From the NCBI GenBank assembly GCA_028293545.1, contig JAQGOP010000053.1:1-64000 (forward strand): a DNA stretch of 64,000 nt, in the 5' to 3' direction. This document shows, in pieces, positions 1 to 64,000 of this stretch. The translations under genes and the position numbers were made by a program. Under the pieces are notes generated by a model. That model saw only the letters and a list, made by a program, of their open reading frames with translations, was not told where the DNA came from and did no database searches. This DNA comes from Verrucomicrobiota bacterium (GTDB lineage Bacteria; Verrucomicrobiota; Verrucomicrobiia; Opitutales; Opitutaceae). Every line of letters begins with the position of its first letter. The stretch's first letter is position 1.

Positions 1-615
1 CCGGATTCTCGATGAGAAACCCAGGGCGTTGCCCTGGCTCTGACTAGGTTGCCCCGATCGGGCACAACGCGCGACCGCTGCACAGAGATCGTCTCATGCG
101 TGCTGCCGCGTCGGTCATCCTGAGCACACTCGAAACAGGTGCGCGCCGCCAATAACCCCGCCTCAGAAATCGACGCCGACAGGGCAATCACCTCGGGGAT
201 CGACGCCCCAACGGGGCAGCCCCACCCAGAGCCCAGGGCAACGCCCTGGGAATGTGACCCGATATGTCCTAGCCCTGAAGGGGCGGCCTAAAATTACAGC
301 GCGGAATTCCAACCCCCGTTCGCCAACGTTAGAGCGCCCTTTTAGGGCTCCGGATTCTCGATGAGAAACCCAGGGCGTTGCCCTGGCTCTGACTAGGTTG
401 CCCCGATCGGGCACAACGCGCGACCGCTGCACAGAGATCGTCTCAGGCGTGCTGCTGCGTCGGTCATCCTGAGCACACTCGAAACCGCCGCGCGCCGCCA
501 TAACCCCGCCTCAGAGATCGACGCCGACAGGGCAATCTCACCTCGGGAATCGACGCCCCAACGGGGCAACCCCAGCCAGAGCCCAGGGCAACGCCCTGGG
601 AATGTGATCCGATAA
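1..615. repeat. Two direct copies of a ~349-bp repeat (1-349 and 350-~615, the second truncated) containing hairpins such as CCCAGGGCAACGCCCTGGG at 232-250 and 582-600
   Basis: ccggattctcgatgagaaacccagggcgttgccctggctctgactagg... occurs at 1 and again at 350 with near identity over >200 bp. Confidence 0.9.
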
Positions 616-645
616 CTAGCTAGTCCGCCGCGTGAGGGCGCACCT

Positions 646-2982
<2,337 letters not shown>

Positions 2983-3105
2983 GCGAGAGCCGCCGAGGAC
3001 AATGCATGTGAATGCGCGTGCAAGTTTTTAACCGCGAATGAACGCGAATCCGGATCGCCGATCCCGTGGATTCTCCAGCGGCTGGTTGCTTTGGTCGGAA
3101 CGCTG

Positions 3106-3654
3106 ATGCACATAGTGGAAAATATGCCCAGCGCTTTTCGTTTTCCGACCGGTCACACCAAGTCAGCCGCGAAGGAGATTCCCGCCGAGATCGAACTTCG
3201 CCGTTCGGGCGTGCATGGCTATGGTCTTTTCGCGCGGGATTTTATCCCGCAGGACGCCCAGGTGATCGAGTACCTCGGGCGCCGGATCACGAAGGCCGCA
3301 GCTCGCCGGATCGAACGCGAACGGCTCGATCAGGTCGCGGAGGGTGAAAACGGCTGTGTTTATATCTTCGAGCTCAATGCGCGGTACGACATCGATGGCG
3401 ACGTTCCGTCGAACCTGGCGCGGCGGATGAATCATTCCTGCGCGCCGAACTGTGAAGCGCAGAGCGACAGTCGGCGCATCTGGTTGGTGGCGACCAGGGA
3501 CATTGCGCCCGGCGAGGAGCTGACGTTTGACTACGGGTTCGCGTACTCGGAGTGGCGCAAGCATCCTTGCCGTTGCGGCGCGAGAGACTGCGCCAGCTTC
3601 ATCGTCAATTCGCGCCAGCGCTGGCGGGTTCGTCGCGCCCTCGAAAAAAAATAG
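3106..3654 (+). CDS. SET domain-containing protein (protein-lysine methyltransferase-like)
   Basis: HGYGLFARDFI, RRMNHSCAPNCEA, GEELTFDYGFAY and post-SET CRCGARDC; start at 3106 or 3124, the upstream part of ORF 1888-3654 is antisense to tex. Confidence 0.9.
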   Translation: MHIVENMPSAFRFPTGHTKSAAKEIPAEIELRRSGVHGYGLFARDFIPQDAQVIEYLGRRITKAAARRIERERLDQVAEGENGCVYIFELNARYDIDGDVPSNLARRMNHSCAPNCEAQSDSRRIWLVATRDIAPGEELTFDYGFAYSEWRKHPCRCGARDCASFIVNSRQRWRVRRALEKK

Positions 3655-3680
3655 GACGCAGGCGAGCTCGCCTGCGTCCT
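3653..3680. terminator. Perfect 28-bp palindrome overlapping the SET gene stop codon; probable bidirectional terminator
   Basis: aggacgcaggcgag|ctcgcctgcgtcct, between convergent SET and CsbD-like genes. Confidence 0.65.
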
Positions 3681-3730
3681 GGGCTTCAGAGATTGGGCGC
3701 GGCCCCAGGGCAGCGTCGTTCGCGGACAGC

Positions 3731-3910
3731 TCAGTAGCCGTCTTTCTTCTGTTCCTTGCCGACCCCGCGCTGGATCCTGCCGACGATTTCCTGGACTTGG
3801 CCCTTGGCTTGGAGGTTGCGGTTACCCGACACCTTGCCGGCGGCCTGCTTCACGTCGCCTTTGACAATGTTGGAGGTCCCGCGCGCTTTGTTGGTCGTAC
3901 TGGGTTTCAT
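3731..3910 (-). CDS. CsbD-like stress protein (59 aa), absent from the ORF track
   Basis: MKPSTTNKARGTSNIVKGDVKQAAGKVSGNRNLQAKGQVQEIVGRIQRGVGKEQKKDGY; typical CsbD pattern (KGDVKQAAGKVSGN, KGQVQEIVGRIQRGVG). Confidence 0.88.
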   Translation of the reverse strand: MKPSTTNKARGTSNIVKGDVKQAAGKVSGNRNLQAKGQVQEIVGRIQRGVGKEQKKDGY

Positions 3911-4022
3911 GGGATTTTGTATTTTTTGGGATGAGGATTGCTAAGTACGGCCAACACTGACCGAGCTTCCGCCTTCCAGTTCCGAGGCCCCGCGAACCCT
4001 GGTCAAAGCCGTGTTTCCCGGG

Positions 4023-4379
4023 CTAAGCTTTCGGCGCGCCGGGTTCGCCGGGCGGTTTGCTCTTCGGCCCGCGATCACCGCGCGGGAGTGACGCCATGAA
4101 TCGAAAGCTGAGGACGGTCGCAATCGTCAGCAGCGCGACGGATCGGGCGAGTTCCTTGTCCTGCCATTGCGCTTCGAACCAATCCTGCAGGTCGGCCATG
4201 AGCAAGTTAAGCGAGCCGCCCATGACCCGCATTTCGTGCGCATATTTTTTCCGCCCCAAGGGATCATCGAGCAGCGGATCATAGGGCGCGGCTTGGGCGA
4301 AAAGATAAATGACGAGGGCACTGGCGAAGCCGACCACCACCATGACGATGGAGATTCGATTGATTTGGCGGCGAGTCAT
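4023..4379 (-). CDS. Hypothetical protein with one N-terminal TM helix (118 aa)
   Basis: MTRRQINRISIVMVVVGFASALVIYLFAQAAPYDPLL...; longer ORF extension is antisense to the cupin gene. Confidence 0.6.
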   Translation of the reverse strand: MTRRQINRISIVMVVVGFASALVIYLFAQAAPYDPLLDDPLGRKKYAHEMRVMGGSLNLLMADLQDWFEAQWQDKELARSVALLTIATVLSFRFMASLPRGDRGPKSKPPGEPGAPKA

Positions 4380-4535
4380 GCCGGGCCAGCATGGCGTGGC
4401 CGGGGGCGGGCACAACTCTTCCGCCGCGAAGTTCGCCGTTGGGCCGGGCTGTGCTCTTCCCGCGGCATCCGCGTTGATCCGCCTGGCCGGCGAATAACCG
4501 CTTAGGAACACGCCGGGCGCGCCGATATAAAGGCG

Positions 4536-4964
4536 ATGAGCGTAATCCGGGAAACCCAACTCAACCTGCGGAGCGATGATCGCGGGTCGCTGGTTGCGGT
4601 CGAGGGCATGGTCGACCTCCCGTTCGAGATCAAGCGGGTCTACTACATTTTCGGCAGCAAACCCGCCTCTCGCCGCGGTTGCCACGCCCACTATCACCTG
4701 CGCCAGATGGCAATCTGCCTGGCGGGATCCTGCCGTTTCCTGATGGACGACGGGGACGAACGCGTGGAGCACGTCCTTGACCGCAGCACCACCGGCCTGC
4801 TGATCGAGCCGATGGTCTGGCACGAGATGGATTCCTTTTCACCGGACTGTGTCCTCCTGCTCCTCGCCAGCGCGCGCTACGATCGGTCGGACTATATTCA
4901 TCACTACGACCAGTTCATCGAACTGACGCATATGAAGAGCCGGACGCTCGAGCTGGTCGCGTGA
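4536..4964 (+). CDS. FdtA/QdtA (WxcM-like) sugar 3,4-ketoisomerase family cupin
   Basis: DDRGSLVAVEG, RVYYIFGSKPASRRGCHAHYHLRQ, LIEPMVWHEMDSFSPDCVLLLLASARYDRSDYI. Confidence 0.88.
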   Translation: MSVIRETQLNLRSDDRGSLVAVEGMVDLPFEIKRVYYIFGSKPASRRGCHAHYHLRQMAICLAGSCRFLMDDGDERVEHVLDRSTTGLLIEPMVWHEMDSFSPDCVLLLLASARYDRSDYIHHYDQFIELTHMKSRTLELVA

Positions 4965-6514
4965 AGCGACCGCTTGGAAACCGTTCCAAATTACCGATGA
5001 CTCCCGAATGGGCCAAGCTGAAGCAATGCGCCGAAACGCTGTTGAAGCTGCAGGTTAAAGGTTCCCTGAAGGACGCGAACCAATCGGTCGGGACGTACCT
5101 CTCGGTCTTCCGCGCCCTGGGCCAGGGCGTGATGGAAGCGGGCGACCGTGGGGAAATGTTGGCCTACTATGATCGCATCTCGCGTTTCTTCCGCGACACG
5201 CTGGTCGGGAAAACTGGCGCGCAGCCGACCCTCGACGAGGCCTGCCGTTTCTACGATCTGCTCTACATGATGAAGTGGCGCTCGATCAACGAGCCCACCG
5301 ATCTGACCTCGTTCAACCCGTACGTCCTCGAGCCTTTCGTTGCTTTCCTCAAGACGCAGCCTTGGCCGAACCAGCCCGAGAATCGTCGCGAGGCGAGCGG
5401 GCGGTCGCCGGCGAAACTCGCGTACATCGCCTCGTGGAGCAACCTGTCGAGCAGCAATGCCTGCGCGCGGGTGGCGTGGACCACGATCCGCGGGCACAAG
5501 GAACTTCATCCGGAAGCGGATTCGGTGGTCGTGTACTGCACGGTTCCGCCGGAGCCGGAACTGATCGAGGCGGCGCGGAAGGCGTCGGTCGTGCTCAAGA
5601 ACATGCGCCATCCCGGAGGCTACGCGGCCGCCGCGCAGGCCATCCTCCGCGAGGCGGAAAAAGACGGCATCGATGGCGTGGTCATCGACACGCCGGATGC
5701 GCTGGCGACGGTGCTGATCGTGAAGCGCATGGCGCCGGTCCAGATCTATCTCGAACTGGGCTTTGACGCCTGGCGCGCGCCGAATGTTGATTTCATTTTC
5801 CAGAGTTTCTCGACGCGCTGGTCGGAGCTCGCGACCACCCCGGAGAAATGCGCGCAGCTGCCGCTGATCGACCACATGGATTTCCTCGCGCCGGAGCGCG
5901 ACCCCGCGGAGATCGAAATGCTGCGCCAGACCATCCAGGCAGCCATTCCCGCGGGGGAGGGCGAACCGGTCGTCTACGGGTTTTTCGGCCGCATGACGAA
6001 GGTGACGCTGCCCTACCTGAAACTCGTGGAGCGGATTCTCCAGGCGACCCCGCGCGCCGTGTGCTACATCGGCGGCAGTGGCGGCCAGAGCCCGATCACG
6101 GAAAATCTCCTCAAGGGTTCGCCCGTCGCGAACCGCATCGTTTACCAGCCGAAGTATGTCGATGGCCACGTGGTCGGTCGCGTCATCACTGTCTTCCTCG
6201 ACACCTTCCCGTTTCCCGGGAGCCTCGCGTGCCTCGAGTGCCAGGGCAAAGGCGTGCCGGTGGTGTGGATGCCGGCGGGCTACAAGGACCTGATGGCGGG
6301 TCGCCTCGAGGTCTACCGCGACCAGACGCTGCGGGCGGGGAGCGAGGACGAATTCGTCCGGCTCGCCGTGGAACTGGCGCAGCCTGCGCGGCGTGCGGAA
6401 GCTTCGGCCACGGCCCTGGGCCTCGCCCACAAGTTCGGCGACGGCAAAGAAAACGCCGGAAAGATCGAAGCGGCGATCGACCGGCTGATGCCGGTTGAGG
6501 CGGTCGAAGGTTAA
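4961..6514 (+). CDS. Predicted GT-B glycosyltransferase-like protein, translationally coupled to the cupin (GTGA overlap)
   Basis: C-terminal half VVYGFFGRMTKVTLPYLKLVERIL...CYIGGSGGQ...VFLDTFPFPGSLACLECQGKGVPVVW resembles the donor-binding half of GT41/HMW1C-type enzymes; family assignment tentative. Confidence 0.55.
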   Translation: MKRPLGNRSKLPMTPEWAKLKQCAETLLKLQVKGSLKDANQSVGTYLSVFRALGQGVMEAGDRGEMLAYYDRISRFFRDTLVGKTGAQPTLDEACRFYDLLYMMKWRSINEPTDLTSFNPYVLEPFVAFLKTQPWPNQPENRREASGRSPAKLAYIASWSNLSSSNACARVAWTTIRGHKELHPEADSVVVYCTVPPEPELIEAARKASVVLKNMRHPGGYAAAAQAILREAEKDGIDGVVIDTPDALATVLIVKRMAPVQIYLELGFDAWRAPNVDFIFQSFSTRWSELATTPEKCAQLPLIDHMDFLAPERDPAEIEMLRQTIQAAIPAGEGEPVVYGFFGRMTKVTLPYLKLVERILQATPRAVCYIGGSGGQSPITENLLKGSPVANRIVYQPKYVDGHVVGRVITVFLDTFPFPGSLACLECQGKGVPVVWMPAGYKDLMAGRLEVYRDQTLRAGSEDEFVRLAVELAQPARRAEASATALGLAHKFGDGKENAGKIEAAIDRLMPVEAVEG

Positions 6515-6535
6515 GCTTCCCGCGCTGAACCGGCG

Positions 6536-6877
6536 CTATTCGCGCTCGCGTAGCTTCGCCTGTTCCTCGCCGGTCAACTCGGGGCGTTCCGCCGAATCGG
6601 GGCGTTCGCCGCCGTCGCCGCCTTTCGCCTTGCGCATGACCAGCCAGTAGAGCGCGGGGAGCGCGAGGATGAGCGGCACGACCACCAGGAAGCGGCCGTG
6701 GTGGCCTTCCGACGTGGCGGCGTCCTGCGGCGTGGCGTTACGCTGGAAATACAGGAAAAGGCCAAATCCTACCGCGAGAAACAATCCCACCGCGGCGATG
6801 ATCGTGAGGTTCACCTTCGTCGTTCGACGCTCCAAATCGACTTCAGGCACCCCGGTACTTTCCTTGTCAAGGGCCAT
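6536..6877 (-). CDS. Small membrane protein, two predicted TM helices (113 aa)
   Basis: VNLTIIAAVGLFLAVGFGLFLYF and GRFLVVVPLILALPALYWLVM. Confidence 0.65.
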   Translation of the reverse strand: MALDKESTGVPEVDLERRTTKVNLTIIAAVGLFLAVGFGLFLYFQRNATPQDAATSEGHHGRFLVVVPLILALPALYWLVMRKAKGGDGGERPDSAERPELTGEEQAKLRERE

Positions 6878-6996
6878 GGTAGGATGATCGACCGAGATCC
6901 GGTCGCTTGGTTCCGATGCCTATCGGGAGCATGGATGGGCTGCGCTGGGTACGGGTTTCCCGTTAATTTGAAACGGATGCGTGGACGGAGTTTTTT

Positions 6997-7024
6997 CGGA
7001 GCAGGCGGCCGCCTGCGCTACTTC
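6997..7024 (-). repeat. Dispersed palindrome family A, solo copy
   Basis: cggagcaggcggccgcctgcgctacttc. Confidence 0.85.
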
Positions 7025-7063
7025 TTCACTCGCCGCGGCGGAGTGGGCGGTCGATTCTCGGCT

Positions 7064-10000
7064 ATGCCCGGCAGAAATCCCTCGGAGAAAACGCTGCGAA
7101 TTCGGCCCGGTCGCTATTCCGCGCGCGATGGCGCGGTCGTAGGACGAAATCTCGAACGCTTCTTCAACCGCCCGCTCTATATCGCCAACGCGCCGGTTTT
7201 CGCCCTGGCCGGCGACCGGCCCGTGATTCGTTTCGCCGGGGGCGACACTTTGCTCGGCACCCTTTGGTTCGGCGTGATTCGCGGCCGCCGCGCGGCCTGG
7301 CTCCACGCGTTCGACGACCTCACAATGGAATATCGCGCGGCAAACGTTCGCTGGGTCGCCCGCGATCGGAAATTTACCGGGCTGGTCGTCACGGCGGACG
7401 TTGTGGCTTTTGGTGAGGCGATTGGTTTCGCCGCCCGCGTCACGGTGACGGGAGCGCGGCGGGGAGATCGCCTCGTTTGGGCGTTCGGTGGAGCGAAGGC
7501 CTGGCCGGATAAAAATCTCAGCTGGGAGCTCGATCCTCACCGCACGCCACCCCATGCGCCCGAGTGGTTCGACGCAAAATTCTGCGCGGGCAACGCGGCG
7601 CAAGCCGCGGGCCAGGATTTTTCAGTGGCCGTGGCCGCCCCCGCGAAGTGGCTGACGAAAGGCCGTTGCGATGCGCCGGGCGGGATTCGCTTGGTTGACG
7701 CCGCCGCCGTCGGGAATCCGGCGACCTTGCTCGACTCGATTCCCTCCGACGCACCGCTGGTTGCCGGCGAGGTCGACCTCGCGGCGGCGCCGATCATGCA
7801 TTGGGAATTGCTGCGTTCCCCACGCGCTCGCGGACATCGGGCGAAAAAAACGGCGCATTCCGTGCGAACCCCGGCCGAAGCGTTTGCGGTGGCGATGGCC
7901 CGTTCGTCCGCCTTGTCCAAGCGGGTGCTGGTGGATACTCCCGACGAGCGGCTCAACGCGCTGGGCGCCGTGCTGTCGGCGGCGAAGGACGGCTCCTGGT
8001 ATCCGCCGCGGTTTCATCACGGCGCGATGTTGTGGAACGTGCCCTATGTCGGCTGGCGCACCACATGTGGCGCGACCGTGCTCGGATGGCACGAGCGCGT
8101 GAAAGCGCAGGCGATATTTTACCTGGGTCACCAGGAGAAAAGTTCGAAGAACCGGACCACGGCGATGGACCCGAAGACGATGCTGACGGTCCCGGCGAGG
8201 GATTCACGATTTTACGGGCGGGGGCGAATCCAGGAGGACCAAGGTTTGTACAACATGCAGTCGCAGTTGTTCGACCAGCTGATTCATGCGTGGGAATGGA
8301 CGGGCGACCCCGAGCTCGAGGCGCTGCTGCGACCCGCGTTGGAGCTGCATTTGGAATGGTTGCGCGAGTGTTTCGATCCCGACGACGATGCGCTGTACGA
8401 AAGCGTGATCAACGTCTGGCCGACGGATTCCGTTTGGTTCGCCGGAGGTGCGGCGACAGAGGAGACATCCTATGCCTATCGGGGCCACGTCGCCGCCTCG
8501 AAACTGGCGGAGCGCGCGGGAGATGCCAAATCCGCGCGGCGCCACGCGCAGCGGGCGAGTCGCATTCGCGCCGCGTTCCGCCGGAAACTCTGGGTCGCGA
8601 GCGAGGGACACGCGGGGCTTTATCGCGAGCAGGAAGGGCGGCGGCGCCTGCACAACGATCCCTGGCTCTACAGTATTTTCCTCCCGGTCGATGCGGGGCT
8701 GGTCGGCCCGGCCGAAGCACGGCAGTCGCTGCTCTACGCAGAGCGCAGCCTGCAGAACGACCGCATGCCGTGCGGTGGGCGCCAAGTGTGGACCTCGAAT
8801 TTCGTCCCGGCGATCTGGTCGGTGCGCGAACGCTGGCCGGGGGACAATCATCACCTTGCGCTCGCATATTTTCAGGCCGGATTGGGCGAGGACGGCTGGG
8901 ATATTTTTCGCGGTACATTCCTGCACACCGCATTCGACCAAGCCGTACCGGGGGACTTGGGCGCACCGGCGGGCGGGACGGATTTTGGCGACAGTACGGA
9001 CATGGCGGCGCGGGCCCTTGTCGAAGGATTATTCGGCTATGCGCCGAAGCGCTCCGTGGGGCTCGTGCGCATCACCCCGCAGTTTCCGTCGGAGTGGAAA
9101 CACGCCCGGCTACGGACGCCCGATGTTCATTTGAGCTACGCGCGCAGCGCGCATGCGACGACGCTTGAGGTCGAACTCACGAACCCGGCGCGGCTCGAAA
9201 TCCGCCTGCCGATTTCGGCGCGTAACGTCGCGTCCGTGACAGCGAATGGCCGGAAGGTGCGGTGGACCGCCGAGGCCGGGCCGGGCCGAAGCTTCGTGAA
9301 GATCCAGCTGCCCGCGACCCTTGGGGCCAGGATCGAGGTGAAGGCTGATGCATCGACGCCCATATTTCCGCCGGTTGTTGTGAGCGGCAGCGTGGCCGGC
9401 CGGGTGAGACTTCGATCCAACGCGGGACGGATCATTTCATTTTCGGATCCGCAGGGATCGCTCGTTGAGGCCTCGATTCGCGATGGTGTAATTGTCGCCC
9501 GGCTTGGTGCGAAGGCGGGTTGGCACACGGTTTTGGCGAAGGTTCTTTTTGGCAACCTGCCGCAGCTGACGCGATTTCATCTTCGCATTGCCGATCCGGT
9601 TGCGGTTCGCGCGGCGGCGGCGCAACGCCCAGAGCCGTCGGCGCGCGGAGATTGGCTGCCGGTGGACCTGGGCCCGGCATTGAACGGCGACATCCGCGCA
9701 ATCTACACCCAGCAATACCTTTCACCGCGGCCGGCGACGATGTCGGCGCGCATCGGCACCGACGGCTACACGCCCTGGACCTTCATCTATTGGAACAGTT
9801 TTCCGCCGGTGATTAAATTGGATCGCGTGCCGGAGTTGCTCGAAAAACCCGGCGGCGCCCGCCTCCTCACGCCGCAAGGGGTGCCGTTTGCGTGGCCGGG
9901 TGAAACCCGGAATGTCGCGTTCACTTCCCATTGGGACAACTGGCCCGACCGCGTGACCGTGCCGATCGGTCGCGCCGCAGCGTCGGTTTGGTTCCTGGTC

Positions 10001-10363
10001 GCCGGGTCGACCAATCCCATGCAAGGGCGCATCGCGAACGCCGTGCTGCGAATGCGTTATGCCGGCGCGCCCGATGAGGTGCTGGAATTGGTGCCGCCAC
10101 TAAATTATTGGAATCTCAGCCCGATCCGCCCGGTCATCACTGCACCCGGGCAGGACAGCCGGTTCGATTATACCGCGGATGCCGACGCGTACTGTGTGCC
10201 GAAACCGTGGCCGCAGACGGTGCAGCTGGGGGAAAACTGCCGCGCGATGCTTCTCAGCTGGCGCCTGCGTCCCGGGAAGATCTTGCAGAGTGTCACGCTC
10301 GAGACGCTGTCGGCCGAAGTTGTCGTTGGGCTGATGGGAGTGACGCTGATGAATCCGAAGTAG
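7064..10363 (+). CDS. Large glycoside-hydrolase-like protein (DUF4450-type, six-hairpin fold suspected), ~1100 aa
   Basis: Single long ORF; HQEKSSKNRTTAMDPKTMLTVPARDSRFYGRGRIQEDQGLYNMQSQLFDQLIHAWEWTGDPELEALLRPALELHLEWL; family recalled, not searched. Confidence 0.65.
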   Translation: MPGRNPSEKTLRIRPGRYSARDGAVVGRNLERFFNRPLYIANAPVFALAGDRPVIRFAGGDTLLGTLWFGVIRGRRAAWLHAFDDLTMEYRAANVRWVARDRKFTGLVVTADVVAFGEAIGFAARVTVTGARRGDRLVWAFGGAKAWPDKNLSWELDPHRTPPHAPEWFDAKFCAGNAAQAAGQDFSVAVAAPAKWLTKGRCDAPGGIRLVDAAAVGNPATLLDSIPSDAPLVAGEVDLAAAPIMHWELLRSPRARGHRAKKTAHSVRTPAEAFAVAMARSSALSKRVLVDTPDERLNALGAVLSAAKDGSWYPPRFHHGAMLWNVPYVGWRTTCGATVLGWHERVKAQAIFYLGHQEKSSKNRTTAMDPKTMLTVPARDSRFYGRGRIQEDQGLYNMQSQLFDQLIHAWEWTGDPELEALLRPALELHLEWLRECFDPDDDALYESVINVWPTDSVWFAGGAATEETSYAYRGHVAASKLAERAGDAKSARRHAQRASRIRAAFRRKLWVASEGHAGLYREQEGRRRLHNDPWLYSIFLPVDAGLVGPAEARQSLLYAERSLQNDRMPCGGRQVWTSNFVPAIWSVRERWPGDNHHLALAYFQAGLGEDGWDIFRGTFLHTAFDQAVPGDLGAPAGGTDFGDSTDMAARALVEGLFGYAPKRSVGLVRITPQFPSEWKHARLRTPDVHLSYARSAHATTLEVELTNPARLEIRLPISARNVASVTANGRKVRWTAEAGPGRSFVKIQLPATLGARIEVKADASTPIFPPVVVSGSVAGRVRLRSNAGRIISFSDPQGSLVEASIRDGVIVARLGAKAGWHTVLAKVLFGNLPQLTRFHLRIADPVAVRAAAAQRPEPSARGDWLPVDLGPALNGDIRAIYTQQYLSPRPATMSARIGTDGYTPWTFIYWNSFPPVIKLDRVPELLEKPGGARLLTPQGVPFAWPGETRNVAFTSHWDNWPDRVTVPIGRAAASVWFLVAGSTNPMQGRIANAVLRMRYAGAPDEVLELVPPLNYWNLSPIRPVITAPGQDSRFDYTADADAYCVPKPWPQTVQLGENCRAMLLSWRLRPGKILQSVTLETLSAEVVVGLMGVTLMNPK

Positions 10364-10490
10364 GGGCGGACCTGGCGAGTCCGACGCCCTGCCATTTAAA
10401 AATAGCGTCCAAAGTTGTCCGCGGCGGCTCGAATGGAACGTTGAGTCCTTGGACGGCGGTTAAAATTCGAAACCTAAAAGAAGAAAAATC

Positions 10491-10997
10491 ATGAAAGCAT
10501 CCATTCAGACGATCGTGCCTTGCCTGTGGTTCAACGATAACGGTGAGGAGGCGGCGCGGTTTTATGCGGGCATCTTCAAGAACTCAAAGATCACCGCGAT
10601 TGCGCGGTACACCGATGCGGGAAAAGAACATCACGGGCACAAGGAGGGCGACGTCATGACCGTGGAGTTTCAGCTGGCAGGACAAACCTTCGTCGCCCTC
10701 AACGGCGGGCCGCATTTCAAGTTCAACGAAGCCATTTCGCTCCAGGTGATGTGCGACACCCAGGCCCAGGTGGATCACTACTGGGATAAACTCAAGAAGG
10801 GCGGCGATTCCAAGGCGCAGATGTGTGGATGGCTCAAGGACCGCTTCGGAGTTTCATGGCAGATCGTGCCCCGCATGTTGCCGGCGCTCATGCTCGGCAA
10901 GGATCCGGACAAACGTCAGCGCGCGATGGCGGCGATGATGAAGATGAAGAAGCTGAATATCAGCGCGCTCAAACGCGCCGCCGGCGGGAGCCGCTAA
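10491..10997 (+). CDS. VOC family protein (PhnB / 3-demethylubiquinone-9 3-methyltransferase-like)
   Basis: IVPCLWFNDNGEEAARFYAGIFKNSKI...TVEFQLAGQTFVALNGGPHFKFNEAISLQV...CGWLKDRFGVSWQIVP. Confidence 0.93.
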   Translation: MKASIQTIVPCLWFNDNGEEAARFYAGIFKNSKITAIARYTDAGKEHHGHKEGDVMTVEFQLAGQTFVALNGGPHFKFNEAISLQVMCDTQAQVDHYWDKLKKGGDSKAQMCGWLKDRFGVSWQIVPRMLPALMLGKDPDKRQRAMAAMMKMKKLNISALKRAAGGSR

Positions 10998-11074
10998 ATG
11001 GAGCGTGCCGTTCCCGCGCGCTGAGCGGCTTCGCCGGCACTTTTACGCGGGCCGACCCGCTCGAGGCGTTTCGC

Positions 11075-11188
11075 CTATTTGATCAGCTTCAGGGCGCCCA
11101 CCGCGAGTCCGACCGTGGTGAGCGCGCCCGTGACGAGGATGCAGAAAAGGCGACGAATCAGGTCTTCGATCGGGATCAGGCTAAACAT
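11075..11188 (-). CDS. 37-aa hydrophobic microprotein overlapping the end of the receiver gene
   Basis: MFSLIPIEDLIRRLFCILVTGALTTVGLAVGALKLIK; ATG lies 8 nt inside the upstream gene. Confidence 0.4.
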   Translation of the reverse strand: MFSLIPIEDLIRRLFCILVTGALTTVGLAVGALKLIK

Positions 11189-11654
11189 GGACGGGTTGCG
11201 CGGAGGAAAAATCCTCGACCACGGTCGAGGTTGAGAACTCGGCGCCAACCGCCGCCAAGGGATTCGTTCGACGGGCGCAGCCGACAACTTTACGGATGGC
11301 GGCGACGAGGGTATCGGGTGGCGCGGATTTCAAGAGATACCCGACGGCCCCGGCCTGACGGGCGATCTCCTCGGTCGCGGGATTCGCGTCGTTGGTCAGG
11401 ATTATGATCGGCACATCGTGCCCATCGAGTTTGAGGCGGGATTGAAGCTCGAGCCCACTCATGCCCGGCATGCGGACATCGAGCAGCAGGCACGCGGCGT
11501 CATCGATCTGATTTGAACTGAGGAATCCTTCCGCGGACGCGTACACGCGGGGGGCGAAACCGTGCAGGTGGAGAATCAACTGAAGTCCACGGCGAATGCC
11601 GGGATGGTCGTCAACGAGGGCGATCGTGACGGGAGACAAATCGGGGGTAATCAT
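11181..11654 (-). CDS. Single-domain response regulator (receiver only, NarL/FixJ-like)
   Basis: TIALVDDHPGIRRGLQLIL, CLLLDVRMPGMSGLELQSRL, IIILTNDANP, AGAVGYLLKSAPPDTL; no HTH follows. Confidence 0.9.
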   Translation of the reverse strand: MITPDLSPVTIALVDDHPGIRRGLQLILHLHGFAPRVYASAEGFLSSNQIDDAACLLLDVRMPGMSGLELQSRLKLDGHDVPIIILTNDANPATEEIARQAGAVGYLLKSAPPDTLVAAIRKVVGCARRTNPLAAVGAEFSTSTVVEDFSSAQPVHV

Positions 11655-11956
11655 TGGATGCTGGGGTTACTGAAAGCGCGCTAACTATACTCACAAAATC
11701 GCCGCTGGGTATCGGGGTTCTTCCCATATCTTGAAAATTTTCAGCAAAGGAGGCACGAGGTGAAGTGGCTTCCCCTGCCTGGTCGGGTGACCTCTTTCTG
11801 ACGCTCCGCGGTCTCCATGACAAAAATCCGGGGCGGCTCAAGCAAACGGACCTGGCCGACGCGTGCGGCCGGGTGAAGGGGTTGGGAATTCGTCGCAGAG
11901 GCCACAGCGAGGGGCTGAGGAGTTGACCCCGGACCCGGGCTCTAGATTAACGAGGC

Positions 11957-13380
<1,424 letters not shown>

Positions 13381-13384
<4 letters not shown>

Positions 13385-13510
13385 CGCAGGCGGCCCGCCT
13401 GCTTTGCTGAAGTAGCCAGTAGCGTGTAGTGAGTAGCGAGCATTCCGGGCAAAGGTCCCCATATTCCTGCTCGCTACTTCCCAGAGCAGGCGGGCCGCCT
13501 GCGCTACTTT
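13381..13510. repeat. Inverted pair of family-A palindromes enclosing a second inverted repeat, between convergent mpl and rimO
   Basis: gtagcgcaggcggcccgcctgc (13381) ... gagtagcgagca ... tgctcgctactt ... agagcaggcgggccgcctgcgctacttt (13483-13510). Confidence 0.9.
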
Positions 13511-14925
13511 TACTGCGCCTGTTTCGCGATCTTGTAGACCACGGGCTGTGACCCGGTGGGCAGAGCGAGGAGATCGTAGTCGTGAAAGGAATTAATCTTC
13601 ACGTCGACGAACTCGCTGACCGGCAATTCGCGCGGCACGTAGACGCGGCCGTCGATGTCGGGTGCGTCGGCTTCGCCGCGGGCGATGCCGGGTTCTTCCA
13701 CGAGCACCTTGATCGTGCGGCCGACGAAACTCTTTGAAACCTCGCGGGCGATGTCCTGCTGCAGCGCCATCACCTTGTGCCAGCGCGCTTCCTTCACCTT
13801 CGCCGGGATCTGGTCCTCCATTTTGGCGCCGCGCGTGCCTTCCTCCTGGGAATAACGAAACACGCCGAGACGCTCGAATTTGGTTTCGCGAATGAACGCG
13901 CAGAGTTCATCGACATCCTCCTCGGTTTCACCGGGGAAACCGACGATGAAGGTCGTGCGCACGGCGATGCCCGGAATACCCGCGCGAATCCGGCGGATGA
14001 GGTCGCGAATATAGTCGCCGCTGGTCTCGCGCTGCATGCGGCCGAGCATGTTGTCGCTGATGTGCTGGAGCGGGATGTCGATGTAACGCGCCACTTTCGG
14101 GCACTCGGCGATCGTCCTGATCAACTCATCGCTCCAATGTGCGGGATGCGTGTAGAGGAGGCGGATCCAGAACTCGCCTTCGATGGCGTTGAGCTGGCGG
14201 AGCAAGGTGGTGAGGGCGGTGCCGCGCGTGGAATCGACGGGCGTGCGGGGATTGGGGCGCTGCTCCCAGGTGTCCATCCCGAAGAAAGTCGTATCCTGGG
14301 AAATCAGGTTGATCTCCTTGACGCCTTCCTTGACCAGCTGGCGCGCTTCGGCGACGACGCTCTCGACCGTGCGGCTGCGGTGACGCCCGCGGATCTGCGG
14401 GATGATGCAGAACGTGCAGGGGTGGTTGCAGCCCTCGGCGATCTTGATGTACGCGAAATGTTTCGGCGTGAGCCGGAAGCGCGGAGTGTCGTAGTCGGGA
14501 ATATAGGTCGACCGTGGCGTGACGAAATTCTCGGGCGTCGGGTTAGCGCCTCGTTCCTTCGCGTAGATGCCCTCGATGATCGGCGCAATCTTGGTGATCT
14601 GGTCGAGGCCGATGAAGGCGTCGACTTCGTGGGCGAGCTCACCCGTCAGGTTCTTGGAAAAACGCTGCGACATGCAGCCCGCGACGATCAGCTTCTGCTC
14701 CTTGCGGCGCTTCCGCATCCCCCGGTTCTGGTGAATCTCGAGGATGTGCCCAATGGATTCCTCCTTGGAGGAATCGATGAAGGAGCAGGTGTTGACGATG
14801 ACGACGTCGGCTTTTTCCGCTTCCGGAATGACCACCATCCCGGCCTGGTGCAGGTGGCCGATCATGATCTCGCTATCGACGAGGTTCTTGGCGCAACCGA
14901 GGGAAATAAGGCTGACCTTGATCAC
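13510..14925 (-). CDS. rimO: Ribosomal protein S12 methylthiotransferase RimO
   Basis: KVSLISLGCAKNLVDSE, radical-SAM CNHPCTFCIIPQIRGRHRSR, C-terminal TRAM-like domain; GTG start at 14925 likely. Confidence 0.95.
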   Translation of the reverse strand: MIKVSLISLGCAKNLVDSEIMIGHLHQAGMVVIPEAEKADVVIVNTCSFIDSSKEESIGHILEIHQNRGMRKRRKEQKLIVAGCMSQRFSKNLTGELAHEVDAFIGLDQITKIAPIIEGIYAKERGANPTPENFVTPRSTYIPDYDTPRFRLTPKHFAYIKIAEGCNHPCTFCIIPQIRGRHRSRTVESVVAEARQLVKEGVKEINLISQDTTFFGMDTWEQRPNPRTPVDSTRGTALTTLLRQLNAIEGEFWIRLLYTHPAHWSDELIRTIAECPKVARYIDIPLQHISDNMLGRMQRETSGDYIRDLIRRIRAGIPGIAVRTTFIVGFPGETEEDVDELCAFIRETKFERLGVFRYSQEEGTRGAKMEDQIPAKVKEARWHKVMALQQDIAREVSKSFVGRTIKVLVEEPGIARGEADAPDIDGRVYVPRELPVSEFVDVKINSFHDYDLLALPTGSQPVVYKIAKQAQ

Positions 14926-14966
14926 AGGAGAATGAATGGGCTCTGAACGACGGGTTTGAACCGGGA

Positions 14967-14997
14967 ATAAAAAACCGCGGCACAAGGCCGCGGTTTC
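14967..14997 (-). terminator. Rho-independent terminator downstream of the 32-aa gene
   Basis: On minus strand: AAACCGCGGCC-TTGT-GCCGCGGTTTTTTATT. Confidence 0.85.
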
Positions 14998-15021
14998 AAT
15001 AATCGGCAGTGTCGCAGCGGT

Positions 15022-15120
15022 TTACTTCTTCTTGGCGGCGGTCTTTTCGCGGGCTTTGCGGCGCTTCAAATAAGCGGCGCGGCGTTTTCGTTTGATGTAC
15101 TTGTTGAGTTGTTGGCCCAT
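15022..15120 (-). CDS. 32-aa highly basic conserved-looking small protein, absent from the ORF track
   Basis: MGQQLNKYIKRKRRAAYLKRRKAREKTAAKKK, followed by its own intrinsic terminator. Confidence 0.7.
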   Translation of the reverse strand: MGQQLNKYIKRKRRAAYLKRRKAREKTAAKKK

Positions 15121-15214
15121 GGTGTTGGTGAAATGAAAGGGTCAGCATCCCCAGCGCAGCGCGGGAGTCAAGGGCGCACTCCGCGTTGCGCCATGCGAAT
15201 CCGGGGTTCGATCT

Positions 15215-15241
15215 TCGGAGCAGGCTGGCCGCCTGCGCTAC
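15215..15241 (-). repeat. Dispersed palindrome family A, overlapping a stop codon
   Basis: cggagcaggctggccgcctgcgctacc; CTA at 15238-15240 is the TAG stop of the minus-strand gene. Confidence 0.85.
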
Positions 15242-16245
15242 CCCGAGCGCAAGGCTTCGCCGCCGAGGATGGTTTCGCCTTCGCGGCGCCAGCGATAGAT
15301 CAGCGGCGCCTTGGTGCGGTCGAGTTCCTTGAAAAGCGCGGGATCCGCGCGCTTCGGAAGCGTCAGGTCAGCCAGGCCGGCGGCGTCGCAATTGAGCAGG
15401 CGGGCGTAAGGCTTGAAGTGTTCGGGGCGTCCGATGACCCGGGAAAGGCCTTCCGGCGTGGCGACGCGGGAGGAACGCTCCAAGGCGATGAAACAATAGG
15501 GGAGGCTACGCAGGTCGATGCCGGCGCGCTGGCCGAATTTGACCCAATCGGTGTTGGCGAAAATTTCCGCCGGGGCCGGGGCGAAAAAATGACACCAGTC
15601 GCGCTCGCGGCCTGGCGCGAGCGCGGGACACAAATTCCGATGGGTGCACGGCGCGATGACGCTGAATTCCGCGAGCCACGCATCGCGCAGTGCGCCCAAG
15701 GCCCGGCTGACGTCGTGCGTGCCGGGTTCGACCCAGATGACCGCCTGCGCGCGCGTCACGAGGGACTTCAACGCGGCCAGGGCATCCGGGCCCAGTTCAT
15801 TGAGGACGTGGCTCACGAGCAGAAGCCCGATGGGCTCGTCGCCCGCGAGAAAACCCGGCGTCACGGTTTGGACATCGACCTTGGGAAACGCCCGCGTGGC
15901 GGCATCGGCGGCGAAATCGCATGCGGCGGGCGAGTGATCCCAGAGCTGGAGCGCGTCGAACGACTCCGCGCCAAACGCGGAAATGACCCGGCGCCCGGCG
16001 ACACCGCTGCCGCAGCCCCAGTCGAGCACCGAGCGCAGCGGGGCCGCAGCCGACGGCGCCCAGCCTCGCATTTTCAGTTCGCGGATAACGTGGTCCCATT
16101 TCCAGCCGATGCGTTCGCCGTAGGTGAGATCGTAGCTGGCGAGCTCGCTGGCGGATTTCCAGTAAGGGCCGTCGCCCGCTTTGCCGGTGAGGAATCCTTC
16201 GCGCAGCCGATCGAGGGCGGTCCAATCAAGTTCGGTCCAAATCAC
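15238..16245 (-). CDS. Class I SAM methyltransferase, Rsm22-like
   Basis: SVLDWGCGSGVAGRRVI, LLVSHVLNELGPDALAAL, VIWVEPGTHDVSRALGALRD, CTHRNLCPAL. Confidence 0.8.
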   Translation of the reverse strand: MIWTELDWTALDRLREGFLTGKAGDGPYWKSASELASYDLTYGERIGWKWDHVIRELKMRGWAPSAAAPLRSVLDWGCGSGVAGRRVISAFGAESFDALQLWDHSPAACDFAADAATRAFPKVDVQTVTPGFLAGDEPIGLLLVSHVLNELGPDALAALKSLVTRAQAVIWVEPGTHDVSRALGALRDAWLAEFSVIAPCTHRNLCPALAPGRERDWCHFFAPAPAEIFANTDWVKFGQRAGIDLRSLPYCFIALERSSRVATPEGLSRVIGRPEHFKPYARLLNCDAAGLADLTLPKRADPALFKELDRTKAPLIYRWRREGETILGGEALRSG

Positions 16246-16267
16246 TTTTAAAATTCGTGGTGGTGTA

Positions 16268-16373
16268 AAGTAGCGCAGGCGGCCCGCCTGCCCGGGGAAG
16301 GTCGAATGCCCGGCGCCTAATGTCTAACGCGGAATTTCGAGCCTCGGAGCAGGCGGGTGCCGTGCTACTTCCG
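16268..16373. repeat. Inverted pair of family-A palindromes, right copy degenerate
   Basis: aagtagcgcaggcggcccgcctgcccggg (16268) and ctcggagcaggcgggtgccgtgctacttccgg (16343-16373). Confidence 0.8.
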
Positions 16374-17537
16374 GAGATCGAGCCCGAGCTGCGACGCCAG
16401 GGACTGCGTGTGGATGCCGTAGAACGCGGCGAACTCCCTGAGCCTTTCCGCACTGCGCGCATCACCGGGTTCGCGGTTTTTGATGCCCGCGATCATCAGG
16501 TTTTTCGCGGTGTGCTCGGTCGAGATGAATTCGAAGACCTTCGTGCGATATCCCGCCCACTCGAGCAACTGGGCCCGCAGGGCGTCGGTGACGAACTCGG
16601 CTTGGCGCTCCTGGAAAATCCCGTGGCGGAGGGCGTCGGCGAGCACGGGCGGCGCGGCCAGTTGGGCGCGGAGTTCCTTCTGGCAACAAGGGGACACCAC
16701 GAGCAGCGCGGCGCGCCCGGCAATTCCCTTCGCCAATGCGTCGTCGGTCGCGGTGTCGCAGGCGTGCAGGGCGATCAGGATGTCGATCTCCGGCACGTCG
16801 ACGCTCACGATCGAACCACTCGTGAATGTCAGCCGCGCGGAGCAACCGGTGTCGAGGGCGACCCGGTTGCAGAGGTCGACGAGTTCCGGGCGGGACTCGA
16901 TGCCGCGGACTTTGGCGCGATCCCCGAGCAGCGCGCTGACGGCGAACGTGAGGTAGCCTTTGCCCGAGCCCATATCGACGACGTTGAGCGGCCGTCCCTC
17001 GGGCAGCGGGGTTTCGGCGATGAGATGACCCAGCAGTTCGGCGAAATTCTGGATCTGGCGGAATTTGTCGGCCATCCCTTCGCGCGGCTGCCCGCGTTCG
17101 TTGACGACGCCCAAAGCCCGCAGCCACGGCGAATCAGCGGGAATAGTGCGAATTTTCGCGCGATCGTTGCCGCCGGGCCCAGCCGCGGTGGGCGCGTGGC
17201 GTTTCTCGCGCAGCCGGGCCGAGCCGTCGGGCTGGCATTCCAGTTGGGCCGAGGCGTTGGTGGTGAACAAGTGGGCGTCGAGAAAATCGCCTCCGACCAG
17301 TCCCTCGATCAACGCGAGCGCGCTTTCGGGCGGGTGGTTCTTGGTGACGTCGCGCGTGTCGTGGCGCCAGACGAACGCGAGGTGCGGGCCGGCCTTCAGC
17401 CCAACGGGGCGCACAAAAAGATTTTGCAGCGCCGGGTCGGCGCCGCGGGGTTTGCCCAGCGTGAGCTTCACGAATGAAGCGTCGGTGACCGCTTGGCGTA
17501 ACAGCGAAAAGAAGCGAGGGCGGGCATCGACGGGCAT
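16365..17537 (-). CDS. SAM-dependent methyltransferase
   Basis: NVVDMGSGKGYLTFAVSALL, LIALHACDTATDDALAKGI, VVSPCCQKELR. Confidence 0.8.
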   Translation of the reverse strand: MPVDARPRFFSLLRQAVTDASFVKLTLGKPRGADPALQNLFVRPVGLKAGPHLAFVWRHDTRDVTKNHPPESALALIEGLVGGDFLDAHLFTTNASAQLECQPDGSARLREKRHAPTAAGPGGNDRAKIRTIPADSPWLRALGVVNERGQPREGMADKFRQIQNFAELLGHLIAETPLPEGRPLNVVDMGSGKGYLTFAVSALLGDRAKVRGIESRPELVDLCNRVALDTGCSARLTFTSGSIVSVDVPEIDILIALHACDTATDDALAKGIAGRAALLVVSPCCQKELRAQLAAPPVLADALRHGIFQERQAEFVTDALRAQLLEWAGYRTKVFEFISTEHTAKNLMIAGIKNREPGDARSAERLREFAAFYGIHTQSLASQLGLDLRK

Positions 17538-17541
17538 GGGA

Positions 17542-18984
17542 TTACCCGAGCGAAACCGGCTGGACGTAATAGTCGAGCGGCGAGCGTTGCCAGACCTGGC
17601 CGGTGCGACGGCGCGTGACGGCGTCGGTGAAATGATATTCGTAGCGCACGACGCGAATGAACTTCGGCGGTGATTTTGGAAAGGGATTGTGCGCAAAGAG
17701 CGCGAGCACTTGGGGCGTGCCGCGAAGCAGGTGTTCGCTGAGGGTGAGCATCCATGGATTGTCCCCGGGCGATTCCAGCGCGGCAAACCACAGCTGCCAA
17801 TCCAGGCGCGGCTGGAAGGGTGCGATCCAACCCGGGCTGCGCCTGAGGTCACCGGGCTTGTAAGGAAGTTCGTAGGGCTGCCAGGTGCGGCGGTCGTCGC
17901 TCCCTTCAATGATCAACTCCGGGCGCGGGTGCGTCATCACCGCGAAAAGTCCGTAGCTGTTGAAACTCCGAAATGGACGAACCCATGCGTCCAGCGGCGC
18001 GACCAGGCGCTGGATCGAATCGATCCGCGCCAGGCGCGGCATCGCGAGGATTGAAGTATAGATGATCGCGCCGATGGCGAAGGCCCGGAGCGGCCAGGTG
18101 GCCGCCACGCGATGGGGTTTCACGCTGGCGAGGACCGGCCGGCGCAGCACCCGCTGCCACCACGCATCGTCGAGCCAGAGCAGGCAGAGCGCGATGGTGA
18201 GGAAATCGAAGAACGTGTAGTTCCCCGTCAGCGCGATCAGCACCATGAACCCGGCGATGAGCAGCGCGCCCACATGACGGATCGAACGCGGGGCGAAGAC
18301 GGCGAAGGGCGCGACGAGTTCGATGACGAACATGACGACGCATGAAACCTGGTGAAACCACAGCGGCAGCTGGTGGAAAAACCATGATAGCGGCGTGGGC
18401 AGGGGTTGGGATTCGTAGTGAAAGGCCAGCGCGCTGAGTCCACGCCATGCGACGTCGCCGCTGCCGAGCTTCACAGCGCCCGACAACACCATCAGTCGAA
18501 ACAGCAGCCACCACATCAACAGCAACGCGAGGCGCGGGGGTTCGACCCGATGCCAGCCGGGCCGGAGGCCCCACGGCGAAAGGAAGATCGCGGGAAGCGT
18601 GGCTTCGAGGAGCAGGGCATCCCATTGGTAGCCGTAGAAAACCTGGCCCGCGCCGCACAGGGAGAGATAGCACGCCCACATGCCCGCGAGCGAAAGCGCC
18701 GGTGCGATCCCCGCGAAAAGGAGGCCGGCGAGCACGACGCCGATCGCGCACAGGACGGCCAGCGCATGGTCGGCGCCGATCCACCAGCAGAGCGACGGGA
18801 GTTCAAAATAAGCGCGCGGACCCATCTGCGCCCGGACCGCGTCGAAATAATCCTGCGCGGGAAGAATTCCGTGCGGACCCACCAGGCCCGCGGATTGGGT
18901 CCAAAACGAAACAAACGCGACCAGGTAGATCAGCGCCAGTGCACGCAGGAAAAGCCAGGCCGAGAAACTGAAGCGGTTGGGCAT
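17542..18984 (-). CDS. Lipase maturation factor (LMF1) family protein
   Basis: Multi-TM; LVGPHGILPAQDYFDAV, LLLEATLPAIFLSPWG, LMVLSGAVKLGSGD, FNSYGLFAVMT. Confidence 0.9.
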   Translation of the reverse strand: MPNRFSFSAWLFLRALALIYLVAFVSFWTQSAGLVGPHGILPAQDYFDAVRAQMGPRAYFELPSLCWWIGADHALAVLCAIGVVLAGLLFAGIAPALSLAGMWACYLSLCGAGQVFYGYQWDALLLEATLPAIFLSPWGLRPGWHRVEPPRLALLLMWWLLFRLMVLSGAVKLGSGDVAWRGLSALAFHYESQPLPTPLSWFFHQLPLWFHQVSCVVMFVIELVAPFAVFAPRSIRHVGALLIAGFMVLIALTGNYTFFDFLTIALCLLWLDDAWWQRVLRRPVLASVKPHRVAATWPLRAFAIGAIIYTSILAMPRLARIDSIQRLVAPLDAWVRPFRSFNSYGLFAVMTHPRPELIIEGSDDRRTWQPYELPYKPGDLRRSPGWIAPFQPRLDWQLWFAALESPGDNPWMLTLSEHLLRGTPQVLALFAHNPFPKSPPKFIRVVRYEYHFTDAVTRRRTGQVWQRSPLDYYVQPVSLG

Positions 18985-19063
18985 CGGATCGGGGTGGGGC
19001 GGGACCGCCCGCCAACCGGCCCGTCCGTGGATAACGTCGGCGGCGCGCCGGGCGGTCGCGGTC

Positions 19064-20038
19064 CTACCGGGGCAGAAATTCCGTGGTCATCGCTTTTTCC
19101 ACCGTGACTTTCCCTTTCGGCAAAATCCCCAGCTCCTCGAGCTGAGCGATCTGGGTGGCGTAGCGCTTGGGGTCGAGGCGTCCCACTTTCGCGGCGCCGC
19201 CGTCGGGGTCGCGCCCGGTGACGAGCTTTTCGTCGACGATCATCTTGCGCGAGAAATTCATGAAGTCGTCGGTGTTCGTGGCGTTGGCCTTTTTCAGCGC
19301 CTCGTGGGCCGGGCTCGGGTCGCCCGCGACGTAATCCTGCCACCCGCGGATGTAAGCGCGGAGGAAGGCGCGCAGCTCCGCCGGGTGCTCGCGCGCGAAT
19401 TTCCGATTCGTCACCAGCACGGCGTAGGAGCGAAACCCCGCGTCCCACGTCGAAAGGAACCGGGGCATCTGCCCGCCGGCCTTCACGATGTGGTAAGGCT
19501 CCGCGATGAAGTAGCCCTGCTGGATCGCCTCCTTGTTGCCCATGAAGGCCGCGACGGAAAAATTCTGCGGAGTGATGGAAACGTGCAGGTGGTATTTTTT
19601 CTGGAGAAACTTGAGGAAGGCCCACTCCGGACGCGCGATGATGACCTTGCCCTGGAGATCCTCGAAGGTGTGGACATTGCTCGCGGCGTGGATCAGGAGC
19701 CCGGAAGGGTCGTCCTGGAACACCGCGGCCACCTGGACGACCGGCAGGCCCTCCGCTTGTTGGAGCAGGGTATTCGTGCTGTCGGCCTGGCCAATGTCGG
19801 CCTGGCCGGTGGCGACCTTGGGCATCACGAACGCGTTCGGCCCGCCGGGCACCAGCGTGACGTCGAGGCCTTCCTCGCGGAAGAAACCACGGGCGAGCGC
19901 CTGGTAAAATCCGCCGTGCTCGGGCTCGGCGACCCAGTCGAGCTGGACCGTGATTTTCGCGAGCGGCTGATCGGCGGCGAGGAGCGCGGCGACCGGAAGG
20001 AGCCCGAGGATGAACCAGCGGAAAAGGGATTTGATCAT
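19064..20038 (-). CDS. ABC transporter substrate-binding protein (NMT1/THI5, SsuA-like)
   Basis: Signal peptide then KITVQLDWVAEPEHGGFYQALARGFFREEGLDVTLVPGG. Confidence 0.92.
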   Translation of the reverse strand: MIKSLFRWFILGLLPVAALLAADQPLAKITVQLDWVAEPEHGGFYQALARGFFREEGLDVTLVPGGPNAFVMPKVATGQADIGQADSTNTLLQQAEGLPVVQVAAVFQDDPSGLLIHAASNVHTFEDLQGKVIIARPEWAFLKFLQKKYHLHVSITPQNFSVAAFMGNKEAIQQGYFIAEPYHIVKAGGQMPRFLSTWDAGFRSYAVLVTNRKFAREHPAELRAFLRAYIRGWQDYVAGDPSPAHEALKKANATNTDDFMNFSRKMIVDEKLVTGRDPDGGAAKVGRLDPKRYATQIAQLEELGILPKGKVTVEKAMTTEFLPR

Positions 20039-20045
20039 GGGAAAA

Positions 20046-20837
20046 TCAGGTGTCGGTTCGCTCATAGGAGTCGTGCCATTGGTGGAGGGTGAGCCAGCTG
20101 AGCGTGAGCACGACTGCGGCAAAGACAAACCCGAGCACGCAGGTCACCGCGGCCGTGGCGAACAGCGCGGGATATTTCGCCTGGCTGGAATAGATGATGG
20201 CCTGGAAACCGAGGCCGCCGCCGTCGCCCGCGGAACTGCCGGCAAAGGTTTCGCCGACGAGCGCGCCGATCGGCGCCACGGTTGCCGCGATGCGGAGACC
20301 GGTGAAGAAATACGGCAGCGCGGCGGGAACGCGCAGGCGGAAGATTTCCTGGAGCCGGCTCGCGCGATACATTCGAAAAAGCTCGAGCAGGTTTCGATCG
20401 GTCGAGATCAGGCCTTGCGTGGTGTTCACGACGAGCGGGAAAAAACAGATCAGGAAGGTAATGATGACGACGCTCTTGATCCCGGGGCCGACCCACAGGA
20501 CGAGGATGGGGGCAAAGATGATGATCGGGATCATCTGGAGCATCATGAGATAGGGGTAGAGGCTGATGCGGACCAGCGGTGACAGCGAGAGGGTGAGGGC
20601 GAACCCCGCGCTGATGACCACGGCGCAACCGAAGCCGAGGAGCGCACCGGTCGCGGTGTTGCGCGCGGCTTGGGCGAAGGATTCGGCATTATCGCGCAGC
20701 GCGAGGATGATGTCCCCGGGGGTCGGCAACAGGAAACGCATCTCCTCCGCCATCGAATAATGGATGGCGTACCAAGCCAGGACGAAGAGCACGCCGGTGA
20801 CAGTCGGCAGCAGGATCTTGAGCGCGCGCGAAGGCAT
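20046..20837 (-). CDS. ABC transporter permease (TauC/SsuC-like)
   Basis: Six-TM type; MYRASRLQEIFRLRVPAALPYFFTGLRIAATVAPIGALVGE. Confidence 0.93.
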   Translation of the reverse strand: MPSRALKILLPTVTGVLFVLAWYAIHYSMAEEMRFLLPTPGDIILALRDNAESFAQAARNTATGALLGFGCAVVISAGFALTLSLSPLVRISLYPYLMMLQMIPIIIFAPILVLWVGPGIKSVVIITFLICFFPLVVNTTQGLISTDRNLLELFRMYRASRLQEIFRLRVPAALPYFFTGLRIAATVAPIGALVGETFAGSSAGDGGGLGFQAIIYSSQAKYPALFATAAVTCVLGFVFAAVVLTLSWLTLHQWHDSYERTDT

Positions 20838-20841
20838 CGGT

Positions 20842-21612
20842 TCAGGCCACGGCAGACTCGACGGAGCGGAGGATTCGCGAGACTTCGGCGACCAGGTCGC
20901 GGTACTCGCGCGACAGCCGGGTGGCCTCGGTGCGCGGGTAGGCGAAGGGCACGGCGACTTCGGTGTGAATGCGCCCCGGATTCGCGGCCATCACGAGGAT
21001 GCGATTGGAGAGGAAGACCGCTTCGGCCACGGAATGGGTCACGAAGAAAGCGGTCCATGCTTCCTGCTGACGGATCGCGAGGAGTTCTTCATTGAGATGC
21101 TCGCGCGTCATTTCATCGAGTGCGCCGAAGGGTTCGTCGAGCAGCAGGATTTTTGGGGAAAGCGAAAGGGCGCGGGCGATCGAGACGCGCATTTTTTGCC
21201 CGCCGGAGAGCTGCCGCGGGTAAGCATCGCCGCGATCGCCGAGGCGGACCAGTTCGAGGACGCGCCGGCAGGTGGCGCGGCGCTGGGTGGGCGCGACGCC
21301 GCGGAGTTTCTGGGGGAGGCCGACGTTTTTCTGCACCGTGAGCCAGGGGAGGAGGGTGGGTTCCTGGAAAACGAAGGCGAGGTCCGCTGCGGCCTGCTCG
21401 GGTGTCTGGCCGCCGACGGCGATGTGGCCGTCGGAGAGGGGGCTCAAGCCGGCGATGAGCCGGAGGAGGGTGGATTTGCCGCAGCCGCTGGGGCCGATGA
21501 GGCTCACGAAATCGCCCGGCTGCGCGGCGATGCTGACGCGATGGAGCACGACGGGGCCGTCGCCGTAGCGCTTGGTGACATCAAGAAGTTCAACGGAAGG
21601 CGTCGCAGCCAT
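20842..21612 (-). CDS. ABC transporter ATP-binding protein (SsuB/TauB-like)
   Basis: Walker A GPSGCGKST, LSGGQKMRVSIARAL, Walker B ILLLDEPFGALD. Confidence 0.95.
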   Translation of the reverse strand: MAATPSVELLDVTKRYGDGPVVLHRVSIAAQPGDFVSLIGPSGCGKSTLLRLIAGLSPLSDGHIAVGGQTPEQAAADLAFVFQEPTLLPWLTVQKNVGLPQKLRGVAPTQRRATCRRVLELVRLGDRGDAYPRQLSGGQKMRVSIARALSLSPKILLLDEPFGALDEMTREHLNEELLAIRQQEAWTAFFVTHSVAEAVFLSNRILVMAANPGRIHTEVAVPFAYPRTEATRLSREYRDLVAEVSRILRSVESAVA

Positions 21613-21682
21613 TGGCCGCCGACCTTAGGGCGCGACCGTGCGCTTACAAGAAAGGAGGTTGAGGAGGAAACCCCGAAAGATC

Positions 21683-21749
21683 GGCCGCAAAAAAGCGCAA
21701 GTTTCAGGGGCTCCGGCTCGAGCTTTCTGTGCGCTTATAAGCGCGCTCA
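21683..21749. repeat. Left 67-bp inverted repeat of the GxxExxY cassette
   Basis: ggccgcaaaaaagcgcaagtttcaggggctccggctcg...gcgcttataagcgcgctca. Confidence 0.93.
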
Positions 21750-21885
21750 AACCGCTCGCCTAGCTTTACGGCGCTGAGTCTTGGATCGGCCTGAAACCGT
21801 TTCGGAGAAGACGTCAGGAGGAAAATCAAGCTGTACCAAGTGATGGGCTTAATCTGAGCGCAACGGAGGCTGTTTTTGTGAGCGT

Positions 21886-22287
21886 ATGTACATAAAAATT
21901 GATCAATCGGTCTATTCCCTCTGCGACCATATTCGTGAAATCAGCTATTCCTTGCACGGTTATCTTAAGCAGGGGCATTTGGAGAAAGTTTATGAAAACG
22001 GCTTGGCCAACCGCCTTAGAAAAGCTGGGTTTATAGAAACGGTTTTTCAGCAGCATCCCATGCTGGTGCTAGATGAAGACGGAACCCTGTTGGGTGACTA
22101 TTTTGCCGATCTATTGGTGAATCAGCGGTTGGTGATAGAACTCAAGGCGGTTAAAGCGCTCGCCGATGAACACACGGCACAACTCTTAGGGTACCTCCGC
22201 TCAAGTAGGATTGAGCACGGCCTCCTGATCAATTTCGGCGCGCCAAAACTTCAGATCAAAAAATACGCACTTTCGGAGGTCACGTAA
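21886..22287 (+). CDS. GxxExxY protein (PD-(D/E)XK nuclease-like)
   Basis: GHLEKVYENGL signature; GDYFADLLV...LVIELKAV matches a PD-(D/E)XK core. Confidence 0.92.
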   Translation: MYIKIDQSVYSLCDHIREISYSLHGYLKQGHLEKVYENGLANRLRKAGFIETVFQQHPMLVLDEDGTLLGDYFADLLVNQRLVIELKAVKALADEHTAQLLGYLRSSRIEHGLLINFGAPKLQIKKYALSEVT

Positions 22288-22328
22288 GGCTTCTGGAGTA
22301 CGTGGATCAAAAATAAGGCCATCGGATC

Positions 22329-22395
22329 TGAGCGCGCTTATAAGCGCGCTGAAACCCCGAGCCGGAGCCCCTGAAACTTGCGCTTTTTTGCGGCC
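22329..22395. repeat. Right 67-bp inverted repeat of the GxxExxY cassette
   Basis: tgagcgcgcttataagcgcgctgaaaccccgagccggagcccctgaaacttgcgcttttttgcggcc. Confidence 0.93.
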
Positions 22396-22414
22396 AATCC
22401 TCCGCTCCGGTCGG

Positions 22415-23275
22415 CTATTTCAGTTTCGCCAAGGCGGCCTTGGCTTGCGTGAAACCTGGGTCGAGGTTCAGGGCGGATTCGTAGGCGGTGCGTGCGGCGG
22501 CGGGGTCGCCGCGTTTTTCGGCGAGGTTCCCGAGGCGCCATTGCACCGCGGCGTGGCTGGGGTCGCCTTTGCCGGGAGTGAGTTCGAGGCAGCGCTTCAA
22601 TGCCTTCTCGCCTTCCGCGAGATGCAGGCCGGATTGCGCGGCGGTGCGGCCGAGGGAGTAGTGCGCGAGGTAATTGTCCGGCGAAGCCTCGAGCACTTCA
22701 TTGAACAGGCCGAATGCCTCCTCGTACTTGTGCTCCACGATGTAGAGTTGGGCGAGGACGCTGGCGCCCATGAGCGGATCGCGCTTCCGGATTTCCTCCG
22801 CCTGCGCGTAGGCCTTCGGCATGCCGCCGCCGACGAATGACGGCGCGGCGCGATAGTAGGAAACCAAGCCGTTGCGCGCGGCGAGATTGTTGGGGTCGAG
22901 CTCGATCGACTTCTCCAGCGCGGCTTGGCATTTTTTCGCCCAGCTCATCTTGGCAAGCATGCCGGCCTTGTTCGCCGCGGTGCCGTAAGCTTCCCCGAGC
23001 GACGCGAAATATTCCGAACTGGCCGGATTGAGCGCAACGGCCGCCTCGAGTTGTTTCACCGCTTCGTCGTTGTCGTTGCGGCGGTCGGCGATGGTGCCGA
23101 GATAGTAGTGAGCCTCGGCGTCGCGCGGATTTTCGGCGGCGATTTTTTCAAATGCGATGCGCGCCTCGGGGAATTGCTTCGCCTTGTAAAGCGCGATGGC
23201 GGTTTCGCGGGGAGCCTCGGCATTCGACGCCAGCGCGAGCGTCGCGAAGAGAAAACCCAGGACAAAGGAGCGCAT
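22415..23275 (-). CDS. Tetratricopeptide repeat protein
   Basis: Repeated TPR motifs (NPRDAEAHYYLGTIADRRNDNDEAVKQLEAAVALNPASSEYFASLGEAYG). Confidence 0.88.
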   Translation of the reverse strand: MRSFVLGFLFATLALASNAEAPRETAIALYKAKQFPEARIAFEKIAAENPRDAEAHYYLGTIADRRNDNDEAVKQLEAAVALNPASSEYFASLGEAYGTAANKAGMLAKMSWAKKCQAALEKSIELDPNNLAARNGLVSYYRAAPSFVGGGMPKAYAQAEEIRKRDPLMGASVLAQLYIVEHKYEEAFGLFNEVLEASPDNYLAHYSLGRTAAQSGLHLAEGEKALKRCLELTPGKGDPSHAAVQWRLGNLAEKRGDPAAARTAYESALNLDPGFTQAKAALAKLK

Positions 23276-23322
23276 CGCGATAGGGCGGTCGGATCGGATG
23301 CTCGTGGGGGCGGCGCTAAACG

Positions 23323-24669
23323 TCAGTGCGCGTTCACCGTCATCACATGGATCGCATGCTTGGCCGGCTGGCCTTGGGCGTCTTCGAAATCCGCCCAGCC
23401 GCTCCTGGTCACCACCATGATCCAGCCATCGACCATCGTGAACTGCGCGAGGTCCGCGAAATTCTCCTGGCCGCTGGCCAGCACGTCGGTTTTCAAGACG
23501 CGGTCGAAGGTGGGCGCGAACTTGAGGCGGACGATGCGCTCGGGATTCACGCCGTTTTGCACGGCGAATAAAGTGTCGCCTTCCACCATGAAGCCATCGA
23601 GGCCGAGGAAGGTGGTGCGCGGCGGCGGCGGGACCGGCGTGATCTGTTTCGACTTCAGGTCGATCACGGAAATCCCGTTCGGATAATCGGTGACGACGAG
23701 CTTCGTGCGATTCGCGAGAAACCCGATTCCCTGCAGCGATTTGAAATCGTTGGACTCGATGAATTTCTCGAGCTGGGCCTGGCCGGGCGAGAGCCGCCAG
23801 ATGATCGGGGCGACGCTATCGGTGACGTAGATCGTGCCGTCGGGCGCGGCGATGAAGTCACCGAGGCAATGATCGCGACCGTCGACCGGCAGCGGGTAAC
23901 GGCGGATGACCTTCCCACTGGCGAGTTGGAGCGAAACGAGTTCGGACCGGCCCTTGAGCTCCGCGGTGTAGCCCTCCATTTCCGGGCGCGCCGACGTGCT
24001 GGCCCAGAGGAGGCCGTGGGGTTCGTCGGCGAGAAGTTTAAAGACGCCCAGGAGCTGGGTGTCGGGCGCGGTGAATCGCTTGATGGTGCCGTCGGGGAGG
24101 CTCCGCCAGATGCAGTGTTCATGGACGTCGCTGAGCAGGTAATCCTGCGTGGTGGTGCGGTAGGCGATGCCCTCGATGATGCCCGTGCGGTCATTGAGGT
24201 CGAAAAGCGGACCCGCCGCGCCCCGCGGCCGGCTGTTCTTGTGCATCGAAACCCGAATGCCCTTGAACGGCGGAAGTTTCCTCAGCGGGGCGAGGTCGGT
24301 GCCTTCCTCGAGCGGCATGACGACGCCAAGGGCGATCAGGCGGCGGAGGGCATCGAAAGCCTCGGCGGTCCGACCCATGAGCGCGTAGGCGCCGGCGAGG
24401 TCATAAAGATAGCGCGGCGAATCCGGGCGCAGCCTCAACGCCCCCTGGGTGGCGGCGAGGTAGGCGGGATAATCGTGGCGGTCGTGCGCCGCGGCAGCCT
24501 CGCGGCGAAAATCGAGATGGCTATTCGGGGCCGGCGGCGGCGGGGGCAAATCGACCGGCACGATCGGGGTCGTGGCGACCGGGGGCTTGGGTTTGGCAGG
24601 CGCGGGTGGTGGGCGCGTGGCGCAACCGGCAACAACGAGCAGCAAGAGTACGGCGAGCGCGCGAGTCAT
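23323..24669 (-). CDS. Lipoprotein with TPR segment and SMP-30/NHL-like beta-propeller
   Basis: Lipobox VVAGCA; DDYLLSDVHEHCIWRSLPDGTIKRF, GDFIAAPDGTIYVTDSVAPIIWRLSPG. Confidence 0.75.
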   Translation of the reverse strand: MTRALAVLLLLVVAGCATRPPPAPAKPKPPVATTPIVPVDLPPPPPAPNSHLDFRREAAAAHDRHDYPAYLAATQGALRLRPDSPRYLYDLAGAYALMGRTAEAFDALRRLIALGVVMPLEEGTDLAPLRKLPPFKGIRVSMHKNSRPRGAAGPLFDLNDRTGIIEGIAYRTTTQDYLLSDVHEHCIWRSLPDGTIKRFTAPDTQLLGVFKLLADEPHGLLWASTSARPEMEGYTAELKGRSELVSLQLASGKVIRRYPLPVDGRDHCLGDFIAAPDGTIYVTDSVAPIIWRLSPGQAQLEKFIESNDFKSLQGIGFLANRTKLVVTDYPNGISVIDLKSKQITPVPPPPRTTFLGLDGFMVEGDTLFAVQNGVNPERIVRLKFAPTFDRVLKTDVLASGQENFADLAQFTMVDGWIMVVTRSGWADFEDAQGQPAKHAIHVMTVNAH

Positions 24670-25880
24670 TCGTAACGTAAAGCGTCTATGGGGTCGAGCA
24701 TCGAGGCTTTTCGGGCGGGGTAGTAACCGAATACCATCCCGACGGCGGCGCTAAAGAAAAAAGCGACGACGACCGCAGTGGTTGAAACCAAGGTCGGCCA
24801 GTTATTGAGATGGGAAAGCAGTTCCGACGCGCCGATTCCAAGCAGGATGCCGAGACTGCCGCCCAGGGCGCTGAGCACGATCGATTCCGTTAGAAATTGA
24901 AGTTGGATCTCGCGGCCGTGCGCGCCGACGGCGAGGCGGATGCCGATCTCGCGGGTGCGCTCGGTCACTGACACCAGCATGATGTTCATGATGCCGATGC
25001 CGCCAACGATCAATGAAACGCCCGCGATCGCGCCCAGCAGGAGCGTCATCGTGTCCGAGGTCGCGGTCGCGGCCTGCGCGATCTCGACCTGGCTGCGCAC
25101 CGTGAAATCGTCGGTCGATTCCGAGGTGCGGTGGCGCTGCCGGAGCAGGCCCGCGATGTCATTCTGGGCGATGGCCAGCGTGTCGGCGGAGGTGGCCTGC
25201 ACGCTGATGGAACGCAGCATGGTCTGCTTCGCCACGCGCTTCATCGCACTCGTGTAAGGCACGATGACCAGGTCGTCCTGGTCCGCGCCTTGCACGGAAA
25301 GGCCCTTCGCCGCGAGCAGCCCGACGACCTTGAACGGCTGCGCCTTGATCCGCAGCGTTTGCCCGATCGGCGAGCCGTCGGGAAAGAGCTGGTTGGCGAT
25401 CGTCTGGCCGATGATGCAGACCTTGGCCACGCTGCGCACGTCCGCCTCGCTGAACATCAGGCCGTCCGCGAGCGGCCACGCGCGGATGTCGAGGTACTCC
25501 GCGCTTTCGCCGAGGACCTGGGTCGACCAGTTGAGGCCGTTCGCGAGCACCTGTGCGCCCGTGCGCACCTCGGGGCTGACCGCGCCGACGGTGGTTACTT
25601 CGCGCTTGATCGCCTCCGCATCCTCGACCGTGAGCGTGCCCGCGCCGAACGCGCCGGAGCGTGCGCCGCCCTGGCTGAAGCTGCCGGAAAAAACGAGCAG
25701 GACGTTCTCGCCGAGCGAGGCGATCTGCGCCTCGACCATCGACTTTGCGCCATTGCCGATGCTGACCATCGCGATGACGGCGCCGACCCCGATGATGATG
25801 CCGAGCGCGGTCAGCAGCGAGCGCATCGCATTGCGACGCAGCGCGCGGAAGGAAACGGTGAGAGTGGAGCTGATGCGCAT
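24666..25880 (-). CDS. MacB-like ABC transporter permease
   Basis: ALRRNAMRSLLTALGIIIGVGAVIAMVSIGNGAK; GGIGIMNIMLVSVTERTREIGIRLAVGA. Confidence 0.95.
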   Translation of the reverse strand: MRISSTLTVSFRALRRNAMRSLLTALGIIIGVGAVIAMVSIGNGAKSMVEAQIASLGENVLLVFSGSFSQGGARSGAFGAGTLTVEDAEAIKREVTTVGAVSPEVRTGAQVLANGLNWSTQVLGESAEYLDIRAWPLADGLMFSEADVRSVAKVCIIGQTIANQLFPDGSPIGQTLRIKAQPFKVVGLLAAKGLSVQGADQDDLVIVPYTSAMKRVAKQTMLRSISVQATSADTLAIAQNDIAGLLRQRHRTSESTDDFTVRSQVEIAQAATATSDTMTLLLGAIAGVSLIVGGIGIMNIMLVSVTERTREIGIRLAVGAHGREIQLQFLTESIVLSALGGSLGILLGIGASELLSHLNNWPTLVSTTAVVVAFFFSAAVGMVFGYYPARKASMLDPIDALRYE

Positions 25881-25910
25881 GGGAGGAAATTCGACGCAGT
25901 TACCGAAGGG

Positions 25911-26000
25911 GTTTTAAAGCCGCGAATGAGCGCGAATGGACGCGCATTCCGGGGATCGAACGTTCGGGTCTATTCGTGTCCATTCGTGGTTAAAGTTTTT
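25911..26000. repeat. Inverted pair of family-B repeats (AACCGCGAATGNACGCGAAT type)
   Basis: gttttaaagccgcgaatgagcgcgaatggacgcgcattcc ... tctattcgtgtccattcgtggttaaagttttt. Confidence 0.8.
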
Positions 26001-26035
26001 GGCCTGGCTGTGGGTGCTTCCTTCGAATTTCCCCT

Positions 26036-26797
26036 TTACTCCGTGAGCTTGGCCGCCGTCTCCGCTTCCTTCAGCTTGTTCATCTCGACCTCGGCGATCG
26101 AGCGATCGGGGACCTGGATATCGGATACGACGCGGCCGTCGCGCATGATCAGGTTGCGCTTGCAGAAATGCGCGATGTCGAGCTCGTGCGTCACCATCAC
26201 GATGGTGATGCCCTGGTCGTTTAACTTCTGGAAGACACCCATCACCTCGACGGACGTCTTGCTGTCGAGGTTGCCGGTGGGTTCGTCGGCGAGCAGGACC
26301 TGCGGCTGGTTCACGAGGGCGCGCGCGATGGCGACGCGCTGCTGCTGGCCGCCGGACAGCTGGCTCGGAAAGTGATCGGCGCGTTGGGCGAGGCCGACGA
26401 TCTCGAGGCAATGCATCGCGCGGTCGTGCATCTCCGAGGCCGAGACGCGGCGGTTGCCGTAGAGCATGGGAAGTTCGACGTTCTCGCGCGCGGTGGTGCG
26501 CGAGAGGAGGTTGAAACCTTGGAAGACGAAGCCGAGCTTCGCGTTGCGCAGGTCGGCGAGCTCGTTGCGGCCCAGGGCCGAGACATCGACGCCGTCGAGC
26601 AGGTAACGCCCCTTGCTCGGGCGATCGAGGCACCCGAGGGTATTCATGAGCGTGGATTTGCCGGAGCCGCTGGCGCCCATAATGGCCATGAATTCCCCTT
26701 TCTCCAGTTGCAGGTTCACGCCGCGGACGGCGTGCACCTGCACTTCGCCGGAATCGTAAATTTTGTGGATGTCCTCGAGTTGGACGACAGCAGGCAT
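26036..26797 (-). CDS. MacB/LolD-type ABC transporter ATP-binding protein
   Basis: MGASGSGKSTLMNTLGCLDRPSKG, LSGGQQQRVAIARALVNQPQVLLADEPTGNLDS. Confidence 0.95.
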   Translation of the reverse strand: MPAVVQLEDIHKIYDSGEVQVHAVRGVNLQLEKGEFMAIMGASGSGKSTLMNTLGCLDRPSKGRYLLDGVDVSALGRNELADLRNAKLGFVFQGFNLLSRTTARENVELPMLYGNRRVSASEMHDRAMHCLEIVGLAQRADHFPSQLSGGQQQRVAIARALVNQPQVLLADEPTGNLDSKTSVEVMGVFQKLNDQGITIVMVTHELDIAHFCKRNLIMRDGRVVSDIQVPDRSIAEVEMNKLKEAETAAKLTE

Positions 26798-26858
26798 GAT
26801 GGTGGGGGAGGGACGTCGCGTCCCAGGGCGGGCGCTTCGTGAGCGAAAACTGCGACGC

Positions 26859-28268
26859 TTAGAAACCGCGGCGTCCGCCTTGGTTGCTTTGGCCGCCGAA
26901 CGGATTGGTCGCCGGGGCCGAGCCCTTGGCGCCCGGAATCACGGCGGAAGTGATCACCGGATCGCCTTCGTTCAAGCCCTCGATGGCCTCGGTGGCGGTG
27001 CCGTCGCTGATCCCGAGTTTCACGGTGACCGGCTCGGGATGCGCGTCGGTGCCGACGCCTCTCAAGAGATAGAGGGTCCGCGTGACCGGCGCATTGGTGT
27101 CGCCGCTGCGTCCGCCAAAGCGGCCGGCGGGAAGTTCGATGCCGCGTTCCTTGGCCAACTCCTGAATGCGGGCGGTGACCTCGGGCGAGGGCGGGCCGTT
27201 GCCGCGGACGAAGCCGGCGTCGCGCATGAGGTCCTGCATTTTTTGGCGACGTTCCTCATCCGTCAGCGGTTTCGCGGCGGGCTTGGCCGCCGCGGCGGTG
27301 GCGGACTTCGGATCCGGCGCCGGTTTGGGCGGGAGCAGCGATTCCGGAATGCGCGTGCGGAGCGCACCGTTCGGCACTTTCAAGACCCCGGAGTGATTGG
27401 CGACGATGATCGAAACGCTGGCCGTCATGCCCGGCTTGAGCTTCAGGTCGGGATTCGGCACGTCGATCATGGTGTCGTAGACAACGACGTTCTGCGTGGT
27501 TTTCGGGGAATTGCGGATCTGCGAAACGACGCCATGAAACTGGCGATTCGGATAGGCATCGACCGTGAACGTCACGTGTTGCTTTTCCTGGATGTTGCCG
27601 ATGTCGGCCTCGGAAATCGCGGCGTCGATCTGCATGGTCCGAAGGTCGTTCGCGATCTGGAAAAGGACGGGCGCGCTGAGGCTGGCGGCGACGGTGTTGC
27701 CGACGTCGACGCTGCGCAGGATCACGCTGCCGTCGATGGGGGAGTGGATGGTGCACCGGGTGAGATTCACCTGGGCCGTGTCATGGGCGGCGCTTTGGAT
27801 TTGGACCTGGGCCTCGGCCTGAGCGAGCTGGGCAATGGCGGTGTCGAGGTCGCTCTGCGGGATCAGTTTTTGATCGAAGAGGTTCTTCGAGCGATCGGCG
27901 TTCGCCTTCATCAACGCGAAGTTGGCCTCCGCGTTGGCGAGCTGGCCGGCGGCTTGTTTGAGCGCGGTCTGATAATTGGACGGGTCGATTTCCGCGAGGA
28001 CCTGGTCTTTTTTCACCGGCGAATTCCAGTCCACGTAAAGCTTGGCGATGTTGCCCGAGATCTGGCTGCTGACGTCGACGGTGGTGACGGCCTGAAGGGT
28101 GCCGGTGGCGGTGACCGACTGGGTGAGCTCGCCGCGCGTGACGGGTGCGCTGGTGTATTCGGCGGGCTTTTCGGAGTTGGCTTTCCAGAAATACCATCCG
28201 GCGCCGCCGGCCGCGACGAGGATGACCAGGAAAACAATTAGGCCGCTGTGACTTTTCGATGACGCCAT
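26859..28268 (-). CDS. MacA-like periplasmic adaptor (HlyD/RND MFP)
   Basis: VTRGELTQSVTATGTLQAVTTVDVSSQISGNIAKLYVDWNSPVKKDQVLAEID; biotinyl-lipoyl and beta-barrel segments. Confidence 0.93.
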   Translation of the reverse strand: MASSKSHSGLIVFLVILVAAGGAGWYFWKANSEKPAEYTSAPVTRGELTQSVTATGTLQAVTTVDVSSQISGNIAKLYVDWNSPVKKDQVLAEIDPSNYQTALKQAAGQLANAEANFALMKANADRSKNLFDQKLIPQSDLDTAIAQLAQAEAQVQIQSAAHDTAQVNLTRCTIHSPIDGSVILRSVDVGNTVAASLSAPVLFQIANDLRTMQIDAAISEADIGNIQEKQHVTFTVDAYPNRQFHGVVSQIRNSPKTTQNVVVYDTMIDVPNPDLKLKPGMTASVSIIVANHSGVLKVPNGALRTRIPESLLPPKPAPDPKSATAAAAKPAAKPLTDEERRQKMQDLMRDAGFVRGNGPPSPEVTARIQELAKERGIELPAGRFGGRSGDTNAPVTRTLYLLRGVGTDAHPEPVTVKLGISDGTATEAIEGLNEGDPVITSAVIPGAKGSAPATNPFGGQSNQGGRRGF

Positions 28269-28556
28269 GAGATTTTAGGAGGAAAGATTCGACGCTGGCC
28301 CGGGCAACCCAATCGGCGGCTTGCCGCCAAGGCCCCGGCACGAACGTGGGAGCAATGACGCGAAGCAGGTTAATTGGTTACGTCAATGGCCCTCCGGTTC
28401 CACGAAGCGGCGCGGGCGGCCTCCGGAAGTTGAAACCGATCGGTTGAAAGTTGAAGAAACCATGGACTACCGGGTCGGCGACCGAGCCCTTTCAACTTTT
28501 GGCTTTCAACGAAACGCCCTGCGAGCAGCCGGTGGAGGCGGGCGATCTGCGCTCCT

Positions 28557-29033
28557 TCAGGAATACGCTTTTTTCAGGGCGGCGGCGACGTTGGGCGGGA
28601 CGAAGTGGGCGATGTCGCCGCCGTAGCGCGCGACCTGTTTCACCAAGGAAGAACTGGTGTAGCTGAACTGTTCGTTCGGCATGACGAAGATGGTTTCAAC
28701 CTTGGGCTGCAGGTGGCGGTTCATCAGGGCCATGTTGAACTCGAATTCAAAATCGGAGAGCGCGCGCAGGCCGCGGATGATCGCATCGGCCTTTTGTTCG
28801 ACGCAGAACTCGACGAGGAGGCCGTTGAACGGGGTGATCGTGACGTTGGGAAATTTCTGGAGGTTGGGCCGCAGCATCTCGAGGCGCTGCTCGACGCTGA
28901 ACAACGGCGCCTTACCGGGATTGTCGGCGACGGCCACCGTGACGCGGTCGAAGAGCTTCGCCGCGCGACCCAGCACGTCGAGGTGGCCGTAAGTGATGGG
29001 GTCGAATGTCCCGGGATAGATGCAGTGGCGCAT
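28557..29033 (-). CDS. coaD: Phosphopantetheine adenylyltransferase
   Basis: CIYPGTFDPITYGHLDVLGRAAKLFDRVTVAVADNPGK; IIRGLRALSDFEFEFNMALMNR. Confidence 0.97.
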   Translation of the reverse strand: MRHCIYPGTFDPITYGHLDVLGRAAKLFDRVTVAVADNPGKAPLFSVEQRLEMLRPNLQKFPNVTITPFNGLLVEFCVEQKADAIIRGLRALSDFEFEFNMALMNRHLQPKVETIFVMPNEQFSYTSSSLVKQVARYGGDIAHFVPPNVAAALKKAYS

Positions 29034-29094
29034 GGCGAGCGACCGGATGAATGCAGAAACCCATGGGCTGGGCCATCAGGAAAAAGGGCGAACC

Positions 29095-29236
29095 ATTTTT
29101 AACCGCGGATGCACGCGAACGGACGCGAATCCAGAATCGGATCCCGTTTGGAACCGAACCCGGGATTCAAGCCGTTCCGAAGCTCAGGACCATCGCTCGG
29201 ATTCGCGTTCATTGGCGTCCATTCGCGGTTAAAAAT
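29095..29236. repeat. Inverted pair of family-B repeats (38 bp arms, 33/38 identical)
   Basis: atttttaaccgcggatgcacgcgaacggacgcgaatcc (29095-29132) vs ggattcgcgttcattggcgtccattcgcggttaaaaat (29199-29236). Confidence 0.93.
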
Positions 29237-29313
29237 TCCGAGGAAAGCGCTTTTCTAATGTGCCTGCATGATTGGCTTGCGAAACGGGGCGCGAACCCAA
29301 GCGTCGGTTGGGA

Positions 29314-29907
29314 ATGAACCTGCCCAACGTCATCACGCTCTCCCGCGTACCGCTCATGTGCGCGATCGTGGGCTTGATGTACTGCGATTGGCTCGGGGCA
29401 CCGTCGCTCGCCTTCTGGCTCTTCATCGCGTGCGCGATCGGTGACGGCCTCGATGGCTACATCGCGCGGAAACGCGGGATCGTCTCCACGTTTGGAAAAC
29501 TCATGGATGCGCTGACCGACAAGATCATGGTGATCGGCCTCGTGATCGCGTTCGTCGAGAAGCATGAGATCCCGGTGGCGCTCGCGCTCATCACGATGAT
29601 GCGCGAGTTCCTCATCACGGGGATGCGCATGGTGGCGGCGTCGAAGGGCGTGATCGTTTCCGCCGACGGCGGCGGGAAGACGAAGACCGTCACGCAACTG
29701 ATCGCGCTGGGATTTCTCCTCGGTGCGCCGATGGTCGCGCGGGACTGGGCGTATTTTGTCCCGACCGTCGACCTGAGCGTGTTCGTCGAGTACGTCCACA
29801 AGATCGGCCTGGTGATCTTCATCGTCGGTACATTTTTCGCGGTGTGGTCGGGCTGGCGTTATGTGGTCCAATACAAGGACGTGGTGTTTACGGACGCCGA
29901 CAAATGA
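29314..29907 (+). CDS. pgsA: CDP-diacylglycerol--glycerol-3-phosphate 3-phosphatidyltransferase
   Basis: MNLPNVITLSRVPLMCAIVGLM; GDGLDGYIARKRGIVSTFGKLMDALTDKI. Confidence 0.95.
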   Translation: MNLPNVITLSRVPLMCAIVGLMYCDWLGAPSLAFWLFIACAIGDGLDGYIARKRGIVSTFGKLMDALTDKIMVIGLVIAFVEKHEIPVALALITMMREFLITGMRMVAASKGVIVSADGGGKTKTVTQLIALGFLLGAPMVARDWAYFVPTVDLSVFVEYVHKIGLVIFIVGTFFAVWSGWRYVVQYKDVVFTDADK

Positions 29908-30431
29908 AACTGCAGCAGCCGATCTGGCCGCGGTTTTTGCCGACGCGGACGGTGCTGACGCTGGCGACGCTGGGGCCGATCGGTCGAAAGCTGCCTGCGC
30001 CCGGGACCTTTGGATCCGTCGCGGGCGTGCTTTATTTCGCCGTCGTTTTCCTCGATCGGCTAGGGCTCGTCGGCGGGTTGGTGGTGAGTGCGATCGGCGC
30101 CTACCTGGCGGTGGCCATTTGCGGCGAAGCGGAATTTCGGCTGGCGCGCAAGGATCCGGGCGAAGTGATCCTCGATGAATTCGTGGCAATCCCGCTTTGT
30201 TTCCTCGGATGGCCGGCATTGGTCGCAGCGGGATTGTTGCCGGCGTGGGCGATCCTGCTGGTGGGCTTCGCGTTGTTTCGGCTTTTCGATATTTTCAAGC
30301 CATTCGGAATCAGCCGGCTCCAGGAGCTGCCCTCCGGTTGGGGCGTGGTCGTCGATGACCTCGCGGCGGCGCTGGCGGCGTGCGGGGTGATGCACGGGGC
30401 GGCGTGGGTGGCACACTGCGCGGCGCGGTAG
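29904..30431 (+). CDS. pgpA: Phosphatidylglycerophosphatase A
   Basis: LPAPGTFGSVAGVLYFAVVF; DPGEVILDEFVAIPLCFLG; ATGA overlap with pgsA. Confidence 0.92.
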   Translation: MKLQQPIWPRFLPTRTVLTLATLGPIGRKLPAPGTFGSVAGVLYFAVVFLDRLGLVGGLVVSAIGAYLAVAICGEAEFRLARKDPGEVILDEFVAIPLCFLGWPALVAAGLLPAWAILLVGFALFRLFDIFKPFGISRLQELPSGWGVVVDDLAAALAACGVMHGAAWVAHCAAR

Positions 30432-30499
30432 ATCGAAAATCGCAGTGCGGGATCGGGCCCACACCCGCGGATTTCCTCACTGCGACCCGGCGAAGCGCG

Positions 30500-31408
30500 T
30501 CACTTTTTCCCCGGCTGCACGGCGAACTCGATTCGCAGGCTGCCGTTCAGTCCGGTTTCGGTGCCGTCGGGGCCGTTCACGAAACGACCGCCGAGCGTAA
30601 GCAACAAGTGCGTGCGGGCGCCGGGGCCGGGTTTTTTCGTGAGCGGGATCAGGATGTCGGGACGCAGGGCGAAGACGTTGTGGTTTTCATCGCTCAACAG
30701 CATGCTCGTGCTCCAGGTGCCGGTGAGCGCGACGCGAAAACGTTTCCAGTCGCGCGTGGCGCCGGTCGAAAAAGTCAGCGCATTGGCGTGCAGCTGGTTG
30801 CGGCCGAAATTCGGGGGCAGTTCCGTGTGGGAAACAAAGTCGGCGCCAATGCTCGCGTAGCCGACCAGGTTGCAGTCGGGGATCAATTTTTCCGACACGG
30901 CAAAATAGGGGCGCACGTGGCGGTGGCCGTCGGTGAGCTCCAGCGGCGGCCGGCTCACCGGAGTTTCAAGGTCCACGCCCGTGCTCCAACCGAGTGGGTG
31001 CAACGGCGCCATCACCTGCTCGTATTTTCCCCCGAAGCGCACCATCGAAAGCCCGTAGCCGGCGGAGTCCTTCAGGCCATGGGTGAAATAACCTTCGACC
31101 TCGGTGTTCAGCTCGAAGTGTTCGTTGACCTTGGCGCGCGCGCCGACGGGAAGCCGGAGATAATCGCGATGAAGAAAATCGCCGAAATGCGGCCGCGCGT
31201 AATACCGGATCGGGAGCGAACCCGTCAGGTCAGGTTCGCCGAAGGGGCTGAAGCTGGGGAGACGGTCGAGCAGATTGCTGATGTCCCAGGACGACGTTGA
31301 GGCGCCGGCGGCATCGCTCTGGGCGCGGACTGGGTTGAGCGCGATCGGAACCAACAAAACCAACCATGCGCCCAAGCGGGGCCAGCGAGAGGTGATGCGG
31401 TCGGGCAT
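30500..31408 (-). CDS. Hypothetical outer-membrane/secreted protein (302 aa)
   Basis: Signal peptide; repetitive amphipathic strands suggest a beta-barrel. Confidence 0.6.
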   Translation of the reverse strand: MPDRITSRWPRLGAWLVLLVPIALNPVRAQSDAAGASTSSWDISNLLDRLPSFSPFGEPDLTGSLPIRYYARPHFGDFLHRDYLRLPVGARAKVNEHFELNTEVEGYFTHGLKDSAGYGLSMVRFGGKYEQVMAPLHPLGWSTGVDLETPVSRPPLELTDGHRHVRPYFAVSEKLIPDCNLVGYASIGADFVSHTELPPNFGRNQLHANALTFSTGATRDWKRFRVALTGTWSTSMLLSDENHNVFALRPDILIPLTKKPGPGARTHLLLTLGGRFVNGPDGTETGLNGSLRIEFAVQPGKK

Positions 31409-31580
31409 GGAGTTTAGGATCGGGCTGGAAGGGTGTCAGCAGGGAGTTTCACGTGCAGTCTTTGGCGGAGAACTTCGACAGACACCACAACGCCGTGAGG
31501 GTTCGAAGCATCGTCGACGATCGAATTCGGGGTGCCCATGCGCTTCGGTTTTGACCCGGGCCCTGGCCCGAGGCGTGCGC

Positions 31581-32012
31581 TCAGGAACCAACCAGCCGGT
31601 GCAGCGCCTGGATGTATCCCGGGAAACCCTGCCCGCTGATCATGGCGACGCAGGCGCCGGCGGTCATGGAGGTCTGACGAAATTTTTCGCGCTTCTTGAT
31701 ATCCGAGATGTGGACTTCGACCGCGGGCTTGGCGGCGGAGGCAAGGGCGTCGCGCAGCGCGATGCTCGTGTGCGAGTAGGCGCCGAAATTCACGATGAAG
31801 GCGTCGACGCCGCGGTCGGTGAGGGCGTGGATGCGGTCGACCAGCGCGCCTTCGTGGGCCGACTGGAAGAAGCTTAGCGTGACGCCCATTTTCTTCGCCT
31901 CGGCGCGGAGCAGCCGCTCGAGGTCCTGCAGCGTGGCCGTGCCATAGATTTCCGGCTGGCGCTTGCCGAGACGGTCGAGGTTGGGGCCATGCAGGACGGC
32001 GATTTTTTTCAT
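31581..32012 (-). CDS. aroQ: 3-dehydroquinate dehydratase, type II
   Basis: MKKIAVLHGPNLDRLGKRQPEIYG; FIVNFGAYSHTSIALRDAL; AVEVHISDIKKREKFRQTS. Confidence 0.96.
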   Translation of the reverse strand: MKKIAVLHGPNLDRLGKRQPEIYGTATLQDLERLLRAEAKKMGVTLSFFQSAHEGALVDRIHALTDRGVDAFIVNFGAYSHTSIALRDALASAAKPAVEVHISDIKKREKFRQTSMTAGACVAMISGQGFPGYIQALHRLVGS

Positions 32013-32770
32013 AGGGGATTTTCGGTCGCGATGAATTCCCACGGCAGGTGGAATTTTTTGGCAAGCTCGGCCGCCAGGGCCTTCACGCCATGGACTTCGG
32101 TGGCGTAGTGCCCGCAGAGGTAGAGGTTGAGTTTTTCCTCCTGGGCGCGGTTGAAATGCTCCTCGCGCAGCTCGCCGGTCACGAGGGTGTCGACACCGGC
32201 CCCGGCGAGCTCCGGGATGGCGCTGTTGCCGCTCCCGCTGCAGAAAGCGACTTCCCGCGGGTTCGCGTCCCCGTACTCGAGGGCGATGACGCGCGGGTAA
32301 AGCGATTCGAGTTTTCCGCGCAGCGCGGCGCGGCTCAGGCGGCTGGGCGCGATGCAGCCCACGTTCTCGTCGTCCTTGCGGATGAACGCGCGCTTCGGTT
32401 TCAGCCCGAGCTGCCGGGCGAGGAGCGCGTTGTTGCCGATCGCGGGATGGGCGTCGAGCGGCAGGTGGTTCGAATAGAGCGCGCAGTCGCCCTGGATCAA
32501 TGTCGCCACGCGGTCGTAGGCCGGGCCGGTCAGCGGCCGCGGCATGTCCCAATAGATGCCGTGGTGCACGATCAGGAAATCCACGCCCGCCTCGACCGCG
32601 CGTTTGAACGGCACGACCCCGGCATCGACCGCCGCGCCGATCCGGGTGACGCGGCCGCGGTTCGCGACCTGCAGGCCGTTGCAGGCCCCGGGCGCGTCGT
32701 GAAAATCGGCGCGGCGGGTGCGCTGGTCGCAGTAGGCGACGAGGTCGGAGAGCTGCGGTTGATGGGGCAT
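32009..32770 (-). CDS. Nif3-like dinuclear metal center family protein
   Basis: CNGLQVANRG, FLIVHHGIYWD, YSNHLPLDAHPAIGNNALLARQLGL; ATGA overlap with aroQ. Confidence 0.94.
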   Translation of the reverse strand: MPHQPQLSDLVAYCDQRTRRADFHDAPGACNGLQVANRGRVTRIGAAVDAGVVPFKRAVEAGVDFLIVHHGIYWDMPRPLTGPAYDRVATLIQGDCALYSNHLPLDAHPAIGNNALLARQLGLKPKRAFIRKDDENVGCIAPSRLSRAALRGKLESLYPRVIALEYGDANPREVAFCSGSGNSAIPELAGAGVDTLVTGELREEHFNRAQEEKLNLYLCGHYATEVHGVKALAAELAKKFHLPWEFIATENPL

Positions 32771-32789
32771 TTTTTTGGGCCCGGTTCGG

Positions 32790-33836
32790 TTACTGGCCCG
32801 GTAGGCTGCGGCCGATGCGGCAGCTATGTGCGCTAAAGCCCGCGCCGAAACTCACGAGCCAAAAATCTCCGTCGGGGCCGGGGCGCGCCGTCTTCAGGGT
32901 TTCCTCGAGCGCGAAGAGAACCGACGGGCTGCTCATGTTGCCGAACGCGGACAGCGTTTTCGCGCTCGCCTCGAGGCTGTGCGGCGCGAGCACGGGCGTG
33001 ACCGCTTCGATCACATCGCGGCCGCCGGGATGCACGACGACGCGCGAAACCGGCGCGGCGCCGCGCTCGGCCCAGAGTTGTTGGACGGCGCCGGCGGCGA
33101 GCTCGGGGACGGCGCGATCGAGCAGGTTGCGCAGCTTGCCGTCGCGTTGTTCAAAGCGAAGTTTGTCCCGATCGACGGGGAGGTGAAGCGTGTTGAAATC
33201 GAAAGCCCGCAACCCGGGGGCGCCGGGATGACTGCGCCAGATCGTGGCCGCCGCGCCATCGCTGAACAGGCACGCGCTGATGATCACGCCGGGATCGTCG
33301 TCGAGGTAAAATGCGGCCGAGCAGATCTCGACCGCAATGCAGGCGACGATGGCATTGGGCTGGGCGGCGAGGACACCCTGCGCCGCGCGCAACGTGGGGA
33401 TCGCGGCGCCGCAGCCGAGGCCCACGAGGTCCTGGAGGAACGCATTGGGCCGCAGGCCGAGTTGCTCGGAAACGTAGCTGCTCAGTCCCGGGCAAACGTA
33501 CCCGGTGCAGGTGCAGATGAGGAGGGCGTCGAGTTCGTCGGCGCGAAGGCCGGCCTGGGCGAGCGCGGTGGTGAGGGCGCGGCCGGCGAGTTTCGGGCCT
33601 TCGGAGCGGAAGGCAGCGTTGAGTTGGTCCGCGCTGCGATCAAAGACGCGCTCGATTTCCGGCATCGCGAAATGTCGCGTGGCGATCCCGTGGTTCCCCC
33701 GCAGGATCGTGTGCAGGATCAGCATCGAGCGTTTTTTCAGGCGTTGCCGCACGTCGGAGCGCTGGGCGATCTCCCAGCATTCGGGTTGGGTGAAAGCCGT
33801 GGGTGGAACGGCGGTGGCGAGAGCGTGCAGATGCAT
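32790..33836 (-). CDS. Type III polyketide synthase (chalcone/stilbene synthase family)
   Basis: Catalytic Cys (DLVGLGCGAAIPTLR), His (VVVHPGGRDVI), Asn (FGNMSSPSVLFAL). Confidence 0.96.
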   Translation of the reverse strand: MHLHALATAVPPTAFTQPECWEIAQRSDVRQRLKKRSMLILHTILRGNHGIATRHFAMPEIERVFDRSADQLNAAFRSEGPKLAGRALTTALAQAGLRADELDALLICTCTGYVCPGLSSYVSEQLGLRPNAFLQDLVGLGCGAAIPTLRAAQGVLAAQPNAIVACIAVEICSAAFYLDDDPGVIISACLFSDGAAATIWRSHPGAPGLRAFDFNTLHLPVDRDKLRFEQRDGKLRNLLDRAVPELAAGAVQQLWAERGAAPVSRVVVHPGGRDVIEAVTPVLAPHSLEASAKTLSAFGNMSSPSVLFALEETLKTARPGPDGDFWLVSFGAGFSAHSCRIGRSLPGQ

Positions 33837-34856
33837 TCAGTGAAGGGCGGCGTAGAGTGGGCGCAGCGGCAGGAGCCGGGCGCGATTCAGCAGGGAGAGC
33901 CATTGCTGGCGCTTGGGTTGGAGGAAATAGGGATGAAGGGCCGAGGCCGACGCGAGGCGCACGCGAAAACGCGCCCGGATCTCGCGGTTGATTTTGCGCA
34001 TGGTTTCCGGCCATTCCGCCGCGCCTTGGGCGTAGGCGATTAGGGGATCGACGGCGATCTGGGCGCTTTGAAAAGCCATCGCCATGCCGTTGCCCGTGAA
34101 CGGTGGGATCATTGCGCACGCGTCGCCGAGTTGCACGCGGTCGGAGCAAAACACCTGGCGATCGAAACCGAGCGCCGCGACCGCGCAGAACGATGCGGGA
34201 TCGAAGGCGGCCTGGTTGAGACGGGAGGCGAGCTCCCCGAGCCCGGCCGCCTGGAGATAACCGACCAGCAAACCTGCGCCCTTCGCGCCGAGTTCGCGTC
34301 GACGGAACAGCCCGCAAACGTTGACCTGCCCGCCTTCGATGCGGGAGAGCCCGACATAAGCCTGGTCGCCGAGGTGCAGTTCCAGCTCCCGCGCGAGCGG
34401 CAGGTCGATCGCGTGGATTTTCAAGCCCAGCCAAGTGGGTCGCCCGCGACGCCGGCCCATTGCGAAGACCCGGCCGGCAGGGGCGGCCGCTTCGGCGATG
34501 CGCGTTTGCCCCTGCAAAATTCCGCCCGCGGCGCAAAACGCCTCGGCGAGGCGAGCGTCGAGGACGTAGCGGCTCAGCCCGAGGGCGGGCGAGGGCAGCG
34601 ATTGGATGCGAACGCGTTTCTCGCGCATGAACCAAGCGATTTCGCGATGCTGCAGCGCGTCGGCGAGGAAAGGCGCCAAGCCCAGGCGCTGAATCGTCGG
34701 CGCCGCGAGCCCGGTGATGAATTCGCCGCAGACGCGATGGCGCGGGTATTTCCCCGCTTCGAAAATAGTCGTGGGCACCTCGGCCCGCCGCAGGGCCAGG
34801 CCGAGCGAAAGTCCCGCGAGCCCGCCGCCGACAATCTCGATGGGACGAGGATTCAT
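33837..34856 (-). CDS. FAD-dependent oxidoreductase (monooxygenase/geranylgeranyl reductase-like)
   Basis: EIVGGGLAGLSLGLALRRAEVPTTIFEAGKYPRHRVCGEFI; VQLGDACAMIPPFTGNGMAMAFQSA. Confidence 0.9.
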   Translation of the reverse strand: MNPRPIEIVGGGLAGLSLGLALRRAEVPTTIFEAGKYPRHRVCGEFITGLAAPTIQRLGLAPFLADALQHREIAWFMREKRVRIQSLPSPALGLSRYVLDARLAEAFCAAGGILQGQTRIAEAAAPAGRVFAMGRRRGRPTWLGLKIHAIDLPLARELELHLGDQAYVGLSRIEGGQVNVCGLFRRRELGAKGAGLLVGYLQAAGLGELASRLNQAAFDPASFCAVAALGFDRQVFCSDRVQLGDACAMIPPFTGNGMAMAFQSAQIAVDPLIAYAQGAAEWPETMRKINREIRARFRVRLASASALHPYFLQPKRQQWLSLLNRARLLPLRPLYAALH

Positions 34857-35500
34857 CGATCGCGGCGTACTGCGATCATGCGATAGGCGCCGAGCGTGGT
34901 CGCCGTGCACTGCCATTTCCATGTCGCCGCACTTAGGCCGAGGGCGAGCGGGAGTTCATCGCCGAGAAAACCCGCGGCGATGCTGACGTGGGCGTCGTGG
35001 AGGCTGACCGCATTCGCCCCGAGGAGCGGCGCGACGAGCGCGAAGGTCCGCTGGGAAATGCGGCGTCGCGCGGGCTCGCAGGCGACGACGATTCGGGCGT
35101 GCGGCGAAATCGCGGCCCCGAGCGCGGCGAGTTCGTCGTCGGGAAATTGATGGAAGATCAGGTTGCCAATGACGCCGGCATAGGAGCTGTAACTTGGAAA
35201 GGTGCGAAGGTCCGAGCGATGCCAGGCGCGGCCGACGGGCCAGTCTACCGGACGAGGCCAGAGGTCGAGTCCGTCGACGGGCACGTCGCGTTGATTCAAT
35301 CCCAGGCCGAGTTCGCCGGTGCCCGCGCCGAGCTCGAGGACGGTTTCGCCGGGCTGGAGGCGCCGGGGAAGCTCGTGCAGGAACCAGCGGTGATTGCCCA
35401 TGATGGCATTGGTGATGCGCAAGTCGCGACGGTTTTGGATCGCGGCCGGATCGCTGGGCGCCAACGAGTCGAGCAGCTCGGGCTGAAGCGTGCGTTGCAT
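34853..35500 (-). CDS. SAM-dependent methyltransferase of the type III PKS operon
   Basis: ETVLELGAGTGELGLGL; ATGA overlap with the FAD oxidoreductase. Confidence 0.85.
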   Translation of the reverse strand: MQRTLQPELLDSLAPSDPAAIQNRRDLRITNAIMGNHRWFLHELPRRLQPGETVLELGAGTGELGLGLNQRDVPVDGLDLWPRPVDWPVGRAWHRSDLRTFPSYSSYAGVIGNLIFHQFPDDELAALGAAISPHARIVVACEPARRRISQRTFALVAPLLGANAVSLHDAHVSIAAGFLGDELPLALGLSAATWKWQCTATTLGAYRMIAVRRDR

Positions 35501-35558
35501 GAAGGTAAGAGGGAGGTTGCCGGGCTGCGGACTGCTGTCCAGAATCGGTTCGCGTTAT

Positions 35559-36035
35559 ATGAATACCGACCTTGCCAGTCCCGTGGACTTGATTGCTGAA
35601 GCGGCCGAAAAGTTCCCAGGGCGACCCTCATGGGATGAATATTTCATGGCAACCGCCGTCCTGCTGGCGTCGCGCTCGAACTGTGAGCGCCTGCACGTCG
35701 GGTGCGTGATCGTGACCGGGGGCGAGCGGAAAAACCGCCTGGTCGCCGCCGGCTACAATGGATTTCTCCCCGGCACGCCCCATGTGTCGCGCCTGCGCGA
35801 CGGCCACGAACAGGCGACCGTCCATGCCGAGCAAAACGCGGTGGCCGACGCCGCGCGCCGTGGCAGTTCAGTCGAGGGCTGCGTGGCGTATGTCACCCAT
35901 TACCCGTGCATCAACTGCGCGAAAATCATGGCGGCGGCGGGGATCGCCGAAATCCGTTATCGCGGGGATTACCTCAATGACCCGCTGGTCGCGCCACTTT
36001 TGGCCGAGGCCGGTGTCAAAATTCTCCAGCTGTGA
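35559..36035 (+). CDS. Deoxycytidylate deaminase (dCMP/cytidine deaminase family)
   Basis: Zn motifs TVHAEQNAVADAA and YPCINCAKIM. Confidence 0.93.
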   Translation: MNTDLASPVDLIAEAAEKFPGRPSWDEYFMATAVLLASRSNCERLHVGCVIVTGGERKNRLVAAGYNGFLPGTPHVSRLRDGHEQATVHAEQNAVADAARRGSSVEGCVAYVTHYPCINCAKIMAAAGIAEIRYRGDYLNDPLVAPLLAEAGVKILQL

Positions 36036-36114
36036 CCAGCCCGCCGAGTTGCCCTTTTTGAACGGAGCGAGATTTTCAGTTGGACCGACCCAAAGCCTGC
36101 CTCGAACTCACCGC

Positions 36115-36669
36115 ATGCGCGAACGCCGCAAAACCACGAAGCCCACGATGGCGGGATCGCTCCTCCTGGCGCATCCGATTCTAAAGGACCCGAATTTTCG
36201 GCGGACGGTGGTGCTGATGTCGTCGCACGGCACGGATGGAGCGATGGGCGTGGTATTGAACCGCCCGCTCGGGAAAAAACTCGGCGACCTGAATGGCGAG
36301 TTCGCATTGGGACCCTTGGCGGCGGTGCCGCTCTACCTGGGTGGGCCGGTCGAGACGAAGCAGCTGTTGCTGGCGGCGTGGCAGGCGCGCGACGACGGTT
36401 TCCAGCTTCATTTCGGCATCGAGCCCGAGAAGGCGGCGGTGCTCCTGACCGAGCCGAGCACGCATATCCGGGCGTTCTTAGGATATTCCGGGTGGACCGG
36501 TGGCCAGCTTGAAACGGAGCTGAAGCAGAACACTTGGATCGTGGCGGAGATTCCGCCCGATTTGCTCGAGCATCCCCAGGATGACGGACTTTGGCGCGGC
36601 GTGCTCGGCGGCATCGGCGACGAGTGGAAGCTGCTGGCGGATGAGCCGGAGGATACGAGTCGGAATTGA
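36115..36669 (+). CDS. YqgE/AlgH family protein
   Basis: GSLLLAHPILKDPNFRRTVVLMSSHGTDGAMGVVLNRPLG. Confidence 0.95.
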   Translation: MRERRKTTKPTMAGSLLLAHPILKDPNFRRTVVLMSSHGTDGAMGVVLNRPLGKKLGDLNGEFALGPLAAVPLYLGGPVETKQLLLAAWQARDDGFQLHFGIEPEKAAVLLTEPSTHIRAFLGYSGWTGGQLETELKQNTWIVAEIPPDLLEHPQDDGLWRGVLGGIGDEWKLLADEPEDTSRN

Positions 36670-36679
36670 AGCGTTCGGG

Positions 36680-36809
36680 TGGCGCAGGCGGGCCGACTAT
36701 TTTCCGAAGTAGCGAGCAGCGAGCACGCCCGAGCAAATGGCAAACGCACGATTCCGGCACACATGCCTTACTTGCTACTTTCCGGAGCAGGCGGGCCGCC
36801 TGCGCTACC
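36680..36809. repeat. Inverted pair of family-A palindromes (left degenerate) enclosing an agtagcgagca/tgctact inverted repeat
   Basis: ggcgcaggcgggcc (36681) ... gaagtagcgagcagcgagca ... cttgctactttccggagcaggcgggccgcctgcgctacc (~36784-36809). Confidence 0.8.
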
Positions 36810-36830
36810 TAGCGGTAGTGTCCTAATTTG

Positions 36831-37313
36831 CTATCGCATTACGAAACCATCGGCCCTTAACCAGTCAATCGGACGCACGCAGGGTACTCCGAACACGTGC
36901 GCGACGTCGGGAATTTTAATCCTCGATATCACAAGAGGTTTATCTGCGACCTCATGAGTAACGATCTTGTGAGAATGCGTTTTCGCGTAAGCTATTAGGA
37001 ACGGGTCAGCACCACTCAAGAATTTCGCCTTGGCGGAATCAGTGTAGCCGGACTTTTCCACGTGCTCTATTATTGTTTTGGCAGTTTCATTGGCGGCTGA
37101 ATCGAGATGGAGGAAAAGATGCTTTCGGAGGTCTGCCCACTTAGCTAGCTGGTCATTGCCTTTGCAGAGTTCATTCCCGACCTGCCTGATACTGAACGCA
37201 TTTCCGCATGCCTGTTCTTTCTCAACGAAGCTCCAAAATGCAGGACAAATATCGAATGGATAAAATCCATCCTTCGCCTGAATAAAGGTGTTGGAATCGA
37301 GGATGTAGGCCAT
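36831..37313 (-). CDS. DUF4411 PIN-like protein (putative toxin)
   Basis: MAYILDSNTFIQAKDGFYPFDICPAFWSFVE; GADPFLIAYA; TGATG overlap with the upstream gene. Confidence 0.88.
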   Translation of the reverse strand: MAYILDSNTFIQAKDGFYPFDICPAFWSFVEKEQACGNAFSIRQVGNELCKGNDQLAKWADLRKHLFLHLDSAANETAKTIIEHVEKSGYTDSAKAKFLSGADPFLIAYAKTHSHKIVTHEVADKPLVISRIKIPDVAHVFGVPCVRPIDWLRADGFVMR

Positions 37314-38509
37314 CAGGAGACGAATCCGAATCGTTTACCCATCGCGTGGATCGCGCTGGTAGTCTTGAGCCCAAGTAAACCCATGGCATCGCGGTAGAGG
37401 GTTCGCCCTTCAAGCGCGCTGCCAACCAGAGCGTGAGCAAACGTTGGGCTAACTCTAGGGAGTAGAACCGCGTTATAAAACGAAGGGCCGCCTCCATCTC
37501 GTTTCTTGGCCGCGAGCTTTGCGCGGGCAGCCAATTCCTTGAAATGATTTTCCCGGGCGTCGTACATTGCCTGGAATTGTTTTTCTTCAATTGCACCGAT
37601 GTCCTTCAAACGTCGGAGCATGACGAGTACGCTGACCCGGAAATAAGTGCCGAGCCTAGCAATGCGATAATCCGTGAGGGGTATCCCCGAAACTTTCGCG
37701 AGAAGTTCGTTTGTCGGAACCAGTATTTCCGCCGCAACGGCGTTACAGAATTTTTCTACGTCTACTTCTCCAGAATAGGTCTTGGCTAGATTAGAGATGC
37801 CAGAAACTCCTAACCAAATATGCACGATTTCATGCGCCAACGTGAACAACTGGGCTGCTCTGGCGTCGGCGCTGTTCACGAAAATCAGAGGGGCGTAAGG
37901 ATCGGAAAGTGCGAACCCCCGGAACTCGCCAACCGAAAGTCTCCGGTCGTATTCGATGCCCACGGCGTTGTTTCTGAGAACCAATATTCCGCACTCTTCG
38001 ATTCGCTCTATCATCGCAACGAGAGCGGTTTCTTTATTTATCGCCACCGCCCGTTTCACCGTCGAAATGCCCATCGCGGCATTTACTTTCTTGGCGACTG
38101 TCGCCGGATCGTCGCGTAAGGAAACAGATCCAACAAACCAGAGGGGATTAGCGCCCGACTGGATCAAATGATCTTTATACCATGCCTGCTTACGCTGAGC
38201 ATCGTATACGGTTTCCAAGAGGTCGGGGGTGGGGGCATCAATGCCTGCGCCTCCAACGGTCCTAAAGTCGCTTATCGGGAGGGTCTCTTTGTGAGGCTCG
38301 TTAAGATAGAGAAACCCAACGGGCGTGTGGGTGGCATCAGCTAGCTTCTCCAAAATGTCTACGTCGATCTCCCCATCCGTCTCCCATTTCGTAATGTCTT
38401 CTTCGGGAATGCCTAATTTTATCGCCAATTCTTCGGCGTCGAGACGGGCCCGACGTCTCGCCCATGCTAGCACGGAAGGCTCAAGTAAAATGTTCACGGC
38501 GTCCGGCAC
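37313..38509 (-). CDS. XRE-type HTH + ImmA/IrrE metallopeptidase (putative antitoxin/regulator)
   Basis: HTH-like LAIKLGIPEEDITKWETDGEIDVDILEKLADATHTPVGFLYL; HExxH in TLAHEIVHIWLG. Confidence 0.92.
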   Translation of the reverse strand: MPDAVNILLEPSVLAWARRRARLDAEELAIKLGIPEEDITKWETDGEIDVDILEKLADATHTPVGFLYLNEPHKETLPISDFRTVGGAGIDAPTPDLLETVYDAQRKQAWYKDHLIQSGANPLWFVGSVSLRDDPATVAKKVNAAMGISTVKRAVAINKETALVAMIERIEECGILVLRNNAVGIEYDRRLSVGEFRGFALSDPYAPLIFVNSADARAAQLFTLAHEIVHIWLGVSGISNLAKTYSGEVDVEKFCNAVAAEILVPTNELLAKVSGIPLTDYRIARLGTYFRVSVLVMLRRLKDIGAIEEKQFQAMYDARENHFKELAARAKLAAKKRDGGGPSFYNAVLLPRVSPTFAHALVGSALEGRTLYRDAMGLLGLKTTSAIHAMGKRFGFVS

Positions 38510-38733
38510 TCCTTCAAATTAACTGGGTTGTTGGTGTATTGGTCGAGAAGCATTTCGACCAGATTGGACAGCGGTTTCCCCCAGCGGGTGCTAGCTTTCT
38601 TAAGGACCTTAACGTCAAGTGACACTGTAACCTTCCGCTTTCTTTGCCCTGTTGGCGGACGACCAGCCCCGACACGATTTCCACCGTGGCGGAAGCGCAC
38701 CTTCCGTTTTCTAGGCCGATTTGTCTTGTCCAT
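38494..38733 (-). CDS. Small basic ribbon-helix-helix-like DNA-binding protein (79 aa)
   Basis: GGNRVGAGRPPTGQRKRKVTVSLDVKVLKKASTRWGKPLSNLVEMLLDQY; overlaps the ImmA gene start by 16 nt. Confidence 0.65.
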   Translation of the reverse strand: MDKTNRPRKRKVRFRHGGNRVGAGRPPTGQRKRKVTVSLDVKVLKKASTRWGKPLSNLVEMLLDQYTNNPVNLKECRTP

Positions 38734-38737
38734 GCTT

Positions 38738-38762
38738 TTGAATATGGTCATACCGTATTCAA
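38738..38762. promoter_or_regulatory. Candidate palindromic operator between the divergent TA-like operon and transposase
   Basis: ttgaatatggt-cat-accgtattcaa, one mismatch between half-sites. Confidence 0.6.
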
Positions 38763-38775
38763 GTACAAGACGAAA

Positions 38776-39384
38776 ATGATCAACCAACTCTCCCTCGAAA
38801 AGAAAACCAACGCAGTCTCCATGCTCTGCGAAGGTGCGAGCATCCGCAGCATTGAGCGCATGACCGGAATTCACCGTGACACCGTAATGCGCCTTGGGGT
38901 CCGCATGGGCGAAGGCTGCAAGAAGATCATGGACGAAAAGCTCCGTAACCTGAACTCCCGCCTGATCGAGGTAGACGAAGTGTGGGGTTTTGTCGGGATG
39001 AAAAAGAAAACGGCCAAGGCTCTTGGCGCATCTGAGGATATGGGCGACGTTTGGACGTGGATTGCGATTGATGCGGAAACGAAGCTCGTTCCCGCCTTCG
39101 CCGTTGGCGACCGCACGCAGGCCACGGCTGACCCGTTTATCGAAGACCTCGCGAGCCGTCTCACCCATCGCGTGCAAATCTCCACCGATGCCCTCCGCGC
39201 TTACGAGGGAGCCATTGAACGCGCTTTCGGCACCGACGTAGACTACGGATCAATTGTTAAGACGTACTCCAGCGCGCAACTGGAAGAACAGCGTCGATAT
39301 TCTCCCCCTGAGGTTGTGAAGGTGGAGCGTATGGTTGTCAGCGGAAGCCCCGACACTTCCCTGATTTCTACCAGCTATCCCTGA
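38776..39384 (+). pseudogene. IS1-family transposase truncated at its C-terminus
   Basis: DEVWGFVGMKKK...GDVWTWIAIDAETKLVPAFAVGDRT...VQISTDALRAYEGAIERAFGTDVDYGSIVK...VVSGSPDTSLISTSYP then stop; the usual ERxNLTxRM...RRFTRLTNAFSKK tail is absent. Confidence 0.8.
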
Positions 39385-39446
39385 AATCCAACGGAGATAT
39401 TCAGGTGGTGATGCAAAAAGCCGACGCGCGAAAGTTCGCCGCTGCT

Positions 39447-39743
39447 CTAGCGGTAGCGTCGGGAAAGCCTGACGGGGTATAGCTCCGCGATACGAATCAG
39501 CGGTGATTTGCGGGCGGTCCTGAGGCTTTTGACGGTCGGCTCGGGCTTGGCGTCTTTCTCGATCACCCAAAGCTGCGGGACTTCCCGGACGTGTTGCCCA
39601 ACGGCAAGGTGGATAAAGTTGCGGAAGAACCTGCGCTTAATCTCACGCTTTGGTTTCGCAATGTGAGGCAACGGCGGAAGCGAATAACCGCGCACCGCAT
39701 CCAACCTTTCGCGGAGCATTTTAGCTCTCAAAGTCTTGTCCAT
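39447..39743 (-). CDS. Hypothetical protein inside the IS1-like element
   Basis: MDKTLRAKMLRERLDAVRGYSLPPLPHIAKPKREIKRRFFRNFIHLAVGQHV...; no family recognised. Confidence 0.35.
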   Translation of the reverse strand: MDKTLRAKMLRERLDAVRGYSLPPLPHIAKPKREIKRRFFRNFIHLAVGQHVREVPQLWVIEKDAKPEPTVKSLRTARKSPLIRIAELYPVRLSRRYR

Positions 39744-39859
39744 CCCCCACCGGCCTATGCCAACTTCTGCGAGGGAAAAGAATTGATTCAAATTAGGACA
39801 CTACCACCCTAGCATTTCAGTTGACAGAGGTATGCGTGCGCTCTGTTTTGGTTTCTTTT

Positions 39860-39985
39860 ATGAAAGTCGTTTCCTCCATCAAATCTGCCAAGAAGCGTCA
39901 CCCGGCCTGCCAGGTGGTCCGTCGCAAAGGCAAAATCTACGTCATCAACAAGGTCGAGCCGCGTTACAAGGCGCGCCAAGGCTGA
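39860..39985 (+). CDS. rpmJ: 50S ribosomal protein L36 (zinc-free type), absent from the ORF track
   Basis: [41 protein letters not shown]; only one Cys. Confidence 0.95.
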
Positions 39986-40004
39986 TTAAAACCCATTTCC
40001 CAAC

Positions 40005-40256
40005 GTGAAAGCCGAAGGTCATCCCATTCTCAACAACGTCTGCTACCTCGATATCGGTACCGGTCGTCGTTTCCTTACCAAGTCCACGATGAAGTCTGCC
40101 CGCAAGGAGCAGATTGACGGCGTGGAATACTTCGTCGTCGCCCGCGACGTCACGATGGATTCGCATCCCGCCTACACCGGCGAGAAGCGCCTCGTCGACA
40201 CCGCCGGTCGCGTCGAGAAGTTCACGTCGAAGTTCAAGCGCGTTACCAAAAAGTAA
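40005..40256 (+). CDS. rpmE2: 50S ribosomal protein L31, type B
   Basis: MKAEGHPILNNVCYLDIGTGRRFLTKST...EYFVVARDVTMDSHPAYTGEKRLVDTAGRVEKFTSKF. Confidence 0.93.
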   Translation: MKAEGHPILNNVCYLDIGTGRRFLTKSTMKSARKEQIDGVEYFVVARDVTMDSHPAYTGEKRLVDTAGRVEKFTSKFKRVTKK

Positions 40257-40282
40257 CCGGCGATTGCTTCGTTTCGTTTTCC

Positions 40283-40310
40283 AAGCCCTCCCAACCGGAG
40301 GGCTTTTTTT
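40283..40310 (+). terminator. Rho-independent terminator after the L36-L31 operon
   Basis: AAGCCCTCC-caacc-GGAGGGCTTTTTTT. Confidence 0.93.
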
Positions 40311-40368
40311 GTGGGTGCCGCCGATTTGTAGGATTCCATTGCGGCGCGAAAGTCTTCTTTTTTGAAGC

Positions 40369-41010
40369 GTGCCCCCGACCAAGCTCATCTGCTTCGATTG
40401 TGACAGCACCTTGAGTTCGATCGAAGGGGTCGACGAACTCGCCCGCGTGCGCGGCGCCGACGTGCTCGCACGGGTGGAGGCGATGACGAACGACGCGATG
40501 GAAGGGCGCGTGCCGGTCGAGAGCGTGTTTGGCCGGCGGTTGGAGATCATCCAGCCGAGCCGGGAGAACGTGGCGGCGATCGGTCGCCGGTATATTGAAA
40601 CAATCGAGCCGACGGCGTTGGCGACCTTGACGGCGCTCCGTGCGCGCGGATGGAGAACCGTGATCGTGAGCGGAGGATTCACCCCAGCGATCAGGCCCCT
40701 CGCGGATCATCTTGGGGTCGAGCGCGTGGAAGCCGTCGACCTGAGTTTTACCCCCACGGGGGATTTTGCCGGCTACGACATGGCATTCCCGACGACCCGT
40801 TCCGGAGGGAAACCGCAGGTGATCTCGAAACTGCTGCAGGAGTTCAGGCCCGAGCAGACGGTGATGATCGGCGACGGCATGAGTGACCTGGAGGCGAAGC
40901 CGGTCGTGGATCGATTCATCGGCTTTGGCGGCTACGTGGTGCGGAGCCGGGTGCGCGCCGAGGCGTCGTCGTTCATCACGTCACTGGCGGAGTTGCTGCG
41001 GATCCTATGA
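40369..41010 (+). CDS. serB: Phosphoserine phosphatase-like HAD hydrolase (GTG start)
   Basis: ICFDCDSTLSSIEGVDELA; VIVSGGFTPAIRPLADHLG; MIGDGMSDLEAKPVVDRFIGFGG. Confidence 0.85.
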   Translation: MPPTKLICFDCDSTLSSIEGVDELARVRGADVLARVEAMTNDAMEGRVPVESVFGRRLEIIQPSRENVAAIGRRYIETIEPTALATLTALRARGWRTVIVSGGFTPAIRPLADHLGVERVEAVDLSFTPTGDFAGYDMAFPTTRSGGKPQVISKLLQEFRPEQTVMIGDGMSDLEAKPVVDRFIGFGGYVVRSRVRAEASSFITSLAELLRIL

Positions 41011-42341
41011 TGGCGGGCGGATTATTCGCCGCGCTCGGGCCGAACATCCCCGCCGCGTGGTTGATTCCGTTTGGGCTGCTGCTGCTCCTGATCGCGGTGA
41101 TGCCGCTGGGTGGGGAGCGGCTGAAACATGCGTGGGAACGTTATTATCCTTTCGTTTCGATCGGGTTGGCGGCGCTGGTCGGAGCCTACTACTTGGTAAA
41201 AGTCCCGGCGGGCAACGCCGTGCTCGGCCATGCACTGCACGAGTATGTTTCGTTCATTGCGCTGATCGGCGCGCTCTTTGTGGTGGCGGGAGGAATTCAC
41301 CTGCGCGTCAAGGGCGAGGCGACGCCCGCTGGAAACGTGCTCTTCCTCCTCGTGGGCGCCATCCTGGCGAACGTGATTGGGACGACGGGCGCATCGGTGG
41401 TGCTGATTCGTCCGTGGATTCGGATGAACCAGGACCGCGTCAGGCCCTACCATATCGTTTTCTTCATTTTCGTGGTTTCAAACGTCGGTGGTGCGCTCAC
41501 GCCGATCGGGGATCCACCGCTGTTCCTCGGCTATCTTCGCGGCGTCCCGTTTTTCTGGCTGATCCAGCACGTGTGGAAGGAATGGGCCTTCACGGTGATC
41601 GCGATCCTCGCGGTATTTTACGCGATTGATCGCCGGAATTTTCGCCGGCTGCCGGCCAAGGTTCCAGGGGCGGTGGTCATCCACGATGACACGTTTGGCT
41701 TGCAGGGCCGCCGGAACCTCGTGCTGTTGGCCGCGATTGTGGCCGGAGTCTTCCTGCCGGAGAAATATTTCATCCGCGAGGCCGCGATGCTGGCCGCGGC
41801 GACGCTCTCGTGGGTGATAACGCCGAAAAGGATCCACGACGCGAACCGGTTCAATTTTCATCCGATCAAGGAGGTCGCATTCCTCTTCGTCGGGATTTTC
41901 ACGACGATGATGCCGGCGTTGAACTACCTCGAAGCCCACGGCAGCCGGTTGGGATTCACCCGGCCAGCGCACTATTATTACGCGACGGGAGGATTGTCAG
42001 CGGTGCTGGATAATGCCCCGACCTACGTCAATTTCCTGAAGCTGGCCGAGATCACTTTCGTCGAGGAAACGGCGGAGGACGTCGCCGAGGGCCCGGAGGG
42101 TTACGACCGTCGGGCGGTGGGGTTGTTACTGGAGAACTATCCCGGAATCGTCGTCGCGATTAGTTTGGGCGCGGTCTTTTTCGGCGCGATGACCTATATC
42201 GGCAACGGGCCCAATTTCATGGTGAAATCCATTGCCGAGGCCGCGGGCGTGAGATGCCCGGGTTTCCTCGGGTATGTTTTTCGTTACAGCCTGCCCGTCC
42301 TGCTTCCGATCCTGACGCTCGGGGCGTGGCTGTTTCTCTAG
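41007..42341 (+). CDS. Sodium:proton antiporter (NhaD/ArsB-like ion transporter)
   Basis: Multi-TM; ANVIGTTGASVVLIRPWIRMN, SNVGGALTPIGDPPLFLGYLRGVPFFW; ATGA overlap with serB. Confidence 0.88.
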   Translation: MMAGGLFAALGPNIPAAWLIPFGLLLLLIAVMPLGGERLKHAWERYYPFVSIGLAALVGAYYLVKVPAGNAVLGHALHEYVSFIALIGALFVVAGGIHLRVKGEATPAGNVLFLLVGAILANVIGTTGASVVLIRPWIRMNQDRVRPYHIVFFIFVVSNVGGALTPIGDPPLFLGYLRGVPFFWLIQHVWKEWAFTVIAILAVFYAIDRRNFRRLPAKVPGAVVIHDDTFGLQGRRNLVLLAAIVAGVFLPEKYFIREAAMLAAATLSWVITPKRIHDANRFNFHPIKEVAFLFVGIFTTMMPALNYLEAHGSRLGFTRPAHYYYATGGLSAVLDNAPTYVNFLKLAEITFVEETAEDVAEGPEGYDRRAVGLLLENYPGIVVAISLGAVFFGAMTYIGNGPNFMVKSIAEAAGVRCPGFLGYVFRYSLPVLLPILTLGAWLFL

Positions 42342-42353
42342 CTGCGAACGGCG

Positions 42354-43628
42354 TCAGGGGAACAGCCCGCGAGCGGCTTTCGCTTCGGCGACGCGGCCGA
42401 TGCCGAGGGTGAGCGCGGCGAGGCGACGGCTGAATTTAAATTTCCGCTTCTGCGCGTCGACCGCGTCCTTGGCCTTGTCGAGCATGCCATAGAGTTTTTC
42501 GAGGACTTCGTCGCGCGTCCAATAAAAGTTCGATAGATTCTGCAGCCACTCGAAATAGGACACGATCACGCCGCCGGAATTGCAGAGCACGTCAGGGATC
42601 AGTTCGATATCGTCGCGTTTCTCGAGGATCTTGTCGGCGGCGTTGGTCGTGGGGCCGTTGGCGGCCTCGGCGAGCACGCGGCATTTGAGTTTCGCGGCAT
42701 TCTTGTCGGTGATCACGCGTTCGAGCGCGGCGGGGACGAGCACGGTGCATTTCAGCTCGAGCAGGTCCTCGTTCGAGATCGGCTGGCCGCCGTCGAAATC
42801 CTTCAGGACCTTCGCATACTGGATATAGGCCAGGGCCTTCTTGATATTGATGCCCTTGGCGTTGTGGATGCCGCCGGTGTAGTCGGAAATCGCGATGATC
42901 TTCGCGCCAAAATTTTCGAGGGCGATGGCGGTTTCGCTGCCGACGTTGCCGAAGCCCTGGATCGCGACTGTGGCCTTGTTGATCGGGACCTTCATGTCCT
43001 CGAGGTACTTCTTGATCAGGTAAGCGACGCCGGCGCCGGTCGCTTCCCGACGGCCCTGCGAACCGCCGAGCGCGATGGGCTTGCCGGTGACGACGGCGGG
43101 GGAGAGGTGCCCGACGTGCGTCGAATAGGTGTCCATCATCCAGCCCATGATTTTCTCGTTGGTGCCGACATCCGGAGCGGGCACATCCATGTGTGGTCCG
43201 ACGAAGTTCACCATCTCCTGCATGTAGCGACGCGAAAGATGCTCGAGCTCGGATTCGGAGAGTTGCTTGGGATCGACGATGACGCCGCCTTTCGCGCCGC
43301 CGTAGGGCAGGCCGACCAGCGAGCATTTCCAGCTCATCCACATTGCGAGCGCGGCGACTTCGCCGATGGTCACGTCCTGGTGAAAACGGATGCCGCCCTT
43401 GGACGGGCCGGTGGAAACATTGTGCTGCACGCGATAGCCCTCGAAGACGGTGACGCTGCCGTCCTTACGCCGCACCGGGAGCGTGACGGCCATGCAGCGA
43501 CGCGGGTACTTGGTGCGGTCGCGGATGGCCTCGGGAAGACTGATGGCGTCGGCGGCTTGGTCGAACTGGCGGCAGGCCATCTTGAAGACGTCAGAATCGT
43601 AGAGGCTCGAGATAATGGCTTTGGACAT
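42354..43628 (-). CDS. gdhA: Glu/Leu/Phe/Val dehydrogenase
   Basis: GPSKGGIRFHQDVTIGEVAALAMWMSWKCSLVGLPYGGAKGGV; VAIQGFGNVGSETA. Confidence 0.96.
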   Translation of the reverse strand: MSKAIISSLYDSDVFKMACRQFDQAADAISLPEAIRDRTKYPRRCMAVTLPVRRKDGSVTVFEGYRVQHNVSTGPSKGGIRFHQDVTIGEVAALAMWMSWKCSLVGLPYGGAKGGVIVDPKQLSESELEHLSRRYMQEMVNFVGPHMDVPAPDVGTNEKIMGWMMDTYSTHVGHLSPAVVTGKPIALGGSQGRREATGAGVAYLIKKYLEDMKVPINKATVAIQGFGNVGSETAIALENFGAKIIAISDYTGGIHNAKGINIKKALAYIQYAKVLKDFDGGQPISNEDLLELKCTVLVPAALERVITDKNAAKLKCRVLAEAANGPTTNAADKILEKRDDIELIPDVLCNSGGVIVSYFEWLQNLSNFYWTRDEVLEKLYGMLDKAKDAVDAQKRKFKFSRRLAALTLGIGRVAEAKAARGLFP

Positions 43629-43866
43629 GGAACAAAGAAGTTACGGGCGGGTTGAGGTGGGGTACCGTTGTGATTGCCGGGAACTTGGGCAAAAACCGAG
43701 GCTTTAGCAATTGGCTTCCGGGTGGCCAAAACGTTCAATGTTCAGACTTATCCTTCTAAACACAGAGCATGATATATGTGCGCATTCGCTAAAATAGCCC
43801 GATGCTATTTACTGGGCTTCCGGTCGAACGCGTAGGCGAAGGCCCTCAGGTTTTTTGGACTCAACC

Positions 43867-45900
43867 ATGCTTTTTAAACTCAAATCCGACTATGAGCCCA
43901 AGGGGGACCAACCGCAGGCGATCGAGAAACTCGTGCAGTCGATCGAAGCCGGGAATCGCCACCAGACACTGCTCGGCGTGACGGGATCCGGGAAGACCTT
44001 CACCATGGCGAACGTGATTGCGCGCTGCGATCGGCCGACGCTGATCATCTCCCACAACAAGACCCTCGCGGCGCAGCTCTACTCGGAATTCAAGAATTTT
44101 TTCCCGGAGAACGCGGTCGAGTACTTCGTGAGCTACTACGACTACTACCAGCCGGAAGCGTATATTCCCTCGAGCGACACCTTCATCGAAAAGGATTCGT
44201 CGATCAACGAGGAGATCGAGCGCCTGCGCATGGCGGCCACGAGTTCGCTGGTCTCACGCCGTGACGTCATCGTCGTCGCCAGCGTGTCGTGCATCTACGG
44301 TTTGGGTTCGCCGCAGGAGTTTTCCGAGATGCGCATCCCGCTGCGCCGCGGCCAGCCCTACGGCCGGCATCACCTGCTCGAGCGCCTCGTCGACAACATT
44401 TATGAGCGCAACGACATCGAGCTGAAGCCCGGTCGTTTTCGCGTGCGCGGCGACGTGGTTGATATCATGCCCGCGTACATGGAGCACGGCCTGCGCGTGG
44501 AATTTTTCGGCGACGAAGTCGAATCGCTGTCGGAGTTCGATCCCCTGTCGGGAGAGGTGATTCGTCCGCTCGACCAGTTCGACCTTTATCCCGCGAACCA
44601 GTACGTCACGAGCCGCGGCAAACTCGACCCGGCGATCGCCGCCATCAAGGCCGAGCTCAACGACCGCGTGGCATTTTTCGAAAAGAGCGCGCAATACCTC
44701 GAAGCGCAGCGCGTGAGCATGCGGACGAACTACGACCTGGAGATGCTCCAGGAAATGGGGTTCTGCAGCGGGATCGAAAATTACTCCCGTCACCTGACCG
44801 GGCGCCAACCCGGTGAACGGCCGTTCTGCCTGATCGATTTCTTCCCCAAGGATTTCCTGCTGATGATCGACGAGAGCCACGCGACGGTCCCGCAGATCGG
44901 CGGGATGTACAACGGCGACCGCGCGCGTAAGGAAACGCTGGTGAACTTCGGGTTCCGGCTGCCATCGGCGTTGGACAATCGCCCGCAGAGCATCGAGGAG
45001 TTTCGCGAGGTCACCGGCCAGACGCTCTATGTCTCGGCGACCCCGGCGGACTTCGAGATCAAGGCCTCGACGGTGGTGGCGGAGCAGCTGATCCGGCCGA
45101 CCGGTTTGCTCGACCCGGAAATCACCATCCGCCCCTCGAAGGGCCAGGTGGAGGACCTGATCGGCGAGATCCGCGCCGCCGCGCTGAAGGGCGAGCGGGT
45201 GCTGGTGACGACCTTGACGAAGCGGCTCTCGGAGGACCTCACGAGCTTCCTGCGCGAGGCGAAGATTCGCGTGGAGTACCTTCACTCCGACATCGATGCG
45301 ATCGAGCGGGTCGAAATCCTGCGCAACCTGCGCTTGGGGAATTTCGATGTGCTGATCGGGATCAATCTCCTGCGTGAAGGCCTCGACCTGCCGGAAGTCG
45401 CTTTGGTGGCGATCCTCGACGCCGACAAGGAAGGTTTCCTGCGGAGCGAGACGAGCCTGATCCAGACCGCGGGCCGGGCGGCGCGCCACGAGAAAGGGCG
45501 GGTCATTTTTTACGCCGACCAGATCACCGCCTCGATCCGGAAGACCGTCGAGACGGTGACGTATCGCCGGGCCAAGCAGCTCGCGCACAACCTGGAGCAC
45601 GGCATCACGCCGCAAAGCGTGCGGCGCGCGGCACAGTCCAGCCTGCACACCTACGACGGATCGGGCCGGCGCGACGAGCCAATGGTCGCTGAAGCCATCG
45701 ACGATGTCGCGGCGGTGCTGGCCGAACTCGAGGAGGAAATGCAGCAGGCGGCGGGCCGGCTGGAGTTCGAGCGCGCGGCGGTGCTGCGCGACCAGATCAA
45801 TTCCCTCAAATCAGGCGATTACCTGAAGTCGGCGCGGGTGGGTGAACGGTACCCGACGCGGGGGGCGAAAAAAAACAAGCGACCGAAGTCGCTGCGCTGA
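43867..45900 (+). CDS. uvrB: Excinuclease ABC subunit B
   Basis: [76 protein letters not shown]. Confidence 0.98.
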
Positions 45901-45944
45901 AACCGAGGCGCGGCGCGGGTTTCCGCCGCGCCGGGTGCGACCGA

Positions 45945-46211
45945 TCAGTTGCCGCCGGCGGGCTTGGCTCCAGCGGAGCCGTGCACCGAGGTGCCAAGCT
46001 GGTCGCCGGTCATCCGGTCGGAAGGCGAGGCGATGGTGGCGGCGCGCTGCCCTTTCTTGACGCGGACGGGGATGTTTGAACCCGTGGGCGTGACATACTC
46101 GTATTCGCCCGCATCCGTCTTGGCTTCTTTCTTTGCGGGATCGGTGGCGCAGCCAAGCAATCCAATCGTGACGAACGCGGCCAGCGTGGGGAGGCGGAGG
46201 TTTTTCATCAT
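45945..46211 (-). CDS. Small lipoprotein (88 aa)
   Basis: Lipobox IGLLGCATDPAKKE. Confidence 0.7.
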   Translation of the reverse strand: MMKNLRLPTLAAFVTIGLLGCATDPAKKEAKTDAGEYEYVTPTGSNIPVRVKKGQRAATIASPSDRMTGDQLGTSVHGSAGAKPAGGN

Positions 46212-46233
46212 GGGAAAACTAAGATAGCAGGCA

Positions 46234-46800
46234 TCATGCCCCGGATTTCTGAAGTTCCGATTTCAGGACACCAATGCTCGGCAAATTACGATAGCGCTCC
46301 GCGTAGTCGAGCCCATAGCCGACGACGAACTTGTCCGGGATGCCGAAGCCCACGAAGTCGGCGTCGAAGGGGACTTGGCGGCGGCCTTTTTTGTCGAGCA
46401 GCACGCACACCCGCAGGCTCGCGGGCTGCAATCCGCGGATCATGCCGGAGACGAGCGAAAGGGTTTTACCGGTGTCGAGGATGTCGTCGACGAGGAGCAC
46501 ATGGCGACCGGTGACGTCGAGCGTCAGGCTGTGCACGAGCTTGGGGGTGCCGTGGGATTCCGTGGCGTTGCCGTAGCTGGAGATGCGGATGCAATCGAGT
46601 CGGACGGGGTTGTCGATTTGGCGGAGGAGATCGGCGGTGAAGAGGATCGCGCCGTTCATGATGGAGATCACGTTGATCTCCTCGTCGCCGTACACTTCCT
46701 TGAGCTCGATCCCGAGTTCCCGCACGCGCTGCTGGATGGCTTCCTCGGTCACAAGCACGGTTTCAATCGCGGGATGGAGGGGAGCGGGCGGTTTGGCCAT
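46234..46800 (-). CDS. hpt: Hypoxanthine phosphoribosyltransferase
   Basis: GAILFTADLLRQI; VLLVDDILDTGKTLS; DFVGFGIPDKFVVGYGLDYAERYRNLPSIGVL. Confidence 0.96.
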   Translation of the reverse strand: MAKPPAPLHPAIETVLVTEEAIQQRVRELGIELKEVYGDEEINVISIMNGAILFTADLLRQIDNPVRLDCIRISSYGNATESHGTPKLVHSLTLDVTGRHVLLVDDILDTGKTLSLVSGMIRGLQPASLRVCVLLDKKGRRQVPFDADFVGFGIPDKFVVGYGLDYAERYRNLPSIGVLKSELQKSGA

Positions 46801-47046
46801 GAAGGAAACAGACCAAGCGCCGCGGGCGTGGCAATGCTGTGCTTTAGGGAGATTCCAGCGCCGGGCCGAGCTGCGACAAGCTCAGGAAGGGATTGGGGAC
46901 AACGCGTTCCACCCCCGGAATTTTGCCGCTTCATGGGAGCTTGGACGTGGGAGCTTGCGTGCGCTTCGGGTCCCGCGCTTCGCGTCCGCGTATTCCTTTG
47001 ACTCGGCTAAGGGCGAAACCTTGCTTCGGCGACAATTCCCGCCGGC

Positions 47047-48117
47047 ATGATTTCAATTCGCATCCAGAACCTGACCAAGCGCTTCGGCACGGTAACGGCG
47101 CTGCAACACCTGGACCTCACGATCAATCCCGGGGAATTGTTTTTCCTCCTCGGACCCAGCGGCTGCGGCAAAACCACGCTGCTGCGCAGCCTGGCGGGTT
47201 TCTATATTCCCGACGAGGGCACGATCCATTTCGGCGACGAGGACGTGACGCACCTCGCCCCGCACAAGCGGAACACCGGCATGATGTTTCAAAGCTACGC
47301 GCTGTGGCCGCATATGTCGGTCGCCGAGAACGTGGCCTTTGGACTCGAGGAACGGAAAGTGCCCAAGCCCGAGCTCAAACGTCGCGTGGCTGAGGCGCTG
47401 GAATCCGTGCGGATGGGTCCCTATGCCGCCCGCCGGCCCAACCAGCTTTCCGGCGGCCAGCAACAGCGCGTGGCCCTGGCACGCGCGCTGGTGATTCGTC
47501 CGCGGTGCCTCCTGCTCGATGAGCCGCTCTCGAACCTCGATGCGAAACTGCGGCTCGAAATGCGCCTGGAAATCCGGCGCGTGTGCAAGGAATTCAACCT
47601 GACCACGGTGTACGTCACGCATGACCAGAAGGAGGCGCTTTCCATCTCGGACCGCATGGCGGTCCTCGATAGCGGGCGAATCCTGCAGGTTGGAACGCCG
47701 GGCGAAGTCTATCGCCGCCCGGCCTGCAAGACCGTCGCGAACTTCATTGGGGAAACGGATTTTCTCACCGGGAAAGTCTCCGGCAGCGATGGCGGACGCG
47801 TCACCGTGGACACCTCGATTGGTTCGTTTGTCGGGGTGCCCAGCGCCGCGACGGCGAAATTTTCCGCGGGGGATGCGGTCACGCTTTCGATCCGGCCCGA
47901 GTGCTGGACGTTGATGCAGGAACGCCCCGCGCAGAACGCGGTGGCGGGGCGGATTGGTGAATCGATCTACCTCGGGGAAGTGGCCCAGTACGATTTCATT
48001 ACCGGCGACCAGCGGTTGAAAATCCTGGAGTTGAATCCGCGCTTCCTCGATCCCGCGGCCTGCGGGAATTTGTACGCAGGCGTGGCGACGGACGACGTCG
48101 TCGTGCTGAAGGACTGA
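47047..48117 (+). CDS. ABC transporter ATP-binding protein (FbpC/PotA-like)
   Basis: LGPSGCGKTTLLRSLAGFY; MMFQSYALWPHMSVAENVAFGL; LSGGQQQRVALARALV; TOBE-like C-terminus. Confidence 0.95.
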   Translation: MISIRIQNLTKRFGTVTALQHLDLTINPGELFFLLGPSGCGKTTLLRSLAGFYIPDEGTIHFGDEDVTHLAPHKRNTGMMFQSYALWPHMSVAENVAFGLEERKVPKPELKRRVAEALESVRMGPYAARRPNQLSGGQQQRVALARALVIRPRCLLLDEPLSNLDAKLRLEMRLEIRRVCKEFNLTTVYVTHDQKEALSISDRMAVLDSGRILQVGTPGEVYRRPACKTVANFIGETDFLTGKVSGSDGGRVTVDTSIGSFVGVPSAATAKFSAGDAVTLSIRPECWTLMQERPAQNAVAGRIGESIYLGEVAQYDFITGDQRLKILELNPRFLDPAACGNLYAGVATDDVVVLKD

Positions 48118-48123
48118 GCGCCG

Positions 48124-49743
48124 ATGTTCAAGCGGGCCGTCATCATCCTGGCTCTGGTGGCGGTGGTGGCCCTGCCTTTCATGCTGCGCTCGAAGCAGGC
48201 GCCGCAGCAGCACACCGACGACACCATCGTGGTCATAACCCCGCACAACGAAGCGATCCGCACGGAGTACACGCGGGGCTTTGCGCGGTGGTACCGGGAG
48301 CGCACGGGCCGCACCGTGCTGATCGACTGGCGCGTCATCGGCGGCACCAGCGACATCACGCGTTTCCTCGAATCCGAGTACGCCGCGGCGTTCCGGAATT
48401 ATTGGACGGGCAAGCTTAGCAAGCCGTGGAGCGCGGAAATCCAGGCGGGTTTCGGCAACGCGCGCCTGCCGGCCGACGCGCCCGCAGTGGTGCGGGAGGC
48501 GCGCGAGGCGTTCCTCGCGTCGGAGGTCAGCTGCGGCATCGATTTGTTCTACGGCGGGGGCAGCTATGATTTCATCCGGCAGGCCGATGCCGGGCGGATC
48601 GTGGCGGTGCCGTTGCTGGCAAAACATCCGGACTGGTTTCGCGACGAGGTGATTCCGCAGGCCTACTCGGGCGAGACCTATTGGGATCGCAAAGGGCTTT
48701 GGTACGGGAACGTGCTCAGCACCTACGGCATTCTCTACAACCGCGATTCGATCCAGCGGCTGGGACTGGCGCATCCGCCCGTGCGCTGGGATGACTTGAA
48801 AGACCCGCGCCTGCTCGGGGAAATCGGACTCGCGGATCCGACCAAGAGCAGCTCGATCGCCAAGGCGTTCGAGAATATGATCCAGCAGAAAATCCAGGGT
48901 CGACGCGCGGCGCTCGGGGCAAGCCTGGAAAAGGGACTGCCCGCGGGAGACGAGGCCCGCGCGGTGCGCGAAGGCTGGATCGCCGGCCTGCAGTTGATCC
49001 AGCTGATCGGGGCAAATGCGCGCTATTTCACCGACAGCTCGCAGAAGCCGCCGATAGACGTCGCACAGGGAGATTGTGCGGTGGGGATCGCGATCGATTT
49101 TTACGGCCGCGCGCAGGCCGAGGTGACGGAAGAGCGGGGAAAGGGCGAGCCGCGCCTGGTGTTTGTAACTCCGCGCGGCGGCACGGTCAGCTCGGTCGAT
49201 CCCATCGCCTTGCTCCGCGGCGCGCGCAATCGCGAGCCGGCCGAGGCGTTCATGGAATACACGCTTTCGATGGAGGGACAGAAACTGTGGAATTTCAAAC
49301 CGGGCACGCCCGGCGGTCCCGAGCGATTCGCGCTGCGCCGCCTGCCGGTGCGGCGGGATTTCTACGCCCATGCGGAATGGAAACCGTACCGCAGCGATCC
49401 CGACGCGTTGCCCTTCGATGACCAGGAGCATCTGGTCTACCAGTCGGCGTGGACCGGTGGGCTGTTTCGCGAAATGGCGTTTGTAATCCGCATCATGACC
49501 CTCGATACGCGCGATGAACTGAAGGAAGCCTGGCAGCAATGCATCCGCGCGGGTTTGCCGGCGGACGCGATGGGCGTGCTGGGGGATTTGTCGCTCGTCA
49601 GCTACGACCGGATGGCGGAGATCAAGCGCCGGCTGGATTCGAAGGACAAAGTGGACGAGATCCGACTCGCCAAGGAACTCGCCGCGCAGTTTCGTCGGCA
49701 ATACCAGCGGGCGGCGGAGCTGGCCCGCGCGCAGAAACGCTGA
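48124..49743 (+). CDS. Extracellular solute-binding protein (Fe3+-type)
   Basis: VVITPHNEAIRTEYTRGFARWYRERTGRTVLIDWRVIGGTSDI; paired with the ATPase. Confidence 0.88.
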   Translation: MFKRAVIILALVAVVALPFMLRSKQAPQQHTDDTIVVITPHNEAIRTEYTRGFARWYRERTGRTVLIDWRVIGGTSDITRFLESEYAAAFRNYWTGKLSKPWSAEIQAGFGNARLPADAPAVVREAREAFLASEVSCGIDLFYGGGSYDFIRQADAGRIVAVPLLAKHPDWFRDEVIPQAYSGETYWDRKGLWYGNVLSTYGILYNRDSIQRLGLAHPPVRWDDLKDPRLLGEIGLADPTKSSSIAKAFENMIQQKIQGRRAALGASLEKGLPAGDEARAVREGWIAGLQLIQLIGANARYFTDSSQKPPIDVAQGDCAVGIAIDFYGRAQAEVTEERGKGEPRLVFVTPRGGTVSSVDPIALLRGARNREPAEAFMEYTLSMEGQKLWNFKPGTPGGPERFALRRLPVRRDFYAHAEWKPYRSDPDALPFDDQEHLVYQSAWTGGLFREMAFVIRIMTLDTRDELKEAWQQCIRAGLPADAMGVLGDLSLVSYDRMAEIKRRLDSKDKVDEIRLAKELAAQFRRQYQRAAELARAQKR

Positions 49744-49766
49744 CCCGGGCAGAGCAGGAATTCGCG

Positions 49767-50897
49767 ATGACTTCGACCACCCCAACCGACGAATCCGGGC
49801 GAATTCCTTGGATCAAGATTGCCTGCTGGTTCGTGCTCTCGCGGCTGCTGATTTTGTTTGTGGCGCAGCTCGCGTTGCTCGGCGTGGCGAAGGGACAGTT
49901 TTTCCACGAGCCGACCAGCCTGCTCGAATCGTTTGTGCGGTGGGACGTCGGTTGGTATTCGGGAATCTCGCAGGTCGGGTACACGTATAATCCGAACGCG
50001 GGATCCTCGGTCGCGTTTCTTCCGCTTTTTCCGATCCTGATGAAACCGGTGACGATGCTGGTGGGGAACTCCGTCCTGGCGGGGGTGCTCGTGGCCAACA
50101 CGTGTCTGCTGCTGGCCGCCGGCCTGCTCTGGCGCCTGGCGCGCGAAGTGTCGACGAAGGCCCAGGTGGCCGACGACACCGTGGCGTTCCTGTTGCTGAG
50201 CCCGGTGGGATTCTTTTTCTCCAGCGCGTTTTCCGAGAGCCTGTTTCTGTTGTGTTTGCTCGGTTCAGTCCGGTTCGCGATGCACCGAAACTGGCTCATG
50301 GCGGGACTGTGCGGATATCTCGCCGCCGTGACGCGCGCGGTGGGCGTCATGATTGTCATCCCGCTTGTGTGGGAATGGATTCGACAGGGAAACTATCGAT
50401 CGGGGCGTCCGCTCACCCGGCGCGTGGTTGAGTTTATTGCGTGTGGCCTGCCCGGCGTGGGGTTGGCCAGTTACTTCGCCTACCTTTATTTCAAGTTCGG
50501 GGACTTCATGGCCTATTTCCACACGCAGCAGTTTTGGTACGCGGGCCTCAATTGGCCCACCGTATCTTTCCACAACACCTACGCGAACACCCTCCCGTTT
50601 TACGGCTGGTGGTTCACCTTCGCGTTTGTCGCCGCGATCGCGGGCATCGTGGTGGGATGGAAACTGAAAGTGCCGTCACTGCACCTGGTCTTGGCGTGCG
50701 CCTTCACCGGGATCTATATCTGCAAAGGGCATTTGGATTCGCTGCCGCGGTATCTCTCAGTCGTCTATCCCTTTTACTTGGTTGAAGCGCTGGCGGTGCA
50801 ACGCTGGCCGTCGACCGCGAAATGGCTCTGGACCGCGAACGGACTTTTTCTGGCCCTCTCCACGGTGCTTTTCGTCACCGGATTTTACTTCTCGTGA
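49767..50897 (+). CDS. PIG-V-like mannosyltransferase family membrane protein
   Basis: Multi-TM; FVRWDVGWYSGISQVGY, AFLPLFPILMKPV, LPRYLSVVYPFYL. Confidence 0.75.
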   Translation: MTSTTPTDESGRIPWIKIACWFVLSRLLILFVAQLALLGVAKGQFFHEPTSLLESFVRWDVGWYSGISQVGYTYNPNAGSSVAFLPLFPILMKPVTMLVGNSVLAGVLVANTCLLLAAGLLWRLAREVSTKAQVADDTVAFLLLSPVGFFFSSAFSESLFLLCLLGSVRFAMHRNWLMAGLCGYLAAVTRAVGVMIVIPLVWEWIRQGNYRSGRPLTRRVVEFIACGLPGVGLASYFAYLYFKFGDFMAYFHTQQFWYAGLNWPTVSFHNTYANTLPFYGWWFTFAFVAAIAGIVVGWKLKVPSLHLVLACAFTGIYICKGHLDSLPRYLSVVYPFYLVEALAVQRWPSTAKWLWTANGLFLALSTVLFVTGFYFS

Positions 50898-50898
50898 G

Positions 50899-51084
50899 TT
50901 TTTTAACCACGAATGGACACGAATGAACACGAATCCTGAGTCCGAACATTGAACCTCTCCGTTGATTTCGGAGAAGCACGCAGATTGAGGCCAAAACTAC
51001 CGGTGTTTATGCGGATTTTATCTGCGTAATCCGCAGGAAAACTCCGAGGTTCGGACTCCGGATTCGGGTCCAGTCGCGGTTAAA
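50899..51084. repeat. Family-B inverted repeat pair (right arm degenerate) enclosing a second inverted repeat
   Basis: ttttttaaccacgaatggacacgaatgaacacgaatcc ... acgcagatt ... atctgcgtaatccgc ... ggattcgggtccagtcgcggttaa. Confidence 0.75.
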
Positions 51085-51098
51085 CCGCCTCGGGTTGG

Positions 51099-51755
51099 CT
51101 ACGAGAGCGTGGCGATTCCCGCGGCGAAGGCGGCGCGATCCGGGGCGCGGTAAAACGAGGTCCCGGCGACGAAAGTATCGGCGCCCGCGGCGCGACATTC
51201 CGCGGCGGTCGTGAGGTCGATGCCGCCATCGACCTCGAGTCGAAATTTGAGGCCGCGCTGGTGACGCCATTCGGAGATCTGCCGGAGCTTCGGCATCATT
51301 TCCCCGCGGAAAGCCTGTCCGCCAAAACCCGGCTGCACCGTCATGACCAGCACGAGGTCCACTTTGGTGAGCAGCGGTTCAATCGCTTCGGCCGGCGTGC
51401 CGGGATTCAACACGATGCCGCACTGGCAACCGAGGGCGTGGATTTTCGCGAGCGTCGCGACATGATCGTACGCCGGTTCGATATGGATGCTGATCAGGTT
51501 GGAGCCGGCATGGGCGAACGCCTCGATGTAACGGTGCGGCTCGTCGAGCATCAGGTGCGTATCGAAAAATAATTTAGAGCGGGGCCGCAACGCCGCCACG
51601 GTTTGGGGGCCGAAGGAGAGGTTCGGCACAAAATGACCGTCCATAATGTCCAGATGGATCCAGCCCAGGCCGAGGTCCTCGACCACCTTCAGGCTGGCCG
51701 CCAGCTGGGCGTGGTCGCCAGCGAGCAGGGAAGGGGAAAGGATCGCCGGATGCAT
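51099..51755 (-). CDS. rpe: Ribulose-phosphate 3-epimerase
   Basis: ILSPSLLAGDHAQL; WIHLDIMDGHFVPNLSFGPQTV; VLVMTVQPGFGGQAF; LEVDGGID. Confidence 0.97.
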   Translation of the reverse strand: MHPAILSPSLLAGDHAQLAASLKVVEDLGLGWIHLDIMDGHFVPNLSFGPQTVAALRPRSKLFFDTHLMLDEPHRYIEAFAHAGSNLISIHIEPAYDHVATLAKIHALGCQCGIVLNPGTPAEAIEPLLTKVDLVLVMTVQPGFGGQAFRGEMMPKLRQISEWRHQRGLKFRLEVDGGIDLTTAAECRAAGADTFVAGTSFYRAPDRAAFAAGIATLS

Positions 51756-51760
51756 CGCGC

Positions 51761-52273
51761 TTACCAGACGTCCAGGACCGCGTGGGAAACCTTGTCCGCC
51801 AGGGATTCTGCGAGCAGCGGCAAGGTTTGGTACTCAGACTGGAGTTGCCCGCTGTCGGTGTAGGCGTCGCGCGTGGCGACCACCGATCGATGGGTGAACA
51901 AATCCCGGTTCGCGCGGTTGTCGTGCAGCGTGCAGTCGGTGCCGAGGATCAGCGCGAATTTCCGGGCGAGCCCGGTGTCGTCTTCGCGGACCGCGCGCAC
52001 GTCGCGATGATAATCGCGGATCACGACGGTCAGCGTCGCATCGGCCTCGGCGGGAGAATTGACCAGCGTGACGCGTCCATCGCGTCCCAATCGCTCGCGC
52101 AACTGGGTGCTGACGATCGCCTGCGCCTGCGGGAGAAGGGTCTTGTTCGCGACCGGGGCGACATAAAGCGTCGTGAAGGCCAGCTTCGCGTCGGTCCCCA
52201 GCCGGTAGCTCGCGCAGCCGGAAAATCCGAGGACGCCCACCAGCAGACAGAGGACCGGAAACCGTGAAATCAT
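51761..52273 (-). CDS. LptE-like LPS-assembly lipoprotein
   Basis: FSGCASYRLG lipobox; TLYVAPVANKTLLPQAQAIVSTQLRERLGRDGRVTLVNSPAEADATLTVVI. Confidence 0.8.
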   Translation of the reverse strand: MISRFPVLCLLVGVLGFSGCASYRLGTDAKLAFTTLYVAPVANKTLLPQAQAIVSTQLRERLGRDGRVTLVNSPAEADATLTVVIRDYHRDVRAVREDDTGLARKFALILGTDCTLHDNRANRDLFTHRSVVATRDAYTDSGQLQSEYQTLPLLAESLADKVSHAVLDVW

Positions 52274-52458
52274 GCGAGGGCTGCGAGCAATCCGGCGTTC
52301 ATCACAAATGACAAACTTAAATCCAAGGAAGAACCTCGAACCGCGAGCGAACCGGCGAGGTTAACGTTTTAGTTTTCAACCGCGAATGGACGCGAATCCG
52401 GAGAACCGATCCTTTTCCGGCGGGAGTCGAGGAAGGATCTCGGGAAAACCCGGAGAGT

Positions 52459-52567
52459 GGCGGCAAAGAAGCGCAAGTTTCAGGAGCTGCGAAGGAGATT
52501 GGGGAGCGCTTATAAGCGCGCGGAAGTTTCGATCCGAAGCCGCAGCAACTTGCGCTTCTTTGCGGCC
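52459..52567. repeat. 109-bp palindromic element related to the GxxExxY inverted repeats (solo, MITE-like)
   Basis: ggcggcaaagaagcgcaagtttcaggagctgcg...agcgcttataagcgcgc...cgcagcaacttgcgcttctttgcggcc. Confidence 0.9.
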
Positions 52568-52607
52568 AAACAACTCCTCAGTTTCGCCCGACCGAGGGCG
52601 CGACTGC

Positions 52608-53651
52608 TCAGAACAGCAGGAAACGCTTCTTGTGCGGAGTCTTCTCGACCGGCTTGCCAGCGGCTTTCGCCTCGACGGCGGTCAGCTGGACCTTGGCTTT
52701 CTTGGCCACGTCGGATTCCGGGTAGGCCGTGATGGCTTCGTTATAAAACACGCGCGCCGCGACGTAGTTGTCACGCTTGTAGAAATAGAAATCGGCCATC
52801 TTCATCTTGCTCTCGGCCAGGAGCTTTTTCATCGAGTCGAGGCCCTTCGCCGCTTCAGAAATCTTATAATCGTTCGGGAAGAGGATCATGAAATCCTCGT
52901 AGTACGTGATGGCTTCGAGGGTCGACGCCTGGTCGTAAGCGGGCCCCTGCACGAGCGAGGCATTGGCCTGGGCGAGGCGGAGATAGGCGTCGGGCGCGAG
53001 CAGGCTCTGCGGGTAATTGTTGATCATCCGGTCGAGCGCATTGATCGCGTCTTCCGTGTTGTTCAGGTTCAGGTGCCCGCGGGCAATGTTCATGTTGGCG
53101 AGCGGCGCGTAGTCGCCGTACGGCGCGTTGACCAAGACGTATTCGAAATACTCGATGCCGCGGGTGCGGGCGGTGAATCCGGGAAACAGGCCCCAGATGT
53201 AAGGACGGCCCCCGTCGATCAGGATGGCGGCAATGCGATACTGTTCGCCGACGACTTCATTGAAGCGCTTCGTGTTCGGGTAACGCCCCAACAGCTGTTG
53301 GAACGCCTCAAACGCATCGAAGTACTGCTTCCGGTTCAGCCGGAGATGACCCAGGCGATAGAGCGCTTCCGGGGAATAAATCGAGTTCGGGTATTTTTTC
53401 GCGACTTTCTGGTAGGCCCGGATGGCGCTGCCCTTGCTGCCGTTTTCCTCGGCGGTGCGGGCCTTGTTCATCAGGTCGAGGGCCTTGTTGCTGTCGGGAC
53501 CCGCCACGCCCGCGAGCACGCCGCCTTCGACGCGCCAGCCGGTGGAAGGGGTCCAGACCAATTCCGCCGAAAGACGTCCGGGAAGGCAGGCGGCAAAGGT
53601 CGCGACCAAGAGCCCAAGGAACAAGCGGCGGAACAAAAAGGACAGCGTCAT
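52608..53651 (-). CDS. BamD-like outer membrane assembly TPR protein
   Basis: AIRAYQKVAKKYPNSIYSPEALYRLGHLRLNRKQYFDAFEAFQQLLGRYPNTKRF. Confidence 0.85.
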   Translation of the reverse strand: MTLSFLFRRLFLGLLVATFAACLPGRLSAELVWTPSTGWRVEGGVLAGVAGPDSNKALDLMNKARTAEENGSKGSAIRAYQKVAKKYPNSIYSPEALYRLGHLRLNRKQYFDAFEAFQQLLGRYPNTKRFNEVVGEQYRIAAILIDGGRPYIWGLFPGFTARTRGIEYFEYVLVNAPYGDYAPLANMNIARGHLNLNNTEDAINALDRMINNYPQSLLAPDAYLRLAQANASLVQGPAYDQASTLEAITYYEDFMILFPNDYKISEAAKGLDSMKKLLAESKMKMADFYFYKRDNYVAARVFYNEAITAYPESDVAKKAKVQLTAVEAKAAGKPVEKTPHKKRFLLF

Positions 53652-53662
53652 GAGAGGGAAAA

Positions 53663-54655
53663 TTACCAGCGAAACAGGGCAGCTCCGTAGGTCAAGCCCG
53701 CCCCAAATGCCACGAAGAGCGTGATGTCGCCGGGCTTGATGCGCCCGGCTTTGCGCGCTTCGTCGAGAGCGATCGGGATCGAGGCGGAGGACGTGTTTCC
53801 ATACCGGTCCACATTCACGTAGAACCGCTCCATCGGGAGTTCGAGATACTGGGAGATCGCCTCGATGATGCGGAGGTTGGCCTGGTGGGGAATCACGAGC
53901 CCAATCTGATCAGCGCGCAAATGATGTTGTTCCAGAATATCACGCGCCGCTTCCTCCATCGCCCGGACCGCGATCTTGAAGACTTCCTTGCCCTTCATCT
54001 TCAGGAAATGGTCGCCCGCGGCGATCGACTCGGCGGTGGTCGGATGCGTGCTGCCACCCTTGGGAATGCACAGCAGGTCGACGCTGTCACCGTAGGCGCC
54101 AAGCTTGCTCCCGATCAGGCCAATTCCGGCCTGCGGGCTGATCCCGAGCACGGCCGCGCCGGCGCCGTCGCCAAAGAGCACGCAGGTGGTGCGGTCTTTC
54201 CAATCGACGATCGCGGAGAGCTTTTCGACGCCGATGACCAACGCGTGGCGGTAGCGGCCCGACGAGAGCATGGCGCAGGCGGTGTCCAGCGCGTAGACAA
54301 AACCCGAACAGGCGGCGTTGAGGTCAAAACATGCGGCGTGGGTCGGGACGCCGAGCTTGTGCTGGATGGAACACGAGACGGCTGGAACGGTTTGGTCGGG
54401 CGTGACGGTCGCGACGATCAACAGGTCGACGTCCGCCGGCGTGAGCTTGGCATCCTCCAACGCGCGTTTCGCAGCCGCGACAGCCATGTCGGAAGTGGCT
54501 TCGCCGGGTGCGGCGATGTGACGCTCGCGGATGCCGCTGCGGGTGCGGATCCATTCGTCGGAGGTGTCGACCATGGCGGCGAGTTCGGCATTCGTGAGGA
54601 TCTTTTCCGGAGCGTAGGAGCCGGTGCCGAGGATGACGGTGGAAACGTTGGCCAT
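53663..54655 (-). CDS. fabH: Beta-ketoacyl-ACP synthase III
   Basis: TSDEWIRTRSGIRERHI; FDLNAACSGFVYAL; VIPHQANLRII; NTSSASIPIAL. Confidence 0.97.
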   Translation of the reverse strand: MANVSTVILGTGSYAPEKILTNAELAAMVDTSDEWIRTRSGIRERHIAAPGEATSDMAVAAAKRALEDAKLTPADVDLLIVATVTPDQTVPAVSCSIQHKLGVPTHAACFDLNAACSGFVYALDTACAMLSSGRYRHALVIGVEKLSAIVDWKDRTTCVLFGDGAGAAVLGISPQAGIGLIGSKLGAYGDSVDLLCIPKGGSTHPTTAESIAAGDHFLKMKGKEVFKIAVRAMEEAARDILEQHHLRADQIGLVIPHQANLRIIEAISQYLELPMERFYVNVDRYGNTSSASIPIALDEARKAGRIKPGDITLFVAFGAGLTYGAALFRW

Positions 54656-54687
54656 GAAAGTGAAAGGGGAGGCGGTCGGGCGCCGCG

Positions 54688-55746
54688 TCAAACCGGGCCG
54701 GGGGAGGCGAGCCGCGCGTTGACGCGGGCGATGTCGGTCTCGATGCGGTGGTTCATGTCCGCCTTGATGATCTGGCTGGCGGCGTGGATCGCGCTCTTGA
54801 TGGCGCGGCGGTTCGATGAACCGTGAGCTTTGAGAATGTTGCCCTTGAGGCCGAGGAGCGGCGCGCCGCCGTAGCGTTCGGGATTGATGCGCTCCTTGAG
54901 GGCGCTGAAGGCGGACTTCGCCAGCAACGCACCAGTCGCGCGCATGGGGTTGGCCTGGAGTTCCTCGCGCAGCATGCTGGAGAAAAAGCGGACGAGGGAT
55001 TCCCAACTTTTCAACATGATGTTGCCGACAAAGCCGTCGCAAACGACGACGTCGACGTGGTCGGCGAACACCTGGAAGCCTTCGATCGGCCCCGCGTAAT
55101 TGATGATGTCGCTGGTGTGCCGCAGCAGGTCGTTCGTCTCCGTGATCAGTGCGTTGCCTTTGCCATCCTCGGTCCCGATGGTCATCAACCCGACCCGGGG
55201 TGAGGCGATACCCAGCATCACCCGGCAATAGTGACTGCCAAGAATGGCATTGTGCACGAGATGCTCCGGCTTGGCTTCGGGATTGGCGCCGGCGTCGATC
55301 AGGACGAAATGGCCGTTCTCGCGCGGGACCACGGCCGCGAGGGCGGGACGGGCGACGCCTTCCATGGTGCGCAGTCGAAGGGTGCCGCACGCCATCAAGG
55401 CGCCGGTGTTGCCGCAGCTGACGACGACGCTTGCCTGGCCTTCTTTGACGAGCTCGATGGCGCGAACCATCGACGAGTCTTTCTTGCGCTTCAAAGCCAT
55501 CAACGGCTTGTCGTCCATGGTCACCACCTCGGAAGCGTGATGAATGGAAACATGATGCCGACGGCTGATGCCGGCATCGTGCAGGAGGGGTTTCAGGATC
55601 GCTTCATCCCCGACCAGGGTCACGGGATTGAGCGCGGGATACTGGCGCAAAGCCAGTTTTACGGCCTCGACGACTTCGGCGGGGCCCATGTCGCCCCCCA
55701 TGGCATCAACTGCAATACGCCCGGTTTCGCCGGAAGAAGTGCCCAT
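54688..55746 (-). CDS. plsX: Phosphate acyltransferase PlsX
   Basis: IAVDAMGGDMGPAEVVEA; VVSCGNTGALMACG; VVVCDGFVGNIMLKSWE. Confidence 0.96.
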   Translation of the reverse strand: MGTSSGETGRIAVDAMGGDMGPAEVVEAVKLALRQYPALNPVTLVGDEAILKPLLHDAGISRRHHVSIHHASEVVTMDDKPLMALKRKKDSSMVRAIELVKEGQASVVVSCGNTGALMACGTLRLRTMEGVARPALAAVVPRENGHFVLIDAGANPEAKPEHLVHNAILGSHYCRVMLGIASPRVGLMTIGTEDGKGNALITETNDLLRHTSDIINYAGPIEGFQVFADHVDVVVCDGFVGNIMLKSWESLVRFFSSMLREELQANPMRATGALLAKSAFSALKERINPERYGGAPLLGLKGNILKAHGSSNRRAIKSAIHAASQIIKADMNHRIETDIARVNARLASPGPV

Positions 55747-55778
55747 CGCGAGGATGGCGGGGAGTGAAAACGAAGAGG

Positions 55779-55958
55779 TTAGACCTCGACGTTCAGGACC
55801 TGACGTCCGCGGTACATCCCGTTCTTCGGGTTCACCCGGTGCGGGCGAAAAGCACTGCCGTCAGTCGGATCCTTGGCGAATTCAGGAGCTTTGAAAGCGT
55901 TGGCGGCGCGGCGGTTGGCGCTGCGGCGTTTGGATTGTTTGCGTTTCGGATTGGCCAT
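55779..55958 (-). CDS. rpmF: 50S ribosomal protein L32, absent from the ORF track
   Basis: MANPKRKQSKRRSANRRAANAFKAPEFAKDPTDGSAFRPHRVNPKNGMYRGRQVLNVEV; rpmF-plsX-fabH order. Confidence 0.96.
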   Translation of the reverse strand: MANPKRKQSKRRSANRRAANAFKAPEFAKDPTDGSAFRPHRVNPKNGMYRGRQVLNVEV

Positions 55959-56083
55959 GGGAGTGGGAGATTTGGATGCTTGCAGCGCTGTTTAAAAACA
56001 CCGCGCAATACGTCTGAAAGGGTCGGAGTAAAGGGCGGCAGACAGACGCGTCAAGCGTCATAATCGCAACGCCCACTCGCACG

Positions 56084-57073
56084 TTAAAGCCAAGTGATTG
56101 CAGCTAAAACCAAGGCAAAGGCCAAACGGTAGTAAGCGAACACCGCCATACCGTGGCGGGACAGCCAATTGACCAAAAACCGCACGGCGATCGCGGCGGA
56201 GACCGCGGCGACGACGCAGCCGAGCAGCACATTGGTCCAACCGAAGACCTGGATCATGGCATGGCCGCTTTGCGCGCTCTTGAAAACGGTCGCGGCGCTC
56301 AAGGTGACGAACCCGAGCAGGAAGCTGAACTCCGCGGCGCGGCGCGGATCCAAGCCGACGATGTAGCCGCCGACAATCGTCATCATCGACCGACTCGTGC
56401 CGGGCCAGAGCGCGACGCATTGCAGGAAGCCGATGCCCAGGGATTCCTTCGGCGAAAGTTCCTGCGTGGGGAGCTTCGCCTCGGCCACGCGCCGGCGCCG
56501 ATAACGTTCAGCCCAGAGAATGAGAATCGCCCCGAGCGCTTGCGCCGCGATCACCGCGCCGATGGAAAACAGGTGCTCGTCAATCCAACTGTGCAGGGCA
56601 AAGCCCATGAACGCGGCCGGAAGAAAGGCGACGATGAGGTTGCGGAGGAGGCGCAGGCCGGCTGGGTCGCGGCCGAGCAGGCCGTTGATCATCGATCCGA
56701 TCTGGCGCCAATAAAGGAAAGCAACTGCGGCGATGGCGCCGAATTGGATCACGATCGTGTACGTGTCGGCCGCAAGCTTGGTGGTCAGCGGAATTCCGTG
56801 GGGATAGCGTGCGGAGGGCGCCTTGAACCAAAGGGGCTGGCCATCGCGCCCGACCAGCGTGCGATTCGATTCCAAGCCGAGCAGGTGGGTCGCAATGATG
56901 AGATGGCCGGTGGAGGAAACCGGGAGGTATTCCGTGACGCCTTCCACGATGCCCAGGATGATGGCATCGCGGACCTTGAGTTCGGCGGCCGCGGATGGCT
57001 CGGGCGGCGGGGCCGCGAGCGCGGCGCAGGCGATGCCGATGAACAGGAACGACACGGTCAGGAAGCGACGCAT
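56084..57073 (-). CDS. uppP: Undecaprenyl-diphosphate phosphatase
   Basis: GIVEGVTEYLPVSSTGHLIIATHLLGL; LWPGTSRSMMTIVGGYIVGL. Confidence 0.95.
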   Translation of the reverse strand: MRRFLTVSFLFIGIACAALAAPPPEPSAAAELKVRDAIILGIVEGVTEYLPVSSTGHLIIATHLLGLESNRTLVGRDGQPLWFKAPSARYPHGIPLTTKLAADTYTIVIQFGAIAAVAFLYWRQIGSMINGLLGRDPAGLRLLRNLIVAFLPAAFMGFALHSWIDEHLFSIGAVIAAQALGAILILWAERYRRRRVAEAKLPTQELSPKESLGIGFLQCVALWPGTSRSMMTIVGGYIVGLDPRRAAEFSFLLGFVTLSAATVFKSAQSGHAMIQVFGWTNVLLGCVVAAVSAAIAVRFLVNWLSRHGMAVFAYYRLAFALVLAAITWL

Positions 57074-57152
57074 GGCCTGTTGGTTCCAGAACGCAGGGGT
57101 CGAAGCAATTTTATTTGCCGCGCGAAAAGGGGCCGTAACGCTGGCGCACTTT

Positions 57153-58199
57153 ATGTCAGTCCTTGCTTCCCTCACTTCCGAGCTTGCCGGCGGCCGCGAC
57201 CTGACGGCGCCCGAGGTCGAATTGGCGGCACGCGACTTGGCCGACATGGCGGTCGCCGGGGTCGAGAAGGAAAACTTTCTCTCCGCGTTGACCGCGAAAG
57301 GGGAGAGTGCCGTTGAAATCGCGGCCTTCGCGGCGTCGTTTTTGGCGCGCGCGACCAACCCGGGCGTGGAGCGTTGGGCGGGGCGGGCGATCGACATCGT
57401 GGGCACGGGCGGAGACCACGCCGGCGGCTTCAATATTTCCAGCCTGGTCACCCTCACCCTCGCAAGCGGGGGCGTGATCGTGATGAAACACGGCAATCGC
57501 GGCATCACGTCGAAGTGCGGCAGCGCCGACCTGCTTGCGGCGTTGGGCGTGAATCTCGAGGCGTCGCCGGCGCAGGTGCGCGGGGCGCTGGACGCGCTCG
57601 GTTACGCGTTTTTCTTCGCGCCCGCGTGGCACCCGTCATTCAAGGCCATTGGCCCGACGCGGAAGGTGCTCGCCGCCCAGGGCCGCCGCACGGTTTTCAA
57701 TGTGCTCGGGCCGCTGATCAATCCGGGGCGTCCCGCGCAGATCCTGCTCGGGGTCGCGACCGCGCCGCTCGTCGATAAAATGGCGGCGGCGCTGGAAATT
57801 TTGCACAACGAAGCGGGCCTGGTCGCGCACGGCATCATCGCGGCGGATCGCGGCATCGATGAAATGACGACGGCGACGCCGAATCGAATTCGCGGCACCG
57901 GCAGGCTGCGCGGCCATTTTGGCGACTGGAACGCGGTGGACATGGGGCTGGCGGCGTCGCCGTTTTCCGACCTGCGAGGGGGGGATGTGGCGACCAACCT
58001 CGCGATCACGGAAGCGATCCTCGCGAATCGCGGACCCACGGGCCTGGTCGACACCATTGTATTGAACGCCGCGACCGCGCTCTGGATCAATGGCCGGGTC
58101 GCATCGACGCGCGATGGCCTGGAGGCCGCGCGCGACCTGCTGCTTGGCGGCGCGGTCGCAAAGAAGATCGAGGCGACGCGCGACTATTATCGTTCATGA
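57153..58199 (+). CDS. trpD: Anthranilate phosphoribosyltransferase
   Basis: DIVGTGGDHAGGFNISSLVTLTLASGGVIVMKHGNRGITSKCGSADLLAALG. Confidence 0.96.
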   Translation: MSVLASLTSELAGGRDLTAPEVELAARDLADMAVAGVEKENFLSALTAKGESAVEIAAFAASFLARATNPGVERWAGRAIDIVGTGGDHAGGFNISSLVTLTLASGGVIVMKHGNRGITSKCGSADLLAALGVNLEASPAQVRGALDALGYAFFFAPAWHPSFKAIGPTRKVLAAQGRRTVFNVLGPLINPGRPAQILLGVATAPLVDKMAAALEILHNEAGLVAHGIIAADRGIDEMTTATPNRIRGTGRLRGHFGDWNAVDMGLAASPFSDLRGGDVATNLAITEAILANRGPTGLVDTIVLNAATALWINGRVASTRDGLEAARDLLLGGAVAKKIEATRDYYRS

Positions 58200-59530
58200 G
58201 CAACCGGAAATATTTCGGCACCGACGGGGTGCGCGGTCCCTACGGCGGGCCGGTCATCAACGAGCAATTTGCCGAGCGCCTCGGTTTGGCCGCGGCCAAG
58301 GCGGTGGGAAAACCCGGGCGGGTCCTCATCGGGCGGGACACGCGGGAATCCGGCGCATCGCTCCTCGCGGCGGTCGCGCGGGGGTTGCGCGCGGGCGGTC
58401 TCGAACCGGTGACGCTGGGCATCGCGCCCACACCCGCAGTCGCGCGGGCGGTGGGCAAGGAAGGCGCCCGGCTCGGTGTCGTGATCACCGCCTCGCACAA
58501 TCCGGCGGCGGACAACGGAATTAAATTTTTCGGGCCGGGTGGCATCAAGTTGACCGACAGCGAGGAGCTGCGGATCGAAAGCCTGCTGCCGGCCGAGGTA
58601 CCGCCGGGGAGTTCGGCCATTGCCACGACCGATGCCTGCGCCGCCTATATTGCGGCGACGCGGGCGCTGCTGCCGGCGGCGGCGCTGGCGGGTTGGCGCG
58701 TGGTGCTCGACACGGCAAACGGCGCCACCTGCGCCACGAGCCCGGAGGTGTTGCGCGCGCTGGGCGCGGAGGTTTCGGGATTGGGCGCGGCGCCGAACGG
58801 GAGGAACATCAACGACGGCGTCGGCAGCGAACATCCCGCGCCGCTCGCTGCGCAGGTTCTCGCCCGCGGGGCGAAACTCGGGGTTGCCCACGACGGTGAC
58901 GGCGATCGCTGCGTGGTCTGCGACGAGTTGGGGGGAGTGCTCGATGGCGATGAGATTTTGACGATCCTGGCGACCCACGCGTTGGCGCGCGGATCGCTGG
59001 TGCGAGAGACGCTCGTCGTGACGCAGCAAAGCAACCTGGGGGTCGACGCAGCGGTTGCGGCGGCGGGCGGGCGCGTGATCCGCACGGCGGTCGGCGACCG
59101 TTATGTGAGCGAAGCGATGCGCGAGGCGGGTGCGACGCTGGGCGGGGAATCGAGCGGGCACATCATCTGTTCGGAAATTTCGCCGACGGGCGACGGCCTG
59201 GTGGCGGCGCTGAAGGTGATCGAAGTCATGCTCGCCACCGGGAAGCCGCTGTCGGAGTTGCGGCGGGTGTTGAGGAAATTTCCGCAGCGCACGCTGGCGC
59301 TCAGGGTTGTTGAAAAGAAGCCGTTGGAAAACCTGCGGACGTTGACCGCCACGATCCAGGCGATCGAGGCCGAGATGCGCGGGCAAGGCCGGGTGATGGT
59401 GCGATACTCCGGCACCGAGCCAAAACTGCGGCTCCTGGTGGAAGGGCCGTCGGACGAGATTGTGAAGTCCGCGATCGGTCGGCTCGAAGCCGCGACGCGC
59501 GCGGAGTTGTCCGTCGCGCCGGGACCCTGA
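58196..59530 (+). CDS. glmM: Phosphoglucosamine mutase
   Basis: KYFGTDGVRGPYG; VVITASHNPAADNGIKFFGPGG; VAHDGDGDRCVVCDELG; MVRYSGTEPKLRLLVEG; ATGA overlap with trpD. Confidence 0.96.
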   Translation: MSNRKYFGTDGVRGPYGGPVINEQFAERLGLAAAKAVGKPGRVLIGRDTRESGASLLAAVARGLRAGGLEPVTLGIAPTPAVARAVGKEGARLGVVITASHNPAADNGIKFFGPGGIKLTDSEELRIESLLPAEVPPGSSAIATTDACAAYIAATRALLPAAALAGWRVVLDTANGATCATSPEVLRALGAEVSGLGAAPNGRNINDGVGSEHPAPLAAQVLARGAKLGVAHDGDGDRCVVCDELGGVLDGDEILTILATHALARGSLVRETLVVTQQSNLGVDAAVAAAGGRVIRTAVGDRYVSEAMREAGATLGGESSGHIICSEISPTGDGLVAALKVIEVMLATGKPLSELRRVLRKFPQRTLALRVVEKKPLENLRTLTATIQAIEAEMRGQGRVMVRYSGTEPKLRLLVEGPSDEIVKSAIGRLEAATRAELSVAPGP

Positions 59531-59618
59531 TGGACAACGCATCCGACCTTCGATTCGCGCGAACCGCGTGATCGACTCCGGCGTTGACCTTGCGGCGGCA
59601 GCGACGGCTTCGTCAGGC

Positions 59619-60212
59619 ATGGCGGATACAAAAAATCCCTCACCTGCGTTGTCCGGCCGCCAGCAACGCCTGCTGGATCGAGCCTCGGCTGCGCTGCAGT
59701 CTGGCCAATTCGACTACGCCGTGGATTCCGCCAACGAAGTGCTCGCGGAAATTCCCTCCTGCGTAAGCGCGTTGCGGACCCGGCATGCCGCTCAACTTCG
59801 CGCGCACCAGAGCCGATCCTCGCTCCTCGCACGGATGCGCTCGCGGTTGGGTTTGGTCCGGCTGAACTTGAAAACGGAGATCGCCGCCGCGCGATTTGCC
59901 GCGGCGGAAAGATTGCTCGTCCTCGACCCGACGAACTGGCGTGCGCTCGTTGCGCTCGGCGAGGCGGCGACGGAGTTGGGGTGGGTCGAAGCGGCCGTAT
60001 TTGCCCGCGAGGCCATCGCGGAATTGCGCCCGGATGATCAGGAAAATTTGCTGGCGTTCGGGGAAGCCCTGCTCGCCGCCGGTCAACCCGGGGCTGCGCT
60101 GGTCGTCGCCGAAAAAATCCTCGCCCGGCATCCGATCGACGGCGCGGGACTCGAGCTGCTGCGCCACGCCTCGATCGCGCTCACGGTGGAAACTGGGAAC
60201 TGGGAGAAGTAG
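59619..60212 (+). CDS. TPR-like hypothetical protein
   Basis: DRASAALQSGQFDYAVDSANEVL; AAERLLVLDPTNWRALVALGEAATELGW. Confidence 0.65.
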   Translation: MADTKNPSPALSGRQQRLLDRASAALQSGQFDYAVDSANEVLAEIPSCVSALRTRHAAQLRAHQSRSSLLARMRSRLGLVRLNLKTEIAAARFAAAERLLVLDPTNWRALVALGEAATELGWVEAAVFAREAIAELRPDDQENLLAFGEALLAAGQPGAALVVAEKILARHPIDGAGLELLRHASIALTVETGNWEK

Positions 60213-60468
60213 CGCAGGCGGCCCGCCTGCTCCGGGTATCGAACCCCCGATCCATTTGAACAGAAGGCAACGAAGGTAACGAAGAGGTTCAGGTTCGCGC
60301 GGCCGATCGTGCCATTGACGGCCGGGGGATCGGGAGTTCCCGGAACCTATCTCATGAAGGGCCACGAACGACTTCGCCGATCAGAACCGCTTCGTTACCT
60401 TCGTTGTCTTCTGTTCAAATTCCCAAGTCCCCTATACTCGGAGCAGGCGGGCCGCCTGCGCTACTTCC
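60206..60468. repeat. Nested palindromic element: outer family-A pair, inner 31-bp inverted repeat
   Basis: Outer 60206-60234 and 60439-60468; inner atttgaacagaaggcaacgaaggtaacgaag (60254-60284) vs cttcgttaccttcgttgtcttctgttcaaat (60390-60420), 30/31 match. Confidence 0.95.
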
Positions 60469-61303
60469 TTTCCGCGATCCATACGGCGGCGATCATCAAC
60501 GCGCCGCCGATTAGGAGCCGGGTGATGTCGGCGTGTTCGCCGAAGAATAGGAGCGAGCAAGCCACGCCGAGCGGCACCTTGGCGTTGTTGAAGACGGCGA
60601 GGGTGCCGACGTTCACACGCGTCGCGCCGAGGTTCCACCAGAAAAAACATGCGCCGGAGGAAATAATCCCGAGATAGGCGAGCACGCCCCATTGCGAAGT
60701 GCTGATGTGCACCGCGGTCCAATCGGTGAAAAAAAGTGAACCCACCGCGCAGGTGATGACGGCCCCGGCATACGGCAGGGCAAAGAGCGATGCGTCGCTC
60801 ACGGCCGCCGGTAGGCGCGCGCGTTGGCGACGCCACGCGAGTTGCCCGAGCGCGAAGCAAAGGTTGGATGCCTGGAGGAGCAAAAATCCTTTCAGCAGGT
60901 TGCCGTTCAATGCGGTCGTAAACCAGACCGCAGCCGAACCGCCGAGCGCGAGCAGCGCGGCCACGAGGTAGCGCGGCGCGACGCGGCGTTCGATCACCGC
61001 GTCGAGGATCGCGAGGTACAGCGGCGTCGTCAGCGTGAACAGCACCACCGCGTAACCCGGCAGGTAGACATACGACCGTTGGTACAACAGGTACATCAGC
61101 CCGAATTGCACCGCGCCCACGAGCGCGAGACGCACCGCTTCCCCCCAGGCCAGCGCCCCGCGGCGAAAAAACGGCAGGAAAACCGCGAGAGCCAACGCGA
61201 GGCGCAGCGTGGCGATGGCCGTGCTGTCGATGCCCGCGAGCTGTCCTTTGATCAGGCCGAACGAAAAAGCCCAGACGAGGGAAACGAGCAGGAGCAGGAA
61301 CAT
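60461..61303 (-). CDS. EamA/DMT superfamily transporter
   Basis: Ten-TM pattern; LLVSLVWAFSFGLIKG...ATLRLALALAVFLPFF; GVLAYLGIISSGACFFWWNLGATRVNVGTLAVFNNAKVPLGV. Confidence 0.92.
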   Translation of the reverse strand: MFLLLLVSLVWAFSFGLIKGQLAGIDSTAIATLRLALALAVFLPFFRRGALAWGEAVRLALVGAVQFGLMYLLYQRSYVYLPGYAVVLFTLTTPLYLAILDAVIERRVAPRYLVAALLALGGSAAVWFTTALNGNLLKGFLLLQASNLCFALGQLAWRRQRARLPAAVSDASLFALPYAGAVITCAVGSLFFTDWTAVHISTSQWGVLAYLGIISSGACFFWWNLGATRVNVGTLAVFNNAKVPLGVACSLLFFGEHADITRLLIGGALMIAAVWIAERK

Positions 61304-61453
61304 CGCGCCGCAGGCTAACGAGGATCGGAGCGCGGATTGGAGAAAATTCGCAGGGAGGAGTCTCGCGATGCGCGGACGGGGCCAAGGCGTCCGCTCGGCT
61401 CGACAACTCCCGCGGGGTTGACGCGCGGGCCCGAACCCCGCGAAGGTTTCGCC

Positions 61454-63601
61454 ATGCTGTTCACCCAATCCTCCAAGGTCGCTCGATCGATCATTCGCGC
61501 TGGCCTCACCTGCGCGTGCTTCGCTTTCACCGTCCCGACATCCGGGCGTGCCGCGGATCCAGAGGCGGCCGCGACCCCGGCGTCGACGGATGCCGATCCC
61601 TACCTCTGGCTCGAGGATGTCGGCGGGGCCAAGCCGCTCGATTGGGTAAAGGCCCGGAACGCGGTGACGGCAAAGGAGCTCGAAGGCTCGCCGGAGTTTG
61701 CGCCGTTGCGCGACCGTTTGCTGGCGATCCTGGATTCGAAAGAGCGGATCCCGGGAATTTCCAAGGAGGGCGATTACTTCTATAATTTCTGGCGCGACGC
61801 CGGGCACGTTCGCGGCCTCTGGCGCCGGACCTCGCTCGCGGAATACCGCAAGGCGGCGCCCGCGTGGGAAACCGTGCTCGATCTCGACGCGCTCTCCGCA
61901 GCCGAAAAGGAGAACTGGGTTTGGAAAGGCGCCGGCTTTTGTTACCCGGCCCGCGACCGCGCGCTGCTGGAGCTTTCGCGCGGCGGCGGCGATGCCGTGG
62001 TGATCCGGGAGTTCGACGTCGCGACCAAGCAATTCGTCAGCGGCGGCTTCGTGGTGCCCGAGGCCAAGACCGATGTGACGTGGCGCGATCGCGATCACGT
62101 TTACGTGGCGACGAATTTCGGGCCGGGATCGCTCACGAATTCCGGTTATGCGCGAATCATCAAGGAGTGGACGCGCGGCACGCCGCTCGCCGACGCGAAG
62201 GTGGTGTTCGAAGGGCGGGTTGCAGACGTCGGAGTCGGCGCGTGGGTTTACGAAGACAAGGTGAACGGCCGCGAATTCATCCGCCGGTCGATGACGTTCT
62301 ACACCTCGGAAACGGAGCTTCGCCAGGGTGACGCGTGGGTGAAACTTGACGTTCCTGCGGATGCCGGGGTCGGGGCGTTCCAGGACCAAATCCTCGTCAC
62401 GCTGCGGAGCGATTGGACGGTTGGCGGTCGCACCTTCCCGATCGGGGCGTTGCTCGCGATGTCGTGGGACCGGTTCCTGCGGGGCGACCGCGATTTCGAA
62501 ATGCTGTTCACGCCCGGTCCGCGCACCGCGCTGGCGGGATCGGCGGCGACGAAGCATGCGCTGATCGTCAACGAACTCGATAACGTCCGGAATCGCCTCT
62601 ATGTCCTGCAGCCGACGGCGAAGGGCTGGACGCGGACGCCGCTGGCGACGCCGGAGATCGGCTCGGTGTCGGTGAGCGGAATCGATCGCGAGGAATCGGA
62701 TGATTTCTTCCTGCAGGTGGACGGTTTCCTCACGCCGTCGACGCTCTTTCTGGGAACGGTCGGCTCGGATCGGCGCGAGGTGCTGAAGCAGCTCCCGGCG
62801 TTTTTCAACGCCGACGGCCTGGAGGTCGCGCAGCTCGAGGCGGTTTCAAAGGACGGGACGCACGTGCCGTATTTCCAGGTTTCCCGAAAAGGCCTGAAGC
62901 TCGACGGCGCCAATCCCACGTTGCTTTACGGCTACGGCGGCTTCCGCGTTTCCCAGACCCCGTCCTATACCGCCGGCGTCGGGGCGGCGTGGCTGGAGCG
63001 GGGCGGAGTCTACGTGCTCGCAAACATCCGCGGCGGCGGCGAGTTCGGCCCGAAGTGGCACGGGGCGGCGCTCAAGGCGAACCGCCAGCGCGCGTACGAC
63101 GATTTCATCGCGATCGCGGAGGATCTCGCGGCGCGGAAAGTCACCTCGCCCGCGCATCTCGGGATCATGGGCGGGAGCAACGGCGGGCTGTTGATGGGCG
63201 TGATGCTGACCGAGCGCCCCGACCTGTTCGGCGCGGTGGTTTGCCAGGTCCCGCTGCTCGACATGCGGCGCTACCACAAGCTGCTCGCGGGCAATTCCTG
63301 GATGGGCGAATACGGCGATCCCGACAAACCCGAGGAGTGGGCTTACATTTCGAAATACTCGCCGTACCAGAACATGGTGGCCGGGAAGAAATATCCCCGC
63401 GTGCTTTTCACGACCTCCACGCGCGACGACCGCGTGCATCCGGGACATGCGCGGAAAATGGCGGCCAAGATGATCGAGCAGGGCCACGACATCCTTTACT
63501 ATGAGAACGTCGAAGGCGGCCACGGCGGCGCGGCGAACAACGCGCAGAGGGCCTATATGTCGACGCTGGCGTTCACGTTTCTCTGGAACCAGCTGAAATA
63601 G
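61454..63601 (+). CDS. Prolyl oligopeptidase family serine peptidase
   Basis: Signal peptide; DADPYLWLEDV; catalytic Ser LGIMGGSNGGLLMGVML, DDRVHPGHARKMA, His in EGGHGG. Confidence 0.95.
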   Translation: MLFTQSSKVARSIIRAGLTCACFAFTVPTSGRAADPEAAATPASTDADPYLWLEDVGGAKPLDWVKARNAVTAKELEGSPEFAPLRDRLLAILDSKERIPGISKEGDYFYNFWRDAGHVRGLWRRTSLAEYRKAAPAWETVLDLDALSAAEKENWVWKGAGFCYPARDRALLELSRGGGDAVVIREFDVATKQFVSGGFVVPEAKTDVTWRDRDHVYVATNFGPGSLTNSGYARIIKEWTRGTPLADAKVVFEGRVADVGVGAWVYEDKVNGREFIRRSMTFYTSETELRQGDAWVKLDVPADAGVGAFQDQILVTLRSDWTVGGRTFPIGALLAMSWDRFLRGDRDFEMLFTPGPRTALAGSAATKHALIVNELDNVRNRLYVLQPTAKGWTRTPLATPEIGSVSVSGIDREESDDFFLQVDGFLTPSTLFLGTVGSDRREVLKQLPAFFNADGLEVAQLEAVSKDGTHVPYFQVSRKGLKLDGANPTLLYGYGGFRVSQTPSYTAGVGAAWLERGGVYVLANIRGGGEFGPKWHGAALKANRQRAYDDFIAIAEDLAARKVTSPAHLGIMGGSNGGLLMGVMLTERPDLFGAVVCQVPLLDMRRYHKLLAGNSWMGEYGDPDKPEEWAYISKYSPYQNMVAGKKYPRVLFTTSTRDDRVHPGHARKMAAKMIEQGHDILYYENVEGGHGGAANNAQRAYMSTLAFTFLWNQLK

Positions 63602-63624
63602 GTTTTCGCACCACGCGAAAACCT
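63600..63624. terminator. Hairpin between two convergent stop codons; probable bidirectional terminator
   Basis: aggttttcg-caccacg-cgaaaacct; TAG stop at 63599-63601 and minus-strand TGA at 63624-63626. Confidence 0.6.
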
Positions 63625-64000
63625 CAGACGCGGAAGATCGCCCCGAGCTTTTTCCCCAGCAGCAGGCTCAACCCCGTGATGGTGATCCCGAGGAAAACCA
63701 TCGCCCAGACCCCGAGGGCGCTCGCAATGAACTTCCCGTCCCCGAGCAATTGGAAGAGCTCCATGATCGCCTTGGTGATGGGGTAGTAATGCTGTTTCTG
63801 CGCGAGCACCAGTGAATCGCTGACCTCGAGCATCGCGAAGGCGAAGGCGAGCAGCCCGCCCGCGATCAGGTTCGCCGCGATCAGGGGCAGAGTCACCTTG
63901 ATCGTGGCCCTCAGCGGCGGCGCGCCGAGGTTCTGCGCGGCTTCCTCGAGCGTTTCGCTGGTTTGTTCGAACCCGGCCGCGGCGGCGCGAACGACATAAG
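63624..64000 (-). CDS. ABC transporter permease, C-terminal part (runs off the window edge)
   Basis: EAA-loop ETLEEAAQNLGAPPLRATIKVTLPLIAANLIAGGLLAFAFAMLEVSDSLVLAQ. Confidence 0.85.
   Translation of the reverse strand, partial: YVVRAAAAGFEQTSETLEEAAQNLGAPPLRATIKVTLPLIAANLIAGGLLAFAFAMLEVSDSLVLAQKQHYYPITKAIMELFQLLGDGKFIASALGVWAMVFLGITITGLSLLLGKKLGAIFRV

Follow-up and report, generated by a model that had tools for sequence, protein, structure and literature searches.

The end of IS1 begins GGT..TG and IS1 itself is less than 1 kb long, while some IS1 subgroups in ISfinder reach several kilobases and include passengers. The transporter IS (tIS) concept, as cited in PMC9330008, covers elements with a single transposase and passenger genes between their ends. 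In the Tn3 family of transposons, different toxin-antitoxin (TA) modules have been acquired repeatedly and independently (PMC7157771). A 2009 study predicted that operons combining HTH-M78 and PIN proteins are TA systems (PMC2701414). VapC52 of M. tuberculosis cleaves tRNAs; VapB52 binds it in a 1:2 ratio, neutralises it alone and, when exposed to ssDNA, removes the N-terminal domain from itself (PMC13273310). RmrA-RmrT pairs represent RosmerTA-type anti-phage systems (PMC10440598).

The locus described here lies in a 64,000-nt stretch of a verrucomicrobial contig, the whole of which is referred to as the window. We are confident in reading it as a decayed IS1-like unit transposon that is immobile alone and most likely retains a functional RHH - HTH/M78 - PIN operon. 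It contains the following features.

36806-36813, no strand: left flank TACCTAGC, what remains of one copy of the 8-bp target duplication
36814-36830, plus strand: left terminal inverted repeat GGTAGTGTCCTAATTTG, with identical ends at loci L017, L026, L027, L033, L036, L037, L038 and L041
36831-37313, minus strand: predicted toxin, a VapC52-like DUF4411 PIN-domain nuclease of 160 aa (Pfam PF14367, E = 5.8e-43; PDB 9vzy_D, E = 1.6e-13)
37313-38497, minus strand: predicted antitoxin, a VapB52/RmrA-like HTH-M78 (ImmA/IrrE) peptidase fusion of ~394 aa (Pfam M78, E = 3.2e-15; PDB 9vzy_A, E = 1.7e-24)
38494-38733, minus strand: RHH-like small protein of 79 aa with a putative fold, divergent from the transposase; core gene of the element
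38738-38762, no strand: near-perfect palindrome TTGAATATGGTCATACCGTATTCAA, probable operator, in the gap between the RHH gene and the divergent transposase gene
38776-39384, plus strand: IS1-like transposase remnant of 202 aa, with two catalytic Asp residues kept and the catalytic Glu and the C terminus (~70 aa) lost
39385-39788, no strand: unrelated right segment of ~0.4 kb, in the place where relatives have the 3' end of the transposase gene and the AccA gene
39447-39743, minus strand: ORF inside the right segment, with function unknown or none
39789-39805, minus strand: right terminal inverted repeat, an exact inverted copy of GGTAGTGTCCTAATTTG
39806-39813, no strand: right flank ACCCTAGC, the other copy of the target duplication

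The element occupies window positions 36814 to 39805 (2,992 bp, ~3 kb) and is bounded at both ends by perfect 17-bp terminal inverted repeats, as the initial annotation had claimed. No third copy of GGTAGTGTCCTAATTTG within 3 mismatches is found in the window (0.02 expected from shuffles), and at the same tolerance the 3.96-Mb genome contains it outside the window at a single place, on contig C43. The notion that the 17-bp sequence is a common dispersed repeat with no link to a transposase was rejected: it is rare in the genome and, in relatives, occurs in the same places as the transposase. The flanks TACCTAGC and ACCCTAGC are identical in 6 of 8 positions, as noted earlier; because this duplication is imperfect, the case for insertion comes mainly from the relatives. 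The reported drop in GC content is also evident, with 53.0% in the element versus 65.3% and 60.3% in the flanking 3 kb and 62.9% in the window, which places the element at the lowest end of the 3-kb GC distribution within the window. Its neighbours are yqgE and the gene for ribosomal protein L36. To the left of the element, at 36678-36809, there is a REP-like 39-nt imperfect inverted repeat (GGTGGCGCAGGCGGGCCG...), the end of which adjoins the left duplication.

The transposase remnant is transcribed in the plus direction, divergently from the RHH, HTH-M78 and DUF4411 genes on the minus strand. Its initial assignment to the IS1 type agrees with a match to the NCBIfam IS1 model (E = 1.5e-19) that, at 70.8 bits, stays under the curated cut-off of 100; the intact transposase of L017 scores above the cut-off of PF03400 (29.4 versus 24.1). 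With the L017 protein (D67, D137 and E202) as a reference, both Asp residues are kept in the window, where the protein ends in ...STSYP-stop, directly ahead of the invariant catalytic Glu. In 82 aligned sequences (the best 80 of at least 559 matches, L017 and the window), the catalytic D, D and E are present in 82, 82 and 81, respectively, with E missing from the window alone. Since the 3' end of the transposase gene and the accessory gene have been replaced, the window copy cannot move by itself and, judging from its sequence, is defective. A transposase search of the genome, which is 84% complete, gives a single match, namely, this remnant. The orphan ORF mentioned in the initial annotation is present at 39447-39743; relatives sought in 288 genomes of the phylum were not found, and it may not be a gene.

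In those 288 genomes, a search with the 17-mer and a separate search with the transposase matched the same places. In genome G251 (locus L017), both ends are exact and 3,214 bp apart, with an intact transposase between them, a perfect 8-bp duplication, and cargo that differs from the TA genes of the window; in genome G003, one end adjoins another intact transposase. A transposase-alignment scan of 84,980 species genomes yielded at least 559 matches, the best 80 of which, together with L017 and the window, make up 82 loci, 66 of them delimited by a repeat pair around the transposase. These 66 delimited elements, which come from the best 80 of at least 559 matches, are 1,852 to 5,059 bp long (median, 3.0 kb), and 57 have exact 8-bp duplications; their commonest ends are GGTAGTGGGTCAGTTT, GGTAGTGTCTCAGTTT and GGTAGTGTCCTAATTT. 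The hosts span at least nine phyla (Verrucomicrobiota, Pseudomonadota, Acidobacteriota, Nitrospirota, Planctomycetota, Myxococcota, Thermodesulfobacteriota, Bacteroidota and Rhodothermota), many of their genomes being metagenome bins, so single phylum assignments may be wrong. In intact relatives the transposase is encoded by one ORF of about 276 aa, and relatives on plasmids carry the annotation "IS1 family transposase". At L041 (6840-9931), a second related repeat pair directly adjoins the delimited element, so that two family members may lie in tandem.

Two small genes accompany the transposase. AccA (~100 aa) is found in 15 of the 66 delimited elements (best 80 of at least 559 matches), usually directly downstream of the transposase gene. 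Nearly all other elements have AccB (~80 aa), which contains a GGKARA...R..IA..AA..RW motif and is almost always encoded at the left end. Among the same 66, again from the best 80 of at least 559, both genes are missing only from the window and L042. The predicted structure of AccA (pLDDT, 86.7) has an alpha-beta4-alpha arrangement, and a comparison of this model with PDB folds gave no match at E<=0.001. The AccB profile (GGKARA...RW) also matches the P63C-domain cargo of L029, L059 and L076, which would fit a fusion of AccB to cargo; the AccB call in L029 is this P63C protein, and L029 has AccA as well.

The space between the ends is filled by 1 to 3 kb of cargo, often TA or defence genes, which together with a conserved small accessory gene is the rule in this family. 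Cargo classes rest on Pfam scans and clustering. The HTH-M78 (ImmA/IrrE) type, recognised either directly by Pfam or through clustering with members that Pfam identifies, is found in 18 of 66 delimited elements (best 80 of at least 559 matches). Pfam also identifies SocA_Panacea (L017, L063 and L070), Zeta toxin (L034), RelA_SpoT (L024), PIN (L040 and L080), HigB-like or Gp49 with HTH (L056 and L057), Fic (L100), AAA_14-DUF4143 (L041), AbiEii-like AAA (L077), nSTAND/AAA (L074), AlbA_2 (L038), DNA methylase (L033, L081 and L092, the last with HNH) and NYN (L095) cargo. At least one recognisable TA or defence gene is present in about half of the delimited elements (34 of 66, among the best 80 of at least 559); the cargo of the remaining ones consists of ClpP-like, proteasome-like or P63C proteins or of unknowns. 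In L017, the SocA_Panacea antitoxin gene is followed by a gene for a 127-aa protein with a hydrophobic stretch, as in a Panacea-type TA arrangement. Among 134 cargo ORFs of elements from the best 80 of at least 559 matches, HTH_3 occurs in 20 and M78 in 15, whereas among 135 flanking ORFs of the same elements HTH_3, M78 and PIN each occur at most once and no family has more than two members (Fisher test, 5e-6 for HTH_3 and 2e-4 for M78). PADLOC detects RmrA in up to 16 ImmA-type members (best, 4.9e-183) and RmrT in two. Related transposases with different cargo are seen in L033/L034, in L067/L081 and in the sister element of the window, L024, whose transposase is 78% identical and whose cargo is RelA_SpoT instead. 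A search for copies with other cargo between the same ends, as initially suggested, succeeded with the SocA_Panacea module of L017, where the search for the 17-bp repeat in related genomes had found identical ends around an intact transposase.

Each cargo protein of the window aligns along most of its length with a different chain of the solved complex 9vzy, the antitoxin match to 9vzy_A spanning residues 4-342. Judging from chain lengths and HExxH numbering, 9vzy (and 9vzz) is apparently the VapBC52 complex of M. tuberculosis. Residues D6, E48, D103 and E121 of the toxin are the counterparts of the four acidic residues needed by VapC52, and all are kept, as are the HEIVH and DFR motifs of the antitoxin. 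The identity of the antitoxin to 9vzy is low, and a cysteine of 9vzy (GMCLY) aligns with an alanine in the window (GFALS), suggesting that the trigger may differ. The match of the window antitoxin to the RmrA models of PADLOC is moderate (best, 2.6e-19). Its GTG start codon overlaps the RHH stop codon (GTGA), and its own stop codon overlaps the toxin start (TGATG). By domains, adjacency and catalytic residues, the cargo is a VapBC52-type HTH-M78 plus DUF4411 TA module with predicted activity, and the operon is apparently intact. Nine verrucomicrobial relatives of the antitoxin, six of them adjoining a PIN gene, have none of these ends in the flanks retrieved; the transposon would therefore have acquired a module of general occurrence.

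The initial annotation placed an RHH gene in the TA operon. All three genes are there, with the RHH gene corrected to 38494-38733 (minus strand), and the HTH-M78 plus DUF4411 module stands, but the RHH protein is probably a regulator of the element itself rather than part of the original TA module or cargo. This follows from a gene at the same position in L017 (58% identity over 50 aa, E = 1e-14) and from the palindromic core GGTCATACC common to the short intergenic regions of the window and L017, ~30 bp before the transposase start. Elements on the branch closest to the window have an RHH gene that diverges from the adjoining transposase gene, and the TA genes of the window probably became coupled behind the RHH gene. 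Relatives of the RHH protein sought in PDB were not found, and RHH profile counts across the family, contaminated by ORFs antisense to the transposase, were not used. The palindrome TTGAATATGGTCATACCGTATTCAA at 38738-38762 is a probable operator; 1.5% of shuffles score equally well, and by the same simple score most palindromes upstream of other transposases are no better than shuffles. In L024, L026, L030, L033 and L034, inverted box pairs (e.g., TTGTTAACAA and TTATTGTAGCACAA) are found 90 bp upstream of the transposase gene; they seem to bracket a promoter-like TTGAC and are probable element-specific operators.

A search for the empty site in sister genomes showed that the element is absent from the yqgE-L36 site in all congeners whose region could be read, and only one of these contains the 12-bp end. 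Right-end-like stretches of 8 to 12 bp occur in three element-free congeners.

L105 597-608 (genome G330): right-end-like TAGGACACTACC
L106 2653-2662 (genome G060): right-end-like GGACACTACC
L135 near 2050 (genome G340): right-end-like ACACTACC

All three stretches occupy an identical position ahead of the L36 promoter and may be left over from an earlier insertion, mark a hot spot for insertion, or be host sequence that resembles the end; the history of the site is therefore not simple. Short end pairs, ~130 to 140 bp apart and gene-free, are found at L003 (1501-1641, on C43 of the same genome) and at L020 (5289-5417). They enclose palindromic GTAGGGCGGGATCACCG-type sequence and resemble MITE-like derivatives.

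A helper transposase encoded elsewhere might still move the defective copy in trans, making it a MITE-like vehicle for the TA operon. Both ends are perfect, and the 140-bp pair without a transposase on C43 would fit such activity, but with no second transposase match in the 84%-complete genome, a single full-length copy and an eroded duplication, we consider this improbable. Even less credit is due to the reading of the locus as a defence or TA island with incidental repeats, whose operon came by homologous recombination or another vehicle with the transposase as a bystander. The antitoxin relatives outside elements, six of nine beside a PIN gene, are what it would predict; it is disfavoured to the point of being very improbable by the dozens of loci in which the same ends mark this transposase family with exact duplications, and by the recurrence of TA cargo between those ends.

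The least improbable alternative, though still an unlikely one, concerns the operon: in a three-component TA system, the true antitoxin would be RHH, with HTH-M78 acting as an activator by cleaving a partner repressor, as proposed in general terms for COG2856 systems (Makarova et al. 2009). The GTGA and TGATG overlaps of the three genes are compatible with it, and PIN toxins are often paired with RHH antitoxins (PMC2701414); however, the RHH gene occupies the same place in L017 with other cargo, and VapB52 neutralises VapC52 unaided (PMC13273310). The decayed transposon with its own RHH regulator remains the preferred reading. The initial suggestion of an IS that acquired an addiction module holds for the IS1-like element and the TA module, given L017-type ends, exact duplications and swapped cargo; a simple IS with a chance addiction module it is not.

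For the intact relatives, we infer that the single-ORF DDE transposase very probably acts on the 16- to 17-bp terminal repeats and generates the 8-bp duplications, moving exchangeable cargo and the small accessory gene. In the window copy, replacement of the transposase 3' end and the accessory gene would have abolished self-mobility, most likely leaving a translationally coupled operon of RHH, HTH/M78 antitoxin and DUF4411 PIN toxin as the functional remainder. The likely binding site of RHH is the palindrome that separates the divergent genes. Cleavage of tRNA is the probable activity of the PIN toxin, which the large antitoxin would hold in check; by homology with VapBC52, ssDNA exposed by damage or phage would activate the M78 peptidase, and the antitoxin would then remove its own toxin-binding N terminus, freeing the toxin to stop growth in abortive infection or addiction.

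TA and defence genes spread fast among bacteria, and their smallest vehicles are poorly known. Compact ~3-kb elements in many phyla would give such modules a simple way to spread that can be tested, and their ends would permit a boundary-based search for new ones, as anything between them qualifies. They would also tie two unknown small proteins, AccA and AccB, to transposition, and the window copy, with a dead transposase and an apparently intact TA operon, illustrates a plausible fate. Rather tentatively, at somewhat less than even chances, these elements might constitute a so far undescribed lineage, spread across phyla, of IS1-like unit transposons, dedicated vehicles for TA and anti-phage genes with AccA or AccB as integral parts, in one branch of which the RHH operator can couple cargo to transposase expression. 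The open papers searched, including those on ISMhu11 and passenger genes, contain no description of such a lineage; ISfinder was outside this comparison.

Like the IS1 family, these elements have a DDE transposase apparently related to the IS1 models, 8-bp duplications (exact in 57 of 66 delimited elements among the best 80 of at least 559 matches; 6 of 8 positions in the window) and ends that begin GGT..TG. They differ from it in their size of 1.85 to 5 kb, with an accessory gene and cargo inside the ends, and in the single uninterrupted ORF of the intact relatives, and the window remnant scores under the curated IS1 cut-off. As the insA/insB frameshift arrangement of classical IS1 is absent, we call the family IS1-like only. 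Genes without a role in transposition lie between the terminal repeats of one element, as in transporter IS, whereas the conserved AccA/AccB, the divergent RHH regulator of one branch and the strong bias toward TA and defence cargo set the family apart. It shares with TA-carrying Tn3 transposons the variety of TA modules in one transposon family, but its transposase is unrelated and the element is far smaller; between the window ends, Tn3 transposase, resolvase and a res site were sought and not found, the IS1-like transposase being the only one. RosmerTA resembles the window module in its HTH-ImmA antitoxin, matched by the PADLOC RmrA models and of a type seen in 18 of the 66 elements (best 80 of at least 559), but the partner in the window is a PIN nuclease and the RmrA match is moderate (2.6e-19). 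The closest counterpart is VapBC52 of M. tuberculosis, which has the same combination of a DUF4411 PIN toxin and an HTH-M78 antitoxin, with the catalytic Asp/Glu set and HExxH kept; the window version differs in its low identity, one changed cysteine, its overlap with an upstream RHH gene and its location on a verrucomicrobial transposon.
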